From contig NZ_BSDC01000001.1 of assembly GCF_030268045.1 (NCBI RefSeq), positions 992,001-1,056,000 on the forward strand: 64,000 bases of DNA. The letters are read 5' to 3'. The DNA comes from Geothrix edaphica (GTDB taxonomy: Bacteria > Acidobacteriota > Holophagae > Holophagales > Holophagaceae). Below are positions 1-64,000 of the stretch, piece after piece. Position 1 is the first letter of the stretch; the number at the start of each line of letters is the position of its first letter. Under the pieces are notes generated by a model, which made no database searches, was not told the DNA's origin, and was given only the letters and a program-made list of their open reading frames with translations. A program made the position numbers and the translations under genes.

Positions 1-1300
1 CGTGGTGGGTGAGGCCCTCGGCCTCGGCGAGCTTCTCGACCCAGGGGGCCATGGTGGCCGCGTCGGCGGCAGAGAGCCGCAGCAGGCTCTGGCGCTTGAG
101 GAAGGTGGCCACGCCCAGGGGGCTGGTGTAGCGGGCGCTGCGATCCGTGGGCAGCACGTGGTTCGGCCCGGCGCCGTAGTCGCCGAAGGCCTCGGCGCTG
201 GCGCTGCCGATGAAGACGGCTCCGGCGGCGGTCAGCGAAGGCAGCCACGCCTCGGGATCGCGCACGCAGAGTTCGAGGTGCTCGGGCGCCCAGGTCTGGG
301 CCAGGGCGATGGCCAGGTCGCGCTCGGCGCAGACCAACCGCCCGTGGGTACCCAGGCTCTGCTCGAGGATCGTCCGGCGGGGCGAGGCGGTCACGCGGTT
401 CTGGAGCTGGGCCTCCACCGCCTTGAGGAGGGCGCGGTCGGCGCTCACCAGCACGGCGGCGGCGTCGGGATCGTGCTCGGCCTGGGCCATCAGGTCCTCG
501 GCGAGCCAGGCGGGATCAGCGCCGTCGTCGGCGATCACCAGCAGCTCGGTGGGGCCCGCCAGGGCGTCGATGCCGCAGGTGCCGATGAGCTGACGCTTGG
601 CCTCGGCCACGAAGCGGTTGCCGGGGCCGGCCACCAGGTCCACGGCAGGTTCCCCGTAGGCCAGCCAGGCCAGCGCCTGGGCGCCGCCGAAGGGGTACAG
701 TTCGGTGAGGCCCAGTTCCGCCGCGCAGGCCAGTACGAGCGGATCCACGCCCCAGGCTCCGGGCAAGGTGGGCTGGGGCTTGGGAGGTGTGACGCCCACG
801 ATGCGGCCCACGCCGGCCACTTGGGCGGGGATCACGGTCATGGCGAGGGTGGAGGGATAGAAGGCGCGCCCGCCGGGGATGTAGACGCCCGCGGTCTTCA
901 GGGGGCACCAGCGCTCGCCCACGGTGCCGCCGCCGGGCAGGGGCAATTCCAGGTCGCGCAGGCAGCCGCGCTGGCCTTCCGCGAACCGGCGCACATTGGC
1001 GATCATCTCCCTCAGGGCGGCCATGAGGTCGGGCTGGCGGCGGTCCAGGTCCGCTCGGGCGGTCTGGAGGGCCGCTTCGGGGATGCGCAGGGCGGCGGGA
1101 TCGAGGGCCACACCATCCAGACGCGATGTCCAGTCCAGCACGGCCTTCAGCCCGTCGCGACGCACGTCGGCCAGGATGGCCGTGACGGCCTTCCGCGTGT
1201 CCTCTTCCGTCTCCCCGTTCCGCGCCAGCGCGGCCACCCACCCGGGCACGTCCGCCCGGTTCGTCAGGTCAGTGATGGAGATGAAGTAACACCTGTGCAC
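1..1300 (-). CDS. hisD: Histidinol dehydrogenase (3' end cut by window edge)
   Basis: Catalyses the last two steps of histidine biosynthesis, oxidising L-histidinol to L-histidine with two NAD. The reading frame runs off the left edge. Counting from a GTG at 1300, the catalytic pair of the APEHLE motif falls at Glu340/His341, and Zn ligands are visible as Gln273 and His276 (AQAEHD), the Asp of DYGAGPNH, and His433, the last complete codon in the window. All sit 14 residues later than in the E. coli enzyme, so this copy has a slightly longer N terminus or the start is further in. No ATG lies near the N terminus and no strong ribosome site precedes the GTG, so the start is uncertain. The long open frame on the other strand (2-1456) is its shadow. 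Confidence 0.93.
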   Translation of the reverse strand, partial: MHRCYFISITDLTNRADVPGWVAALARNGETEEDTRKAVTAILADVRRDGLKAVLDWTSRLDGVALDPAALRIPEAALQTARADLDRRQPDLMAALREMIANVRRFAEGQRGCLRDLELPLPGGGTVGERWCPLKTAGVYIPGGRAFYPSTLAMTVIPAQVAGVGRIVGVTPPKPQPTLPGAWGVDPLVLACAAELGLTELYPFGGAQALAWLAYGEPAVDLVAGPGNRFVAEAKRQLIGTCGIDALAGPTELLVIADDGADPAWLAEDLMAQAEHDPDAAAVLVSADRALLKAVEAQLQNRVTASPRRTILEQSLGTHGRLVCAERDLAIALAQTWAPEHLELCVRDPEAWLPSLTAAGAVFIGSASAEAFGDYGAGPNHVLPTDRSARYTSPLGVATFLKRQSLLRLSAADAATMAPWVEKLAEAEGLTHH

Positions 1301-1468
1301 CTCAAGGGTGAAGAGAGAAGCCTGACAGCCGATGGAGGGGGGTGCAAGCAGGAACCCTGTCTGGGCAGATTCTTTACTACGACCGTCCATTGTTTCCTGC
1401 CACCTTCAGCGCCTAGCATCGAGAGGTGCTGCTGCGTCTATCACAACCGATCTTGAGATCATGAAATC

Positions 1469-3079
1469 ATGACGAACCTGGATGACCTGATCAAAGAGAC
1501 CCTGGTGTTCACCGCCCAGAAGGGTTGGACCCAGTCCCATGCGGGGTTCTTTCCGGCGTTGGTGCAGTTTCTCGGCGAAAAGCTGGGTGTGGAGTACGCC
1601 CTGGTGGACGAGCTTCTTCCCGACCAGAAGCGTGCACGGACCGTGGGGTTGTATGCCTCCGGGGAACTCGTCCCGGACGTGGAATACGACCTGAACGGAA
1701 CTCCTTGCGAGAACGTCATGGGAAGGGGCCTCTGCTGCTACCCCAGGGGAATCCAGCGCCTCTTCCCAGAAGATCTGATGCTCCAGCAGATGTCCGCGGA
1801 GAGCTACATCGGGATTCCGCTATGGGATTCGCGGGGCAACCCCATCGGTCTGATCGCCGTGATGGGGAAGAAGCCCATGGAGGACAGGGAACTGGCGGAA
1901 TCCATTCTGCAGATGGTGGCGGTGCGCTGTGCCCACGAGCTGGAGCGCAAGCGGGCGGAGGAGGAGCGGCGGCGGATCCAGGCCGAGCTGCTGCGATACC
2001 AGAAACTCGAATCCATCGGCAGCCTCGCCAGCGGCGTGGCGCACGACATGAACAACGTGCTGGCCGCGATCATGGGCGTGGCCACGGTCCTCAGGGACCG
2101 TTTCGAAGGCGATCCTTCCGTGGCGGGGAATCTTGATCTTCTCCTTAACACGGCTATGCGGGGGCGGACGCTGGTCAAGGGGCTCACCGATTTCGCCCGC
2201 GACAGGCTGGAAGACGCTGTTCCCCTGGACCTGAATCAGCTCCTTCGGCAGGAGGCGGAGCTCGTCTCCCGCACCAGTTTCCAGAGGGTCGATCTGGACC
2301 TGGACCTGGAGGAACCCCTCCCGAAGGTGATGGGGGAGGCCGCCTCGCTGGCCAATGTGCTCATGAATCTCTGCGTGAACGCGATCGACGCCATGCCCGA
2401 GGGTGGCCGCCTGAGGTTCCGATCCAGGGGGCTGGGCGAAGGCGGCGTGGAAGTGGTGGTCGAGGACACGGGCCAGGGAATGACTCCTGACGTGCTGGCC
2501 AAGGCCCTCGATCCCTACTTCACCACCAAGCCCGTCGGCAAGGGAACGGGACTGGGGCTCTCCGTCGTCTATGGGGCGATGAAGGCCCACGGGGGCAGCT
2601 GCAACATCGAGAGCGAGCCGGGCTGGGGTACACGGGTCACGCTCCGCTTCCCGGCCCTGGTGGTCCCGTCCCCCGGGCCCGAGGTGATCCCGGAGGGTCC
2701 CCGGGCTTCAGAGCCCAGGTCTCTGGGCATTCTCCTGGTGGATGACGAGGAGATGATCCGCGAGTCCGCTTCGGCCCTGTTCCGTCATGTGGGCCACCGG
2801 GTCGAGGTGGCGGCCAGCGGCCGTGAGGGCCTGGACCGGCTGCAGGCCGGATTGGCGGTGGACCTGGTGGTGCTCGACCAGAACATGCCCGGGATGACCG
2901 GCGTGGAGGCCCTGCAGGAGCTCAGGACCTCGCGACCCGACCTTCCGGTCATCCTCTCCTCGGGAAGGGTGGACCGGGCCGTGGAAGGCGCCCTGGCTTC
3001 CTATCCCCGGGTGTGGCTCCTCAGGAAGCCCTTCGACTTCGCCGAGATGCAGGCAGTCGTCCGGAGAGCCTGCCCCTAG
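1469..3079 (+). CDS. Hybrid sensor histidine kinase: GAF, HisKA, HATPase, receiver
   Basis: A soluble signal-transduction protein of 536 residues with no membrane segment. Residues about 15-155 look like a GAF sensor domain (ESYIGIPLWD, GNPIGLIAVMG). A short coiled coil leads to the H-box with phosphoacceptor His192 (GVAHDMNN), then the N-box (NLCVNAIDAMPEGG), the G-boxes (DTGQGM, GTGLGLS) and a C-terminal receiver with Asp425/Asp426, phosphoacceptor Asp470 (VVLDQNMPG) and the conserved Lys of RKPF. The terminal receiver suggests a phosphorelay, but no partner response regulator or phosphotransfer protein is adjacent. The H-box of the AHDMNN type is typical of HWE/NtrB-like PAS-linked kinases. 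A CATGA-AA-TCATG palindrome (1460-1471) overlaps the ATG. The ribosome site is weak. The ligand cannot be inferred. Confidence 0.9.
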   Translation: MTNLDDLIKETLVFTAQKGWTQSHAGFFPALVQFLGEKLGVEYALVDELLPDQKRARTVGLYASGELVPDVEYDLNGTPCENVMGRGLCCYPRGIQRLFPEDLMLQQMSAESYIGIPLWDSRGNPIGLIAVMGKKPMEDRELAESILQMVAVRCAHELERKRAEEERRRIQAELLRYQKLESIGSLASGVAHDMNNVLAAIMGVATVLRDRFEGDPSVAGNLDLLLNTAMRGRTLVKGLTDFARDRLEDAVPLDLNQLLRQEAELVSRTSFQRVDLDLDLEEPLPKVMGEAASLANVLMNLCVNAIDAMPEGGRLRFRSRGLGEGGVEVVVEDTGQGMTPDVLAKALDPYFTTKPVGKGTGLGLSVVYGAMKAHGGSCNIESEPGWGTRVTLRFPALVVPSPGPEVIPEGPRASEPRSLGILLVDDEEMIRESASALFRHVGHRVEVAASGREGLDRLQAGLAVDLVVLDQNMPGMTGVEALQELRTSRPDLPVILSSGRVDRAVEGALASYPRVWLLRKPFDFAEMQAVVRRACP

Positions 3080-3115
3080 GCGCAGCAGGAGCCTGGGTGG
3101 ATGGGCCGGGTTCGC

Positions 3116-4036
3116 TCAGGCGGGCTGGGCGGCGATGCTGAGCTCGGCGGGCCGGAAGAAGAACTGCACGTTGGCCGGCACGGCATCCTCGGTCCATTCC
3201 CAGCAGCCGGGGTCCGCCAGGATGGCCTGGGCCAGGGCGACATGCAGGGCGTGACCGGCGGCATGGGCTTCCACCAGGCCCAGCAGCGGGGCGCCAAGCA
3301 GAGCCAGGTCGCCCACCAGATCGAGCATCTTGTGGCGCACGGCTTCGTCCTCGTAGCGCAGGGACTCGTTCAGAGGGCCGTCGGCGCCGAAGACCACGGC
3401 GTTGTCGAGGCTGCCGCCCAGGGCGAGGCCGCGGGCGCGCATCATGTCGATCTCCTGGGCCAGGCAGAAGGTGCGGGCAGCGCCCAGCTCCCGGCGGTAC
3501 TTCTCCGGGGTGAGGCTCAGCTCGCGGCTCTGGCGGCCCAGGGCGGGGATGGGGAAGTCGATGACGTACCGGAGGCGGAGGCCGTCGAAGGGAAGGGCGC
3601 GGATCCAGCGGTCGCCGTTCCGGACCTCGATGGGCCGCGTGATCTTGAGGAAACGGCGGCGGCCTTCGAGGGCCCGGGTGCCCGCCTGCAGGATGGCCTC
3701 CACCCAGGGGGCGGCGCTGCCGTCCAGGATGGGCAGCTCCTCGGCGTCCACCTCGATGCGGAGGTGCTCGACCTCCAGCCCCATGAGGGCCGACAGCAGA
3801 TGTTCGATGGTCTGAAGACGGACCCCATCCTTCACCAGGGTGGTGGCGAGGACCAGGTCGCCGGCCAGGCCGGCCTTGGCGGGAATCTCGGTGCCCGTGG
3901 GCGTGTGGATGAAGACCAGGCCCGTGGGAGCTTCCACCGGCACCAGGCGCACCGAGCAGGGGCGGTTGCCATGCAGGCCATGGCCCGAGACGGTGATCTC
4001 GCGGCTCAGGGTCTGGGGTGCGGTGCTGCGGGGCAT
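3116..4036 (-). CDS. lpxC: UDP-3-O-acyl-N-acetylglucosamine deacetylase
   Basis: Committed Zn-dependent step of lipid A synthesis, removing acetate from UDP-3-O-acyl-GlcNAc in the cytoplasm. The 306 residues match single-domain LpxC. The catalytic Glu78 and Zn ligand His79 lie in the EHLLSAL motif, the other Zn ligands are His235 and Asp239 (HKMLDL), and the general acid is His262 (GHALH); these almost coincide with E. coli numbering. The ATG at 4036 is chosen over an upstream in-frame ATG (4087) because it has an AGGA ribosome site and gives the family's usual N terminus. It lies downstream of ispD with a 124-bp gap holding a short inverted repeat. It shows that the organism makes lipid A. 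Confidence 0.95.
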   Translation of the reverse strand: MPRSTAPQTLSREITVSGHGLHGNRPCSVRLVPVEAPTGLVFIHTPTGTEIPAKAGLAGDLVLATTLVKDGVRLQTIEHLLSALMGLEVEHLRIEVDAEELPILDGSAAPWVEAILQAGTRALEGRRRFLKITRPIEVRNGDRWIRALPFDGLRLRYVIDFPIPALGRQSRELSLTPEKYRRELGAARTFCLAQEIDMMRARGLALGGSLDNAVVFGADGPLNESLRYEDEAVRHKMLDLVGDLALLGAPLLGLVEAHAAGHALHVALAQAILADPGCWEWTEDAVPANVQFFFRPAELSIAAQPA

Positions 4037-4084
4037 GGTTTGTCCTCGCAGATTGTTAAGCCAGTATCGTGCCGTTTTACTACT

Positions 4085-4103
4085 CAAATCATTTCATGAT
4101 TTG
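4085..4103. repeat. Short perfect inverted repeat upstream of lpxC
   Basis: Two 8-bp arms, CAAATCAT and ATGATTTG, are separated by TTC in the A+T-rich gap between ispD and lpxC, 49 bp before the lpxC start. No T-tract follows on either strand, so an operator or mRNA-stabilising hairpin is more likely than a terminator. A related CATGA-AA-TCATG element overlaps the kinase start at 1469. No regulator can be assigned. Confidence 0.4.
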
Positions 4104-4160
4104 TGTAGAGATGGAGGAGGCACGGATGTGGGTTCATCCACCACACACCGTGGTCGGAGG

Positions 4161-4865
4161 TCAGCGCGGCTGGGTGCGCTCCCAGTCCTCGGGGGTGGTG
4201 AGCTTCAGGTTGGAGCTGGGGCTGGAGATCAGCCTCACGGCCAGGCCCAGGCGTTCCAAGAGGGCCACGTCGTCTGTGGCACTGAAACCCGCTGCATCGG
4301 CGTCCCGGAAGGCATGGAGCCAGGTCCCCAGGCGCGCGATCTGGGGGGTCTGGGCCCGGAAGAACGGCTCCCGGGGTTCGGTGCCGAGCACTCGGCCCTC
4401 CGGATCCACCCGCTTGAGGGTGTCCGTGGAGGGCTCCCCGAGCAGGACGCCGTCGAAGCGGTTCAGGGCTGCCAGGGCCTCCCAGAGGGGCGCGACCGGT
4501 GGGAAGGGGCGGACGGCGTCGTGGATCATGACGGGGGCCATGGGCTGGTCGGGCAGGGCCCGGAGGGCAGCCCAGACAGAATCCTGGCGGGTATCCCCGC
4601 CCGGTACCACCCAGCAGGGCACACTGAAGGACCAGCTGCGGGTTTCCTCCAGGTGGCCCTCAGGCACGGCCAGGGCGATGCCGGCCAGGGGCGGCATCCC
4701 GGGGGCGAGGAAGGCATCGACTGTGGCCTGGAGCAGGGGACGCCCCCCCCAGTCCCGGAACTGCTTGGGCAGGCCGCCCCCCATGCGCAGACCCCGCCCC
4801 CCGGCCGGGATGACCAGGAAGGGGCGCAGGGGTTCAGCGCTGGCGGGTGATGAAGGGTTCGACAC
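4161..4865 (-). CDS. ispD: 2-C-methyl-D-erythritol 4-phosphate cytidylyltransferase
   Basis: Third step of the MEP isoprenoid pathway, forming CDP-methylerythritol from CTP and MEP. The 234-residue length is normal. The nucleotide-binding signature PAGGRGLRMG (residues 20-29) with the PKQF motif just after it, the HDAVRPF metal/CTP motif, and the late TPQ and ATDD motifs are all present. The start at 4865 overlaps the 3' end of the rlpA-like gene by 32 bp, so the two genes are probably co-transcribed. No ispF is fused or adjacent. Confidence 0.94.
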   Translation of the reverse strand: MSNPSSPASAEPLRPFLVIPAGGRGLRMGGGLPKQFRDWGGRPLLQATVDAFLAPGMPPLAGIALAVPEGHLEETRSWSFSVPCWVVPGGDTRQDSVWAALRALPDQPMAPVMIHDAVRPFPPVAPLWEALAALNRFDGVLLGEPSTDTLKRVDPEGRVLGTEPREPFFRAQTPQIARLGTWLHAFRDADAAGFSATDDVALLERLGLAVRLISSPSSNLKLTTPEDWERTQPR

Positions 4866-5556
4866 CGCGGTCCTTCAGGAGCTTGGCGAGCTGCTCGGCG
4901 GCCTGTTCGGCGTCCTGGCGGCTGGTGTAGCTGCCCACGCGGACCCGCTTCACGGCCAGCCCACCGCGGGTGGTGGCGCTCTGGGTGGTCACCACGCCGA
5001 AGGTGTTTTCAAGTTCGCGCGTAAGTGACTCGATGTTCTTGGGATCGGAAAGTGCAGCCACCTGCACGACGAAGGGGTCCGCATGGTCCATGGCCGGGTC
5101 CAGTGCGGTGGGGAGGCCCATGGCGTCCACAGAGCGGAGGCGGATGCGGGTGGTTCCCCGGCCCATGAAGCCCAGCTCTTCGGCCCCGCGCTTGGAAAGA
5201 TCCAGCACCCGGCCCTTGATGAAGGGGCCGCGATCGTTCACCCGGAGGACGGTGCGCCTGCGGTTCTCCAGGTTCTCCACTTCCACGAAGCTACCGAGGG
5301 GCAGGGTCCGGTGGGCGCAGGTGAACTGTTCGGGGTCGAAAATTTCCCCGCTGGCCGTGGGCCGGCCTGCGAATCCGTCATCGTTGCCGCCGTACCAGCT
5401 GGCCATGCCCTCTTCCACATAGGCCTGCCCGTCGACCGACAGGGCGCCCTGGCGGGAGCCGGCGAGCGATGAATCGTAGGTCGCGGGGGGCCGGGTGCAG
5501 TGGAGGGTGAAGCTGAGGGCCACCAGGGTGGCCACGCGTGGGGTGCTCCAGCGCAT
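4834..5556 (-). CDS. rlpA: RlpA-like lipoprotein with SPOR domain
   Basis: Predicted envelope lytic transglycosylase of the RlpA family, acting on glycan strands at the division site. From the chosen ATG the protein has 240 residues. An N-terminal signal with a possible lipobox ending at Cys20 (FTLHC, a poor match) is followed by a double-psi beta-barrel, about residues 48-135, with the putative catalytic His82 (CAHRTLP) and Asp108 (NDRGPF). A SPOR domain at about 165-238 would bind denuded peptidoglycan. The open frame continues upstream to 5691, but only this start puts the signal at the N terminus; its ribosome site is weak. It overlaps ispD by 32 bp. Confidence 0.85.
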   Translation of the reverse strand: MRWSTPRVATLVALSFTLHCTRPPATYDSSLAGSRQGALSVDGQAYVEEGMASWYGGNDDGFAGRPTASGEIFDPEQFTCAHRTLPLGSFVEVENLENRRRTVLRVNDRGPFIKGRVLDLSKRGAEELGFMGRGTTRIRLRSVDAMGLPTALDPAMDHADPFVVQVAALSDPKNIESLTRELENTFGVVTTQSATTRGGLAVKRVRVGSYTSRQDAEQAAEQLAKLLKDRGVEPFITRQR

Positions 5557-5735
5557 GAGCCTGAGAACACCGCCCTTGCCTGGGTCCACCGGAGTTGGAG
5601 GGTCGAAGGCGATGTGGATCTCGTGGATCCAGAGCGCGCAGGCCTTGCTCCAATTGGTGGGATGGAAGGGTGACAGCATCGGACTCCACAAAGATCATCA
5701 GGTCGCATTTAATGGACCAGCTCGTATACATATAA

Positions 5736-5764
5736 AGTATGCCCCGGGCCGGCCCTTTTGTAAA
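5736..5764 (-). promoter_or_regulatory. Predicted sigma70-type promoter for rlpA-ispD
   Basis: On the minus strand the sequence reads TTTACA, a 17-bp spacer, then CATACT. It is embedded in an A+T-rich stretch within a 257-bp gap, 180 bp before the chosen rlpA start. The spacer contains the palindrome GGGCCGGCCC (5746-5755), which could be an operator. The assignment rests on consensus similarity only. Confidence 0.4.
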
Positions 5765-5813
5765 GAGTCGCAAATGACAATGGGAATATATATGATGAAG
5801 ACGGGAATGATGC

Positions 5814-7409
5814 CTATTGCCGGCTGGGGATCTGATCCGCCCGGAAGGGCTTCGGGCGGTTCCCCGCCGCCAGGAAGGGAGCGGGAAGGCGCTTGGCGGC
5901 GGTCATGGCTGCCGCTTCCGAGTCGTGGCTCCCCAGGAAGACCTGGTAGCAGGTGCGCCCGTTCCGCATGGTCATGGGCAGGATGAAGAGATCCGGGTCC
6001 CGATCCTTCAGCAGCCCGGCGGCGTGCTGGATCGTCTCGCCCTGGCAGGCGATCTCCAGCCGCAGGGACCACTTCCCCTGCATCGCGCCCAGCTGGGCGG
6101 CACCCTGGGTGAGGGCCAGCTTCCAGTTCCCGTCACGGATGGCCTTCATGCGCTCTGCCTTGGAAGGAACCGCGGGAGGCTTGGGCGCCGGCTTCGGGGT
6201 GACCGGGGGGGGAGCCTGGACGGCGGGCTCAGGCTCGGGGCTGGCCTTCGCCTCGATCTTCGGGGGGGCTTCGGTCGTGGGAGGCTCGGGTTTCGGTGTG
6301 GCCGGTTCTGGGTTCTGGTGGGTCGCCTGGGCCAGTCTCGGGAGAATGATGGGGTTCCGCTTGTACCACCGCAGACCAGCCCATAGCCCGAGGGCGACCA
6401 GGAGGATCAGGAACAGTATCAGCGGGCGCCGGGACGTGGCTCTGGGCTCAAGGTAGGGCGGCTCAGGGAATTCCGTGCTTCCAGCCGCCGTTTGCTGGAT
6501 GGGGAGGGCACGCTCCTGGGGGGCCGGAGGCTGGAAGCCTCCCTGGGGAAGGGGCTCGTCCACCTCGTCCTCAGGCCCCAGCTGGTCCAGGGCCTCGGAA
6601 AGGTGCTCCAGGTTGGTGGTGGGGAGCTGGGCGGCCTGGATCTCCTCGATCAGCGAAGACTTGGGCGCCGGTGGTGGGGTGGGGGGAGCCACCGGAAGAG
6701 GGATCGGGAACGGTTCCAGGACGGGGATGTCCAGGGTGGGCGCCCCCTCCAGCCGGACCCAGCCCATCTCCCGCAGGAACAGCACGAAGGCACCCAGGCG
6801 AAAGGGCTCGACCCCGGCTTCGCGGCTCAGTTCCAAGAGGGTCCGAGGGCCGTCGAGGAGGGAGGGAATGCGGACCAGGTCGGGGGGGAGGCTGAGCTCG
6901 GGGGGCCGCCTGCCCTCCAGGGCCACCGTCTGGTCCAGGGGGCCCAGTTCCGCCAGCAGGCGCTCCCGGTCCTGCAGGTTCAGCACCCCGGCCAGCAGCA
7001 TGGCGGGGGTGTCGAAGGGCAGCCGGACGGTGCTGGCATCCAGGGGCTTGGCCTCGAAGGCGGGGGGCTCGGCCGCCCCGGCCATGGAGGCCCAGACCAC
7101 CCGCTCCACCTGGGCCCGGGCCACATCCAGCAGGTCGCGCTGGGTGATGAACCCCATTTCGATGAGGTTCCGGCCGATGGACATGGTCGGATTCAGGTTG
7201 GCCATGGCGTAGTCGAGCTGGACCTGGGTGAGCTTGCCGCGTTCCACCAGGAGGTGGGTGAGGCGGTCCAGGGGGTGGCTGCTGGATGCGAACACCACAT
7301 TCCCCTGCTCGAAGAAGATGGTCCGGCCGGGCTCGTGACCCAGACGCCACAGCCCCGTGGCCCCCGTCCTGTGTCTCGCGAAGAGGTCTCTGAGGGCCGG
7401 AAGGCTCAT
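5814..7409 (-). CDS. Single-pass protein: DUF4388-like N domain, Pro-rich linker, SPOR-like C domain
   Basis: A 531-residue protein of unknown function. Residues 1-105 resemble the DUF4388/PATAN-type domain of bacterial regulatory proteins ([37 protein letters not shown]). A second helical segment covers about 130-225. A Pro-rich stretch leads to one transmembrane helix at about 329-347 ([16 protein letters not shown]), then a Pro/Lys/Glu-rich linker of about 75 residues and a SPOR-like alpha-beta domain at about 446-512. This arrangement would place the regulatory domain in the cytoplasm and the SPOR-like domain in the periplasm. The ATG overlaps the tyrS stop as ATGA, so translation is probably coupled. 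The family assignments are tentative. Confidence 0.75.
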
Positions 7410-8605
7410 GTGATCACCCAGCGCTCGAGCTTGAGCTTGCCGACCTTCACGAGGATGGACTGGCCGGAGCTCAGGACGAGCCGGAGAGCCGGGTCTGCGG
7501 CCTTCTGGCCATCCAGGCTCACGGCGCCCTGGCCGATGAGGCGCTCGGCCTCCTTCCGGCTGGTAGCCAGACCCCGGTCTACGAGCAGCCGGCTGAGGGG
7601 GACCTCGCCCCCGGTGGCGGCCACGGCGACCTCGGGGGCCGCCTCCTGGCTGCGCTCGGAGAAGCGGCGCACCCAGCGTTCCTCGGCCTCCCGGCCGGCG
7701 CCGGCGCCGTGGAAATCCGCCACGATCTGCCGGGCCAGGGCCTTCTTGGCGTCCATGGGGTGGCCCTGCTTGAGGGCTTCGATCTCGGCAGGGAGCTTGT
7801 CGGTCAACAGGAGGTACCAGTCCCACATGAGGGCGTCGCTGGCGCTCATGGCCTTGCCGAACTGGGTGTCCGGATCCTCCATGAAGCCGATGTAGTTGCC
7901 CAGGGATTTGGACATCTTCTCGATGCCGTCGAGACCCAGCAGCAGGGGCACGGTGAGCACCACCTGGGGCTTCTGGCCCGAGGCCTCCTGGAGGATGCGG
8001 CCCTGCATGAGGTTGAAGAGCTGGTCGTTGCCGCCCAGCTCCACGTCAGCTTGGAGGGCCACGGAATCGTAGGCCTGGGTCAGGGGATAGAGCAGCTCGT
8101 GGAGGGCGATGGGCTCGCGGGCCTCCATGCGCTTGGCGAAATCGTTGCGCTCCAGCATCTGGGCCACGGTGAAGCGCGAGGCCAGGCGGATCCACTGCTC
8201 GCCGTGCAGAGGACCAAGCCATTCGCTGTTGAAGCGGACCTTTGTCTTCTCGGGATCGAGGATCTTGAAGACCTGGGCCTTGTAGGTCTCGGCGTTGGCG
8301 AGAACCTCTTCGCGTGTGAGGGGCGGGCGCGTGGCCTTCTTGCCCGTGGGATCGCCGATGAGGCCGGTGAAATCGCCGATGAGGAAGGTCACCTCGTGGC
8401 CCAGCTTCTGGAACTGGGCCATCTTGCGGATGAGCACGCCGTGGCCCAGGTGCAGGTCGGGCGCCGTGGGATCGAAGCCCGCCTTGATCCGCAGAGGCCG
8501 GCCCTCCTTGAGTTTCGCCTCCAGCTGGTCGAGCTTGTGGCAAGTCACGGTGCCCTTCGTGAGCAGGGCTAGGGCGTCAGATACGGATCCGGAAGCGGCG
8601 GTCAT
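7406..8605 (-). CDS. tyrS: Tyrosyl-tRNA synthetase
   Basis: Class I aminoacyl-tRNA synthetase charging tRNA-Tyr. The 399-residue protein has a HIGH-type motif HLGHG, the KMSKS loop exactly as consensus, the tRNA/tyrosine-binding region [10 protein letters not shown] with GGNDQ, and a C-terminal S4 RNA-binding domain (about 335-395). The start at 8605 (MTAASG) is chosen because the upstream extension of the frame is not conserved-looking sequence; the ribosome site is weak. It is followed by the DUF4388/SPOR-like gene with a 4-bp overlap. Confidence 0.95.
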
Positions 8606-8648
8606 GCTTGAATCTTGGCGGAAAACGCGTGGCGGCTCAATGCGCAGG

Positions 8649-9200
8649 TCAGCGGACGTCCACTTCCAGCACGCGTCGAGGGCCCCTGTCTCCGGGTTTC
8701 CGGGCGCCCTCGAAGGTGACGTAGACGGCCCGGCCCGACTTCGGGCTCCAGCCCACCTCCACCTTGCCGCCGAAGTCATGGTTGATGCGGAGGCCCTGAT
8801 GCTCCATCAGGTCAGGCGTAAGGTCCGGGGTGGGGGCCAAGTCCTTCTGCCACTTGGCCGCGGCTTGGAGGAAGTCGGATTCGGTGGCCCAGGTCTTCGC
8901 CAGACCGGGGTTCCCGGCATAGAGGGCGCGGCAGCCCTCGGGCGTGCGGAGCTGATCCACCACGCCGCGGAAGTCCTCCCAGTCCGGGCGGATCTTCTCT
9001 AGGGCGAACCCCATGATCTGGTTCTTGAAGCCTGCGGGGTCCTTCTTGGCCTTGTTCGCCACGTAGGCGATGCCGCCCACGCAAGTGACCAGAGCCACCA
9101 GGAAGGCGATGCCGCAGCCGAGGGCGACCTTGCCCCAGAGCGGCAGGCCCGGCTTGAGGGGGACGCCGTGTCCGCCGTTGTCCCAGGATGAGTCCGCCAT
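8649..9200 (-). CDS. Hypothetical protein with one N-terminal membrane helix
   Basis: I do not recognise this 183-residue protein. A short polar N terminus is followed by a hydrophobic helix at about 24-47 ([17 protein letters not shown]) and a roughly 135-residue, probably extracytoplasmic domain with no clear motif. It lies 9 bp downstream of the phoH-like gene and 43 bp upstream of tyrS on the same strand. An AGGAG precedes the ATG. The topology suggests a membrane-anchored accessory protein. Confidence 0.7.
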
Positions 9201-9209
9201 GAAGGGCTC

Positions 9210-10541
9210 CTACAACAGGTTGCTCGCCAGCTCCGCCAGCTTGCTGCGCTCACCCTTCATGAGGGTGACGTGGCCGGAGATGTCGAGGTGTTTGAAGTGT
9301 TCCGCCAGGAAGCTCAGGCCGTTGGTGCTGGCATCCACGTAGGGGTTGTCGATCTGGTGCGGATCGCCCGTGAAGATCACCTTGGTGCCCTCGCCGGCGC
9401 GGGTGAGGATGGTCTTGACCTCGTGGGGCGTGAGGTTCTGGGCCTCGTCCACCACCAGGTACTGCTTGGGGATGCTGCGGCCCCGGATGTAGGTGAGGGG
9501 CTCCACGCTGAGGTAGCCGGCCTCTTCCAGCTGCCCCGCGGTCATGGTGGTGCGCTTCCGGGCCTCGGTGTTCGCGCCCACGATGAACTCGAGGTTGTCG
9601 TAGATGGGCTGCATGTAGGGCCGCAGCTTCTCGCCGATGTCGCCAGGCAGGTAGCCCAGATCGCGTCCCATGGGCATGACCGGCCGGCTCACGAGGATCT
9701 TGTCGTAGGCCTCGTCGTCCACCACCTGCTGGAGGCCGGCCGCGATGGCCAGCAGGGTCTTGCCCGTGCCGGCCTTGCCCAGCAGGGTGACCACCTGGAC
9801 CGTGGGATCCAGCAGCAGCTCCAGGGCGAACTGCTGCTCGCGGTTGCGGGGCTTGATGCCCCAGGGGTAGGACTCCATGCGCTTCACGGGCCGCAGCAGC
9901 CCCTCCCCGGCCATGAACCGGGCCAGGGCGGTGTGGCTGGGATTGGTCTGGTCCACCAGGGTGAGGAACTGGTTGGGTTCGAGGTGCAGCTCGGGGTCGG
10001 GCTGGAGGCCGCCGTCATAGAGCAGGTCCACCTTGGCGGGGTCCACCTCCCAGGACTTGTGGCCGGTGTAGAGTTCGTCCATCTCCACCCGGTCGGTGGT
10101 GTAGTCCTCGGCCAGGATGCCGATGGCGTCGGCCTTGATGCGGAGGTTGGTGTCCTTGGTGACCAGGACCACCTTCTCCTTGCGGGCGGTGAGGAGTTGC
10201 TTGGCGCAGGCCAGGATCTGGTTGTCGGCCTTGTGCTTGTCCTCGCGCAGGATGCCGATGTCCAGGGGATGATTCTCGACGTCCACCTTGAGGGAGCCCC
10301 CGCCCTCCAGGGCCACGCCCACGCTGAGGCTGCCGGTGGCCCTGAGCTTGTCCAGCATCCGTGAGACTGTGCGGGCGTTCCGGCCCACCTCGGTCTGGTC
10401 CTTCTTGAAGTGGTCCACCTCCTCGATGACCACGATGGGCAGCACCACATCGTGTTCCTGGAAGTGGAGGATGGAGTTCGGATCGTGCAGGAGGACGTTC
10501 GTATCCAGGACGAAGACTTTCTTGCTGGATGGCGGGACCAA
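9210..10541 (-). CDS. PIN domain-PhoH family ATPase (YlaK/PhoH2 type)
   Basis: A cytoplasmic protein of 443 residues combining an N-terminal PIN ribonuclease-like domain with a PhoH ATPase. The PIN acidic residues are Asp13 (VLDTNVLLHD), Glu41 (VIEEVDHF) and Asp130 (VTKDTNL). Walker A is GKAGTGKT at 255-262, and Walker B is in LVVDEAQNL followed by the FTGDPHQID sensor. PhoH2 proteins of this architecture are reported RNA helicase/ribonucleases. The start is a TTG at 10541; a GGAGGT ribosome site lies 4 bp upstream and there is no ATG near the N terminus. It heads the leftward run to tyrS. Confidence 0.92.
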   Translation of the reverse strand: MVPPSSKKVFVLDTNVLLHDPNSILHFQEHDVVLPIVVIEEVDHFKKDQTEVGRNARTVSRMLDKLRATGSLSVGVALEGGGSLKVDVENHPLDIGILREDKHKADNQILACAKQLLTARKEKVVLVTKDTNLRIKADAIGILAEDYTTDRVEMDELYTGHKSWEVDPAKVDLLYDGGLQPDPELHLEPNQFLTLVDQTNPSHTALARFMAGEGLLRPVKRMESYPWGIKPRNREQQFALELLLDPTVQVVTLLGKAGTGKTLLAIAAGLQQVVDDEAYDKILVSRPVMPMGRDLGYLPGDIGEKLRPYMQPIYDNLEFIVGANTEARKRTTMTAGQLEEAGYLSVEPLTYIRGRSIPKQYLVVDEAQNLTPHEVKTILTRAGEGTKVIFTGDPHQIDNPYVDASTNGLSFLAEHFKHLDISGHVTLMKGERSKLAELASNLL

Positions 10542-10647
10542 GAGACCTCCGGTTCTGCCCGCACCCTACCACCAAGCTTCCCCGGTTGCACGGCTGGGAT
10601 TGGGCTTCCCGAAGGTGGGAGAATGACCGCCCCCTTTGGAGACCCGC

Positions 10648-12762
10648 ATGAGGATCCTTGCCATGGCCCTTGCTTTCACCGCAGTCCTGTCCGCCCAGCC
10701 TCCCATCACCTACCCCGCCACCCGCAAGGCCGACGTGGTGGATGACTTCTTCGGGACCAAGGTGGCGGACCCCTACCGGTGGCTGGAGGACGACAACTCC
10801 CCGGAAACCAAGGCCTGGGTCGAGGCCCAGAACAAGGTCAGCTTCGCCTACCTGGAGCAGATCCCCGAGCGGGCGAAGATCCGGGAGCGCATCACGAAAC
10901 TGTGGGACTTCGAGAAATACAGCGCCCCCTTCAAGCGGGGCAAGCGGTACTTCTACTCCTACAACACGGGCCTCCAGAACCAGTCCGTGCTGTTCGTGAC
11001 CGAGGATCCCAAGGCCCAGGGCCGGGTGCTCCTCGATCCCAACACCCTGAGCAAGGACGGCACCGTGGCCCTCAGCGGGGCCAGCTTCACGGAGGACGGG
11101 CGCCTCATGGCCTATTCCGTGTCCGTGGCCGGCTCGGACTGGCAGACCTGGAAGGTGCGGGATGTGGCCACCGGGAAGGATCTGCCCGACGAGATCCGCT
11201 GGTCCAAGGCCAGCGGCGCCTCCTGGCTGAAGGATGGCAGCGGCTTCTTCTACAGCCGCTACGAAGCCCCCAGGGAGGGTGGGGCGCTCACGGGCGTGAA
11301 CAACAACCACATGCTCTATTTCCACAAGCTGGGCACTTCGCAGGCGGAGGACGTGCTCATCTACCAGCGCCCGGACCAGCCCGAGTGGTACATCGGCGGC
11401 ACCGTGACCGATGATGGCCGCTGGCTCGTCATCACCGGGAGCAAGGGCACCAACCCCGAGACCAGTCTGTTCCTGAAGGACCTGACGAAGCCCGGCAGCC
11501 CCGTGGAGCCCTTCCTGGACCGCATGGATGCCTCCTATGGCGTCGTGGACAACGAGGGCGACACCTTCTTCGTGCTGACCAACCAGGGCGCTCCCCGCAA
11601 CCGCCTGGTGGCCATCCGGAAAGGGCAGGCCGATCCTGCGAAGTGGACGGGCATCATTCCCCAGGCCAAGGGCAAGGACGTGCTGGAGTCCGTCTCCCTG
11701 GTGGGCGGACGCTTCATCGCCACCTGGATGCGGGATGCCCACTCCGCCGTGGAGTTCTACGATCCCAAGGGCAAGCGGACGGGCAGCCTGGCCCTGCCCG
11801 CGCTGGGCACGGCCGGCGGCTTCGGCGGGCGCCGCGAGGACACCGAGACCTTCTACACCTTCGGCAGCTTCGCCTATCCCGGAACCATCTACCGCCTGGA
11901 CCTGAAGACCGGGAAGAGCACGGTGTTCCGCACGCCGAAGGTGGCCTTCAGGCCCGCGGACTACCAGGTGGAGCAGGTCTTCTACCCCAGCAAGGACGGC
12001 ACGAAGGTGCCCATGTTCCTGGTGCACAAGAAAGGGTTCAAGCGCGACGGCCAGAACCCGACCCTGCTCTACGGCTACGGTGGCTTCAATGTGTCGCTGA
12101 CGCCCGCTTTCTCCGTCTCGCGCATGGTCTGGCTGGAGATGGGCGGCGTCTACGCCATGCCGAACCTCCGCGGTGGCGGCGAGTACGGCCTCGAGTGGTA
12201 TGACGCGGGCCGCAAGGACAAGAAGCAGAACGTCTTCGACGACTTCATCGCCGCGGCAGAGTGGCTCATCGCCCACAAGATCACCTCCACGCCGAAGCTG
12301 GCCATCAACGGCGGCAGCAACGGCGGTCTGCTGGTGGGTGCCTGCCTGACCCAGCGGCCGGACCTCTTCGGCGCCGCGGTGCCCGAGGTGGGCGTCATGG
12401 ACATGCTGCGCTTCCACAAGTTCACCCTGGGCTGGGGCTGGAAGAGCGACTACGGCAGCAGCGAGACGAAGGAGGGCTTCGAGACCCTCATGAAGTACTC
12501 GCCCCTCCACACCATCAAGGCCGGCACGAAGTATCCGCCGACGCTGATCACCACCGGCGACCACGATGACCGCGTGGTGCCCGCCCACAGCCACAAGTTC
12601 ACGGCCACCCTGCAGGCCGCCCAGGCGGGTCCGGCGCCCATCCTCACCCGCATCGAGACCAGCGCGGGGCACGGCGCGGGCAAGCCCACGGCCAAGGTCA
12701 TCGCCGAGCGGGCGGATGTGCTGGCCTTCCTGGTGAAGAACCTCGGCATGAAGCTGCCCTGA
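10648..12762 (+). CDS. Secreted prolyl oligopeptidase (S9A), copy 1
   Basis: Serine peptidase of the prolyl oligopeptidase family, cleaving short peptides after proline. The 704-residue protein begins with a signal peptide ending near SAQ (about residue 17), then the S9A start FFGTKVADPYRWLEDD, a seven-bladed propeller, and a catalytic domain with Ser557 (GGSNGGLL), the Asp of DHDDRVVPAHSHK (about 640) and His675 (AGHGAG). Secretion is unusual for the eukaryotic enzyme but common in bacterial homologues. The ATG at 10648 has a GGAG site 6 bp upstream; the longer frame would start at a TTG. A close paralogue follows directly, pointing to tandem duplication. Confidence 0.95.
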   Translation: MRILAMALAFTAVLSAQPPITYPATRKADVVDDFFGTKVADPYRWLEDDNSPETKAWVEAQNKVSFAYLEQIPERAKIRERITKLWDFEKYSAPFKRGKRYFYSYNTGLQNQSVLFVTEDPKAQGRVLLDPNTLSKDGTVALSGASFTEDGRLMAYSVSVAGSDWQTWKVRDVATGKDLPDEIRWSKASGASWLKDGSGFFYSRYEAPREGGALTGVNNNHMLYFHKLGTSQAEDVLIYQRPDQPEWYIGGTVTDDGRWLVITGSKGTNPETSLFLKDLTKPGSPVEPFLDRMDASYGVVDNEGDTFFVLTNQGAPRNRLVAIRKGQADPAKWTGIIPQAKGKDVLESVSLVGGRFIATWMRDAHSAVEFYDPKGKRTGSLALPALGTAGGFGGRREDTETFYTFGSFAYPGTIYRLDLKTGKSTVFRTPKVAFRPADYQVEQVFYPSKDGTKVPMFLVHKKGFKRDGQNPTLLYGYGGFNVSLTPAFSVSRMVWLEMGGVYAMPNLRGGGEYGLEWYDAGRKDKKQNVFDDFIAAAEWLIAHKITSTPKLAINGGSNGGLLVGACLTQRPDLFGAAVPEVGVMDMLRFHKFTLGWGWKSDYGSSETKEGFETLMKYSPLHTIKAGTKYPPTLITTGDHDDRVVPAHSHKFTATLQAAQAGPAPILTRIETSAGHGAGKPTAKVIAERADVLAFLVKNLGMKLP

Positions 12763-12765
12763 GGG

Positions 12766-12795
12766 TTGTTCTAGCCTTTTGTTACGAGGTATCCT
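12766..12795 (+). promoter_or_regulatory. Possible promoter for the second prolyl oligopeptidase
   Basis: TTGTTC is followed after 18 bp by TATCCT, 36 bp before the ATG of copy 2. The match to the sigma70 consensus is partial. It would allow the second paralogue to be expressed separately from the first. Confidence 0.3.
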
Positions 12796-12831
12796 GAGGG
12801 GCATCCCCCATGCCCTTCAGGAGGTCCTTTC

Positions 12832-14973
12832 ATGCCCCTCGCCCTGTCCCGATCCTGCCTTCTGGCCTTCGCCGCGTCGGCGCTGGTGGCCCAGGCCCCG
12901 CTCACCTATCCGGCCACCCGCAAGGCGGATGTGGTGGACAACTACTTCGGCACCAAGGTGGCCGATCCCTACCGCTGGCTGGAGGATGACCACTCCGCCG
13001 ATACAGCCGCCTGGGTGGCCGCCCAGAACCAGGTGACCCAGGCCTATCTCGGCCAGATCCCCGAGCGGCAGGCCATCGAGGCGCGGATGACCCGCCTCTG
13101 GAACTACGAGAAGTACGGAGCGCCCAGCAAGCACGGCAAGTACTACGTCTACTCCTACAACTCCGGCCTGCAGAACCAGGCGGTGATCTACCTCACGGAG
13201 CGCCTGAAGGAGAAGGGCCGAGTGCTCTTCGATCCCAATGTCCTCAGCAAGGACGGCACTGTCGCGCTGGGGGGCATGCGCTTCAGCGAGGACGGCGCCT
13301 TCGTGGCCTACAGCCTGTCCAAGGGCGGCTCGGACGTGAGCACCTGGAAGGTCCGCAACGTGGCTACGGGCGCGGACCTGCCGGACACCTTCCCGGCCGG
13401 CCGCATGGGCGTCAACAGCTGGGCCAAGGACGGCAGCGGCTTCTACTACACCGACTACCCCAAGGTCGAGGCCGGCAAGGCGCTCACCGCCGTCTACAAG
13501 AACCAGAAGCTGTACTTCCACAAGCTGGGCGATCCGGTCGAGAAGGACGTGGTGGTCTATGAGCGCCCGGACCAGCCCGACTGGGGCTTTGGCGCCGGCG
13601 TGACCGATGACGGCCACTGGCTGGTCATCTCCCAGCGCCAGGGTACCGAGCGGAAGAACCGGGTGTTCCTGAAGGACCTCCAGAAGCCGGGCAGTCCCGT
13701 GGTGCCCCTGTTCGACCAGTACGACGGGTCCTATTCCATCCTCGGCAATGACGGCGACACCTTCTACGTGCACACGGATGCCGGCGCGCCGCGCCATCGC
13801 ATTGTGGCCGTGGGCCTCAAGGATCCGAGCCCCAAAGCCTGGAAGGACCTCATTCCCGAAGGGAAGGGTCGCGATGTCCTGGCCGGGGCGGACCTCTTTG
13901 GTGATACCTTCGCGGTCACCTGGAAGGTGGATGCCCTCAACGTCGTGAAGCTCTATGACCTGAAAGGCCGGCTCCTCAAGGAGATCAAGCCCGAGGGCCT
14001 GGGCAACCTCAGCGGCTTCGGCGGCCGCCGCCAGGACACCGAGACCTTCTACACCTTCACCTCGTACAACCAGCCGCCCACGCTGTACCGCTACGACCTG
14101 AAGACTGGCATCAGCACGGTATTCCGCCAGCCCAAGGTGGACATCAAGCCCGCCGAGTACGAGGTGAAGGAGGTCTTCTACCCCAGCAAGGACGGCACGA
14201 AGGTGCCCATGTTCCTGGCCTACAAGAAGGGTCTGAAGCTGGATGGCACCAACCCCACGCTGCTGTATGCCTACGGCGGCTTCAACATCGCCCAGTCGCC
14301 GGGCTACTCACCCGTGTCCCAGGTCTGGATGGAGATGGGCGGCGTCTATGCCGTGGCCTGCCTGCGGGGCGGCAGCGAGTACGGCAAGGACTGGTGGGAG
14401 GCCGGCAAGCGTGAGAAGAAGCAGAATGTCTTCGACGACTTCATCGCCGCGGCCGAGTGGCTCATCCAGGAGAAGTACACCAGCACCCCCCGGCTCGCCA
14501 TCCACGGCGGGTCCAACGGCGGCCTGCTGGTGGGCGCCTGCATGACCCAGCGCCCGGACCTCTTCGGCGCGGCGCTGCCCGCCGTGGGCGTCATGGACAT
14601 GCTGCGCTACCACACCTTCACCATCGGCTGGATGTGGAAGAGCGACTACATGTCCAGCGACACCCCCGAGGGCTTCGCCAACCTCATCAAGTACTCCCCG
14701 CTGCACAACCTGAAGCCCGGCGTGAAATACCCACCGACACTGGTGACCACTGGCGATCACGATGACCGCGTGGTGCCCGCCCACAGCCACAAGTTCATCG
14801 CCACCCTCCAGGCCGACCAGGCCGGCCCGGCCCCCGTCCTCACCCGCATCGAGACCAACGCGGGCCACGGCGCCGGGAAGCCCACGGCCAAGCTGATCGC
14901 CGAGCGGGCCGACCTCTGGGCCTTCCTCGTCAAGAACCTCCACATGAAGCTGCCCTCCGGCTTCGCCCAGTAG
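12832..14973 (+). CDS. Secreted prolyl oligopeptidase (S9A), copy 2
   Basis: Paralogue of the preceding gene, 713 residues, with the same order of domains: a signal peptide ending near VAQ, the ADPYRWLEDD start of the propeller, and a catalytic triad at Ser561 (GGSNGGLL), the Asp of DHDDRVVPAHSHK and a His in NAGHGAG. Long identical stretches are shared with copy 1, for instance FYPSKDGTKVPMF and KKQNVFDDFIAAAEWLI, indicating recent tandem duplication. A GGAGG ribosome site precedes the ATG. The propellers differ more than the catalytic domains, so substrate access may have diverged. Confidence 0.95.
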   Translation: MPLALSRSCLLAFAASALVAQAPLTYPATRKADVVDNYFGTKVADPYRWLEDDHSADTAAWVAAQNQVTQAYLGQIPERQAIEARMTRLWNYEKYGAPSKHGKYYVYSYNSGLQNQAVIYLTERLKEKGRVLFDPNVLSKDGTVALGGMRFSEDGAFVAYSLSKGGSDVSTWKVRNVATGADLPDTFPAGRMGVNSWAKDGSGFYYTDYPKVEAGKALTAVYKNQKLYFHKLGDPVEKDVVVYERPDQPDWGFGAGVTDDGHWLVISQRQGTERKNRVFLKDLQKPGSPVVPLFDQYDGSYSILGNDGDTFYVHTDAGAPRHRIVAVGLKDPSPKAWKDLIPEGKGRDVLAGADLFGDTFAVTWKVDALNVVKLYDLKGRLLKEIKPEGLGNLSGFGGRRQDTETFYTFTSYNQPPTLYRYDLKTGISTVFRQPKVDIKPAEYEVKEVFYPSKDGTKVPMFLAYKKGLKLDGTNPTLLYAYGGFNIAQSPGYSPVSQVWMEMGGVYAVACLRGGSEYGKDWWEAGKREKKQNVFDDFIAAAEWLIQEKYTSTPRLAIHGGSNGGLLVGACMTQRPDLFGAALPAVGVMDMLRYHTFTIGWMWKSDYMSSDTPEGFANLIKYSPLHNLKPGVKYPPTLVTTGDHDDRVVPAHSHKFIATLQADQAGPAPVLTRIETNAGHGAGKPTAKLIAERADLWAFLVKNLHMKLPSGFAQ

Positions 14974-14983
14974 TTGATTCCAG

Positions 14984-15010
14984 GGCCTTCCCAGGGCAAA
15001 CTGGGAGGCC
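14984..15010 (+). terminator. Hairpin after the second prolyl oligopeptidase
   Basis: GGCCTTCCCAG pairs with CTGGGAGGCC across a 6-base loop, leaving one bulged T. It lies 10 bp after the stop and 4 bp before the tRNA. There is no following T-tract, so termination, if any, is weak; it could instead be a processing or stabilising hairpin for the tRNA precursor. Confidence 0.4.
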
Positions 15011-15013
15011 AGC

Positions 15014-15089
15014 GCCAACTTAGCTCAGCTGGTAGAGCAGCTGATTCGTAATCAGCAGGTCGCAGGTTCGAATCCTGTAGTTGGCTCCA
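15014..15089 (+). tRNA. tRNA-Thr (anticodon CGU)
   Basis: A complete cloverleaf of 76 nt reads threonine codon ACG. The 7-bp acceptor stem GCCAACT/AGTTGGC pairs perfectly, the anticodon arm GCTGA-TTCGTAA-TCAGC places CGT as anticodon, and the T arm carries TTCGAAT. Discriminator T and an encoded CCA (15087-15089) follow. The sequence resembles bacterial tRNA-Thr. The CCA doubles as the start of the downstream terminator stem. Confidence 0.95.
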
Positions 15090-15124
15090 GTGAAAAGGCC
15101 CCGCTTGCGGGGCCTTTTCACTGG
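15087..15124 (+). terminator. Bidirectional terminator abutting tRNA-Thr
   Basis: A perfect 18-bp inverted repeat (left arm begins CCAGTGAAAAGG, right arm ends CCTTTTCACTGG) is separated by TT. The GC core flanked by A4/T4 blocks gives an intrinsic terminator working in both directions. The left arm starts with the CCA of the tRNA, so primary transcript termination and tRNA 3' maturation share the same bases. Confidence 0.85.
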
Positions 15125-15365
15125 AGTGAATCCCTCCGGGATTCGAACCTGCCCTCGCGATGCATGCGTCGCAAGGATCTAGGGTCGAGTGGGACCGCCC
15201 GAGGCGCGACTCTCCACCTGACGCATCCTCCACCGGAGGATGCTCCCACTCGCTTCGCTCGCGGAGTTGGAGCCTCTGTCGCGCCGAAGCGGGACCGGCG
15301 ACCGGCAAAGCCGGGCGCAGTTCGAATCCCGCCCGAGTGGGTCGACGCCCCTTCCTGAGCCCTTG
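15125..15365. other. Repeat-rich non-coding segment with tRNA T-arm copies
   Basis: No protein gene is convincing here. The 14-mer GCAGGTTCGAATCC of the tRNA T arm (15062-15075) recurs inverted at 15139-15152, and with one base missing in direct orientation at 15317-15329. Between them are complementary segments: CGAGTGGGA (15186-15194) with TCCCACTCG (15244-15252), GGCGCGAC (15203-15210) with GTCGCGCC (15278-15285), and a perfect 9-bp hairpin at 15223-15243. The first two pairings interleave as in a pseudoknot. It could be the remains of tRNA-targeted insertions or a structured RNA. Confidence 0.5.
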
Positions 15366-15397
15366 ACTACGGCCGAGGGTGCCCTTTGGCCTGGCCT

Positions 15398-16165
15398 TCA
15401 TGGAAGGACACTCCCGGCGAGGACCCCTCTCTTTTCCCCAACCAGCAGCTGATTCCCAATGGCCTGACCGGCCGATGCTGTTGCCGGAGGAAGCACAAAG
15501 TCGGCCTCCAGCAAGTCGGCCCGGACTGCGGAGAGGGGACGCCAGTGCACGTTCTCGGCCCTGTTCCAGCCGATCTTGACAGCGGCCTGTTCGCAGAGGC
15601 GCGTCAGGATCGCCACGCCGCCGGCGCGGCCGTCCATCACGCGAACCAGCAGCCGGCCACCTTCAGGCAGGTGGGAGGCGGCCCTGAACAGCAGCGCGCG
15701 TTGCTGGGCGGGTGGGAGGTAGTGGAGGACGTCCAGCAAGGTGATCACCGAACATTCGGGCCAGGGCTCCTTGAGCAGATCGCCGCACTCCACTTGGATG
15801 GCAGGGGTCGATTCGGCCAGCTGTCGGGCGAAGTGCGCTTTGGGTGCATCCCATTCAATGCCGTGGATGTCGTTCTCAAGGCCTCGCGCGGTCAGAAGCA
15901 GCCCAAGCAGGCCGACTCCACACCCGAGGTCCAGGACCTTCGCGCCTGGGGGGATCAACGGGAGAACAGCACGGTAGATGGGATCCAGCCGGATCTTGTA
16001 CTTCCCATAGCCAGCGAGCCAGTACGCACCCGGACCGGCTGCGGCCGTCAGCCTCGCGGACACCGCCGCGAAAGGGTTGCCGGCCCGATCGGAGGAGAGA
16101 TCGCTGAGGTCCGTGGATTCGATCGTGTTCACCGCGCTCCCCAACATGGACCAGCCCCGGGCCAT
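15398..16165 (-). CDS. Class I SAM-dependent methyltransferase
   Basis: A small-molecule-type methyltransferase of about 255 residues; the substrate is unknown. The SAM-binding motif I is VLDLGCGVGLLG, followed by the acidic end of strand 2 (HGIEWD), motif II-like CGDLL and the post-motif ITLLDVLHYL. It is the last gene of the leftward block that begins with the type III polyketide synthase. The open frame extends to 16258 but would overlap the cupin gene; the ATG at 16165 lies 19 bp after the cupin stop (another at 16147). Neither has a clear ribosome site. The context hints at tailoring of a polyketide or quinone, but this is inference. Confidence 0.75.
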   Translation of the reverse strand: MARGWSMLGSAVNTIESTDLSDLSSDRAGNPFAAVSARLTAAAGPGAYWLAGYGKYKIRLDPIYRAVLPLIPPGAKVLDLGCGVGLLGLLLTARGLENDIHGIEWDAPKAHFARQLAESTPAIQVECGDLLKEPWPECSVITLLDVLHYLPPAQQRALLFRAASHLPEGGRLLVRVMDGRAGGVAILTRLCEQAAVKIGWNRAENVHWRPLSAVRADLLEADFVLPPATASAGQAIGNQLLVGEKRGVLAGSVLP

Positions 16166-16184
16166 GGGGGGCTTGATGACCAGT

Positions 16185-16577
16185 CTATTCCGTCGTCTTG
16201 CCATCAAAGTGTTCGTTGTCTGCTTCGGCGTCACGGCGGGTCTGATGGACGACACCATCCCGATGATTCGGCGGGGCGTAGAGCGTATAGAGCTTCAGCG
16301 GAACACTGCCGGTATTGACGATGTTGTGCTTCGCCCCTGCGGGGACGATCACCGCGAAGCCGGCGTGGATCGCCGTCCGGACGCCATCGAGAACCGCTTC
16401 CCCGTCCCCCTCCTCCACGCGGAAGAACTGATCGAGCTGGTGGACCTCCGCCCCGATCTCCTCCTTGGGTTTCAGGGCCATGACGACAAGCTGGCAGTGC
16501 CTGGCGGTGTACAACACCCGCCGGAACGCGTCATTACTGATGGCGAGACTTTCGATGTCTTTCACAAAGCCCTTCAT
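16185..16577 (-). CDS. Cupin-domain protein
   Basis: A 130-residue single-domain cupin. The two cupin motifs are visible as GAEVHQLDQFFRVEEGDGEAVLDG and VPAGAKHNIVNTG; the His, Glu and last His are likely metal ligands, although the first motif has HQLDQ instead of the usual HxH. It could be an oxygenase, isomerase or sensor. The ATG at 16577 is selected by an excellent AAAGGAGG site; the frame extends to 16628 without support. It lies 16 bp after wrbA and upstream of the methyltransferase, so these genes probably form one transcript. Confidence 0.8.
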   Translation of the reverse strand: MKGFVKDIESLAISNDAFRRVLYTARHCQLVVMALKPKEEIGAEVHQLDQFFRVEEGDGEAVLDGVRTAIHAGFAVIVPAGAKHNIVNTGSVPLKLYTLYAPPNHRDGVVHQTRRDAEADNEHFDGKTTE

Positions 16578-16593
16578 CGCTGTTCCTCCTTTG

Positions 16594-17196
16594 TCAGGCA
16601 GATTGCTTCTTGGCGACTTGCGCCACATGGCTTCCCTGGAAACGGGCGACCTTCAATTCGTTTTCCGACGGTCGGCGGCTGCCATCGCCGCCGGCCAGCG
16701 TACTCGCACCGTACGGCGATCCGCCGGTGATCTCGCTCATGTTCATGATCTCCTGGCAGGAATAGGGCACCCCCACGAGGATCATGCCGTGGTGCAGCAG
16801 CGTGGTATGGAACGAGGTGATCGTGGTCTCCTGGCCGCCATGCTGCGTGGCCGTGGACGTGAACACGCTGCCCACCTTGCCGATCAGGGTGCCCTTGAGC
16901 CACAACCCGCCGGTCTGGTCCAGGAAGTTGCGCATTTGGGCGCACATGTTGCCGAACCGTGTCGGAGTGCCGAAGATGATGGCGTCGTAGCCCGGCAGCT
17001 CGTCCACGGTCGCGACGGGGGCCGCCTGATCGAGCTTGGCGCCCGCCTTCCGGGCCGCTTCTTCGGACATCAGCTCAGGCACGCGTTTGATGGTGACCTC
17101 GGTGCCTGCGACGCTGCGGGCGCCTTCGGCCACCGCGTTCGCCATGGTTTCGATGTGGCCGTACATGCTGTAGTAGAGAACCAGGACTTTTGCCAT
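16594..17196 (-). CDS. wrbA: NAD(P)H:quinone oxidoreductase, WrbA type
   Basis: FMN-dependent two-electron reductase of quinones. The 200-residue protein has the flavodoxin phosphate loop ([12 protein letters not shown]), the FMN-binding GTPTRFGNM, the WrbA-specific HGGQETT loop and a C-terminal SPYGAST with GG. The ATG at 17196 is preceded by AGGAG. It lies in the leftward block with the polyketide synthase, 86 bp after an alpha/beta hydrolase. If the polyketide product is oxidised to a quinone, this enzyme could keep it reduced; alternatively the gene is a general stress function. Confidence 0.93.
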
Positions 17197-17282
17197 GTCG
17201 TATCTCCTCGTTGAGTGATGCCGTGGAATGAGGGCCCGCATCAGCGGCGGCGCAGAGTGGGATCTCCGGCGCTTGTGGAAGG

Positions 17283-18104
17283 TCAGGCCTGGAGGAAGGC
17301 GAGCAGATCGGCATTGACCTGGTCTTTATGGGTCGAACAGAGGCCGTGGGAGGCCCCGGGGTAGGTCTTCAGCGTGGAGCCCTCCACGAGCTTGGCCGCG
17401 AGCAGCGCTGTGGTGTCGATCGGCACGATCTGGTCGTCATCGCCGTGCATGATGAGCGTCGGAATATGGAAGGTCTTGAGATCCTCGGTGAAGTCCGTTT
17501 CCGAGAAGGCCTTGATGCAGTCGAGCACGCTCTTGAGACTGGCCTGCATGCCCTGGCGCCAGAACGAATCCCGGAGGCCTTGGGAGACCTTGGCATCGGG
17601 CCTGTTGGCGCCATAGAACGGCAGGGTGAGGTCCTTGAAGAATTGCGAGCGGTCGGCGAGCACGCCAGCGCGGATTTTGTCGAATGCATCGAGCGGCGCT
17701 CCCCCGGGGTTGGCGGCTGTCTTCAGCATCAAGGGCGTCACGGCGGCGATCAGCACGGCCTTGGCCACCCGCTTGGTGCCGTGGCGGCCGATGTACCGGG
17801 CGACTTCGCCGCCGCCCATGGAGTGCCCGACATGGATGGCATCCTTCAGGTCGAGCATCTCGACGAGTGCCGCGAGGTCATCCGCGAAGGTATCCATGTC
17901 GTTGCCATCCCAGGGCTGGCTGGAGCGCCCATGGCCACGGCGGTCGTGGGCGATGCATCGGTATCCGCGGGCACCCAGGAACACCATCTGGTCTTCCCAC
18001 GCATCGGCACTCAGCGGCCAGCCGTGGCTGAACACCACAGGCCTCCCGCTGCCCCAGTCCTTGTAGTAGATCTCCGTACCGTCCTTGGTGGTGATCGTGC
18101 TCAT
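17283..18104 (-). CDS. Alpha/beta hydrolase (non-haem chloroperoxidase/arylesterase family)
   Basis: A 273-residue serine hydrolase closely resembling bacterial cofactor-free haloperoxidases and arylesterases. The nucleophile elbow is GHSMGGGE with Ser95, the acid is an Asp of HGDDDQIVP (about 224) and the base His253 in ASHGL; oxyanion-hole HGWPLS is at 27-32. Haloperoxidase activity of this family is usually a side reaction of a perhydrolase or esterase. The ATG at 18104 has an AGGAG site. It sits 59 bp after the membrane-methyltransferase fusion gene on the same strand, so a role on the polyketide product is possible. Confidence 0.9.
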
Positions 18105-18163
18105 GGCGGATGCTCCTTTCGCTGATTTGCCGTGGTCACCCCAGGAAGCAGATCTGGGGGGGG

Positions 18164-19396
18164 TCAGGCGGTCTTCAGGGCCCGGCCGCAGTACCCGACC
18201 CTCTGGGACTTGGTGAACTTGAACTGGAACTGGTCGCTCACCCGTCCCGTGAGCAGCAGCTTGAGGAAGGCCCAGGTGAAGATCCGGGGCTGCACGCCCC
18301 GCACCACCTCGACGGCGAGGTGGTGCCGGGCACACAGATCCTTGAGCTCCGCGGGCTTCAGGAACAGGTCGTAGACATGCATGTGCTTGGGGGTGTTCTT
18401 GACGAACCATTCGACGCCCTTGATGGCAATGAGCCAGCTGATGGGAGTCCGATTGAACGTATGGAAGAAGAAGAAGCCGCCGGGCCTGAGGACCCTGGAG
18501 GCTTCCCGCAGGACGGCATCCCGTTCGACCAGATGCTCGAGGAAGTCCATCATGCAGATCGCGTCGAAGCGTCCGGCGGGAAGGGACAGCACCCGCGCAT
18601 CCATCGAGCGGTAGATCACGGAACGAGTCGTGTCGTGTCGATGGGCCACCGCCAGGCTGTCCCGGGAGAGATCGATCCCGGTGACCGCATGGCCGGCCTC
18701 CGCCAGGGGATTGGCGAGGAACCCGGCCCCGCAGGCTACATCCAGGATGGTGAGGGGCGGCTCGCCAAAATGCGCCTGCAGTTCCGACAGCACCCAGGAG
18801 GTCCTGAGGCGGGACTCCGCCCTCAACAGGGCGACCGGATCATCGGTGGCTGTGTACCATCTTTCGCCCAGCTCATCGTAGAGGGTGTTGTTGATGCCGG
18901 GCCTCGTGCTCTCCCGTCGCTTGCGGGTCGACCAGTAGACGACCTGGAACACCAGGAATCCGGACACGGCGAGGCACTGGAACAGAAGCATCGCCCTTGC
19001 CGAGGCCAGAGCCGGTGTGGGAATTCCCTTCAAAGGTATGGCCCCCGTGCTGATCCAGAGCAGGGCCGTGGCGATCAGGACCAGGGGATGCAGGATGAAC
19101 AGGACGGCATGCACCCAATGCTCCCCCCCGGGGCATAGGCGCTGGTGGAGGAACTCATCCTTGGTGATCAGGAGGCAGGAGAGCACGGCCAGCACCCCGT
19201 AGAGGCCGAGGTTCGAGGCCACCGGGGGGAGTAGGAGCGGGCAGGCGAGGCAGGCCAGGAACACCGAAGTGTCCAGGGCGTGCCCCATCCACTCACCACG
19301 GGGCAGGGTCCTCCGGCGGTGGAACCAGAACTCGTCCACCCCCATGGCGAGCCCCTGGAGGCCGAAAGGCAGGGACCAGAGCAGCAATCCGTTCAC
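18164..19396 (-). CDS. Fusion of a His-rich membrane domain and a UbiG-like methyltransferase
   Basis: A 410-residue protein in two parts. Residues 1-155 form about four hydrophobic helices with repeated acidic/His clusters: DEFWFH (21-26), KDEFLH (79-84) and [13 protein letters not shown] (His93, His97, His103). Residues about 165-405 are a class I methyltransferase with motif [12 protein letters not shown] (217-227), GIDLS, and a C-terminal half like UbiG O-methyltransferases ([17 protein letters not shown], then [12 protein letters not shown]). The GTG start at 19396 overlaps the polyketide synthase stop as GTGA, so the two proteins are almost certainly made together. The likely substrate is a phenolic lipid from that synthase. 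The membrane domain is not one I can name. Confidence 0.82.
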
Positions 19397-20553
19397 GCGC
19401 TTTTCCGAAGAAGGGCGCCGGAGATGGTCAGCCCGGGCCCGAAGGCCAGGGAGACGATCAGGGTGCCGGGTTGGACAGCTCCATCCTCCAGGATGGCCTT
19501 CCACACATGGGGCAGCGTCGCGGAGGACATGTTTCCGAAATCGCCCAGGATGGCATTGCTGGCCTGGATCTGCTCCGGGCGCAGACCGAGGTGCTCCGCG
19601 ATTTCGTCGATGATCCGGGGACCGCCGGGATGGATGGCGAAGAGGGCTGCCTCGCACAGCTGGGCCGTGGTCAAGCCTGCGGTGGCGGCCAGGCGGTCCA
19701 GGAATGCTCCCAGGCCGGCGCGGATGTGGTCCGGGACCTTGCGGGAAAGGGTCATCAACATCCCGAAGTCGGAGACCATCCAGCTCATGGCGTCCTCCGT
19801 GTTCGGCACGATCTCCTCGCGGGTGGCGATCAGTTCCAGGCCGTTCGCGACCGGAGGCCCTTCCCCCATCCGCGAGGCGGAGTACCGGATCACGCCATCC
19901 GCGAACAGGGTCTGCACCACCAGCTGTTCGGGCAGATGCTGGGTCGGATCCATGTGCAGGGTGCACAGCTCGGTGTGGACGATATCCACCCGGGCCTTGC
20001 CCCTTTCCACAAATCCCGCGGCCATTCGGATGGCGGGCAGCGAGGCGTAGCAGCCCATGTGGTAGGCGTGGATCACCTCGGTGGACTGCCCCCAGTCGCG
20101 CTTGGCCACCAGCCGCTGGGCCCCGCTGGGTGAGACATATCCCGTGCAGGTGACATGGATGAGCACTGGCGGCGGGTCTGCCTCCTCGGCGTAGAACTGG
20201 TCGAAGGCGAGGCCGCTGACCTCCCGGAAGAAACGGCTCCGCTCGCCGCAGGGCTTGCCCGACGGATATTCCTTGAGCCGGAAGATCCGCATGCGATCCC
20301 AGTCGGTGTGGGTGAAGTCATCCAGGGCGGAGTTGCGGGAACGGATCCGATCCGTGCTGCAGCCGAAGCGCATGACCAGCTTCCGGTATTTCCGGGTGAT
20401 GGCCTCTCGCGCTTCGTCCGTGGTCGGTTTCTGAAGGGTGATTTCCGCCTGGGCGTGGGCCGCGGCGATCCATTCCAGGATCGCGCCCTGCCCCGAGTGG
20501 TGTTTGGGCGGCTGGCTCTGGAAACTGTGCAGGAGGACCGGAGAGTGAGTCAT
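19393..20553 (-). CDS. Type III polyketide synthase (chalcone/stilbene synthase family)
   Basis: Homodimeric ketosynthase that extends an acyl-CoA starter with malonyl-CoA and cyclises it, typically to alkylresorcinols or alkylpyrones in bacteria. The 386-residue protein has the Cys-His-Asn triad: Cys168 (HMGCYASLP), His308 (FAIHPGGP) and Asn341 (GNMSSAT). The C-terminal AFGPGLT loop is also characteristic. The ATG at 20553 has GGAAG 8 bp upstream; a TTG at 20565 is an alternative. It is the first gene of the leftward block and is coupled by a 4-bp overlap to a UbiG-like methyltransferase fusion. The A+T-rich region upstream is unlike the rest of the window. Confidence 0.93.
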   Translation of the reverse strand: MTHSPVLLHSFQSQPPKHHSGQGAILEWIAAAHAQAEITLQKPTTDEAREAITRKYRKLVMRFGCSTDRIRSRNSALDDFTHTDWDRMRIFRLKEYPSGKPCGERSRFFREVSGLAFDQFYAEEADPPPVLIHVTCTGYVSPSGAQRLVAKRDWGQSTEVIHAYHMGCYASLPAIRMAAGFVERGKARVDIVHTELCTLHMDPTQHLPEQLVVQTLFADGVIRYSASRMGEGPPVANGLELIATREEIVPNTEDAMSWMVSDFGMLMTLSRKVPDHIRAGLGAFLDRLAATAGLTTAQLCEAALFAIHPGGPRIIDEIAEHLGLRPEQIQASNAILGDFGNMSSATLPHVWKAILEDGAVQPGTLIVSLAFGPGLTISGALLRKSA

Positions 20554-20570
20554 CTGCACTTCCAAGCATT

Positions 20571-20599
20571 TTGTGAACCAAACTATAACCTATTATATT
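20571..20599 (+). promoter_or_regulatory. Predicted promoter in A+T-rich divergent region
   Basis: TTGTGA, a 17-bp spacer and TATATT match the sigma70 consensus on the plus strand, pointing at the 58-codon gene at 20796. A perfect TATAAT lies on the opposite strand at 20592-20597, properly placed to serve the polyketide synthase operon, but without a good -35. The surrounding 40 bp are nearly all A and T, in a chromosome otherwise about two thirds G+C. Confidence 0.5.
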
Positions 20600-20795
20600 G
20601 TAATAATTAAATAATACAAACCAACGGCTGCCCAAGGGCATTGAATCAACATGAAACACCGACGCCTTCAATTTGAAGGCCGATCCCAGCTCCAGGCGGC
20701 AACCTGGCCGGCCGGGTGGTTGAGGTCTCCTCCTCACAACTTGACGGCGCAACCCGCTTTTATGCCCTATATTCCTCAAGGGAGGGGAACGGAAG
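20600..20795 (+). other. Leader region with short palindrome upstream of the 58-codon gene
   Basis: About 200 bp lie between the predicted promoter and the small gene. A perfect palindrome GCCTTCAA-T-TTGAAGGC occupies 20664-20680. An in-frame ATG at 20651 opens a 96-codon frame, but it lacks a ribosome site and has a shadow-like composition. The segment could be an untranslated leader or carry an operator. Confidence 0.35.
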
Positions 20796-20972
20796 ATGAA
20801 TCGACGGATCAGCCAGACCCCCTTGAACTACGACCGCGAAGCTGGGACCGAGCGACGCGCCCTGCGTTCTCGAGGCGACCGCCGCCGCCACGGTCGGGCC
20901 CTCCGCATCTTCTTCATTCCGCTGGACATGTTGGTGCATAAGCTGCGCAGCCGCACCCTGGTCGTATTCTGA
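20796..20972 (+). CDS. Small basic protein, 58 residues
   Basis: A short frame with a strong ribosome site (GGGAGGGGAACGGAAG before the ATG) and a downstream stop at 20970. The product is Arg-rich (RRALRSRGDRRRHGRALR) and ends in a hydrophobic-basic tail (IFFIPLDMLVHKLRSR). I recognise no family. It is divergent from the polyketide synthase across an A+T-rich promoter and convergent with the YchJ-like gene. Its position suggests a regulator or accessory peptide, but nucleic-acid binding is only a guess from charge. Confidence 0.5.
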   Translation: MNRRISQTPLNYDREAGTERRALRSRGDRRRHGRALRIFFIPLDMLVHKLRSRTLVVF

Positions 20973-20985
20973 ACGGCCGGGCCTG

Positions 20986-21384
20986 CTAGGACTTCACCAC
21001 GCCGTCGACGTACACCCAGCGGCCATTCTCCCGTGCGAAGGTGCTGGTCTCGATGTGGAGGGTGCGCCGGCCGTTGGCCTGGAGGCTGGCGTGGAAGGTG
21101 ACGATGCCGGTGTCGTCGGCCTTGCCGCCCTTCTCTTTGGCGATGATCTTCAGGCCCACGCAGCTGACGGACTTGCAGTAGGTGGCAAGCTCCTCCCGGT
21201 TCTCCTCGGCGCGCTTGTCCTCGGGGCGGGTGGCGATCAGGTAGTCCACCTTGCCGAGGGCATAGGCGGAGAAGCGGGAGCGCATGAGCTGCTCGGCGGT
21301 CTCGGGCTGGGCCATCCCCGCGTGATACGGGCCGCAGCAGCGGTCATAGGGCTTCTTGGAAGTGCAGGGGCAGGGGCGGGACAT
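20986..21384 (-). CDS. YchJ-like protein with SEC-C zinc motif
   Basis: A 132-residue member of the YchJ/UPF0225 family. The N-terminal metal-binding signature CPCTSKKPYDRCCGPYH is the SEC-C motif found at the end of SecA, and the remainder (LMRSRFSAYALGKVDYLIAT, and the terminal GRWVYVDG) is the typical NTF2-like YchJ domain. The function is unknown in all organisms. A GAGG site precedes the ATG. It lies 19 bp after the BNR-repeat gene and is probably co-transcribed with it. Confidence 0.9.
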   Translation of the reverse strand: MSRPCPCTSKKPYDRCCGPYHAGMAQPETAEQLMRSRFSAYALGKVDYLIATRPEDKRAEENREELATYCKSVSCVGLKIIAKEKGGKADDTGIVTFHASLQANGRRTLHIETSTFARENGRWVYVDGVVKS

Positions 21385-21403
21385 GGATCCTCTCTTGGGA
21401 CGG

Positions 21404-24133
21404 TCAGCGGGTTTCGATGCCGGGGGCGATGGTGACCTGGACCTTCTGCTGCACCTTGGCGGCGCCCAGAGTCAGGGTGGCAGTGTAGGTGCCGGGGCGC
21501 ACGAACTTGTCGGGGCCCAGGCCGCCGTACTCGGTGAGCAGGGTCTTGGTCGGGCGCAGGTTCCAGGCCACCCGTCCCAGGCCCGGCGTACGGGGCAGGG
21601 GGAAGGTGGCCACGGGCTGGCCTTCGGCATTGGTGATCGAAAGGCTGGGAGCCTCGTCGCCCAGGTCGCGGATCCAGTAGGTGAGCACCGCGCCCTCGGG
21701 CGGGTTCTCCCCGCGATAGATGCCCCTGCCGGCTGAGTCCTCCCAGCCGGGCAGCAGATAGGCGCCTTCCGCGGGACGCACGGGGAAGAGCTCCAGCGGC
21801 TTGGCGGCGACCTCGGCGGTGAGGGCCTCCAGGGGCGAGATGTCGTCCAGTACATAGAGGCTGCGGCCGTGGGTGGCGATGACGAGATCACGCTCCCGGG
21901 GCTGGATCTGAAGGTCGTCCACAGCCACGGCGGGCAGGCCGCCGAGCTTCACCCAGTTCGCACCCCGGTCCAGGCTCGCGTACAGGCCGGCCTCGGTGCC
22001 TGCATAGAGCAGGTCCGGGTTCACCGGATCTTCCCGGACCACCTTCACGGGCACGTCCGGAGGCAGGTTGGCGGCGAGGCTCTGCCAGGTGCGTCCGCTG
22101 TCGGCCGTGCGGTAGACCAGGGGGGCGTAGAGGCCGGCCCGGTGGGCGTCCACGGCCAGGTAGGCCACCTTGGCGTCGCGCCTTCCGGGCTCGATGCGGC
22201 TCATCCACTGGCCGCGGGCCGGCGTGGGCACGAAGGCGCTGAGGTCCGTCCAGTGGCCGCCGTCGTCCTCGGTGAGCCAGAGCTTACCGTCGTCCGTGCC
22301 GGCCCAGAGCAGTCCGGCCTTCACGGGCGACTCCGCCAGGGTGTACACCACGCCGTAGGTCTCGGCGCCGCTGCCCGTGGCCGTGGTCTTCTGGGGGTCC
22401 CGAGTCGAGAGGTCGGGGCTGATGACCTTCCAGTTCTCCCCGCGGTCCGTCAGGCGGAAGATCCGGTTGCCGCCCAGGTACAGGGCGCCCTTGTCGTGGC
22501 TGCTGCCGAAGAGTGGCGCGTTCCAGTTGAAGCGGAAGGCGGGCTGGCCCTCGGCCGGGTTGGGGCGCAGCGTCTTCAGCTCGCCGGTGCGGAGGTTGAA
22601 GCGGTGCAGCATGCCCTCCTGGCTCTCGGCGTAGATCAGATCGGGGTCCTGGGAATCGAAGGCGCAGGAGAAGCCGTCGCCCCCGCCGATATTGGTCCAG
22701 TCGGAGTTGAGGATCCCGTCCTTGGAGCGGGTGCGGCTGGGGCCCACCCAGTTGAGGTTGTCCTGGAGGCCACCGGCGATGCGGTAGGGCGTGCTGTCAT
22801 CAAGGGTGATGCGGTAGAACTGGCCCGCAGGGATGCTGTTCAGGTGGAGCCAGGCCTGGCCGGCCTCGTAGCTCTGGTACACGCCGCCATCCGTGCCCAG
22901 CAGCAGCCGAGGTGAGACGGGTGGCAGCGCCGGCTCGCCGGGCGCGGGGGGTTCCACCTTCGGGGGATCGGCCTTGGGGAAGGCCAGGGCATGGCAGTCT
23001 GCATGGACCTTGCCGAAGAGGTCCTCCCGGAAGCTGCGGCCCCCGTTGTCCGAGACGTGCAGCATGTAGCCCGCCACGTAGACCCGCTGGGGATTCACCG
23101 GGTCGATGCGGAGCTGGCTGAAGTAGAAGGGGCGGGGGTTCAGCGCGTTCATGCGGATCCAGCTCTCCCCGCCGTCTTCGGAGCGGAACACGCCGCCGGC
23201 GCGGCTCAGGAGGTCGTCGATGCCCACGGTGCCGCCCTGGTCGCTCTGGACCACCGCCATCACGACGTTCGGGTTGCTGCGGGAGACATCCAGGCCGATG
23301 CGACCGGTGAGTGTGGGCAGGCCCTTCCCGAGCTTGCGCCAAGTGGCTCCGCCGTCGGTGCTTCGGTAGATGCCGCCGACATCCTGCCCCTCCGAGGCGG
23401 CGATGCCACAGCTGAAGGACCAGGGGGTGCGCTGCCGCGCGTAGAGGGTGGCGTAGAGGGTATCCGGGGTCGAGGGATCCAGGACCACATCGCCGCAGCC
23501 CACGCGGATGTCCAGGCCGCCGGGAGCCTTGAGGACGGCCTTCCAGGTCTTCCCGGCGTCGGTGGTCTTGAAGAGCCCCCGCTCGCCGCCGGGGTTCCAC
23601 AGATCGCCCATCACCGCCACCCAGGCGATGGCGGGGTCCTTGGGATGGACCACGACCCGCGGGATGGCCCTGCTGCCCTCCAGGCCCGCCCGGGCCCAGG
23701 TGGCGCCGCCGTCTGTGGAGCGGTAGACGCCGTTGCCCCAGCCGGAGCTGTTGCGGTCGTTGGCCTCTCCCGTTCCGACCCAAAGCACCTTCGGATCTGA
23801 AGGGGCCACAGCCACGGCACCGATGGACTGAACGGGCTGCTTGTCGAAGAGGGGGGAGAAGGTGGCGCCCGCATTGGCGGTCTTCCAGACGCCTCCCGTG
23901 GCCAGGCCCACGTAGAACGTGTCGGGGCTTGCCGGATCCACGGCGATGTCGGAAACCCGGCCGCCCATGATGGCGGGCCCGAGGCTGCGGGCCTTCAGGG
24001 CCGCGAGACGGGCCGCATCCACGACCGGCCCCTGCGCTTTCGGGGCGGGCGCGGGTACCTTGCCCTTCGGGCCAGCCGTCAGCGAGGCGCAGAGCAGAAG
24101 GGCGGACAGCAGGCGCGGAAGGCTGGCGGGCAT
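21404..24133 (-). CDS. Secreted BNR/sortilin-type beta-propeller protein
   Basis: A 909-residue exported protein with an N-terminal signal peptide (LPRLLSALLLCASLTA). At least nine Asp-box repeats of the S-x-D-G-G-x-T-W type are visible (STDGGATW twice, TTDAGKTW, SEDGGESW, TADSGRTW and others), as in VPS10/sortilin-like and xyloglucanase-like propellers. The last 150 residues form a different, probably Ig-like, domain. Such proteins are common in Acidobacteriota and are often labelled glycosyl hydrolases without activity data; no catalytic residues can be named. A GAGG precedes the ATG. Upstream is hutU, downstream the YchJ-like gene. Confidence 0.88.
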   Translation of the reverse strand: MPASLPRLLSALLLCASLTAGPKGKVPAPAPKAQGPVVDAARLAALKARSLGPAIMGGRVSDIAVDPASPDTFYVGLATGGVWKTANAGATFSPLFDKQPVQSIGAVAVAPSDPKVLWVGTGEANDRNSSGWGNGVYRSTDGGATWARAGLEGSRAIPRVVVHPKDPAIAWVAVMGDLWNPGGERGLFKTTDAGKTWKAVLKAPGGLDIRVGCGDVVLDPSTPDTLYATLYARQRTPWSFSCGIAASEGQDVGGIYRSTDGGATWRKLGKGLPTLTGRIGLDVSRSNPNVVMAVVQSDQGGTVGIDDLLSRAGGVFRSEDGGESWIRMNALNPRPFYFSQLRIDPVNPQRVYVAGYMLHVSDNGGRSFREDLFGKVHADCHALAFPKADPPKVEPPAPGEPALPPVSPRLLLGTDGGVYQSYEAGQAWLHLNSIPAGQFYRITLDDSTPYRIAGGLQDNLNWVGPSRTRSKDGILNSDWTNIGGGDGFSCAFDSQDPDLIYAESQEGMLHRFNLRTGELKTLRPNPAEGQPAFRFNWNAPLFGSSHDKGALYLGGNRIFRLTDRGENWKVISPDLSTRDPQKTTATGSGAETYGVVYTLAESPVKAGLLWAGTDDGKLWLTEDDGGHWTDLSAFVPTPARGQWMSRIEPGRRDAKVAYLAVDAHRAGLYAPLVYRTADSGRTWQSLAANLPPDVPVKVVREDPVNPDLLYAGTEAGLYASLDRGANWVKLGGLPAVAVDDLQIQPRERDLVIATHGRSLYVLDDISPLEALTAEVAAKPLELFPVRPAEGAYLLPGWEDSAGRGIYRGENPPEGAVLTYWIRDLGDEAPSLSITNAEGQPVATFPLPRTPGLGRVAWNLRPTKTLLTEYGGLGPDKFVRPGTYTATLTLGAAKVQQKVQVTIAPGIETR

Positions 24134-24199
24134 GGAGACCTCGTCGGGAAGATCCGCCAGCTTACCGCAGGGCTTGAGGTATCCGCTGATCCAGTGGCA

Positions 24200-25864
24200 T
24201 CAGCCCTTCATGGGGATGTGCAGGCCGATGGTCTCGGCATGCTCGCGGGCGGTTTCGTAGCCGGCATCGGCATGGCGGAAGACGCCCATGGCGGGGTCGT
24301 TCCAGAGCACGCGGGCGATGCAGCGGTCCGCGCGATCGGTGCCGTCGGCCACGATGACCACGCCGCTGTGCTGGCTGTAGCCCATGCCCACGCCGCCGCC
24401 ATGATGGAAGCTCACCCAGGAGGCGCCGCCGCCCACGGCGGTCATGGCGTTGAGCAGCGGCCAGTCGCTGACGGCATCGGAGCCGTCCTTCATGGCCTCG
24501 GTCTCGCGGTTGGGGCTGGCCACGCTGCCGCTGTCCAGGTGGTCGCGGCCGATGACGATGGGCGCCTTCACCTTGCCGGTGCGGACCAGCTCGTTGAACT
24601 TCAGGCCCGCCAGGTGGCGCTCACCGGCGCCGATCCAGCAGATGCGGGCGGGCAGGCCCTGGAAGGCGATCTTCTCTTTGGCGGCCTTGAGCCAGCGGAT
24701 CATGCCTTCGTTCTCGGGAAACAGCTCCATCATGGCGGCGTCCGTCACCGCGATGTCCTCGGGATCGCCCGACAGGGCCGCCCAGCGGAAGGGGCCGATG
24801 CCCTTGCAGAAGAGGGGCCGGATGAAGGCGGGCACGAAGCCCGGGAAGGCAAAGGCGTTCTCGAAGCCGGCCCGCTTGGCCTGGGCGCGGATGTTGTTGC
24901 CGTAGTCGAAGGTGACGGCGCCGCGACGCTGGAACTCGACCATGGCTTCGACATGGGTCCGCATGGACGCCAGGGCCCGCTCCACGTAGGCCTCGGGCTC
25001 CTCCTTGCGCAGGATGGCGGCCTGTTCCAGCGAGAGCCCCGCGGGGATGTAGCCGTTGTATTCGTCGTGGGCGCTGGTCTGGTCCGTGACGAGGTCAGGC
25101 TGGAAGCCGCGCTTGAGGATCTCGGGCAGGAGCTCCGCGGCGTTGCCCAGCAGGCCGATGCTCCGGGCCTCGTGGGCGTCCACGTACTGCTGCACCAGGG
25201 TCAGGGCCGTGTCCAGGTTGTCGGTCCACTCGTCCAGGTAGCGGGTGTCCAGGCGCTTCTGGATGCGGGTCTGGTCCACCTCGATGCAGAGGGCCACCCC
25301 GCCGTTCATGGTGACGGACAGGGGCTGGGCGCCGCCCATGCCGCCCAGGCCGGCCGTGAGGGTCCAGGTGCCGGCCAGTGTCCCGTTGAAGTGCTGGCGG
25401 GCGGCTTCGGCGAAAGTTTCGTACGTGCCCTGCACGATGCCCTGGCTGCCGATGTAGATCCAGCTGCCGGCGGTCATCTGGCCGTACATCATCAGGCCCT
25501 TCTGATCCAGTTCGCGGAAGTGCTCCCAGGTGGCCCATTTCGGAACCAGGTTGGAGTTGGCGATGAGGACGCGGGGCGCGTCGGGATGGGTCTTCACCAC
25601 ACCCACGGGCTTGCCGCTCTGCACCAGCAGGGTTTCGTCATCGTTCAGGTGCTTCAGCTCCTTCACGATCGCGTAGAAGCAGTCCCAGTTACGGGCCGCC
25701 TTGCCCAGGCCGCCGTAGACCACCAGGTCCTCGGGCCGCTCGGCCACCTCGGGATCCAGGTTGTTCATGAGCATGCGCAGCGCGGCCTCCTGGACCCAGC
25801 CCTTGCAGTGCAGGTGGGTGCCGCGGGGCGCGGTGATGATGGGGGCATCAGAGGCGGTGGTCAT
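24200..25864 (-). CDS. hutU: Urocanate hydratase
   Basis: Second step of histidine degradation, hydrating urocanate to imidazolonepropionate with tightly bound NAD. At 554 residues it is full length. It carries the family features [22 protein letters not shown], the [11 protein letters not shown] signature, and a conserved Cys in the RICW segment that probably corresponds to the active-site Cys of the Pseudomonas enzyme. hutH, hutI and hutG are not adjacent, so the pathway would have to be scattered. A GGAG precedes the ATG. It follows the ferredoxin-MBL gene by 51 bp. Confidence 0.96.
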
Positions 25865-25915
25865 GGGGACTCCGGCGGAACCCCCTAGTTTCCCACGCCT
25901 TCCGAGGGATCGCGA

Positions 25916-26776
25916 TCAAGACCGCCGGAGGATGGCCAAGGCCCGTTCCAGTTCGGCCCTCATGGCGAGGGGAGAATCCGCATGGTGGATGCTCCCGTGG
26001 CCCGGCAACACCCAGGTGAAATCGAAGTCGAGCAGCCTTTCCAGACTGTCAAGCTGCTGCTCCCAGCTGTGCCAATTGTAGGTGCGGGAGGCTGAGAGGC
26101 GCCCTTTCTCCGGGTTCCACCACAGGTGGTCCCCCGTGAAGAGGAAGTCCCGGTACAACAGGCACACGCTCCCTGCCGTGTGCCCCGGCGTGGGGATCAG
26201 CAGCAGGTCATCGGCCAGGGGGATGGGCTCGCTGCCCTCCACCAGCCGTTCCGGCCAGGTCATCCCCTCGGCCCGGTGCATGACGCGCTCGCAGCCGAAC
26301 CGTGCGCGGTAGGCGGCGTGGTCCGCCACATCGTCCTGGTGGCTGAGCACCAGCATGGCCACGCCACCCAGGGCCTCCAGGTTCTTCATGAGCGGCTCGG
26401 CGGCCCGGGGCGAATCCATGAGCACGTTGCCCCTCGGCCGGCGGATCAGGTAGCTCCAGGCCCCGAAGCTCTTCTCGCTGGTGTAGCCGCAGAAGAAGAC
26501 ATCCTCAGCCAAGGGATGGGGGAAGGCCTTGGCGGCGGCGAGAAGTTCCACCTTGTCATCGGTGCCGATGGAGCCCACGGGACAGGCCACCAGGGCCATG
26601 GAGGCCCGGAGCCGCGATACGGAATCGCCGGGCTGGGCGTGGACCTTGGCGTGGTCGCCGCCGTCGGCGAAGGTCTCCGGCGCGAACTGGTAGCAGGTGC
26701 CGCAGTCGATACAGGTCCGGTCCACGAAAAAGGGGCCGGGGACGTTGTCGGATTGGGCCTCTGCACGGCGGGCCAT
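25916..26776 (-). CDS. Ferredoxin-metallo-beta-lactamase fusion protein
   Basis: A 286-residue protein. The first 80 residues hold a ferredoxin-like cluster motif CIDCGTCYQF with a later CPVG, and the rest is a metallo-beta-lactamase fold hydrolase. The metal motif is the unusual HQDDVADH in place of HxHxDH, followed by PTPGHTAGS, FTGDHLWW and LPGHGSIHH. Related fusions with HxDDVADH exist in cyanobacteria and plants, where the function is not settled. A GGAGG site precedes the ATG. It lies between an aldo/keto reductase and hutU on the same strand. Confidence 0.85.
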   Translation of the reverse strand: MARRAEAQSDNVPGPFFVDRTCIDCGTCYQFAPETFADGGDHAKVHAQPGDSVSRLRASMALVACPVGSIGTDDKVELLAAAKAFPHPLAEDVFFCGYTSEKSFGAWSYLIRRPRGNVLMDSPRAAEPLMKNLEALGGVAMLVLSHQDDVADHAAYRARFGCERVMHRAEGMTWPERLVEGSEPIPLADDLLLIPTPGHTAGSVCLLYRDFLFTGDHLWWNPEKGRLSASRTYNWHSWEQQLDSLERLLDFDFTWVLPGHGSIHHADSPLAMRAELERALAILRRS

Positions 26777-26798
26777 GGATCCCTCCGCACCTTGGATG

Positions 26799-27788
26799 CT
26801 AGCGGTTGACCAGACGCATCATCGATTCGGGATAGCGGGGCCCCGCGGCGGCACCCGGCGGGAAGAGGCCGCTGAGCTCCACGAGCTCGCCCGGGCAGAG
26901 CACCTGCTCCAGGGCGCCCAGGTTCTCGTCCAGGCGGTCCCGGCGCTTCGTTCCCGGGATGGGCACGATATCGCCGCCCTGGCCCAGAACCCAGGCCAGG
27001 GCCAGCTGGGACGGGGCGCAGCCACGGGCGGCGGCCATGTCCTGGAGGCGGGCGACGAGCTCCAGGTTTTCCTGGAAGTTCCCGCCCTGGAAGCGGGGCG
27101 AGTTGCGCCGGTAGTCATCCGGCTCGAAGTCTTCGAAGCGCTTGATCTGGCCCGTGAGGAAGCCCCTCCCCAAGGGGCTGTAGGGCACGAAGCCCACGCC
27201 CAGCTCGCGGCAGGCCTGCAGCAGGCCGGCCTCGGGATCGCGGGTCCAGAGCGAATATTCAGACTGGACAGCGCTGATGGGATGCACAGCATGGGCGCGC
27301 CGGAGGGTGGCCGGGCTCACCTCGGACAGGCCCAGGAAGCGCACCTTTCCGGCCTTCACGAGCTCCGCCATGGCGCCGACGGTATCCTCCACGGGCACCT
27401 CGGGATCCTGACGATGCTGGTAGTAGAGGTCGATGGTGGCCACGCCCAGGCGCTTCAGGCTGGCGTCACAGGAGCTGCGGACGTAGTCGGGCCGGCCGCA
27501 GACGCCGCGCGCGGCGGGGTTGGCCGGGTCCCGCACGATGCCGAACTTCGTGGCGAGGATCACCTTCTCCCGCACCGGGGCCAGGGCCTTCCCCACCAGG
27601 GCCTCGTTGGTGTGGGGTCCGTAGACATCCGCGGTGTCGAAGAAGGTGATGCCCTGGTCCACGGCATGGAGGATCGTGGCCGTGGATTCAGCGTCATCCC
27701 GGTGGCCATAGAAATCGGACATGCCCATGCAGCCGAGGCCGAGGGCGGACACCGTGAGTCCCTGGGTTCCGAGGGTGCGGGTCAGCAT
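26799..27788 (-). CDS. Aldo/keto reductase
   Basis: NADPH-dependent carbonyl reductase of 329 residues, related to the YajO/AKR13 type. The tetrad is visible as the Asp and Tyr of FFDTADVYG, the Lys of ATKFG and the His of YYQHRQDP. The cofactor region near the end ([17 protein letters not shown]) is characteristic. An AAGGAGG site precedes the ATG. It is first in a leftward series with the ferredoxin-MBL protein and hutU. The physiological substrate is unknown. Confidence 0.93.
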
Positions 27789-27850
27789 GGGGACCTCCTT
27801 GGGTGAGGCAGGAAAGCCACGAAGAATAAAACTCTCGCAGAGAAAAGAAT

Positions 27851-27909
27851 GAGAAGACGGAGGTCGCAGAGGAAGGCTTTTCCTTCACCTCTGCATCCTC
27901 CGCCTTCTC
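27851..27909. repeat. Imperfect long inverted repeat between nitroreductase and aldo/keto reductase
   Basis: Arms made of GAGAAG, CGGAGG, GCAGAGG and AAGG pair with CCTT, CCTCTGC, CCTCCG and CTTCTC, interrupted by short mismatches, across a small loop. The flanks contain further GCAGAG/CTCTGCG words. It resembles dispersed intergenic repeats and would fold strongly in RNA on either strand, perhaps ending the nitroreductase transcript. Confidence 0.55.
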
Positions 27910-27943
27910 AGCGACCCTCTGCGGGTGTTGTTGCTGTTCGCGC

Positions 27944-28594
27944 TCAGCGGTGCTCGACGACGTCCTTGGCTTCGAAGCGCACCTTGGGGGCGCTGGCGTA
28001 CTTGTCATCGGTGGCGCGATAGCCCAACGGGCAAGCGCTGATGGTGGTGTAGCCCGTGCCCTTGAGTTCGAGGATCTCGTCGTACTTGGCGGGCTCGATG
28101 CCCTCGAAGGGGCAGGCGTCCACGCCCAGCAGGGCGGCGGAAGTCATGAGGTTGCCCAGGGCGATGTAGGTCTGGCGGGCGGCCCACTCCTGGATGACCG
28201 CGTGGCGGGCGCCCTTGACCAGGTCGCCCACCATGTAGCCCTTGTAGCCGGCCAGGGTGTCGATGGCCACGCCGCGCACCTCGGCGATGCGGGCCACGAA
28301 GCGGTCCACGTCGGCCTCGGTGATGTCCTGCTTGGCGGTGAGGACCACCAGGTGGCTGCAGTCCTCCACCTGGGACTGGTTCCAGGACGCGGGGCGCAGC
28401 TTGGCCTTGAGGGCCGGGTCGGTGACGACGATGAACTTCCACGGCTGCAGCCCGTAGCTGGAGGGCGTGAGGACGAGGGCCTCCTCGATCACGGCCCAGT
28501 CGGGGGCGGAGATCTTCTTCGCGGGGTCGAACTTCTTGGTGGCGTAGCGCCAGTTCAGCTGCTGAAGCAGGCTTTCGCCAGAGATGGTGCTCAT
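27944..28594 (-). CDS. NAD(P)H nitroreductase (NfsB-like)
   Basis: FMN enzyme of 216 residues reducing nitro compounds or quinones with two electrons. Typical features are RYATKKFDP at the N terminus, SSYGLQPWKF, the QTYIALGNLMTSAALLG helix, and the FEGIEP then LGYRATDD segments. The ATG at 28594 has a GAGG site; the frame extends 11 codons upstream without support. It follows trxA by 29 bp, and the flavodoxin gene is upstream, so the three form a redox-response group, probably under the divergent HxlR regulator. Confidence 0.93.
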   Translation of the reverse strand: MSTISGESLLQQLNWRYATKKFDPAKKISAPDWAVIEEALVLTPSSYGLQPWKFIVVTDPALKAKLRPASWNQSQVEDCSHLVVLTAKQDITEADVDRFVARIAEVRGVAIDTLAGYKGYMVGDLVKGARHAVIQEWAARQTYIALGNLMTSAALLGVDACPFEGIEPAKYDEILELKGTGYTTISACPLGYRATDDKYASAPKVRFEAKDVVEHR

Positions 28595-28623
28595 GAGTGC
28601 CTCGGGTACGGGAGGGTGCGGGT

Positions 28624-28944
28624 TCAAATGACCTGCTGGATGCGGGTCCGCAGCTGGTCGATGGGCAGGGAGCCCACGATCCGGTCCAGCGGCTCGCCGT
28701 CCTTGAAGATCACCAGGGTCGGCATGCTGAGAACGTCGTACTGCTCGGAAAGCGGCGTGAAGTCATCCACGTTGAGCTTGGCGAAGCTGATCTTCCCCTT
28801 GAACTCCGCGGCCAGGGTCTCGGTGATGGGGGCCAGCTCGCGGCAGGGCGCGCACCAGGGAGCCCAGAAATCCACCACCGTGGTGCCATGGGCGACAGCC
28901 TCGGTGAAGGTCTGGTCAGTGAGGTGCTGGATGAGGTCGGACAT
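28624..28944 (-). CDS. trxA: Thioredoxin
   Basis: Cytoplasmic dithiol/disulfide oxidoreductase of 106 residues. The active site WCAPC places Cys31 and Cys34, and the cis-proline loop is SMPTLVIF. The Ala between the cysteines (CAPC instead of CGPC) is a variant and may alter the redox potential. The ATG at 28944 has a strong GGAGG site. A strong hairpin lies just upstream at 28963-28990, so it may have its own control within the flavodoxin-thioredoxin-nitroreductase set. Confidence 0.95.
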   Translation of the reverse strand: MSDLIQHLTDQTFTEAVAHGTTVVDFWAPWCAPCRELAPITETLAAEFKGKISFAKLNVDDFTPLSEQYDVLSMPTLVIFKDGEPLDRIVGSLPIDQLRTRIQQVI

Positions 28945-28962
28945 TCGGGAACTCCTCCGGGG

Positions 28963-28990
28963 GCCTTCCAGATTAACGGATCTGGAAGGC
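28963..28990. promoter_or_regulatory. Perfect hairpin upstream of trxA
   Basis: GCCTTCCAGAT and ATCTGGAAGGC form an 11-bp perfect stem around a 6-base loop in the gap between the flavodoxin gene and trxA. In the transcript the stem ends a few bases before the trxA ribosome site. It could attenuate read-through or shield the site. There is no long T-tract on either side. Confidence 0.5.
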
Positions 28991-29008
28991 TTTCCGGTCA
29001 TGACAATA

Positions 29009-29560
29009 TCAGGCGCCCTTCGCCCACCGCGTGGCCGCGGAGGCGATGCGCTGCCCCAGGAGCTCGGCGCTCCTGCGGTCCGCCAGGTTGGGCTCGACCT
29101 CGGGGGCCACCTGGCCCGCCTGGGCCATGAGGCCCGTGAAGCTGCCGAGACGGTTGATGCCCTCCTCGTTGTAGGGCATCTCGGCGTTGCCGATCCAGAC
29201 CATGCCGTGCTGCATGGCGAAGATCATCAGGGACTGGAGGGTGTTCAGCTTGTCGCCGCTGGGGCTGCCGCTGATGGTGAAGCCGGCGGCCAGCTTGTCC
29301 TTCCACTTCCGCTCGAGCCAGGGCTTGGAGCTGGCATCCATGAAGGTCTTGAAGGGGCCGCTCACGTTGCCCATGTAGGTGGGGCTGCCGAAGATGATGG
29401 CGTCGGAGGCCTCAAGGTCCGACCAGTGGGCGTCGATCTCCTCGACGGGAACCAGCAGGACCTTGGCGCCGGGAATGGTCTCTGCGCCGGACTTCACGCT
29501 TTCGGCCACCACCTTGGTGTGGCCGTAGCCGCTGTGGAACACGATGGAAAGCTGGGTCAT
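29009..29560 (-). CDS. Flavodoxin-family NAD(P)H oxidoreductase
   Basis: A 183-residue FMN flavoprotein of the WrbA/NADPH-dependent reductase group. The phosphate loop is FHSGYGHTKVVA, followed by the FMN-binding GSPTYMGNVSGPFK and a segment FTISGSPSGDK. It differs from the window's other WrbA by lacking the HGGQ loop. The ATG at 29560 is chosen since AAGGAG lies 6 bp upstream; the next ATG upstream would have no spacing. It is divergent from the HxlR regulator across repeated GTAGGCAC elements, which strongly suggests control by it. Confidence 0.88.
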   Translation of the reverse strand: MTQLSIVFHSGYGHTKVVAESVKSGAETIPGAKVLLVPVEEIDAHWSDLEASDAIIFGSPTYMGNVSGPFKTFMDASSKPWLERKWKDKLAAGFTISGSPSGDKLNTLQSLMIFAMQHGMVWIGNAEMPYNEEGINRLGSFTGLMAQAGQVAPEVEPNLADRRSAELLGQRIASAATRWAKGA

Positions 29561-29610
29561 CCTCATCTCCTTTTCGGGGGCTTGCATTCGATTCGCCCGT
29601 GATCCAAACT

Positions 29611-29666
29611 TTAGGTGCTTACGATCGAAAAGAAAGTAGGCACTATTTCGGAAGGTAGGCACCTAA
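29611..29666. promoter_or_regulatory. Putative HxlR operator: three GTAGGCAC-type elements
   Basis: The gap between the flavodoxin and HxlR genes contains TTAGGTGCTTAC (29611-29622), GTAGGCACTA (29636-29645) and GTAGGCACCTAA (29655-29666). The first is inverted with respect to the other two, giving a palindromic pair and a direct repeat. The last copy touches the hxlR-like ATG, as expected for autorepression. HxlR dimers bind short inverted repeats, so this is a good candidate operator. Confidence 0.65.
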
Positions 29667-30076
29667 TGGTTAGTCATGCGACTCGCAAGGCATGCGCCCT
29701 GGCTCCCAACGTCCTCAGCGCCCAGTGCCCGACGCGCCAGGCCCTGGATCTCATCGCCGACAAGTGGACGACCCTGTTGATCTACCTGCTGTCGAAGGGG
29801 AAGCAGCGCTACGGCGACCTCCACCGCCAGGTGGGTGGCATCAGCCAGAAGATGCTGACCCAGACCCTGCGGAAGCTGGAGCGGGACGGCCTGGTCACGC
29901 GCCACGTCTATCCTGAGGTGCCGCCCCGCACCGAGTACGAGCTGACCAAGCTGGGGCACACGCTCATCGGGCCCCTGGGCGCCCTCTGCGAGTGGGCCGG
30001 CACGCACCTGTCGGAGCTGGAGCAGGCCCGCAAGCGCTACGACCATCTGCAGAAGAAGCCCAGCCTCAGCGCCTGA
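29666..30076 (+). CDS. HxlR/YodB-family transcriptional regulator
   Basis: A 136-residue winged-helix regulator. The family pattern is clear: CPTRQALDLIADKW near the N terminus, then QRYGDLHRQVGGISQKMLTQTLRKLERDGLVTR for the recognition helix and wing, and the PPRTEYELTKLG tail. Cys21 is the position used for redox sensing in YodB/HypR-type members; Cys10 is additional. The ATG at 29666 has AGG 8 bp upstream; a GTG at 29615 is less likely. It is divergent from flavodoxin-trxA-nitroreductase. It probably responds to quinones, electrophiles or oxidants. Its 3' end overlaps the mocA-like gene by 11 bp. Confidence 0.92.
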   Translation: MVSHATRKACALAPNVLSAQCPTRQALDLIADKWTTLLIYLLSKGKQRYGDLHRQVGGISQKMLTQTLRKLERDGLVTRHVYPEVPPRTEYELTKLGHTLIGPLGALCEWAGTHLSELEQARKRYDHLQKKPSLSA

Positions 30077-30620
30077 TGCTGTCCAGGTCCCCGGGCGCGT
30101 CCAGGTCGTCGGCGCCGGCCGGGAAGGGCAGGGAGACCGTCTGCTGACGCAGGAGGAGGGCCTTGGCCCCCCGGTCCCCGCGCAGGGCCAGCAATTCCGG
30201 GAAGCACCGCCGCGGCAGCACGGCGGGGATGCCGAGGGTGCCAGCATAGGCGCAGGCCACGGCGCGCGCGGGATGGGCTGCGGCCAAGGCCAGCAGGGCT
30301 TCGAGCAGGGCCGCGTCCACGGCGGGTTGGTCCACCGTCAGCAGCAGGGCGGCTTCCACCTCCGGCGCCAGGGCCGCAATGCCCTGGCGGATGGAGCTGC
30401 CCATGCCCTCCTGGGCCTCGGGGTTGAAGACCGTCCGGACCTCCAGTCCGTCAAGGCCGGCGTCCCAGGCCCCGATCACGGCCACCACCGGACGGCAGCC
30501 GGCGTCCAGGGCGGCCCGGGCAGTGCGGTGCAGCAGGGTCTCGCCGGCCAGGCGCAGGAGAGCCTTGGGGCCGCCCATGCGTCGCCCCGCTCCCGCTGCC
30601 AGGATGACGGCCGCGATCAT
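30066..30620 (-). CDS. MocA-like molybdenum cofactor nucleotidyltransferase
   Basis: A 184-residue NTP transferase of the MobA/MocA group that attaches CMP (or GMP) to molybdopterin. The signature [18 protein letters not shown] lies at the N terminus, followed by GMGSSIRQG and the metal-binding TVDQPAV. The ATG overlaps the xdhC stop as ATGA. Together with XdhC and the two molybdenum hydroxylases upstream it would mature those enzymes with molybdopterin cytosine dinucleotide. No other function fits as well. Confidence 0.88.
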
Positions 30621-31594
30621 GGGGCCGACACGGGCGCGCGGGATGCCCGCAGGGAACCGCCCGCCCGGCCCTGGAAGCTGGCCTGGATCTCCGCCAGCAC
30701 GGCCAGGGCGATGGTCTCGGGATCCTCGGCGCCCAGATCCAGTCCCACCGGGCTGTGCAGGCGGTCTCCGAAGTGGAGGCCCTCCGCGGCGAGCTCGGCC
30801 ACCAGCTTCGCGCTCCGGGCCCGGCTGCCCATGAGGCCGAGGTACCCGGCGCCCGCGTCCCCAAGCAGCCGCAGGGCCTCGAGATCCTTCTGGTAGTTGT
30901 GGGTCATGAGCACCACCGCGCTGCGGCCGTCCAGTCCCAGCCCGGGCACCCGCTGGGCGGGGTGGCCCGAGAGGATGCGGTCCGCCTCGGGGAAGCGTTC
31001 CGCCCGGGCGAAGGCGGGGCGATGGTCCAGCAGGCCCACGGACCATCCGAGCCCCTTGGCCAGGCGGACCAGGGGCCGGCTGTCATCGCTGGCGCCCAGG
31101 ACCCACAACGAGACCGGCGGGGGGATGACCTCCAGGATTTCCTCGGCGTCCGGAGCATCCCCCTCACGCAGGCGACGGCGCGGGAAGCCCTCCTTCAGCG
31201 AGGTCGCAAGGCGCAGGGGGCGGCGATCCCGCAGCACCTCCTCGACCCAGGCCAGCCAGCCCGGGGGGGCGGCCTGATCCAGCCGCTCCACCAAGATGTC
31301 CAGCACCCCTTCGCAGCCGCTGCCGCTGCCCCAGACGAGGTCCGCCTCGCCCCGCAAGTCGTACCGCAGCCGCCGCGGGAGGCCGTCGGCCAGCACCTCC
31401 CTGGCCCTTCCGAGCACCTCCCCCTCCAGGCAGCCGCCGCTGAGGGAGCCGCGCAGCACCTGCTCCCCATCGGTGAGCAGGCGGGATCCGGGTCGGCGGT
31501 AGCTGGAGCCTTCGACGCGCAGCAGCGTGGCCAGGGCCAAGGGCCCGCCCTGCTCCCGGATCAAGCCGAGGATGTCCTGGAGTTCCTTGTGCAT
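30617..31594 (-). CDS. XdhC/CoxI family molybdenum-enzyme maturation factor
   Basis: A 325-residue chaperone that binds and sulfurates the molybdenum cofactor and inserts it into xanthine dehydrogenase-type enzymes. The N-terminal XdhC domain shows [24 protein letters not shown] and [12 protein letters not shown]; the C-terminal Rossmann-like domain has [19 protein letters not shown] and GLMGSRARS. The ATG at 31594 has no clear ribosome site, perhaps because it follows the dehydrogenase gene by 7 bp. It is coupled to the mocA-like gene. Confidence 0.92.
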
Positions 31595-31601
31595 GAGGAG
31601 A

Positions 31602-33752
31602 TTATGCCTTGCGCAGAGCCGGTGGGAGGAGCGGCAGACTGCGCAGGCGCTTGCCGGTGGCGGCGAAGACCGCGTTGGCCACGGCGGGCGCCAGGGGCGG
31701 CAGGCCCGGTTCGCCCACGCCGCCCGGCGGCAGGTCACTGGGCACGATGTGGACCTCCACCTTGGGCATGGATGGGAGCAGGAGGATCGGGTGGGCCGAG
31801 AAACTGTCGGCGGTCACGCGGCCGTCCTTGAGCGTGATCTCGTCGTAGAGGGCGGCGCTGAGGCCGAAGGCGATGCCACCCTCCATCTGGGCCTTCACGT
31901 TCCCCGGATTGAGCACCATCCCGCAGTCCACGGCGCAGACCACGCGGTGGACGCGGATGCTGCCGTCGGCCTTGGCTTCCACTTCCGCCACCTGGGCCAC
32001 ATAGGTGCCGCAGTCCAGGTAGGCGTGGGCTGCGATGCCGCGTCCCCAGCCCTTGGGCAGCTTGCGGGTCCGCCAGCCGGCCTTGGTTGCCGCCAGCTCC
32101 AGCACGGCGCGGTACCGGGCCGGGTCGAAGGTGTCCCTCCCCAGCTTCCGCGGACCCTTCGGAAGGTTTTCGAGGCGGAAATCGAGGGGATCCTTCCCGG
32201 CCGCATGGGCCAATTCGTCCAGGAAGGACTCGGTGACGAAGGGGTTGAAGCTGGCCGGCACGGCCCGCCAGAACCAGATGGGCACCGGCGTGTCGCTCTG
32301 GCCCCACTCCACGTGGAGGTTCGGGATGGCATAGGCCAGGTCCGCCGCGCCCGCCAGCTCCGTGGCTTCCGCGGGCCAGGGGAAGTGGTTGGCGGCCGCG
32401 ATGGAAGGCCCCACGAATCGGTGGCGCCAGGCGAGTGGATGGCCCTGGCCGTCCAGACCCGCCTCCAGTTCGTGGAGGGTGGCCGGGCGATAGCCGTCGT
32501 GCTGGAAGTCGTCAGGCCGGGTCCACTGCGCCTTCACCGGCGCGCCGACCGCCTTGGAGCACTCCACGGCATCGAGGATGAAGTCCGCCATGGCGCGGCG
32601 GCCGAAGCCACCGCCGGCCAGCGTGACCTGGATCTCGATCTGGTCGGCCTTCAGGCCCGTGAGCTTCTCGACGAAGGGCAGGGTCATCCCCGGGGCCTGG
32701 GTGGGGGCCCAGATCATGCAGCGGTCGGGCTTCACGTCCGCCACGGCCACCATGGGCTCCATGGTGGCGTGGGCGAGGAAGGGGGCGTCGTAGGTGGCCT
32801 TGATGCGCTTGGCCGCCTTGGGCAGGGCCTGGGCCGCATCACCTTCCTGGCGCACGACCTTGCCCGGCGTCTTGAGCCGCTCCTCGAACTGCCGCCGGAG
32901 GGCGGCGCTGTCCACCTTGGCGGCCGGGCCTTCGTCCCACTGCACCTTCAGCGCCTCCCGGCCGGCGAAGGCCGCCCAGGTGTCCTCGCCGAAGACGGCC
33001 ACGCCGCTCGAAACCTGCAGCACCTTCTTCACGCCGGGCACCTTGAGGGCGGCCGCGGCGTCGAAGGACTTCACCTTCCCGCCGAACACCGGGCACCGCT
33101 CGATGCTCGCCACGAGCATGCCGGGGAGGTGGATATCCGTGGCGAACTGGGCCCGTCCGGTGACGATGTCGGGCCCGTCCAGGCGCAGGGTGTCCTTGCC
33201 CAGGATCCGGAAATCCCTGGGCGCTTTCAGCGGTGGCTCCGCCGGGGCCGTGAGTTTTGCGGCCCGGGCCACCAGGTCGCCGTAAGCCAGGCTCCGCTTC
33301 GTGGGCGGGTGCTGGATCCGGCCCGAGCGCGCCAGGCACTCGGACTTGGCCACACCCCAGGTGTCGGCAGCGGCCTGGAGGAGCATTTCCCGGGCCTGGG
33401 CGCCCACCTTCCGAAGGGCCAGGGTGGTGGAGCGCGTGGTCTGGCTGCCGCCGGTGACACCGAGATCGCCGAATCTCGGCGCGGTGGAGGCCTGGAGCAC
33501 CTTCACGCGGGACCAGTCCGCCTCGAGTTCCTCCGCGATGGCCATGGCCATGCTGGTGCGCACGCCCTGGCCGATCTCCGTCCGCGTGGCCCAGATGGTG
33601 ATGGAACCGTCGGGATCGATGCGGAGCATGCCGCTGGGCTGGAACGAGGCTACCGGGGCCTGGGCCGCGGCGCCCCTCACCCGCACGGGCAGGGCGAAGG
33701 CCAGGGTCAGGGCGCCGGTGGTCTTGAGGAAGTCACGCCGGGTGGTGCTCAT
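31602..33752 (-). CDS. Molybdopterin-binding hydroxylase large subunit (IorB type), copy 1
   Basis: A 716-residue large subunit of a xanthine dehydrogenase-family enzyme, most like isoquinoline 1-oxidoreductase beta or aldehyde oxidase. It begins with a Tat signal ([11 protein letters not shown]), so it is exported folded. Cofactor loops include [25 protein letters not shown] and the VVCAVDCG region, and the catalytic Glu is about 681 in GGVGEPG. The substrate cannot be read from the sequence. An AAGGAGG site precedes the ATG, which overlaps the 2Fe-2S subunit stop as ATGA. No FAD subunit is present, so electrons probably leave to a cytochrome. Confidence 0.93.
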
Positions 33753-34222
33753 GGGGCCACCTCCTTCCGCTGGCCCGCGGCCCGGTGGATGGCCTCGCGG
33801 ATCCGCAGGTAGGTGCCGCAGCGGCACACGTTCTCGCCCATGGCCTGGTCGATGTCGCGGTCCGTGGGTTTGGGGTGCTTGGCCAGCAGGGCCGCGGCGG
33901 TCATGATCTGCCCCGTCTGGCAGTAGCCGCACTGGGCGACGTCCGTCTCGATCCAGGCCTTCTGCAGGGGATGGGCGCCATGGGGGTCCAGGCCCTCGAT
34001 GGTGGTGATGCGCTTCGTGCCGACGTCGCCCACCGGCGTGACGCAGGACCGCACGGGCTCGCCGCCGAGATGGACGGTGCAGGCGCCGCAGAGGCCCTGT
34101 CCGCAGCCGAACTTGGTGCCTGTCAGGGCGAGGCGATCGCGCAGCACCCAGAGAAGGGGCATATCGGGTGGTGCCTCGACCGTGTGGGACTGGCCATTGA
34201 CCGAGAGCGTGTACTCCGCCAT
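33749..34222 (-). CDS. 2Fe-2S hydroxylase small subunit (IorA type), copy 1
   Basis: A 157-residue iron-sulfur subunit with two clusters. The plant-type ligands are in [16 protein letters not shown] with a further Cys in RSCVTP, and the second cluster ligands are in [10 protein letters not shown] and NVCRCGTY. It transfers electrons from the molybdopterin in the adjacent large subunit. The ATG at 34222 has a GGAGG site 5 bp away; a GTG two codons upstream is possible. It is translationally coupled to the large subunit and lies 69 bp after the second large-subunit gene. Confidence 0.95.
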
Positions 34223-34291
34223 GGGCACCTCCAGCTGGGATGGCGGCCCCCATGCTACGCCCGTTTGATGGCGAGGGTGGGATATGAAAAA

Positions 34292-36439
34292 CTAGATCAA
34301 TCCATCTTCAATGGGAACTTTCCGGATCCGCTTTCCCGTGGCGGCGAAGACCGCGTTCAGCACGGCCGGGATGACCACGGGCACGGGCGGCTCGCCCATG
34401 CCGGAAGGGGCCTCGACGCTGGGGATCACGTGGGTCTCGACGAGGGGCATGTCCCCGAGGCGCAGCACAGGGAAGTCGTGGTAGCCCGTCTGCACGGTAC
34501 GGCCCTTGTCCCACGTGATCTGGGAGAAGAGGGCCGAGAGGCCGAAGGCGATGCCGCCTTCCACCTGGGCTTCGAGGCCCGCGGGATTCACCGCCAGGCC
34601 GCAGTCCACCGCGCAGGTGACCTTGTGCACCTTGAGCCGGCCCTTCACCAGGGAGACCTCCGCCACCTCGGCGGCGTAGGTGCGGCCGTCATAGGCGTGG
34701 CACGCAAGGCCGAGGCCATGGCCCGCGGGCAGCTTGCGGCCCCAGCCGGCCTTTTCCGCCGCCACCTCCAGCACCTTCTTCAGGCGCCGGATGTCGGCCG
34801 CGTCGCGGCCGAACTTGACGATGCCGCGGTCGCCCAGCAGGTCCAGGCGGAAGCGGAGGGGGTCCTTCCCCAGGGCGTGGGCGACTTCGTCGAGGAAGCA
34901 TTCCCGGGCGAAGACATTGGGCACGATCTGGATGCCGCGCCACCAGCCCAGGGGCGTGGGCGCTTCCACTTCCGAGAAATCCACGGCGAGGGCGGGGATG
35001 GCGTAGGGGATGTCGTAGGCGCCGTTGGCTTCCGTGGTGGCTTGGGAGGGCGCCTTCTGGCCTCCCAGCCAGGACCTCAGCACAGCAGGGCCGGCGATGC
35101 GGTGGGTCCAGGCCGCGAGGGCGCCCGCGCCGTCGATCCCCGCGCGCAGTCGGTGGAGCGTCGCGGGATGGTGGAGGTCGTGGCGGAGGTCATCCTCCCG
35201 GTCCCACACCACCTGCACGGGACCGCCGCCGGCGGCCTTGGCCACCTGGGCGGCCTCGGTGCTGAAGTCGGTGCCCAGGCGGCGTCCGAAGCCACCGCCG
35301 ATGAGGGGCACGTTCAGCTTCAGCTGCTCGGCCTTCAGGCCCATGGCCGCGGCGGCGCGATCCTGGGCCCGATTCGCGGACTGGCTGCCCACCCACATCT
35401 CGGCGCCATCGCCACCCACCTGGGCGGTGGCGTTCATGGGCTCCACGGTGACGTGGGCCTGGTAGGGGAAGCTGTACTCCGCCTCCAGCACCTTGGCGGC
35501 GGCGGCCAGGGCCTTGGCGGGGTCGCCTTCCCGGCGGGCGTCGTCGGCGGGCCCGGTGAGGGCCGCCCGCATCTTCGCTTCGAGCGTGGCGGAATTGAAA
35601 TCCCGGCCGGTGCCCTCGTCCCAGGTGGCCGCGGCGGCCAGCGCCTCCCGGCCCTTGAAGGCCGCCCAGGTGCTGTCGGCCACGACCGCGAGCCCCGTGG
35701 GCACCTTCAGCACGGCCTTCACGCCGCGCACGGCCTTGGCCTTGGCGTCATCCCAGGTTTTGGGCTGGCCCCCGGGCACGGGGCAGCGCAGCACGGCGGC
35801 GAAGCGCTGGTCCGGGCGCCGCACATCGAGGCCGAAGACCGCCTTGCCCGTGACGATGGCCGGGCCGTCGAAGCGGGGCGTCCGCTTGCCCAGCAGGCGG
35901 TACTCGCCGGGCTTCTTCAGGGGGACATCCTTGGGAACGGGCAGCTTGGCCGCGGCTTCCGCCAGGGCGCCATAGGCCAGCCTCTTCCCGTCGGGACCGA
36001 GCACGAAGCCCTTCTCCGTGCGGCACTGGCCCAGGGATACCTTCCACTGGGCGGCGGCCGCGCCCTTGAGCATCTCCCGGGCCGTGGCCCCGGCGCGGCG
36101 GAGCGTATCCCAGGTGGTGCTCACGCTGGTGCTGCCGCCGGTGTTCATGGCCTTGAACTCCGGTCCGGGCTGGCCGGTGATGACTTCGACCTTCGACCAG
36201 TCGAGGTCCAGTTCCTCCGCCAACGCCAGGGGGAGAGCCGTGCGGACGCCCTGGCCCATCTCCACCTTGGGCACGGTGATCTGCGCCGTGCCATCAGGCC
36301 GGATAGTCAGGAAGGCATTGGGGCGGAAGGCCGCCCTGGTGGTCTCCCCAGGGCGGGGTTTGGCCTCCAGGTACACGCCCAGCATCAAGCCCGTGCCGGC
36401 GGCGCCGGTCAGTTTCAGGAAGTCGCGGCGGCTGGTCAC
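34292..36439 (-). CDS. Molybdopterin-binding hydroxylase large subunit (IorB type), copy 2
   Basis: A 715-residue paralogue of copy 1 with the same layout: Tat signal ([14 protein letters not shown]), [25 protein letters not shown], the VTCAVDCG region and catalytic Glu near 683 in GMGEPP. Identity to copy 1 looks moderate rather than high, so the duplication is old or the copies were acquired separately and probably act on different aldehydes or N-heterocycles. The ATG overlaps its small subunit as ATGA. The same XdhC and MocA-like proteins probably mature both enzymes. Confidence 0.93.
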
Positions 36440-36897
36440 TTCGCACCTCCGGCGGCGCGCTTCACCGCTTTGCGGACGCGGGGGTAGGTGCCGCAGCGGC
36501 AGACATGATCGGCGAAGGCTTCATCGATGTCGTGGTCCGAGGGACGGGCCTTGCGCTTCAGCAGGGCCGCGGCGGTCATGATCATGCCCGGCTGGCAGTA
36601 GCCGCACTGGGCCACGTCCTCGGCGATCCAGGCACGCTGCACCGGGTGGGAGCCATCCTTGGACAGGCCCTCCACGGTGATGACGGTACGTCCGGCGGCC
36701 TCCTTCAGGCTCGTCTGGCAGGCCTTCACGGCCTGCCCGTCGAGATGGACAGTGCAGGCACCACAGACGCCCTGGCCGCAGCCGAACTTGGTGCCGGTGA
36801 GGCCGAGCGTGTCCCGGAGCACCCAAAGCAGCGGCGTGTCGGCGTCGACCTCCACGCTGTGGCCGCGGCCATTCACAGTGAGCTGGTAGGTGGGCAT
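36436..36897 (-). CDS. 2Fe-2S hydroxylase small subunit (IorA type), copy 2
   Basis: A 153-residue iron-sulfur subunit with [32 protein letters not shown] and HVCRCGTY cluster ligands. The ATG at 36897 has an AGGG site; the frame extends 18 codons upstream without support. It is the first gene of the molybdenum hydroxylase island, which reads leftward through two subunit pairs to xdhC and the mocA-like gene. The promoter must lie in 36898-37029, shared with the divergent cyclophilin. Confidence 0.94.
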
Positions 36898-37029
36898 GAC
36901 GACCCTCGCAAATATCGTGTGACGAGGCTTCCACCCTACGCTCCTGGCCACCGGGTCGCAACGGCGGCGCCACCGCGGGACACCGGAATCGGCGACGCGC
37001 TATGCTGGGAGGCCCCCCCGGAGATCCCG

Positions 37030-37608
37030 ATGCGACCCTTGCTCGCTGTCCTTCTGTCTCTTGCAGCGGCTGCCCTGAGCGCCGGCCCCAAGCCCCAGGT
37101 GAAGCTCACCACCTCCCTGGGGGTGATCGTGATGGAGCTCGAGCCGCAGGCGGCTCCGCGGACCGTGGAGAATTTCCTGAAGTACGTGAAGAAGGGGCAG
37201 TACAACGGCACCATCTTCCACCGCGTCATCCCCGGCTTCATGATCCAGGGCGGCGGCTACGTGGACTACCTGGGGAAGAAGCGGACCGACGCCTCCATCC
37301 CCAACGAGGCCGACCGCGCGCTGGCGGCGGGACTCAAGAACAAGCGCGGCACCGTGGCCATGGCGCGGACGCCGGATCCCCACAGCGCCGCGGCGGAGTT
37401 CTTCATCAATACGGTCGAGAACCGGTCCCTCGACTTCAAGAGCAAGGCCAACGACAAGACATGGGGCTATTGCGTGTTCGGTCGGGTCGTGAAGGGCATG
37501 GACGTCGTGGACCGCATCCAGGCCGTGAAGACCAGCTACAAGCGCAGCGATTTCCCGAACCTTCCCGTGAAGCCCGTGCTCATCAAGGAAGCTGTGCAGA
37601 TCCAATGA
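37030..37608 (+). CDS. Periplasmic peptidyl-prolyl cis-trans isomerase (cyclophilin)
   Basis: A PpiA-like cyclophilin of 192 residues catalysing proline isomerisation in the periplasm. The signal peptide (LLAVLLSLAAAALSA) is followed by the cyclophilin core FHRVIPGFMIQGGGY, GTVAMARTPDPHSA and AEFFINTVEN, with the catalytic Arg in FHRV. The ATG at 37030 has a GGAG site. Its last 26 bases overlap the end of the convergent kinase-like gene. A second, signal-less cyclophilin is at 63447. Confidence 0.93.
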   Translation: MRPLLAVLLSLAAAALSAGPKPQVKLTTSLGVIVMELEPQAAPRTVENFLKYVKKGQYNGTIFHRVIPGFMIQGGGYVDYLGKKRTDASIPNEADRALAAGLKNKRGTVAMARTPDPHSAAAEFFINTVENRSLDFKSKANDKTWGYCVFGRVVKGMDVVDRIQAVKTSYKRSDFPNLPVKPVLIKEAVQIQ

Positions 37609-38293
37609 TGGACAGGGCCTCCGCGGGCGCACCCAGCTTGCGCAGGCTGCGCTCGAGGCGTGCGCGGTAGCGGGGCCAGAGGTCCGTGCCCGCAGGCGTG
37701 AAGCCGGCGCGATCCCAATCCAGGACGAGGGCGCCGCCGCTCGGCGGCAAGAGAATGTTGGTGGCGTTGAGGTCGGGCGACCACAGGCCCCACTCGCAGA
37801 GCGAGGCGAGGGCCTGGCGGATGGCGTCGGCGCGTCCGGCGCTGAGATCCCAGCGGCGCGGCCAGGCCTCGCCCTCGGCCAGCCGCGTGAACAGCACGCC
37901 CTCCACGCCGATGCCGTTGGGCCGCCACGCATAGCCGAGGGGCTCCACGGTGGGGAAGCCCGCCTCCCAGAGTCCGCGATGGACCGCGTGCTCCGCTGCG
38001 AAACGCAGGTGGGTCCGGTAGGTCCGTTCGTTCAGGTGGCGCAGGAGGCCGCCGCGGCGGTAGGGGCGCATCACCAGATCGCCGACGCGGAGAATGCCGC
38101 CGCGACCGAAGGCGCCTTCGAGCGGAAGGGCCTCTCCCTCGATGAGCTGGCCGCCGGGCGTACAGACGCGCCAGCCGGGGCCGAGGCCCGGCAGCTCCAG
38201 GTTCACGCGGCAGCCCAGCGGACGGAGCGGCCTGCCAGGTTCGTACGGCCACGAAGCCGGCAGGGGGGGGACGATGTAAGGGTCGTGGATCAT
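37583..38293 (-). CDS. Lipopolysaccharide kinase (KdkA/WaaP-like)
   Basis: A 236-residue protein kinase-like enzyme that probably phosphorylates the inner core of LPS (Kdo or heptose). Conserved parts are RPYRRGGLLRHLNERTY near the ATP site, the EAGFPTVEPLGYAW hinge, and the catalytic loop SPDLNATNILL with the metal-binding LDWDRA. Several positions differ from E. coli KdkA, so the acceptor is uncertain. The ATG at 38293 (MIHDPYI) has a weak GGAA site; the longer frame to 38410 is not supported. It overlaps the end of the cyclophilin gene tail to tail by 26 bp. Confidence 0.8.
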   Translation of the reverse strand: MIHDPYIVPPLPASWPYEPGRPLRPLGCRVNLELPGLGPGWRVCTPGGQLIEGEALPLEGAFGRGGILRVGDLVMRPYRRGGLLRHLNERTYRTHLRFAAEHAVHRGLWEAGFPTVEPLGYAWRPNGIGVEGVLFTRLAEGEAWPRRWDLSAGRADAIRQALASLCEWGLWSPDLNATNILLPPSGGALVLDWDRAGFTPAGTDLWPRYRARLERSLRKLGAPAEALSIIGSAQLP

Positions 38294-38598
38294 GTGGATT
38301 CCAGCTTGGCGGGTCCCGGGACGGAAGGCAAAGACTGTGTCTGTCCTCCCGCTGGAACGAGCCCGGCGACACCTGTCAACTGTCTCGTCAGGGCGGGAAC
38401 CTGCCACCAAAAATCAGCACGGACCCAAGTGGCTTGAGCTGGAAGGAATTCTTCCGGATTGCACCCCCGCTTCCCACAAAGGATGTGGAAATCCCTCCCC
38501 GCCCCCTCGGTAATGGGGAAAAAATTTTCTCGATTTCTGCACGTCGGCCAAACGCCGTTTGATCCGCGCACGCGGTGCGGCCTCACTATCCTGGAGTC
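38294..38598. other. Intergenic region with A/T-tract, divergent promoters likely
   Basis: About 300 bp separate the leftward LPS-kinase gene from the rightward DUF2344 gene. I see a near-palindrome around GGAAGGAATTCTTCC (38440-38454), an A-run meeting a T-run (GGGGAAAAAATTTTC, about 38515-38529), and no protein frame or RNA gene that I can support. Both flanking genes must be promoted from here. Confidence 0.4.
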
Positions 38599-39711
38599 GT
38601 GAACGCATCCGCTCCCCATCCCTCCATTCCCGCCGAAGCACTGGCGAGGCAGGCCCGGCTAGCGATGGTGCTGGCCGCCATGGAGCGGCAAGCGGAAAAC
38701 CTCGAACCCCATCCGCTGCAGACCCTGCGCCAGGCCCTGCAGGGAGAGCCGGCGGATCTCTCCGCGCTCGTCGAGGGATTGGTCGAGGAGGATCTGGTGG
38801 AGGAAGGCGCCTGTCTGGTCCGCGCCGAGCGGAGGCAGGCCCGGGAGGAGCCCGCGAAGCAGATCGGCTCCCTCCTGGCGCCACTGGCCACGAAGGCCAT
38901 GGCGCGGCGAGAGGCGACCTGGCAGCTGGACAGCCGACGCGCCACCGTGCGCCTGGGCTACGCGAAGGACGGCGGGGCCCTGGACTTCGACGAGGGGGAC
39001 GTACACGCGATCCTGCTCCAGGCCTTCCGCCTTGAGGGGTTCCGCTTGGCCCTGGACTTCGGCAAGCGCTCCCGCCCTTCGCTCCGACTGGAACTGCCGC
39101 TGCCCGCGGGGGCCGGCGGCCTGGCGGAATGGGCCGAGGCGGAGCTCCGGATGGAGCCGCCGGAAGCGCACGGGAGCCTGATGGCGCGGATGAACAGGCG
39201 GCTGCCGGAAGGGCTGCGGATCCATCACTGGGACGCCTGCCCGCCCTACGCTTCGCCGCTGGGGGAACTGGCTGATGCCTCCCACTGGCGCTGGGAGTGC
39301 CCGGCCGACCATGCGGATGGGGCGCGGCTCCGCACGGCCGCGTTCCTCCGCGCGACGGAGTGGCTCTGGGAGAAGGGCGGCCGGATCGAAGGCCGCAAGC
39401 AGGTCAAGCAGCTGGACCTGCGGCCCCTGGTGACGGACCTGCGGTGGGAGGGGAATGTCCTCTTCAGCACGACCCGCGCCGAGGTCGGTAACCCCCTGAA
39501 GGTCCACGCGGCGATCCTGGGTCTGGAACCCTCGGCCCTCCGCGGCCTCCTGCGCCTGTCCCTGGACCTGAGGCCGGATCCACGGCTCGCCCAGGCGGAG
39601 CGCTTCGAGCCCAAGCTCAAGAACATGTACGAGGACGCGGTGCTGCTCAGCGGCGGCTCGAACATCACCCTGGTGGACGAAGATGACGACGAACCCCTGC
39701 GCCTAGGCTGA
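38599..39711 (+). CDS. DUF2344/TIGR03936-like protein without a radical-SAM partner
   Basis: A roughly 370-residue protein whose second half resembles the DUF2344 domain usually fused or adjacent to a radical-SAM protein: ATVRLGYAKDGG at about 113, LNRRLPEGLRI-like RRLPEGLRIHHWDA, and the late QVKQLDLRPLVTDL. The first about 105 residues are a charged helical extension that I do not recognise. No radical-SAM gene is next to it. The start is uncertain: GTG at 38599 is chosen, GTG at 38575 gives 8 more residues, and neither has good ribosome-site spacing. The end overlaps ftsW tail to tail by 9 bp. Confidence 0.72.
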   Translation: MNASAPHPSIPAEALARQARLAMVLAAMERQAENLEPHPLQTLRQALQGEPADLSALVEGLVEEDLVEEGACLVRAERRQAREEPAKQIGSLLAPLATKAMARREATWQLDSRRATVRLGYAKDGGALDFDEGDVHAILLQAFRLEGFRLALDFGKRSRPSLRLELPLPAGAGGLAEWAEAELRMEPPEAHGSLMARMNRRLPEGLRIHHWDACPPYASPLGELADASHWRWECPADHADGARLRTAAFLRATEWLWEKGGRIEGRKQVKQLDLRPLVTDLRWEGNVLFSTTRAEVGNPLKVHAAILGLEPSALRGLLRLSLDLRPDPRLAQAERFEPKLKNMYEDAVLLSGGSNITLVDEDDDEPLRLG

Positions 39712-40821
39712 ACCTGCCTCCTTGCTGATGGCCAGCAACAGGCCAAGGCAGATGAGGCTGGCGATGAGGCTGTTGGGGCCGAAGGAGATGAAGGGCAGGG
39801 GGATGCCCTTGTTGGGGGCCAGCGACAGCACCACGCTCATGTTCATCAGGGCCTGCACCACCAGCAGCAGGACGAAGCCCATGGCGCAGAGCTTGAGGAA
39901 GGTGTCGTTGACGCGCCGGGCGATGCGGTAGCCCCGCCAGAGGATCGCGATGAAGAGCGCCAGGATCGCCACGGTCCCGATGAGGCCGGCCTCCTCGGCG
40001 ATCACCGCGTAGATGAAATCCGTGTGCGCCTCGGGCAGGAAGAAGAGCTTCTGTTTGCCGCCGCCCAGGCCGACGCCCATGAAGCCGCCGTTGCCCACGG
40101 CCACGAGGCTCTGGAGGGCCTGGTGGCCCTTGCCGAGGGGATCGGCCGCAGGATTCAGGAAGCTCGTCACGCGGGCCAGACGGTAGGGCGACAGCACCAC
40201 GAAGGCGGTCCCCAGGGCGCCCAGGACCGGAATGGCCACGGCAAAGATCCACTTGGGCGCGCCGCCGAGGAACACCACCATCAGCGTCACGAAGACGATG
40301 AGGAAGGAGGTCCCGAAGTCAGGCTCGCGCAGGATGAGGGCCAGGGGCACCGACATGATGCCGGCCAGCCCCAGCAGCTTGGGCAGGGCATCGCGATGGC
40401 TGGTCCAGGCCTCGCGATGGCGGACCATCCAGCCCGCGGCGATGAGGACCGACAGGGGCTTGAAGAGCTCCGAGGGCTGGAGGCTCATGGCCCCGAGCCG
40501 GATCCAGCGGTGGGCACCGTTGATCTTGGGCCCGAAGAAAAGCACCGCAGCCAGGAGCAGCACCAGGATCCCGTAGGTGATCTGGAGGGGGCGCGGGTGG
40601 TCCTGGAGGGGGGTCAGGTCCACCTGGGAGAGCGCCAGCATGCAGGCGATGCCGATGACGCCACCGAGGAGCTGCCGGGTCAGGAAGGCGGTGGCGGCCG
40701 CGTGATTCTGGGAGGCCTTGATGGCGGAGGCGGAGTAGATCCACACCATCCCGACGGCGACCAGGGCCAGCGCGAACAGCACCAGCCAGCGATCCACGGG
40801 GCGGCGGACGTCGGGTGCCAT
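39703..40821 (-). CDS. ftsW: FtsW-type peptidoglycan glycosyltransferase
   Basis: SEDS-family integral membrane polymerase of 372 residues with about ten helices, polymerising lipid II at the septum. Family markers are FGPKINGAHRWIRLG, LQPSELFKPL, LREPDFGTS, GGGKQKLFFLPEAHTDFIYAVIAEE and PLPFISFGPNS. The EAHTDFIYAVIAEE segment favours FtsW over RodA. It starts one base after the glmM stop and ends the leftward bshC-to-ftsW operon. Other mur genes are not nearby. Confidence 0.92.
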   Translation of the reverse strand: MAPDVRRPVDRWLVLFALALVAVGMVWIYSASAIKASQNHAAATAFLTRQLLGGVIGIACMLALSQVDLTPLQDHPRPLQITYGILVLLLAAVLFFGPKINGAHRWIRLGAMSLQPSELFKPLSVLIAAGWMVRHREAWTSHRDALPKLLGLAGIMSVPLALILREPDFGTSFLIVFVTLMVVFLGGAPKWIFAVAIPVLGALGTAFVVLSPYRLARVTSFLNPAADPLGKGHQALQSLVAVGNGGFMGVGLGGGKQKLFFLPEAHTDFIYAVIAEEAGLIGTVAILALFIAILWRGYRIARRVNDTFLKLCAMGFVLLLVVQALMNMSVVLSLAPNKGIPLPFISFGPNSLIASLICLGLLLAISKEAGSA

Positions 40822-40822
40822 G

Positions 40823-42139
40823 TCAGAGCGCCAGGTCCCGCCGGGCGGCGGCTTCGAGCTCGTGGAGGGCCAGATCCACCCAGGTGGCCTCCTGGGCCTC
40901 CACCATGAGCCGGAGTTTGGGCTCCGTGCCGGACCAGCGGACCACCTGGCGCACCCCCTCGCCCCAGCGAGCGTCGATGGCGGCCATGGTGGCCACCAGT
41001 TCGGGGCAGGCCTCCACGGCCCGCCGGTCCTTGGCCAGCACGTTCACCAGGCGCTGGGGCCAGGGGCGGAAGGTCCAGGCCCAGCGGCGGTCATTCGGCC
41101 GGTGCAGGAGGGCCCGCAGGATGCCGAGCGCGGCAGCCATGCCGTCGCCGCTGGGCCCCACACGCTTCTGGATGAGATGGCCCGAGGCCTCGGCGGCGAG
41201 ATCCCAGCCGCGCCGGGCCATCTCCCGCAGCAGGAACTTGTCACCCACGGGGGTGCGGACGAAGGGAATACCGGCGTGGGCCAGGGCCTGGGCCAGGCCG
41301 CCGTTGGTCATCACGGTGCCCACCACGCCCGGAGGAGCATCCCCGCAGGCCAGGCGATCCTGGGCCAGCAGCCACACCATCTGGTCGCCATCCACCAGGT
41401 CGCCCTGGCTGTCGACGAGAAGGCAGCGGTCCCCGTCGCCATCAAAGGCGATGCCCAGCTGGGCCCCCCGCGCCACCACGGCCGCCGACAGGGCGTTGAG
41501 GTGGGTCGAGCCCACGCCCACGTTGATGGAGGGACCGTCGGGAGGCACGCCGATCCAGTGGATGGCGTCGCCGCGGAAGAGCTCCAGGGCGGCTTCGGCA
41601 GTGGCGCCATGGGCGCAGTCGATCACCACGCCGAAATTACGGGGCAGGTCGAGGCCGCCGAGGTGGGCCAGGTAGGGCCGGAGGTCCAGGTGGCTGGCCG
41701 GCAGGGAGATGGTGGTTGGCTCGGGAATGACCTCGAACGCGGCCTCGATGGCGCGCTCCTGGCCCTCCTCGAGCTTCTCGCCCAGCTCGTTGAAGCCCTT
41801 GAGGCCGTTGTCCTCAGGCGGATTGTGGCTGGCGGAGATCATGAGACCCCAGGTCTTCTCTCCCTCCATGCTCAGCTTCGCGACGGTCCAGGCCACCGCG
41901 GGGGTGGGCGCCATGCCCAGGATCAGCACCTTCAGGCCCATCCCCACGCCCAGGATGAACGCCTCGGACATGGGACCGGAGCTGGAGCGGGGATCCCAGC
42001 CCACCACGAGCCGCTTCACACCGGCTTCCCGGGCCACCTGGGCCCAGGCGGCGCCCCAGCGGGACACCTCTTCCAGGGTGAGGGGGGAACGCAGGGCCAC
42101 CCCGCGAATGCCGTCGGTTCCGAAATAGCGCAGGCTCAT
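40823..42139 (-). CDS. glmM: Phosphoglucosamine mutase
   Basis: Converts glucosamine-6-phosphate to glucosamine-1-phosphate for UDP-GlcNAc, the precursor of peptidoglycan and lipid A. The 438-residue protein begins FGTDGIRG, has the phosphoserine motif ISASHNP with Ser104, the metal loop DGDGDR, the sugar-binding EASGHL and the phosphate-binding RWSGTEPKLR. The length and GlmM-type FGTDGIRG opening separate it from phosphomannomutases. It lies 9 bp after folP, a gene pairing seen in many bacteria. Confidence 0.96.
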   Translation of the reverse strand: MSLRYFGTDGIRGVALRSPLTLEEVSRWGAAWAQVAREAGVKRLVVGWDPRSSSGPMSEAFILGVGMGLKVLILGMAPTPAVAWTVAKLSMEGEKTWGLMISASHNPPEDNGLKGFNELGEKLEEGQERAIEAAFEVIPEPTTISLPASHLDLRPYLAHLGGLDLPRNFGVVIDCAHGATAEAALELFRGDAIHWIGVPPDGPSINVGVGSTHLNALSAAVVARGAQLGIAFDGDGDRCLLVDSQGDLVDGDQMVWLLAQDRLACGDAPPGVVGTVMTNGGLAQALAHAGIPFVRTPVGDKFLLREMARRGWDLAAEASGHLIQKRVGPSGDGMAAALGILRALLHRPNDRRWAWTFRPWPQRLVNVLAKDRRAVEACPELVATMAAIDARWGEGVRQVVRWSGTEPKLRLMVEAQEATWVDLALHELEAAARRDLAL

Positions 42140-42148
42140 GCCGTCAGA

Positions 42149-42963
42149 TTAACCGATGGCGTGCGTCCTGAAGACCCTGTAGCCCCATTCCATGGCTTCC
42201 GCGTGGGCCGTGGCGGTAAGGGGATCCCGCTGGTCCGGGGCGAGGCCCGGCGTTCCGGCCCGGGACGCGAGGAACCGCTTGCGGGAGATCCCGATGCAGA
42301 TCCGGTCCGCCGGCCAGCCCAGGGCCCCGGGCAGGCGGGGCAAGGCGTTCCAGAGTGCGAGATCCTCCGCGAACGTGGTGCCGAAGCCGAAGCCGGGGTC
42401 CAGCAGCACGCGGTCATCGGCGATGCCCGCGGCCCGCAGGCGGTCCCGCACCGCGAGCAGTTCAGCGATGGCGGAAGCCGCGTCCTTCGGCGTGGAGTCG
42501 GCGTAGGGGGGCATCAGGAACCCCTCCCCAAGGCGACGGCTGCGCATGGCGATGAGGCCGCACCGCGAGGCCGCGGCCAATTCCAGCATGGCCGGCACGG
42601 TGAAGCCATCCACATCGTTGATGACAGCGGCGCCCGCAGCGAGACCCTTCGCGGCCACGGCCGCGTGGCGGGTGTCCAGGCTGAGAGGGATGCGCGGCAG
42701 GGCCTCCGCCAGGGCCGACAGCACCGGCTCGAGACGGCCCCATTCCGTGGCGGCGTCCACCACCGCGGAACCCGGCCGGGTGCTCTCAGCCCCGAGGTCC
42801 AGCATGCGGGCGCCGGAGGCCACCAGGTGTCGGGCCTGGGCCAGGGCCGCGGTGGGCTCCACGAACCGGCCGCCATCACTGAAGGAGTCCGGGGTGAGAT
42901 TGAGGATGCCGATGAAAAGGGGGCCGCTCGTGAGAAGCGGCCCCCATTGGAACGGCAGGACGG

Positions 42964-42967
<4 letters not shown>
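42149..42967 (-). CDS. folP: Dihydropteroate synthase
   Basis: Joins p-aminobenzoate to dihydropterin pyrophosphate in folate synthesis. The 272-residue TIM-barrel protein has [14 protein letters not shown], the [12 protein letters not shown] loop, SLDTR, INDVDGF and the LDPGFGFG and SRKRFL phosphate/pABA motifs. The usual MRG... loop reads [10 protein letters not shown] here. The GTG start overlaps the ftsH stop as GTGA. pabB, which supplies pABA, is at 57-58 kb. Confidence 0.96.
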
Positions 42968-44895
<1,928 letters not shown>

Positions 44896-44899
44896 AGGG

Positions 44900-45919
44900 T
44901 CACTCCTTGGGGCGCTTGCCCAGGTGGCCCTCCAGTGTACTAGGCCCGGGAAGGCAGCTGAACCTTAGATGCAGATACCCGCCGTCTGGTTCAGGGTTTA
45001 GATGAAAATTCCCCCAGGCCGAAGGTTTGCGGCCCTTTGCGAGCCGCGCGGCGAGCCAGGGCGCGAGGCCCCGCAGCAGGGCCGCCTCCCGGGGCCAGCC
45101 GAGGCGGCGGAAGGCGGATTCCAGCGTCCAGCGCAGCTCCGGCTCGATCCAGGTCTCCCGCCTGAAGGTGACACCTTCCTCCGAGATGGACCACCGGGAG
45201 CCCTCCCATCCGGCCACGAGCGTCCGGGCCAGCTGTTCCGCCTCCTCGGCCTGGCGGTGGGTCTCGAACAGGTGGCGGTCCAGATTCGGCGCTTCCTGGC
45301 GGAGGGTATCGAGGATCGGCCGCCAGCGGTTCCTGGCGGTGAAGGGTTCGGCATTGCTGGCGTCCTCCCGCCAGGGTAGGTTGCGCGAGGCCAGGTAGGC
45401 GCGGAGCTCCGCGCGGCGCGTCTCTGCCAGGGGCGACCAGCGCAGGCCCTGGCGCGGCGCCAAGGGGTGCAGGCAGCCCAGGCCCCCACCTCGGGCCAGG
45501 CGCAGGAAGACGGTCTCCGTGTGGTCGTCCAGAGTGTGGCCGGTGGCCACGACGCCGGCGCCGCACTGCTCGGCCTCCTGGCGGAGCCAGTTCCAGCGCA
45601 GGTCCCGGGCCGCCATCTCCAGGCCCTGGGCGCTGGCCTCGGCGTGAGCGTGCACGCCCAGCGACGCCTCCGCGAGATCCAGGTCCAGCGCCCGGCAGAG
45701 CTGCCGCACGAACGCTGCATCCTCCTGAGCCTCCGGCCGCAGCCCGTGGTCCGCATGTGCCACGCTCAGTTCCAGACCCAGGCTCTTCCTCAACGTCCAG
45801 AGCAGCGCCAGCAGGGCCACCGAATCGCCGCCTCCGGAGCAGGCCACCAGCACACGGCCCGTGACGCCATCGCCCCGGTGCTGGATCTGCGCGAGGAGGT
45901 CAGACTCGAAGCGGTTCAT
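44900..45919 (-). CDS. tilS: tRNA(Ile)-lysidine synthase
   Basis: Modifies C34 of tRNA-Ile(CAU) to lysidine, allowing AUA decoding. The 339-residue protein has the PP-loop SGGGDS (residues 28-33), [28 protein letters not shown] and the DASN motif. The C-terminal TilS domains seem shortened compared with E. coli. The ATG at 45919 overlaps the bshB1 stop as ATGA, and ftsH follows within 4 bp; tilS-ftsH adjacency is conserved in many bacteria. Confidence 0.94.
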
Positions 45920-46635
45920 GCCGGGGCGTTCAGGCGGCCGACGAGCTGGAGCAGGGCCGGGGACACCGGCCGCTCGCACCACAGGGCCTCGGCCCAGTCG
46001 CACATGTGCAGCGAGCCCCAGTGCATGGCCCGGCCGAGGACCCCGCGCCGGAAGGCCGGGTGGGCGATGCGCGTGGCGGGCTGGGCGGGGTCCTGGTTGA
46101 ACTGGCTGCCGAAGGCGTCGAAAGCGGCCATGCGGCGCTCCCACACGGTGCTCACGTCCACCAGCAGGTCCGGCGGGCCGGGGTTCTCGCCGCCGGCCCA
46201 GGCGATGGCTTCCGGACGCCAGGGCGCTCCGTCGCAGGGATAGTTCTTCAGCCCGGCATAGTAGGCGGCCTCCCGGGCCAGGCGGTGGGCGCGGCGGTGG
46301 TCGGGGTGGCGATCCTCCGGGGCGGGCACGATCAGCACGCGGGGCCGGAGGCGGCGGAGCTCGGTCATGAGGCGCAACCGGTAGGCCTCCTCCTCTGTGA
46401 AGCGGCCGTCGGGGAAGTCGAGGACGAGGCGGGGCACGCCCAGGATGCGGGCGGCCTCCTGGGCCTCAGCGCGGCGGGTCTCCGCCGTGCCCCGGGTGCC
46501 GAGGTCACCGCTGGTGAGGTCGAGGATGCCGGCCTTCATTCCCCGGTCAGTGGCCAGGGCCAGGAGGCCCCCCACGTGGACCTCCACATCGTCGGGGTGG
46601 GCGCCGAGGGCGAGAATCTCGTAGTCGTGGCTCAT
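45916..46635 (-). CDS. bshB1: Bacillithiol deacetylase BshB1 (PIG-L family)
   Basis: Zn-dependent deacetylase removing acetate from N-acetylglucosaminyl-malate in bacillithiol synthesis. The 239-residue protein has the metal motif GAHPDDVE (11-18), the LDLTSGDLGTRG segment diagnostic of the BshB1 type, PDGRF, and the second metal motif HPDHRRAH. A GGAGG precedes the ATG at 46635. It overlaps bshC as ATGA, which strongly supports a bacillithiol role. The glycosyltransferase BshA is not in the window. Confidence 0.92.
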   Translation of the reverse strand: MSHDYEILALGAHPDDVEVHVGGLLALATDRGMKAGILDLTSGDLGTRGTAETRRAEAQEAARILGVPRLVLDFPDGRFTEEEAYRLRLMTELRRLRPRVLIVPAPEDRHPDHRRAHRLAREAAYYAGLKNYPCDGAPWRPEAIAWAGGENPGPPDLLVDVSTVWERRMAAFDAFGSQFNQDPAQPATRIAHPAFRRGVLGRAMHWGSLHMCDWAEALWCERPVSPALLQLVGRLNAPA

Positions 46636-47804
46636 GGTTCCTCCACCAGGATCACGGATGTGGCCCCGTCCATGCGCTCCAGGATGCGATCGAGCAGGGC
46701 ACCATGGCGAAGCCATGAGAGGCCCGGCAGCACGCGTTCCTGCGGGACGCTGAAGGGGAAGAGGGCCTGCCGCAGGTGTTCGGGATCACCCCCCACCAGG
46801 GCGGCGGCCGCCTCCCGGTGGAGCCGTTGATCCAGCTTCGCGATCCGGTCCCGGGTGCGCGCCTGCTCGCGCAGGAACCGTGTCTGCAGGGCCTCCGGCC
46901 AGGCCGGATCGGCCTCCGCCGGGCGGAAACGGGAGGTGGGCAGCGCCCCGGGCCAGGGAGCCAGGCGGTCCCAGGCTCCCAGGCGCAGGGCGTCCAGCTG
47001 GACGGCCGACACCCTGAATCCACGGGGTACGACGAAGACGCTGGGTCTCGGGAGGATCTTCGGCGCAGCGAGTCCCACGCGCTCCCAGAGGGGTTCGCAA
47101 AGCCGCCAGTAGGCCCGCTCAGAGGGGCCCAGCACCACCGCGGCCACCGGGAGCATCAGCGACTGCATCAGGGGGCGGATGGCCGCTCCAGGGCTCAGCC
47201 AGCGTCCGGCCGGCAGCGGCAGGTCGCGGTCCAGGCGCTGGCGGAGCCCCGTGCGCGGCTCCAGGGAGAACCAGGCGGCCTGCACGCGCGGATCCAGGGG
47301 CAGGGGGGCGCCTTCGGCCTCCAGCCGCTCGGCCTGCCGCACCAGCAGGGCTTCCAGATCCAGGGAGCGCCAGCGCTCCAGCTCGGCCTGGATGGGCTCG
47401 CGGACCGCCGGGGCCGTGGGCGAGAAAGGCCGGAGGCCGCGCTCCCACAGCGGTTGCCCCAGGGTCAGGACGTGGCTCCGGAGCGTGGGTTCCGGAGGCG
47501 TGGGTAGCGGCCCCCACCAGGCCTCGGCCTCGGCCTGATGCCCGGGCGTCCAGGGCAGCCAGCCGGTGGCCGTGCCGAGGCGCGCGTCGAACCGGAAGCG
47601 GTGGCGCATCGGGCGGCCCGCCTTCCAGCCCACTACCGAAGCCACTTCGGCGCGGTCGTGATCCTCATCTGCCAGCCAGTAGACCGCCTCGGCGCCCGTG
47701 CGGCGGGCTTCCGCCAGGGCCGCGAGGGCCTTGGCCACCGAGAGGGCGGGACTCCATCCGGCCCCGATCTGCTGGCCGGTGGCGATGACGGGCGTCCGGC
47801 TCAT
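46632..47804 (-). CDS. bshC: Bacillithiol synthase BshC-like (cysteine-adding enzyme)
   Basis: Likely adds cysteine to glucosaminyl-malate, the last step of bacillithiol synthesis. Family signatures at the start are VIATGQQIGAGWSPALSV and YWLADEDHDRAEV; the rest contains the Rossmann-like domain and a C-terminal helical coiled-coil segment. At 390 residues it is roughly 150 shorter than B. subtilis BshC, mainly after the N-terminal third. It is first in the leftward run bshC-bshB1-tilS-ftsH-folP-glmM-ftsW. The shortening leaves activity to be shown. Confidence 0.85.
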   Translation of the reverse strand: MSRTPVIATGQQIGAGWSPALSVAKALAALAEARRTGAEAVYWLADEDHDRAEVASVVGWKAGRPMRHRFRFDARLGTATGWLPWTPGHQAEAEAWWGPLPTPPEPTLRSHVLTLGQPLWERGLRPFSPTAPAVREPIQAELERWRSLDLEALLVRQAERLEAEGAPLPLDPRVQAAWFSLEPRTGLRQRLDRDLPLPAGRWLSPGAAIRPLMQSLMLPVAAVVLGPSERAYWRLCEPLWERVGLAAPKILPRPSVFVVPRGFRVSAVQLDALRLGAWDRLAPWPGALPTSRFRPAEADPAWPEALQTRFLREQARTRDRIAKLDQRLHREAAAALVGGDPEHLRQALFPFSVPQERVLPGLSWLRHGALLDRILERMDGATSVILVEEP

Positions 47805-47902
47805 GGGCGCGTCCTTCCGCCCGGTCCGAGCCTTCCCCGCTGGTGCATCGTCCTCGTCATGGGCCCCAGCCTACCCGATATGCGCGGCTCCCCGGCCATG
47901 CG

Positions 47903-48421
47903 ATGCTCGATGGCATGTGGAGCGTGGAACCCTGGATTCCCCCCGCCTCGCCGGATCTCGCGCTGCTCGCCATGGAGGCGGCGGACGCGGCCGGCGTGGC
48001 TGCCCTGAGGGCCTGGCCGGAGCTCCGGAAGGGCGGCATCGGATTTGGCGACCTCCCCCCCTTCCTGTGCTGGCGGGGCGCGGCGGAGGGACGCTGGCAC
48101 CTGGTATTGCTGCAGGCCCGGGAAGTCGGTGCCCTGGTTCCCGGAGCCAGGACGACCCCCCTTCCTGCAGGCTGGCTCGACGCGCTGGATCTCGAGGCCC
48201 TGGCCCGCCCTCTGGCCCGCCATCCGGATTTTCCCGGTGGGACTTCGGTCCATGTCGTCCAGCTGCCCGGGGGAGAGACCTTCAGGACCCGCACCTTCGG
48301 CCACCCGGCTCCGGACCTCGTGGCGGAGGTCCTGCGACGCACCAGCCACATCCGGGACTGGCATCCGGCCGATCTAGAGATGGATAAGGGACCCTCGGGA
48401 GCACCCCATGCTGAGCCTTGA
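47903..48421 (+). CDS. Hypothetical protein
   Basis: I do not recognise this protein of about 172 residues. It has no signal peptide or membrane segment; visible features are a Trp/Pro-rich start (MWSVEPWIPPASPD), a predicted alpha-beta core and a polar C terminus. Codon usage is like the neighbours and the opposite strand is not coding. Start choices are ATG 47903 or ATG 47915, neither with a good ribosome site. Its last 14 bp overlap the MgtC-like gene, so the two are probably co-transcribed. It is divergent from bshC. Confidence 0.6.
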   Translation: MLDGMWSVEPWIPPASPDLALLAMEAADAAGVAALRAWPELRKGGIGFGDLPPFLCWRGAAEGRWHLVLLQAREVGALVPGARTTPLPAGWLDALDLEALARPLARHPDFPGGTSVHVVQLPGGETFRTRTFGHPAPDLVAEVLRRTSHIRDWHPADLEMDKGPSGAPHAEP

Positions 48422-49715
48422 TTTCTCCACCTTGAAGGAAGCGGCGATGGCGGTGGCCCTGGGCCTGATGATGGGTCTGGAGCGGGAACGCAGCGGCTTC
48501 GAGCGGAGCCGGGAGGGCCATGGGGAGCCGCTCCGGCGGGAATCGGATCACAGCGAGTCTCTGCACGGCAGCCTGGGGGCGCGGACCTTCGCCCTCCTGA
48601 CCCTCCTGGGCTGGATCTCCGTGAAGGTCGGGGGGGAGGGCCTGGCCCTGCCCATCGCCGTGCAGGCCTTCGCGGCGGTCCTGATCGGCCTCTTCTATCA
48701 CCAGACCAGCTCGCCGGACCGGGGCCTCACCACGGAGGTCGCCGCCCTGGCCGCGCCCCTGCTGGGCATGCTCCTCACCCGGGATGCGCTGCTGGCGGTG
48801 GCCGTGGCGGTGATCGTGACCCTGCTCCTGCTGTCCAAGCCGTGGATCCGGGCCTGGATCCCCCGGCTGCATCGCGAGGACCTGACCTCCGCCATGCAGC
48901 TTCTCATCGTCTTCGCCATCATGCTGCCGCTCCTTCCTGTACGGACGCTGGATCCCTGGGGCGTCCTCTCACCGCAGAAGGTGGGCTGGATGGTGGCGCT
49001 CATCGCGGCCGTGGACTTCCTCGGATATGCCCTCAACCGGGTCCTGGGACCCCGGAGGGGTGCCGTGATGACGGGCCTGGTGGGTGGCCTGGTCAGCTCG
49101 ACTGTGGTGACCGTGACCATGTCCCGGCAGGCCCGGGAGGATCCCTCGTTCCGGAGCTCGGGCCAGGTGGCCGTGATGCTGGCCTGCGCGGTCATGGGCG
49201 TCCGCGTGGCCGTCCTGGCTGGCGTGGTGGGCGGCCTCGACCTGGTCCGTCCCCTGCTGCTGCCCATGACGGCCATGGTGGCCACACTGCTGGGCGCGGC
49301 CTGGTGGACCTTCCGGTCGAAGGCCGACCGCGGGACCGGCACGGAGGAGATGCCCCTGCGGAATCCCTTCCACCTCAAGCGGGCCCTGGGCTGGGGGCTG
49401 GCGCTGGCCACGGTCCTGCTCGTGTCCGCGGCGGCCCGGGCCTGGTTCGGGGACCGGGGCCTGATCCTGACGGCGGGTCTCTCCGGTGTGGCAGACGTGG
49501 ATCCCATCACCCTGGCGGTGGGCAGTCAGATGCACACCAGCGGCCTTCCGGCGGGAACGGCGGTGCTGGCCATCGTCCTGGCCATCGCCGCGAACACCCT
49601 CGCCAAGGCTGGATTCGCCTGGATCTCGGGCGGCCGGGCCTTCGGCCTGCGCCTGACGGCCATGCTGACCGCCTCACTGGTCGCTGCCCTCGCGATGGTG
49701 GCCCTCAGGCTGTAG
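48408..49715 (+). CDS. MgtC/SapB-DUF4010 family membrane protein
   Basis: A polytopic membrane protein of 435 residues with about 11-12 helices. The N-terminal MgtC-type domain carries ALGLMMGLERER and SLGARTFAL, characteristic of MgtC/SapB proteins; the C-terminal half is the DUF4010 domain (GGLVSSTVVT, SGVADVDPITLA). The transported or sensed substrate is unknown; MgtC itself modulates F-ATPase and Mg adaptation in pathogens, which need not apply here. GGAG precedes the ATG. Confidence 0.88.
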   Translation: MLSLDFSTLKEAAMAVALGLMMGLERERSGFERSREGHGEPLRRESDHSESLHGSLGARTFALLTLLGWISVKVGGEGLALPIAVQAFAAVLIGLFYHQTSSPDRGLTTEVAALAAPLLGMLLTRDALLAVAVAVIVTLLLLSKPWIRAWIPRLHREDLTSAMQLLIVFAIMLPLLPVRTLDPWGVLSPQKVGWMVALIAAVDFLGYALNRVLGPRRGAVMTGLVGGLVSSTVVTVTMSRQAREDPSFRSSGQVAVMLACAVMGVRVAVLAGVVGGLDLVRPLLLPMTAMVATLLGAAWWTFRSKADRGTGTEEMPLRNPFHLKRALGWGLALATVLLVSAAARAWFGDRGLILTAGLSGVADVDPITLAVGSQMHTSGLPAGTAVLAIVLAIAANTLAKAGFAWISGGRAFGLRLTAMLTASLVAALAMVALRL

Positions 49716-49718
49716 GTA

Positions 49719-49904
49719 CTATTTCCCGCGGTTGCTCATGCGCGTATGGGCGACGCTGCTCTTGCCCTGGGGGCGGGCAGAAGCCTTGACCATGGGCTTG
49801 GGATGGGAGTCGGCCTTCGGTTTCCCGGCGCTGGCCACGGATACCGGCTTGTCCGCGGCCTGAACCTGCTGGAGGAGATCGGCGGGGACGAGGGGCTTGG
49901 TCAT
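49719..49904 (-). CDS. Small Lys/Pro/Ala-rich protein, 61 residues
   Basis: A short gene with an AGGAG site 7 bp before the ATG at 49904 and a TAG stop at 49719. The product begins MTKPLVPADLLQQVQ, has a low-complexity Lys/Pro/Ser/Ala middle and ends with a basic RMSNRGK tail. No family is recognised. It is convergent with the MgtC-like gene (3-bp gap) and divergent from the aldehyde dehydrogenase. The composition suggests a disordered, perhaps RNA- or DNA-associated peptide, which is only inference. Confidence 0.6.
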   Translation of the reverse strand: MTKPLVPADLLQQVQAADKPVSVASAGKPKADSHPKPMVKASARPQGKSSVAHTRMSNRGK

Positions 49905-50051
49905 GGTGGGACTCCTGTCCTGTGATTCTACCGCAGCCCGCCAGCGGGTCCGCCGGGCGGATGTGACCGCCCTCAAGGCGGGGCGGCGCGAGCCGAGGTT
50001 AATCTGGCTCCAGGCGGGGCGCGGCCCGGGCCTTCCGGGGAGGGGTGGACC

Positions 50052-51383
50052 ATGATGGCGGCGATGGGGAACGGCCTGGTGGAGGCGGCTCTGGAGGCCT
50101 TCGAGGCCTGGCGCGAGGTCCCCCGGCTGGAGCGGCGGCGGCTCATCGAGGCCTGGCTGGAGCAGCTTGGCCTGGTGCGGGAGGAGCTCGCGCAGCTGCT
50201 CACCCAGGAGACCGGCAAGCCGATCACGCTGGCCCGGGGCGAGGTGGGCCGGGCGGAGGCCACCCTGCGGGCCACGGTCGAGGCCGTGGGCGGGTTCGGC
50301 GAGGAGGCCGTGCCCTACGATCTGATGGCGGGGGCCGAAGGCTGCCGGGCGGTGCTGCGGCGGTTTCCCGTGGGGCCGGTCCTGGCGATCACGCCGTTCA
50401 ATTTTCCGGTGAACCTGGCGGTCCACAAGCTGGCTCCCGCCCTGGCCGCGGGGTGCAGCGCCATCTGGAAGCCCTGTCCCCAGGCGCCACGGACCTCGGC
50501 GCTGCTGGGAGAAAGCTTCCAGGCCGCCAGTCGCCAGGTGGGTGCGCCCCGGAACCTGCTCCAGCTGGCCGCGCCGGACCCGGCTGCGGCCGAGGCCCTG
50601 GCGAAGGATCCCCGCATCGCGGCGGTGAGCTTCACGGGCTCCGAGCGGGTGGGGCGACACCTGGAGCAGGTGCTGGCGGGCAAGCGGCTGCTGCTGGAAC
50701 TGGGTGGCAACGGCGCCGTGGTGGTGGACGAGGGCGTGGACGCGGCGGCCGTAGCCCGCCACCTGGCCCCCGCCGCCGTGGCCGGGGCGGGCCAGAGCTG
50801 CTCCAAGGCCCAGCGGATCTACGTGCACCGGAACCTGTGGAACACCTTTGCCCCGGCCTTCGTGGCGGCGGTGCAGGCCCTGCCCGTGGGCGATCCCATG
50901 GATCCCGCCACGGTGGTCGGGCCCCTCATCGACGAGGCCACGGCCCGACGGATGGACGAGGGCCTGGACCGCGCGGTGGCCGCGGGGGCTGAGATCCTGC
51001 TGCGGGGCCCCCGGCAGGGGGCGCTCCTGCCGCCGGCCATCCTCACCGGACTGCCGGAAGAGGACCCCCTCCAGTGCGAGGAGGCCTTCTCGCCCATCAC
51101 GGTGCTGACACCCGTGTCCAGCTTCGAGGAGGGTCTCGACCGGGCGGCCGCCACGCGCTTCGGCCTGCGGGCCAGCGCCTACAGCCGGGACCAGCGGCAC
51201 CTCCGCCTGGCGGAGTCGAAGCTCCGTGCCGGCGGCGTCCTGCTGAACCTGCCGCCGACCTTCCGCCTGGATGCCGCGCCCTTCGGCGGCGTCCGGGCCA
51301 GCGGCAATGGCTTCGAAGGCCCCCGGTGGGCGATGGAGGGCTTCACCGAGGGCCGGCTCATCGTCGAAGGCCCGGCCCTGTAA
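50052..51383 (+). CDS. NAD(P)-dependent aldehyde dehydrogenase
   Basis: A 443-residue member of the aldehyde dehydrogenase superfamily, somewhat short through a reduced N terminus. It has the cofactor loop TPFNFPVNL, FTGSERVG, the general-base Glu in LELGGNG and the catalytic Cys in GQSCSKAQ. It is most like succinate-semialdehyde or glyceraldehyde-3-phosphate (non-phosphorylating) types, but the substrate is not determinable. GGGAGG precedes the ATG. It begins the rightward series leading to pta and purN. Confidence 0.9.
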   Translation: MMAAMGNGLVEAALEAFEAWREVPRLERRRLIEAWLEQLGLVREELAQLLTQETGKPITLARGEVGRAEATLRATVEAVGGFGEEAVPYDLMAGAEGCRAVLRRFPVGPVLAITPFNFPVNLAVHKLAPALAAGCSAIWKPCPQAPRTSALLGESFQAASRQVGAPRNLLQLAAPDPAAAEALAKDPRIAAVSFTGSERVGRHLEQVLAGKRLLLELGGNGAVVVDEGVDAAAVARHLAPAAVAGAGQSCSKAQRIYVHRNLWNTFAPAFVAAVQALPVGDPMDPATVVGPLIDEATARRMDEGLDRAVAAGAEILLRGPRQGALLPPAILTGLPEEDPLQCEEAFSPITVLTPVSSFEEGLDRAAATRFGLRASAYSRDQRHLRLAESKLRAGGVLLNLPPTFRLDAAPFGGVRASGNGFEGPRWAMEGFTEGRLIVEGPAL

Positions 51384-51404
51384 GATTCGACCTGGAGCCG
51401 ACCC

Positions 51405-51755
51405 ATGAACCTCTCCATGCCCTTCCGTCCCGGCGATCTCGTGGTGGTGGTGCTCCACTCCCCGCGGGAGCGGCTGTGGGGACGGATCCTCGGCCTGGAG
51501 GCCGCCGGCATCGCCGTCCGGGGTGTCGACCTCTCCCCCTGGAGCGAAGTCCTGTCCCTGGTCCGCACGGGCCAGGCGGATCAGGTGGCCCTCGGCACCC
51601 GCTTCCTGCCCATGCACCGCGTGGAGACGCTGTACCTCGATGAGGCCAGCTCCGGCGCCCCCAGCCTGGCGGAGACCTTCCTCGACCGCACCGGCCAGGA
51701 CCCCCACACCTTCCTGGCAGACCCACCCTCGTCCCGACACCGGAGGAATCCATGA
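51405..51755 (+). CDS. Conserved-looking hypothetical protein, 116 residues
   Basis: Unrecognised small soluble protein. It has a hydrophobic beta strand near the start ([11 protein letters not shown]), a central [13 protein letters not shown]-like segment and [18 protein letters not shown], suggesting a compact RNA-binding-like or Sm-like beta barrel; this is a guess. It lies 21 bp after the aldehyde dehydrogenase and its stop overlaps pta as ATGA, so it is made together with phosphate acetyltransferase. Confidence 0.75.
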
Positions 51756-52756
51756 GCCACGCCAATCACGCCAGCTGGATGGCGCGTTTCCGCGAGCGCG
51801 CCAAGACCCTGAATCGCCACATCGTCCTGCCCGAGGGCCGGGACGACCGCACCCTCCAGGCCGCCCAGCTGCTGCTGGACCAGGCGCTCTGCCGCCTCAC
51901 CCTGCTGGGCGATCCCGCCGACATGGCCAGGCGCGGCTCGGCGCTGGGGCTTTCCCTGAAGGGGGCCATGCTCGTGGATCCCGCCGCCAGCCCCCTGCTT
52001 CCCGAGCTGGCCGGCGCCTACTACGAGCGGCGCAAGGCCAAGGGCATCAACGAGGCCCAGGCCCTCGAGGCGGTGCACAACCCCCTCTGGTTCGGCGCCA
52101 TGCTGGTGCAGAACGGCCACTGCGACGGCATGGTGGCCGGCGCCCTCAACACCACTGCGGAGACCGTGCGGGCCTGCCTCCAGGCCATCGGCCCCGCCAA
52201 GGGCATCAAGACGGTCTCCAGCTTCTTCCTGATGATCCACCCCGATGCCGCCTTCGGCGAGCAGGGCGCGGTGATCTTCTCGGACTGCGCCGTGGTGCCG
52301 GATCCCACCCCCGAGCAGCTGGCGGACATCGCCATCGCCGCCGCCGAGAATGCCCGCAGCGTCATGGGCGTGGAGCCCCGCGTGGCCCTGCTCAGCTTCT
52401 CCACCCGCGGCTCCGCCGAGCACCCCTGCGTGGACAAGGTCCGCGCCGCTCTGGCCATCGTCAAGGAGCGCCGGCCCGATCTGGCAGTGGACGGCGAGCT
52501 GCAGGCCGACGCGTCCCTGCTGCCCTCCGTGGGGCAGAAGAAGGCTCCGGGCTCCGCGGTGGCCGGCCGGGCCAACGTGCTGGTCTTCCCGGACCTCGAC
52601 GCCGGGAACATCTCCTACAAGATCGCCGAGCGCATGGGCGGTTGCGCGGCCATCGGGCCCTTCCTCCAGGGCCTGGCCAAACCCGCCAACGACCTGAGCC
52701 GCGGCTGCAGCCCCCAGGACATCGCCGACACGGTGGTCCTGACGGCCCTCCAGTGA
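51752..52756 (+). CDS. pta: Phosphate acetyltransferase
   Basis: Interconverts acetyl-CoA and acetyl phosphate. At 334 residues it is the short single-domain type. Family motifs are [57 protein letters not shown] and [14 protein letters not shown]. The ATG has a GGAGG site and overlaps the 116-residue gene. purN follows with a GTGA overlap. An acetate kinase is not in the window. Confidence 0.95.
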
Positions 52757-53334
52757 AGCGGATCGCCCTCTTCATCTCCGGCACCGGCGGTAACGCCCTG
52801 AACCTGCTGCGGGCCTGCCGGGAGGGCCGGGTGCCCGCCCTCCCGGTGCTGGGCCTCGCCTCCACCGCCAAGGCCGGCGGCATCCCCCGGCTCCAGGCGG
52901 AAGGACTTCCCACCGTGGCGGTCGTCCGGAAGGAGTTTGAATCGGACGAGGCATTCTCGGAGGCCTGCTACCGGGCCGCCGAGGCGGCGGGGGCGGAGGT
53001 CATCTGCCTCTGCGGGTGGCTGAAGAAGCTGGCCGTCCCCCGCCGCTGGGAGGGCCGCATCCTCAACATCCATCCGGGGCTGCTGCCCAGGTTCGGCGGG
53101 CCGGGCATGTACGGCATGCATGTCCACCGGGCCGTCCTCGAAGCAGGAGAGACCGAATCCGGCGCCACGGTGCACCTGGTGGACGCGGAATACGACCATG
53201 GCCGCATCGTGGATCAGCTGCGGGTGCCCGTCCTGCCCGGCGACACCCCGGAAGACCTGCAGAAGCGGGTCTATGCCGCCGAGATGGAGTTGTACCCGAA
53301 GGCGCTGGCGGCATACCTGGCCGAACGGGCTTAG
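52753..53334 (+). CDS. purN: Phosphoribosylglycinamide formyltransferase
   Basis: Transfers a formyl group from 10-formyl-THF to GAR in purine synthesis. The 193-residue protein has the GAR-binding [11 protein letters not shown] loop, and the catalytic Asn-His-Asp as [17 protein letters not shown], His of HVHRAV and [16 protein letters not shown]. The GTG start at 52753 overlaps the pta stop. Purine genes are not adjacent, so placement reflects a mixed operon. Confidence 0.94.
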
Positions 53335-53343
53335 ACTGTCGCC

Positions 53344-54738
53344 ATGATCCCCCTCCTCACTGCCGACGAGATGCGGGTTGTGGAGCGCCAGGCCATCGAG
53401 GGCTGGGGCGTCCCATCGCTGGTGCTCCAGGAACATGCGGCCCTCGGAGCCCTGGCTCTGCTTCCCCCGGGGCAGCCGGTCCATGTGCTGGCAGGTCCCG
53501 GTAACAACGGGGGCGATGCCCTGGCCCTCGCCCGGCTCGCCCGCCTGGAGGGCCGCGAGGTCTCGGTGTGGTCCCCCTCCGCCCAGCCCGGCTGGCGTGG
53601 TGACGCCGCCCACCAGGCCCGGCTCTGGAAGGGCCTCGGCGGCGAGATCCGCACCTCCACGGCCCCGGCGGAAGCCATGGCCGTCTGGCGGGGCTGGGTG
53701 GTGGATGGGCTCCTTGGCCTGGGCACCACGCGACCTCTGGAAGGCGCGGCCCTGGCCTGGGTGCGGGCCCTCAACGCCTCAGGTTTGCCGGTGCTGGCCT
53801 TGGATCTGCCCTCGGGCCTGGACCCCAGCGCCGCGGAAATCCCCGGGGAGGCTGTGCGCGCCACGCGGACGGCCTGCTTCGGGCACCGCAAGGTCTGCCA
53901 TGGGCTGATGCCCGCGCGGGAGGCCTGCGGGGACATCACTGTGGTTCCCATTCCCCTGGACCGCGCTCCCCGGGCCGCCCTGCAGCTCCTGGAGCGTCCA
54001 ATCCTCCCGCCGCGGGCCTGGGATGCCCACAAGGGCAGCTTCGGGCACGTGGTCATCCGGGCCGGGAGCCTGGGCATGAGCGGCGCAGCCGTGCTTTCGG
54101 CTCTGGGCGCCCTGCGTGTGGGCGCGGGCCTGGTGACCGTGCTGACCGATCCCGAGGTCCGCGCCGAGGTGGCCGCCCAGGTGCCTGAGGCCATGGTGCG
54201 GCCCTGGCAGGGCACCCTACCCGCCGAGGCCGATGTGCTGCTGGTGGGCCCGGGTGGCATCGACCAGGTGCCCGACTGGGAGGGACCCCTGGTGCTGGAC
54301 GCCTCGGCCCTGAAGGAGGGCGAAGGGAAACGCTGGATGGAGCGGCCCGGCACGGCCATCACGCCCCACCCCGGTGAGTTCGCGCGGCTGTTCCGGCTGC
54401 CCCGTCCGATGCTGATGGACGAGCGCCTAGCCCAGGCCCGGCAGGTGTCCACGGGGAAGCCCGGTGTCCTGCTGCTCAAGGGCGCCCAGAGCGTCCTCGC
54501 CGGCGGTGCCCGCGAGGAGCTGTGGATCAATCCCACGGGCCATCCGGGGCTTGCCACCGGCGGCAGCGGCGACCTGCTGGCGGGGATGGTCGCCGGCTTC
54601 CGCGCCCAGGGGCTGCCCATGCGCGAAGCGGTGGCCGCCGCGGCCTGGTTCCACGGGGCCGCCGCGGATCGCCTCCCCGGCGCCGGCCTGTTGCCGCGGG
54701 ACCTGGCGGACCAGCTTCCGGAGCTGCTGCGTGGCTGA
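53344..54738 (+). CDS. nnrDE: Bifunctional NAD(P)H-hydrate epimerase/dehydratase
   Basis: Repairs hydrated NAD(P)H. The N-terminal NnrE epimerase domain (about 1-210) has the AGPGNNGGDALALARL phosphate-binding region and LDLPSGLDP; the C-terminal NnrD ADP-dependent dehydratase (about 225-460) has ITPHPGEFARL, LLLKGAQSVLA and the GGSGDLLAGMVAGF nucleotide motif. The 464-residue fusion is the standard bacterial YjeF type. tsaE overlaps its last 8 bp, an arrangement conserved across many bacteria. Confidence 0.95.
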   Translation: MIPLLTADEMRVVERQAIEGWGVPSLVLQEHAALGALALLPPGQPVHVLAGPGNNGGDALALARLARLEGREVSVWSPSAQPGWRGDAAHQARLWKGLGGEIRTSTAPAEAMAVWRGWVVDGLLGLGTTRPLEGAALAWVRALNASGLPVLALDLPSGLDPSAAEIPGEAVRATRTACFGHRKVCHGLMPAREACGDITVVPIPLDRAPRAALQLLERPILPPRAWDAHKGSFGHVVIRAGSLGMSGAAVLSALGALRVGAGLVTVLTDPEVRAEVAAQVPEAMVRPWQGTLPAEADVLLVGPGGIDQVPDWEGPLVLDASALKEGEGKRWMERPGTAITPHPGEFARLFRLPRPMLMDERLAQARQVSTGKPGVLLLKGAQSVLAGGAREELWINPTGHPGLATGGSGDLLAGMVAGFRAQGLPMREAVAAAAWFHGAAADRLPGAGLLPRDLADQLPELLRG

Positions 54739-55165
54739 CCGCCACCTCGCCGACGATCTGGCCACCGAGGCCCTGGGCGAAGCCCTCGCCCGGCTCACGC
54801 CCCCCGGCGGAACCTGGCTGCTCCGCGGGGAGCTGGGGGCCGGCAAGACCACCTGGACCCGGGGGTTCCTGCGCGGGCTGGGAGGCGACCCGGACGAAGT
54901 GGCCTCGCCCACCTATGCCGTCCTCCACCGGTACGAGCTTCCCGAGGGCCGGCTCTTCCACCTGGATCTCTACCGCCCGGGCCCGGAAGGCGCCTGGACC
55001 CTGGGGCTGGAGGAGGCCATCGGCCCCTTGGACCGGCTGGTGGTGGAGTGGGCGGGATCAGATGGTCCCTGGCCCACGGCCTGGGTGGCCGAGCTGTCGC
55101 TGGTCCCCGAGGGCGGGGGGCGGCGGGCCGAATGGACACTGCCTGACGAATCAGCCCGGCGATGA
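54731..55165 (+). CDS. tsaE: tRNA threonylcarbamoyladenosine ATPase TsaE
   Basis: P-loop ATPase of the t6A37 complex with TsaB and TsaD. The 144-residue protein has Walker A GELGAGKTTWTRG, the PTYAVLHRYE switch region, FHLDLYR and the VVEWAG late motif. The start is GTG at 54731, inside the end of nnrDE, with GGAG 7 bp upstream. TsaB and TsaD are not adjacent. Confidence 0.93.
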   Translation: MADRHLADDLATEALGEALARLTPPGGTWLLRGELGAGKTTWTRGFLRGLGGDPDEVASPTYAVLHRYELPEGRLFHLDLYRPGPEGAWTLGLEEAIGPLDRLVVEWAGSDGPWPTAWVAELSLVPEGGGRRAEWTLPDESARR

Positions 55166-55171
55166 TGGGGC

Positions 55172-56470
55172 ATGACTCTTCCCCTGGTGGTCTCCCTTCT
55201 CGCCTGCCTGGCCGCCCTCCTCGCGCTTGGGGCGGTCCTGCGGCGGAGCCGGACTGACCCGGTCCCCTTCGAGGCCCTGCGGCGGCACGCCGAGGAGCTG
55301 GCTTCGAGGAACCGGTCCGAATCCCACCAGGCGCTGATCGCCCAGCTCCGGCCCCTGGCGCTGGAACTTGGCGAGCTCCGGACGGCCCAGGCCGAGAAGT
55401 TGGGGGAGGGCTTCCGGCAGCTCACGGCCGCCGTCCAGGAGGCGCTCCGGGCCTCCCGGTCCGAGCAGGGGGCCCAGCTTGGGCTGGTCCAGCAGCAGGT
55501 CCAGCAGCGGCTCGAGACCATCCAGGCCTCGAACGAGGCGAAGCTCGAGCAGATCCGCCGCACCGTGGACGAGCAGCTGCACGAGGCGCTGGAGAAGCGC
55601 CTGGGGGAGAGCTTCAACCTGGTGGCCCAGCGCCTGGAGCAGGTGCAGCGGGGCCTGGGCGAGATGCAGGGGCTGGCCCAGGACGTGGGCGGTCTCAAGC
55701 GGGCGCTGACCAACGTGAAGGCGCGCGGAGTCCTGGGTGAGGCCCAGCTGGGGGCCCTGCTGGAGCAGTTCCTGTCCCCCGGGCAGTACCAGGCCAATGT
55801 CCATGTGCGGCCGCGGTCCCCGGAGGTGGTGGAGTTCGCGGTGAAGCTCCCCGGGCCCGAAGAGGGCGGCACGGTCTGGCTGCCCATCGACGCCAAGTTC
55901 CCGCTGGAGGACTACCAGCGGCTCATGGAGGCCTACGAGGCGGGCGACCTGGTGGCCGTGGAAGCTGCCGGGAAGGCCCTGGAGGTCAGGCTGCTCTCCC
56001 AGGCCCGCGACATCCGCGACAAGTACATCGCCCCGCCCCACAGCACGGACTTCGGCCTGCTCTTCCTCCCCTTCGAGGGGCTCTACGCAGAGGTGCTCCG
56101 CCGCCAGGGCCTCTTCGAGCGGTTGCAGCGGGAGTGCAGGGTCATCCTGGTGGGCCCCACCACCCTCACAGCCTTCCTCAACAGCCTGCAGGTGGGCTTC
56201 AAGACCCTGGCCATCAGCCGGCAGACCAGCGAGGTCTGGAAGGTGCTCGGGCACGTGAAGGCCGAGTTCGGGCGCTTCGGCGGGGCCCTGGCGGCGGTGC
56301 AGAAGAAGCTGGAGGAGGCCAGCGGGAAGCTGGGCGATGTCTCCGCCCGGCGGGACCAGATGGAAAAGAGGCTGGCGGGGGTGGAGGCGGCGCCAGAAGC
56401 CGGCCCCGTGGGCCTGCCGGTGGATTCCCTGGAACCATCAATGCCTTATTTATCCAAAGCGCCGGAATAA
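55172..56470 (+). CDS. rmuC: DNA recombination protein RmuC
   Basis: A 432-residue RmuC-family protein, limiting rearrangements at inverted repeats in E. coli. An N-terminal membrane helix (about 3-23) precedes a long Gln/Glu-rich coiled coil (about 35-180) and the RmuC nuclease-like domain with LPIDAKFPLEDYQRL, LLFLPFEGLYAEVLR and GPTTLTAFLNSLQVGF. The spacing to tsaE is 6 bp. The ribosome site is weak. Confidence 0.93.
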   Translation: MTLPLVVSLLACLAALLALGAVLRRSRTDPVPFEALRRHAEELASRNRSESHQALIAQLRPLALELGELRTAQAEKLGEGFRQLTAAVQEALRASRSEQGAQLGLVQQQVQQRLETIQASNEAKLEQIRRTVDEQLHEALEKRLGESFNLVAQRLEQVQRGLGEMQGLAQDVGGLKRALTNVKARGVLGEAQLGALLEQFLSPGQYQANVHVRPRSPEVVEFAVKLPGPEEGGTVWLPIDAKFPLEDYQRLMEAYEAGDLVAVEAAGKALEVRLLSQARDIRDKYIAPPHSTDFGLLFLPFEGLYAEVLRRQGLFERLQRECRVILVGPTTLTAFLNSLQVGFKTLAISRQTSEVWKVLGHVKAEFGRFGGALAAVQKKLEEASGKLGDVSARRDQMEKRLAGVEAAPEAGPVGLPVDSLEPSMPYLSKAPE

Positions 56471-56525
56471 TTCACTTCACAAATCCCCGGATTGCCTTAG
56501 GATACGGGCCAATCCAGGGGGTGTG

Positions 56526-57032
56526 ATGCTGAAGGGACGGGAACGTCACGGCGTGGGTGAGGTGATCGCCGTGGACCGGAACTACGTCCCCATGCAGGAA
56601 GTGAGCCGGAGGCGGGCCCTCTGCGCCGTGGTGGCGGGCCGCGCCCACGTGCTCAACCCGGCCACCTTCGAGCGCCACCGGAACCTGGATGGCCGCCTCG
56701 AGCTCATCATCTTCCCGCACGCCCAGGCCTGCAGCGACTCCAAGCTCCTCATCGGCCGCCTGGAGCGCCGCGTGCTGCGCCGGGACCACTACCTCTGCCA
56801 GTACGAAGGCTGCCAGCGGAAGGCCACCACGGTGGATCATGTGATTCCCCTCTGCCAGGGCGGGTCCACCACCTGGCAGAACCTGGTGGGCTGCTGCCTG
56901 CCCTGCAACCAGATCAAGGGCGGCCGGACGCCGGATCAGGCCGGCATGGTCCTCAAGCGCCAGCCCAAAGGCCCCCGGGCCCACCTGTTCGAACGCTTCG
57001 AGGAACTGCTGAAGCGGGCGAGCGCGGCCTGA
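56526..57032 (+). CDS. HNH endonuclease
   Basis: A 168-residue HNH-family nuclease. The nuclease core has the zinc-binding CQYEGCQRK and CLPCNQIKGG pairs flanking the catalytic TVDHVIPLCQGG and WQNLV. The N-terminal 85 residues (VIAVDRNYVPMQEVSRRRALC) match the stand-alone HNH proteins that are widespread as single chromosomal genes. A function in repair or restriction is unproven. AGGGGG precedes the ATG. It is last of the rightward series, convergent with pabB. Confidence 0.9.
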   Translation: MLKGRERHGVGEVIAVDRNYVPMQEVSRRRALCAVVAGRAHVLNPATFERHRNLDGRLELIIFPHAQACSDSKLLIGRLERRVLRRDHYLCQYEGCQRKATTVDHVIPLCQGGSTTWQNLVGCCLPCNQIKGGRTPDQAGMVLKRQPKGPRAHLFERFEELLKRASAA

Positions 57033-57038
57033 AGTCCT

Positions 57039-58319
57039 TCAGCCGCTGATGGCCCGGGTCTTCAGGAACAGCTCCGCCCATTCCCGGGCGGGGTCGCTGC
57101 GGCGGGTGATGCCGCCGCCGGTCCAGTAGGTGAGGGCCTCTCCCGCGATCTGGGCGGTCCGGATGGGCAGGGTCAGGTCCAGGTCGCCGCTGGGGGCGAT
57201 CCAGCCCAGGGCGCCGCAGTAGAAGCCCCGGGACGCGGCCTCGGTCCCGGCCAGGTGCGTGCAGACCGCGTGTTTGGGGGCGCCGGTGACGCTCCCGCCC
57301 GGGAGGACGGCCCGGAGGAGGTCGGCCAGGCCGAGACCCGGGCGGGTCCGGGCCTCCACGGTGCTCACCAGGTGCTGCACGGTGGGGTAGGGTTCCACGG
57401 CCATGGGTCGGCTCACGACGACGGTTCCGGTGCGGGCCACGCGACCCAGGTCGTTGCGCACCAGGTCCACGATCATGGTGTGCTCGGCCCGCTCCTTGGG
57501 ATCGGCGGCCAGGGTTTCCGCCGCCCGGCGGTCGAGCTCCGGGTCTCCCGTGAGGGGAACGCTGCCCTTGATGGGCTGGGACCAGATCCGGTCCCCGCGG
57601 CGGGACAGGAGCCGTTCCATGCTCAGGCAGAGGAGGCACAGGTCGCCGAGGTCCAGGAGCGCGCCGAAGGGGGGGCGGGCCCGCCGGAAGGCCGCCAGGG
57701 CCAGCGCCACCGGATCGCCCGGAAACAGGGCGTCGAAGGGAACGCACAAGTTGGCGACATAGAACCCGCCTTCAAGGATGCGCTCGCGGATGGCCTCGAC
57801 GGCCGCCCGGTGGTGGGCCTCGGTCCAGCGGGGGTGGAGCGCCGGGGGGGGCGGAACCCGGGAGACCTCGGGCCGGAGGAGGCCCTGCCAGAGGCCTGGT
57901 TCCGGCGGGGCGCCCCAGGACCACAGCTCGGCTTCGCCATCCCAGACGTGAAGGGCCTGCCGGAGGCCCCGCCAGTGCTGTCCCAGGGTCCCGGGGGTCA
58001 ACGCCTGGCGGGGCAGGGCGGCCTCGTCGCAGGCCAGTTCGAAGGAGACGGCACCGATCCAGGGGCCCGGATGCTCCGGCAGGACGGACTCCAGGGCCTC
58101 CCAGGGCGATCCGGAGCGGGCCTGGCCGTCCAGGCGGGAGGTCCAGGCATCGCCTGACCATCGGGAGGCCAGGATGGGGCCGTCCGGCAGGCCCAGGAGC
58201 CCGTCGCCCGTGCCGCCCGTATGGAGCCAGACTGCACCCCGCCTGAGAAGGGCCTGGGCACAGTCAGGCCAGGGGCCGGGCAGGGGGAAGGGCTGGCGGT
58301 GCCGGGGGGTCAGATCCAT
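57039..58319 (-). CDS. pabB: Aminodeoxychorismate synthase component I
   Basis: Chorismate-utilising enzyme making aminodeoxychorismate for folate. The 426-residue protein has the PIKGS signature (the Lys marks PabB-type rather than anthranilate synthase), followed by ERAEHTMIVDLVRNDLGRV, VQHLVSTVEA, and a GGSVTGAPK active site and YWTGGGIT near the end. A glutamine amidotransferase domain is absent. The ATG at 58319 has a GGGAAG site; the upstream frame is unsupported. pepA is divergent. Confidence 0.92.
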   Translation of the reverse strand: MDLTPRHRQPFPLPGPWPDCAQALLRRGAVWLHTGGTGDGLLGLPDGPILASRWSGDAWTSRLDGQARSGSPWEALESVLPEHPGPWIGAVSFELACDEAALPRQALTPGTLGQHWRGLRQALHVWDGEAELWSWGAPPEPGLWQGLLRPEVSRVPPPPALHPRWTEAHHRAAVEAIRERILEGGFYVANLCVPFDALFPGDPVALALAAFRRARPPFGALLDLGDLCLLCLSMERLLSRRGDRIWSQPIKGSVPLTGDPELDRRAAETLAADPKERAEHTMIVDLVRNDLGRVARTGTVVVSRPMAVEPYPTVQHLVSTVEARTRPGLGLADLLRAVLPGGSVTGAPKHAVCTHLAGTEAASRGFYCGALGWIAPSGDLDLTLPIRTAQIAGEALTYWTGGGITRRSDPAREWAELFLKTRAISG

Positions 58320-58475
58320 GGGGGTATCTTCCCATTGGATTCCGGAAATAACTCTATCGTCTAGTGTTGAAAAAGTTGCCGCTAGTAAATTGATGGCCCA
58401 TGACAAATAACGACGAAAAACAGGCTTTTCTTTTTTTCCCGCAGGACCTAGGCTCTTGGGCCAGGAGGAACCTCC

Positions 58476-59948
58476 ATGCCTTCAGTGGATATCAGTTCTC
58501 AGACCGGGAAGGACTTCGCCGGGGATGCCTTGATCGTCCCCGTATTCTCCGGGCGCGAGCGCCATCGTCTGCCGCTCGCCATCAGCAAGGTCGCGCGCCA
58601 GGTGATGGATGAAGAGGATTTCAAGGCGGACTATCTCGAAGTTGTGCCGCTGCATCACCCCAATGGTGTCAAGGAGAGCCGCTGGATGGTGCTCGTCGGC
58701 CTCGGCGACGAAGAGAAGGTGACGCTCAACAAGATCCGCAAGGCGGTGGGAACCGCGGGCCGCTTCTGTCTCAAGAAGAAGTGGAAGAAGATCGGCGTGC
58801 TGTCGCCGTCCACGTCCACCCTGGATCACGACGCGGTGCAGGCCGCCGTGGCCGAAGGCGCGCTGCTGGCGAACTACGATCTCGTGGCCTTCAAGGGCGG
58901 CAAGCAGGAGGCGAAGCAGTTCACGTCCATCGAGATCTTCACCAATGGCGACGACACTCGGAAGGCCCGCCGCAAGCTGCCCGTGATCGAGGCTGGTGTC
59001 GCGGCCTGCCATCGCGTCCGTGACCTCGCCAACACCCCCGCCGGCGATCTCTATCCCGAAGTCTTCGCCGAAATGGCCGTGAAACTGGCCAAGCAGCACA
59101 AGCTCCACTGCGAGGTGCTGGATGTGCCGGCCCTGGAGAAGGGTGGCTTCCGTTCGGTGCTCGCCGTGGGTCAGGGCAGCGTGCGCCCCCCGCGGGTGGT
59201 GAAGCTGGAGTACAAGCCCAAGGAGAAGCCCAAGAAGCATGTGGTGCTGGTGGGCAAGGGCGTCTGCTTCGATTCGGGCGGCCTGTCCCTCAAGGATGCC
59301 TCCGGCATGGAGACCATGAAGGACGACATGACCGGCGCGGCGATCGTCCTGGCCACCCTGGCGGCCTGCGCCCAGCTGGAAGTCCCGGTCCAGGTGACGG
59401 GGCTCCTCGGCCTGGTGGAGAACATGCCCTCCGGGTCCAGCTACAAGCCCGGCGATGTCCTCCGCAGCCGCAGCGGCAAGACCATCGAAGTGCTCAACAC
59501 CGATGCCGAGGGCCGGCTGGTGCTGGCGGACCTGCTCCACTACGCCGGGGAGCTGGGCGCGGACCATGTGGTGGACCTGGCCACCCTCACCGGGGCGGCC
59601 CTGGTCGCCATGGGCGATGGCGTCTCGGCGGTCATGGGCACGGACCAGAAGCTGGTGGACCGGCTCTTGGACGCCGGCAGCGCCGCTGGCGAGCATCTCT
59701 GGCAGCTCCCCCTGGTGGAGGAGTACACCGAGCTGCTCAAGAGCCCCCTGGCCGACCTGAAGAACATCACCGGCATCCGCTGGGGCGGCACCATCACCGC
59801 CGGCCTCTTCCTGCGGGAGTTCGTGGGTGGCGCCTCCTGGGCCCATGTGGACCTCGCCGGCAGCTGGTCGGGCAAGGAGCGGGACTACCGCACCCACGGC
59901 GCCAGCGGGGAGGGCCCCCGGTTCCTCCTGGAATGGCTCATGGATTGA
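58476..59948 (+). CDS. pepA: Leucyl aminopeptidase (M17)
   Basis: Cytosolic hexameric aminopeptidase with two metal ions, 490 residues. The metal- and substrate-binding motifs are GKGVCFDSGGLSLK, KDDMTGAAIVL and NTDAEGRLVLADLL. The N-terminal macro-like domain is intact. A strong AGGAGG site precedes the ATG. The 156-bp A+T-rich gap to pabB probably holds divergent promoters. A strong intrinsic terminator follows the stop. Confidence 0.96.
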   Translation: MPSVDISSQTGKDFAGDALIVPVFSGRERHRLPLAISKVARQVMDEEDFKADYLEVVPLHHPNGVKESRWMVLVGLGDEEKVTLNKIRKAVGTAGRFCLKKKWKKIGVLSPSTSTLDHDAVQAAVAEGALLANYDLVAFKGGKQEAKQFTSIEIFTNGDDTRKARRKLPVIEAGVAACHRVRDLANTPAGDLYPEVFAEMAVKLAKQHKLHCEVLDVPALEKGGFRSVLAVGQGSVRPPRVVKLEYKPKEKPKKHVVLVGKGVCFDSGGLSLKDASGMETMKDDMTGAAIVLATLAACAQLEVPVQVTGLLGLVENMPSGSSYKPGDVLRSRSGKTIEVLNTDAEGRLVLADLLHYAGELGADHVVDLATLTGAALVAMGDGVSAVMGTDQKLVDRLLDAGSAAGEHLWQLPLVEEYTELLKSPLADLKNITGIRWGGTITAGLFLREFVGGASWAHVDLAGSWSGKERDYRTHGASGEGPRFLLEWLMD

Positions 59949-59970
59949 TCCCGGGCCGCGAGGCTGGGCC

Positions 59971-59997
59971 AAAGGGGGGCATCGCCCCCCTTTTTTT
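59971..59997 (+). terminator. Intrinsic terminator of pepA
   Basis: A 10-bp perfect stem AAAGGGGGGC/GCCCCCCTTT with a 3-base loop runs directly into seven T residues, 22 bp after the pepA stop. This is the clearest Rho-independent terminator in the window. Confidence 0.93.
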
Positions 59998-60019
59998 CAA
60001 ATGGGTGAAGATATCCCTC

Positions 60020-60049
60020 TTGACCGCGGGGCATGGATGGGGATTTATT
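60020..60049 (+). promoter_or_regulatory. Predicted promoter for the HU/IHF-like gene
   Basis: TTGACC and TTTATT are separated by 18 bp, ending 48 bp before the ATG at 60098. The -35 box is near consensus; the -10 is moderate. It follows the pepA terminator, as expected for a new transcription unit. Confidence 0.45.
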
Positions 60050-60097
60050 GAGGACTGCCTTCACCCCACCTGAGCGCCCAACCCCTTCGGAGTTCCC

Positions 60098-60394
60098 ATG
60101 GAAGCGATGGAGACCCTCACCAAGGCTGACCTCTCCCGGCACCTCATGGAGCGGCTCGAACTGGGGAAGAAGGATGCGGATCTCCTGGTGAACACGTTCC
60201 TGGAGAGCATCATCGAGTCCCTCAAGACCGGCGAAGGCGTGGAGCTTCGCGGGTTCGGAAGCTTCCGCCTCCGGGACCGGCGGGCCCGCCAGGGGCGGAA
60301 CCCCCGCAGCGGGGAGAGCATCCAGGTACCCCCCAAGCGCGTCGTGTACTTCAAGCTGGGCAAGGAACTGCGCAGCAAGCTGATCGACGAGTAG
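60098..60394 (+). CDS. HU/IHF-family DNA-bending protein
   Basis: A 98-residue histone-like protein. The family signature is complete: LTKADLSRHL at the start, the ELRGFGSFRLRDR beta arm, RQGRNPRSGE with the intercalating proline, and a VYFKLGKELRSKL end. IHF and HU cannot be separated with certainty; the extended arm sequence is closer to IHF subunits. The ATG at 60098 has GGAG 5 bp upstream. The CsgG-family gene follows after 29 bp and could share the transcript. Confidence 0.93.
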   Translation: MEAMETLTKADLSRHLMERLELGKKDADLLVNTFLESIIESLKTGEGVELRGFGSFRLRDRRARQGRNPRSGESIQVPPKRVVYFKLGKELRSKLIDE

Positions 60395-60423
60395 CCGTAC
60401 AACCCACCATCCACGGAGTCCCC

Positions 60424-61161
60424 ATGCGTTTCCGCAAGCTGCTCCTGGCCCTGTTGGCCGTCCTCGCTGTCGCGACACCGGCCCTCGCCCAGAAGAAGAT
60501 GTCCAAAGAGGAGAAGGCGAAGCTCCCGCGCATCGCCATCCTCGAGTTCAAGGCCGCGCCGGATGCCTGGCACGGCTGGCGATTCGGCGGCTGGGGCAAC
60601 CAGATGGGCACCATCTCCAACCAGCTCCGCGACCTCTTCACCACCGAGATCATGGAGAAGGGCCGGAACAAGATCCGGGTCATCGAGCGCGAGCGGCTGT
60701 CCGAGATCCGCGAGGAGCTGAACTTCCAGCAGAGCGGCGAGGTGGATACCGCGACCGTCCAGAAGATCGGCAAGCTGCTGGGCGTGAAGTACGTGATGAC
60801 CGGCAAGATCACCCGTTTCGCCTACAAGGAGGGCGGGTTCGGCACCGGCTGGGGCGTGGGCGCCCTGGTGAGCAAGGTCACGGGCGACGGCATGGCCGGC
60901 GCCGTGGCCGGCAGCGTGAACGTCAAGAAGGCCTCCTTCACGGGCCGCCTGGACATCCGCCTCATCGAGGTGGAGACCGGCGAGATCCTGGGCGCCTGGA
61001 AGGACGAGGACAAGATCTCCGACACGAGCGTGAAGGTGGCGGGGACCGGCGCGGAAGTCCAGTACGACGAGGAGCTGGTGAACAAGGTGTTCGAGCCCAT
61101 CGTCGCCCGGATCACGCCCAAGCTGCTGCGGGCCACCGTCGCGGCCCACGAAGAGGACTGA
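60424..61161 (+). CDS. CsgG-family exported protein
   Basis: A 245-residue secreted protein with a signal peptide (LLLALLAVLAVATPALA). The mature part resembles the CsgG/HfaB fold: PRIAILEFKA, a conserved VIERERLSEIREELNFQQSG and LGVKYVMTGKITRF, then LIEVETGEILGAW. Unlike curli CsgG it lacks a lipobox Cys and has no curli subunit genes nearby, so a general envelope or assembly role is likelier than amyloid export. GGAG precedes the ATG. It is convergent with the hydrolase gene (6-bp gap). Confidence 0.85.
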   Translation: MRFRKLLLALLAVLAVATPALAQKKMSKEEKAKLPRIAILEFKAAPDAWHGWRFGGWGNQMGTISNQLRDLFTTEIMEKGRNKIRVIERERLSEIREELNFQQSGEVDTATVQKIGKLLGVKYVMTGKITRFAYKEGGFGTGWGVGALVSKVTGDGMAGAVAGSVNVKKASFTGRLDIRLIEVETGEILGAWKDEDKISDTSVKVAGTGAEVQYDEELVNKVFEPIVARITPKLLRATVAAHEED

Positions 61162-61167
61162 GCGCTC

Positions 61168-62157
61168 TCAGCGTGCTGCGGGGGGCCCTCCGGGGCCCCT
61201 CGTCGCGTGCGGGAACCAGGTTTCCACGGACTGCTGGATGGCCCCGGTGTAGGCCGATCCCAGCACTTCCGCACAGTGCAGGTGCCAGGTGGGCACCTCG
61301 ACCACGCGGATCGCGGTGAACCGGGCCGCCAGCGCCCGCTGGACCTCCGGCGGCGCGAGCCGGTCCTGGGTGGCCAGGAAGCACAGGCTGGGCGTGGCGA
61401 ACCGGAGGCCCGCCGTCCGGCCCAGGAGATCTGTCTCCGAAGGGTCGTAGCCGCCCAGGCGGCCGGCGGTCCGGCTGGCCAGGGCCCCGATGGACGGGGC
61501 GAGGATGTGCCACCAGCGGTCCGCCGGGCCCCGCACCAGGCGCTCGGCGAAGCTCCGGCTGCTGGCGGGGGCGCCCTCCCAGATGAGCCCCGCGAGAGGG
61601 CCCCGGCCTTCCCGTTCGAGATCCGCCAGGGCCAGCAGGCCCACGGAAGCGCCGAGGCTCCGGCCGAGCAGGAGGATCTTCCGGCGGGGGATGCCGGTGG
61701 CTTCCAGGTGGTGGACGATGCGGACGACATCCCGGGATTCGGCCACGCCGAAGGTCACGGCCGGCGCTGGCCCACCGGCCCGGAGGGCATCGTCCCGCCG
61801 CCGATAGGTGAAGATCGCGGCATCGAGGCCCGGAAACCACTTCAGGGCCGGACTGGTGCCCCAGCGATCGTCTCCGAAGCCGTGGAGCAGCAGCACCACC
61901 CCAGGCGCGGGCTCGCGCCGCCGGAGGCGCCAGAGCTGGAGGCCGGCCACCTCTTCCGAGGACCAGACGCCCCCGGGATCCCCGTGCCCGCCCGCCGCCA
62001 GGTCGCGGTAGGTGGCTTCTACCCGTGCCAGGGGCTGGGGGCGGTAGAAGGGCGGATCCACCAGCTCCCGGGCGACGGCCCGGGTCTTCCATGCCACGAA
62101 TCCCCCCACCGCGAGCAGGGGCAGGGCGGGCAGGAGCACCCAGCGGCGCGCCCTCAC
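61168..62157 (-). CDS. Membrane-anchored alpha/beta hydrolase
   Basis: A 329-residue hydrolase with an N-terminal membrane anchor (about 6-24). The fold's motifs are LLLHGFGDDR, nucleophile LLLGRSLGASVG, the acid in FLATQDRLAPP and base His in TWHLHC. It resembles the BAAT/peptidase S9-like esterase group; the substrate is unknown. The GTG start overlaps the ferredoxin stop as GTGA. It is the last gene of a leftward four-gene set beginning at 63390. Confidence 0.82.
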   Translation of the reverse strand: MRARRWVLLPALPLLAVGGFVAWKTRAVARELVDPPFYRPQPLARVEATYRDLAAGGHGDPGGVWSSEEVAGLQLWRLRRREPAPGVVLLLHGFGDDRWGTSPALKWFPGLDAAIFTYRRRDDALRAGGPAPAVTFGVAESRDVVRIVHHLEATGIPRRKILLLGRSLGASVGLLALADLEREGRGPLAGLIWEGAPASSRSFAERLVRGPADRWWHILAPSIGALASRTAGRLGGYDPSETDLLGRTAGLRFATPSLCFLATQDRLAPPEVQRALAARFTAIRVVEVPTWHLHCAEVLGSAYTGAIQQSVETWFPHATRGPGGPPAAR

Positions 62158-62447
62158 CAATAGCCCGTGGTGATCAGGATGGCCGCGGAGGAGTCCACGG
62201 CCCGGCACTGGCAGCTGAGCCGCTGATCCGGTCCGGCCGCATTGCGCTCCAGCGTCCGGGACTCGTGGGGACGGGGCGGAGTCAGGTGCGCGGCCCCCTC
62301 CAGGACCGTGACCAGGCAGCGGGCGCAGGCCCCCTGACCGGAGCAGGCGGAGGCCACGGGCAGGCCTCCGGCCAGGCAGCGCTCCATCAGGGACCCCCGC
62401 CCGCCAAGGACGAGGTCCGCCCGGCGAGTGCGGGCCACCAGCGCCAT
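62154..62447 (-). CDS. Plant-type 2Fe-2S ferredoxin
   Basis: A 97-residue electron carrier. The cluster ligands are in ACSGQGACARCLV and, near the end, LSCQC. The C-x5-C-x2-C spacing is typical of the 2Fe-2S fold. It begins 2 bp after the lipoprotein stop and is coupled to the hydrolase gene. No reductase or oxygenase partner is nearby, so the redox partner is unknown. Confidence 0.88.
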   Translation of the reverse strand: MALVARTRRADLVLGGRGSLMERCLAGGLPVASACSGQGACARCLVTVLEGAAHLTPPRPHESRTLERNAAGPDQRLSCQCRAVDSSAAILITTGYW

Positions 62448-62449
62448 CG

Positions 62450-62875
62450 CTACTTGGCGAGCGCCGCGGTCACGCCGGGCAGGCCCTCGGCGGTGGGCAG
62501 GGGATCGGGCTTGCCGTAGAGCACGGCATCGAGCTTCTGGACCAGCGTGATCTGGTAGAGGCCCTTGTCCGCCCCCATCTCCAGCTCCCCGAGATCAGGG
62601 CTGAAGGTCTCGCGCTGGCTGGTGAGGAAGAACCGGTGCTTGCCCGCGGCGAGGCCCTTCACCACGAGGCTGGTCGCGCCCTTCGGCAGCTGCTGGACGG
62701 GGATGCGGGCGCCATCGAGGCTCAATTCGACCGGACCCACCACCTTGCGGGTGAAGCGGAACACGACCGTGCCGGCTGGAACGGGGGTTTTGGGAGTCAG
62801 GGGGACCTTGCGGCAGCCCAGGAAGGAGATGGAACCCAGCAGCACCAGGGCGGGAACAAGGGGGTGGAGCTTCAT
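62450..62875 (-). CDS. Hypothetical lipoprotein
   Basis: A 141-residue protein with a lipoprotein signal and a good lipobox (SFLGC, Cys21). The mature part looks like a PEGA-type or Ig-like beta fold (VELSLDGARIPV, SLVVKGLAAGKHRFFL). No function is known. Its ATG overlaps the upstream secreted-protein stop as ATGA, and the ferredoxin gene follows. Confidence 0.75.
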   Translation of the reverse strand: MKLHPLVPALVLLGSISFLGCRKVPLTPKTPVPAGTVVFRFTRKVVGPVELSLDGARIPVQQLPKGATSLVVKGLAAGKHRFFLTSQRETFSPDLGELEMGADKGLYQITLVQKLDAVLYGKPDPLPTAEGLPGVTAALAK

Positions 62876-63390
62876 GAAACCTCCGCAAGCTTTGATGATA
62901 TGCGATCAGCGGTCCCGAGGTCTCGGGGCAGCTCGGCCCAGAGGGATCCATGCCAGGTCGCTGTCCTGGGCTTCCGGCCGATGACGCCGGTCAGCGGGCC
63001 TGAGCAGGTCAGCTCCAGCCGTCCCCCGCTGTGGTCCTCCAGCCGCGTGAACCGCACCCGGGTCTTCCCCGTGGCGGCCCAGGAGTCCGGGTAGCCGCCG
63101 GGCCTCTGCCGCACCAGGCGCAGCGTGTAGAGGGTGCCATCCTTGAGAACGACCAGCTCCAGGTCGAAGGCGAGGGCCGGGTCCCGGGGTACCAGGCGAC
63201 CGGTCAGGCGGACCAGGGGCGGCAGGCCCGAACGGGCCGGGATGGAGGCCACGGAGGCGAGCTCCAGGCGCCAGGGGGCCCCGTCGAGGGTGAGGTCTCC
63301 GCCGCCGCGGACCACGACCTCGAGCCCGGGGGCCTGGGCTTGGAGGCTGAAGGCCAGGAAGAGGCAGGGCAGGGCGCGCAGGAAGTTCAT
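62872..63390 (-). CDS. Hypothetical secreted protein
   Basis: A 172-residue protein with a signal peptide (LRALPCLFLAFSLQA). The mature part appears all-beta; no family is recognised. It starts a leftward overlapping set (secreted protein, lipoprotein, ferredoxin, membrane-anchored hydrolase). A divergent cyclophilin gene lies 56 bp upstream, so the promoters are probably shared. Confidence 0.72.
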   Translation of the reverse strand: MNFLRALPCLFLAFSLQAQAPGLEVVVRGGGDLTLDGAPWRLELASVASIPARSGLPPLVRLTGRLVPRDPALAFDLELVVLKDGTLYTLRLVRQRPGGYPDSWAATGKTRVRFTRLEDHSGGRLELTCSGPLTGVIGRKPRTATWHGSLWAELPRDLGTADRISSKLAEVS

Positions 63391-63446
63391 GCTGACTCCG
63401 GGGGGTCCGCCTTCTATTCTGGTGGTTTGACGCAGAGAGGTGAACC

Positions 63447-63914
63447 ATGACGCGCGTGCTCTTCCAGACCGACAAGGGCGACATCAACCTGGAGCTCTTC
63501 CCGAAGGAGGCGCCCGGCACCGTGGCGAACTTCGTGAAGCTCATCGAAGCCGGCTTCTACGACGGCCTGGCCTTCCATCGCGTCATCCCCGATTTCGTCA
63601 TCCAGGGCGGGTGCCCCAACACCAAGCCCGGCGCCTCGGGCATGCCCGGGACGGGCGGTCCCGGCTGGAAGATCAAGTGCGAGACCGCCGGCAACCCCCA
63701 CCAGCACAAGCTGGGCGCCCTCTCCATGGCCCACGCCGGCAAGGACACGGGCGGCAGCCAGTTCTTCGTGGTGAACGGCGATCGCCGCAACGTCCAGCAC
63801 CTCGATGGCGTACACACGGTCTTCGGCCAGTGCGTGTCCGATGCGGACATCAAGGTGGTCCAGGCCATCAAGGCCAACGACCGCATCCTCAAGGCCACGG
63901 TCACTGAGGCCTGA
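63447..63914 (+). CDS. Cytoplasmic cyclophilin-type peptidyl-prolyl isomerase
   Basis: A PpiB-like protein of 155 residues without a signal peptide. The core motifs are [34 protein letters not shown] and HTVFGQCV, with catalytic Arg in FHRV. A GAGG precedes the ATG. A strong hairpin follows the stop. Confidence 0.95.
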
Positions 63915-63931
63915 TTTTGGCTTTCCACAGG

Positions 63932-63966
63932 CGCAGAATCGGGCGGCAAAGCCGCCCGATTCTGCG
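63932..63966. terminator. Perfect hairpin downstream of the cyclophilin
   Basis: A 16-bp perfect stem (CGCAGAATCGGGCGGC with its complement) around AAA begins 17 bp after the stop. No T-tract follows on either strand, so it may act with Rho or as an mRNA 3' stabiliser. Confidence 0.6.
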
Positions 63967-63987
63967 TAGAGAAGGGCGGGTGGGGAC

Positions 63988-64000
63988 ATGAAAGACCGCT
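63988..64000 (+). CDS. Possible gene start at window edge
   Basis: An ATG after GGGTGGGGAC opens a frame (MKDR) cut off by the window. It follows the cyclophilin hairpin, as expected for a new gene, but four codons cannot identify it. Confidence 0.25.

Follow-up and report, generated by a model that had tools for sequence, protein, structure and literature searches.

A conserved cassette of type III polyketide synthase, five-helix membrane protein and UbiG-like methyltransferase, found in partly fused form in Geothrix edaphica

In Geothrix edaphica, a gene for a type III polyketide synthase (PKS) overlaps a gene whose product joins a membrane domain to a UbiG-like O-methyltransferase (MT). 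This arrangement raises the question of what the two genes make together, and of what the membrane domain contributes. We analyzed a 64,000-nucleotide stretch of contig NZ_BSDC01000001.1 (hereafter, the window) together with homologous loci from other genomes. The answer that we favor, and to which we give about an even chance, is that the two genes represent the fused form of a cassette composed of a PKS, a five-helix membrane protein and a UbiG-like MT, which produces a modified membrane phenolic lipid, with the membrane domain carrying out a hydroxylation.

Two overlapping genes and the domains of their products

The locus comprises the following features:
19393..20553, minus strand: type III PKS, 386 aa, ATG start (recognized from Pfam, PDB relatives and the catalytic triad)
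18164..19396, minus strand: fusion of a membrane domain with a UbiG-like MT, 410 aa, GTG start (fused orthologues in L032-L035, L002 and L061-L067)
18911..19396, minus strand: N-terminal five-helix membrane domain, residues 1-162 (77-sequence alignment and AlphaFold2)
18164..18880, minus strand: C-terminal UbiG-like O-methyltransferase domain, from about residue 173 (TIGR01983 and alignment with 4kdc)
20554..20650, minus strand: AT-rich stretch upstream of the PKS, 35% GC in a window of 69% GC

The preliminary description of the gene pair was accurate, and we add that the pair is encoded on the minus strand. The PKS stop codon and the start of the fusion gene indeed share the 4 nucleotides GTGA, and the same overlap and start recur in the relatives of the window at L032-L035. 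In the mechanical list of open reading frames, the fusion frame opens far upstream of the GTG at 19396; we consider this GTG to be the start because it coincides with the start in the fused relatives and in the separate genes for the membrane protein. The closest relatives of both genes belong, by name, to Geothrix fuzhouensis and other Holophagaceae (Acidobacteriota). Geothrix fuzhouensis SG12 and G. limicola Red804 carry the cassette, and there are also Geothrix without it. The AT-rich stretch is the probable promoter region of the PKS-fusion operon; a promoter search of its minus strand returned no confident match.

The proposed division of the 410 residues was borne out: a membrane domain (approximately residues 1-160) is followed by an MT of the UbiG type, with residues 173-369 matching TIGR01983 at 127.4 bits (cut-off 102.95). 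This is the single UbiG above the cut-off in the whole genome (3.16 Mb). The domain resembles UbiG/Coq3 in passing this curated cut-off and in keeping the region that aligns with the UbiG membrane-binding insertion (NRxxxSWLxAIxGxE), but differs in being fused to, or encoded beside, a membrane protein and a PKS. A further difference lies in its DxxEH motif, where an Asp that is invariant among the aligned homologues replaces the first Glu of the E. coli UbiG ExxEH (4kdc alignment). The AlphaFold2 model of the full fusion (11 sequences) has a pTM of 0.62, and the relative placement of the domains was not drawn from it.

A three-part cassette in seven phyla

The preliminary description had called for homologues of the fusion to be sought across genomes and their PKS neighbors to be counted. 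The profile used in our scan of contigs covered no more than the membrane domain and thus does not favor loci with a PKS nearby. It retrieved 80 loci from seven phyla (Acidobacteriota, Chlamydiota, Verrucomicrobiota, Bdellovibrionota, Myxococcota, Fibrobacterota and Pseudomonadota). Of these, 73 include a PKS, and in 70 the PKS, the membrane protein and the UbiG-like MT are encoded side by side on one strand. Several of the incomplete loci are situated at the end of a contig, and a few loci (L083, L130, L140) have a gene or a gap between the parts of the cassette. Homologues of the membrane part are thus mostly found beside a PKS, and linkage across all seven phyla supports the suggestion that the fusion and the type III PKS work together.

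The linkage is also evident within individual phyla. Of 297 Acidobacteriota genomes, 13 encode the membrane domain, and every one of the 12 with a close PKS belongs to these 13 (Fisher p ~2e-20, counting genomes that are not independent of each other). The first six Acidobacteriota loci examined outside the genus all carry the PKS, the membrane protein and the UbiG-like MT in this order as separate genes, most of which overlap or abut. In Chlamydiota, the membrane protein was detected in 45 of 151 sampled genomes, and 29 of the 30 loci fetched contain all three parts, the remaining one being located at a contig end. Two of the loci (L077 and L079) come from metagenome-assembled genomes titled Chlamydia trachomatis (isolates MsH-30jul19-69 and ZH-03apr19-43); these titles are apparently misassignments of environmental Chlamydiota.

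A search for a conserved fourth gene beside the 80 loci revealed none that is general, the commonest further neighbors being a TauE/SafE-like permease (16 loci) and a thiol peroxidase-like protein (14 loci), both named by eye.

Several loci depart from the pattern and speak against a cassette tied to the PKS. A membrane protein and an MT without an adjacent PKS were found in L090/L148, L111, L115, L124 and L135; the genomes carrying L111 and L115, as well as genome G100, contain no close PKS, and in G282 the PKS and the membrane-MT pair occupy separate sites. Conversely, the betaproteobacterial locus L105 encodes a PKS and a membrane protein but no UbiG-like MT within its 16 kb, and thereby offers a natural setting for studying the reaction of the membrane protein by itself. 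L154 (G314) holds a second, divergent copy of the membrane domain, with the motif LKDDEVH, and neither a PKS nor an MT within its 3.5 kb. Nevertheless, the idea that the PKS and the fusion are neighbors by chance and belong to unrelated pathways is practically untenable: it draws on the few loci without a PKS and on nothing beyond them, and is refuted by adjacency conserved in seven phyla.

In L041, the G282 locus in which the PKS lies apart from the membrane-MT pair, a FabF-like ketosynthase (named by eye) is encoded directly upstream of the PKS.

Repeated fusion of the membrane protein and the methyltransferase

The preliminary description presented the membrane-MT fusion as a novel feature, a view that we rejected, since in most loci and lineages the two proteins are encoded by separate genes. 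The fused form is present in 11 loci. In a tree of 83 MT sequences, the fused state requires three changes, which are forced by well-supported branches and fall in Holophagaceae, in one group of Myxococcota and in one sequence from Oligoflexia. Within Holophagaceae, the locus L068, which encodes the two proteins separately, branches as sister to the fused loci. On the simplest reading of this tree, the same two partners were fused independently, with at least three changes, which would support their consecutive or joint action.

The membrane domain is probably catalytic

Residues 1-160 of the window protein have no match in Pfam (to E<=1) or NCBIfam, and a PDB sequence search with the membrane domain found no relative. 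The AlphaFold2 model of the domain (pLDDT 94.6) contains five long helices and a short one at residues 80-86. Its most conserved part is the following:
19088..19336, minus strand: invariant cluster D21, H26, R29, E35, H39, D42, K79, D80, E81, H84, E92, H96 and H103, numbered as in the fusion protein (87- and 77-sequence alignments)

All residues of the cluster are invariant across 87 sequences, and E22 is kept in 86 of them. To put this conservation into context, we compared the three cassette proteins from the same 70 loci. An Asp, Glu or His conserved at 97% or above occupies 12 of 157 columns in the membrane protein, 9 of 375 in the PKS and 9 of 241 in the MT (7.6, 2.4 and 3.7 near-invariant D/E/H per 100 columns, respectively); pairwise identities average 0.47, 0.45 and 0.52 in the three proteins. 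In the model, the invariant residues lie where helix 1 ends, where helix 2 begins, where helix 3 ends and in the short helix behind it, and where helix 4 begins; near each of these four places there is an ExxH or ExxxH spacing (E22-H26, E35-H39, E81-H84 and E92-H96). In its general character, this pattern recalls the ligand sets found in di-metal oxidases of the membrane or helical-bundle type. Lys and Arg are concentrated in the cluster-bearing loops (means of 3.1 and 1.9, versus 0.3 and 0.6 in the opposite loops), and this charge distribution places the cluster and the C-terminal MT on the predicted cytoplasmic side. Judging from the helix positions and this topology, the cluster is a candidate for an active site that binds metal at the cytoplasmic ends of the helices, and the conservation pattern suggests that the membrane part is probably a catalytic, putatively metal-binding protein.

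The preliminary description had assigned the membrane part a humbler role, namely bringing the MT to its substrate at the membrane. As a mere anchor, or a scaffold presenting the lipid substrate, it would account for the five predicted helices and for the repeated fusion to the MT. However, in most loci the membrane protein is a separate gene, UbiG enzymes already possess a membrane-binding insertion of their own (PMC4796655), and the 12 near-invariant D/E/H positions, a conservation of the catalytic type, would be superfluous for anchoring. We therefore do not retain the anchoring role, which appears very unlikely.

Comparison of folds yielded no assignment for the family. A Foldseek search with the model gave best E values of 1.8 in the PDB and 1.3 in BFVD. 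FA_hydroxylase and FA_desaturase are absent among the 25 listed of the 28 Pfam families matched by the 77 members, and weak Pfam or NCBIfam matches of single members (EccD, PgaD, PGPGW and others) were set aside as scattered. Bestrophins head the VIA-align rows (Z ~10) but were not counted as kin, because models built of helices often score this high even when nothing matches them clearly. The PLSDB plasmids that we searched contain no relative of the domain. The family can be recognized by the signature DEFxFH...GHPLD...TKDExxH...ExWLH, a ready marker for further members.

The PKS is best read as an alkylresorcinol synthase

Both Pfam models of the family exceed their cut-offs in the PKS (Chal_sti_synt_C, 80.8 bits; Chal_sti_synt_N, 28.1 bits). 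The intact triad claimed earlier, Cys168-His308-Asn341, can be read directly from the translation, and all three residues are invariant among 46 aligned PKS homologues. The best PDB relatives are 3vs8 and 3vs9 (E ~1e-64 to 1e-66), that is, Azotobacter ArsC as wild type and G284W variant. ArsB and ArsC of Azotobacter vinelandii are thus the closest solved structures and represent a family using long-chain alkyl starters.

ArsB, with Trp281, makes alkylresorcinols and ArsC, with Gly284, alkylpyrones, and the G284W exchange in ArsC yields more alkylresorcinol and less alkylpyrone; Trp at this site promotes aldol ring closure at the expense of lactonization (PMC6274091). Trp258 of the window PKS aligns with ArsC position 284, which is the position of ArsB Trp281, and a Trp occupies it in 46 of 46 homologues. 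Because of this Trp, the best reading of the sequence is an alkylresorcinol synthase of the ArsB type, in support of the resorcinol-type product that had been suggested.

The alternative that the PKS releases an alkylpyrone, whose hydroxyl the MT then methylates, appears quite unlikely, even though the solved relative closest in sequence is ArsC, an alkylpyrone synthase (PMC6274091): the position that discriminates between ArsB and ArsC holds an invariant Trp in the 46 homologues. The MT family points in the same direction. Ubiquinone precursors are phenolic; they are also the substrates of UbiG (PMC4796655, for the enzyme), which argues against a pyrone.

Comparison with known operons and a proposed pathway

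Known operons for alkylresorcinols and polyketide quinones combine a PKS and a methyltransferase with an oxidoreductase or hydroxylase (PMC9927152, PMC10896814). Less similar type III PKSs of Acidobacteriota adjoin FAD_binding_3 proteins and, in some cases, methyltransferases as well. In contrast, no FAD-dependent oxidoreductase is among the conserved neighbor families of the 80 loci, and the Geothrix genome contains no full-length FAD_binding_3 protein, only fragments of 28-36 residues. Given that known operons contain an oxidoreductase, while the cassette lacks a conserved one nearby and this genome lacks a full-length FAD_binding_3 protein, the membrane protein would, most simply, take the oxidative slot.

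The closest parallel is provided by srsABC and pkqABC of Streptomyces and Mycobacterium smegmatis, which likewise are three-component units of PKS, methyltransferase and oxidizing enzyme, with a Trp at the ArsB 281 position and an expected resorcinol core (PMC9927152). The window cassette differs in having a five-helix membrane protein instead of the flavoprotein oxidoreductase, a UbiG-type MT, and, in some loci, a fusion of the two. The hierridin operon hidABC of cyanobacteria and Planctomycetota is also a three-gene unit, producing O-methylated alkylresorcinols (PMC10896814, PMC8086630), but its order is mostly methyltransferase-oxidoreductase-PKS, whereas the order here is PKS-membrane protein-UbiG, with no FAD-dependent oxidoreductase. 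Finally, the ars operon encodes its own fatty acid synthase, which hands over the starter, and the available part of the source describes no membrane protein or UbiG partner of the window kind (PMC6274091).

We propose that the PKS would extend a long-chain acyl starter with malonyl-CoA and, by aldol closure, release a 5-alkylresorcinol, as suggested by homology and Trp258. The membrane domain, replacing the flavoprotein oxidoreductase of the srs, pkq and hid operons, would then oxidize the ring, most likely by hydroxylation, through its cytoplasmic Asp/Glu/His cluster. The UbiG-like domain, located on the same side of the membrane, would O-methylate the product, as expected from its family. 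The pathway would end with a methoxylated alkylresorcinol, alkylhydroquinone or alkylbenzoquinone; the methylated alkylresorcinol or alkylquinone of the preliminary description thus stays a prediction.

The second step is the least secure. No relative in fold or sequence connects the membrane family to any hydroxylase. Geothrix is an anaerobic genus, which sits uneasily with an oxygen-dependent step; genes for heme-copper and bd oxidases were found in the genome, so that use of oxygen is possible. The membrane protein could instead be a cassette enzyme other than a hydroxylase, such as a metal-dependent hydrolase, a decarboxylase, a cyclase or a quinol-oxidizing protein, acting on the polyketide lipid before or after its methylation. 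The same conservation and linkage data and the missing fold match would suit such an enzyme, as would the fact that several cassette hosts are anaerobic or intracellular; however, the known operons need an oxidoreductase, and none is otherwise found beside the cassette. On balance, we consider a non-hydroxylase less likely, albeit the chief contender. Returning to hydroxylation, its strongest form, namely that the membrane protein founds a new class of small membrane metalloenzymes that hydroxylate alkylresorcinols on the way to a methoxylated polyketide quinone, is a tentative proposal with somewhat less than an even chance. The hosts of such a class, stated with the same reserve, would be environmental Chlamydiota, Bdellovibrionota, Verrucomicrobiota, Myxococcota, Fibrobacterota and Acidobacteriota.

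Relation to previous work

Type III PKS tailoring operons for phenolic lipids are already known. In the open-access literature, we found no description of the composition of the present cassette, of the membrane family or of its wide spread, and no report of a methoxylated polyketide quinone in those host phyla. Open-access work on Chlamydiae and Bdellovibrio mentions type III PKS clusters and does not describe the membrane protein or the UbiG partner. There is a real chance that the membrane family is a new enzyme class. If our reading holds, a small family of enzymes that lacks a Pfam model acts in a phenolic-lipid or quinone pathway in at least seven phyla, with a testable reaction and a candidate non-flavin route to alkylquinones. 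It would also bear on Chlamydiota, which live as intracellular symbionts and whose type III PKS clusters are mentioned, but not explained, in the open-access literature that we found.

Genes flanking the cassette

The cassette is surrounded by the following genes:
16594-17196 and 17283-18104, minus strand: alpha/beta-hydrolase (haloperoxidase-like) and WrbA-like protein (NAD(P)H:quinone oxidoreductase), both named by eye, directly downstream of the cassette
15398-16583, minus strand: cupin-like gene and a second, unrelated class I methyltransferase, further downstream
21404-24133, minus strand: large BNR/sortilin-like repeat protein, upstream of the cassette

The WrbA neighbor is a weak hint of a quinone product. 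A WrbA gene likewise comes after the cassette in L061, L062 and L066, and WrbA of the window type occurs in only 6 of 41 sampled genomes of the genus, the window included. Elsewhere, a cupin is located near the cassette in L062 only. A gene similar to that for the BNR/sortilin-like protein precedes the membrane-MT pair in L111, possibly by coincidence.
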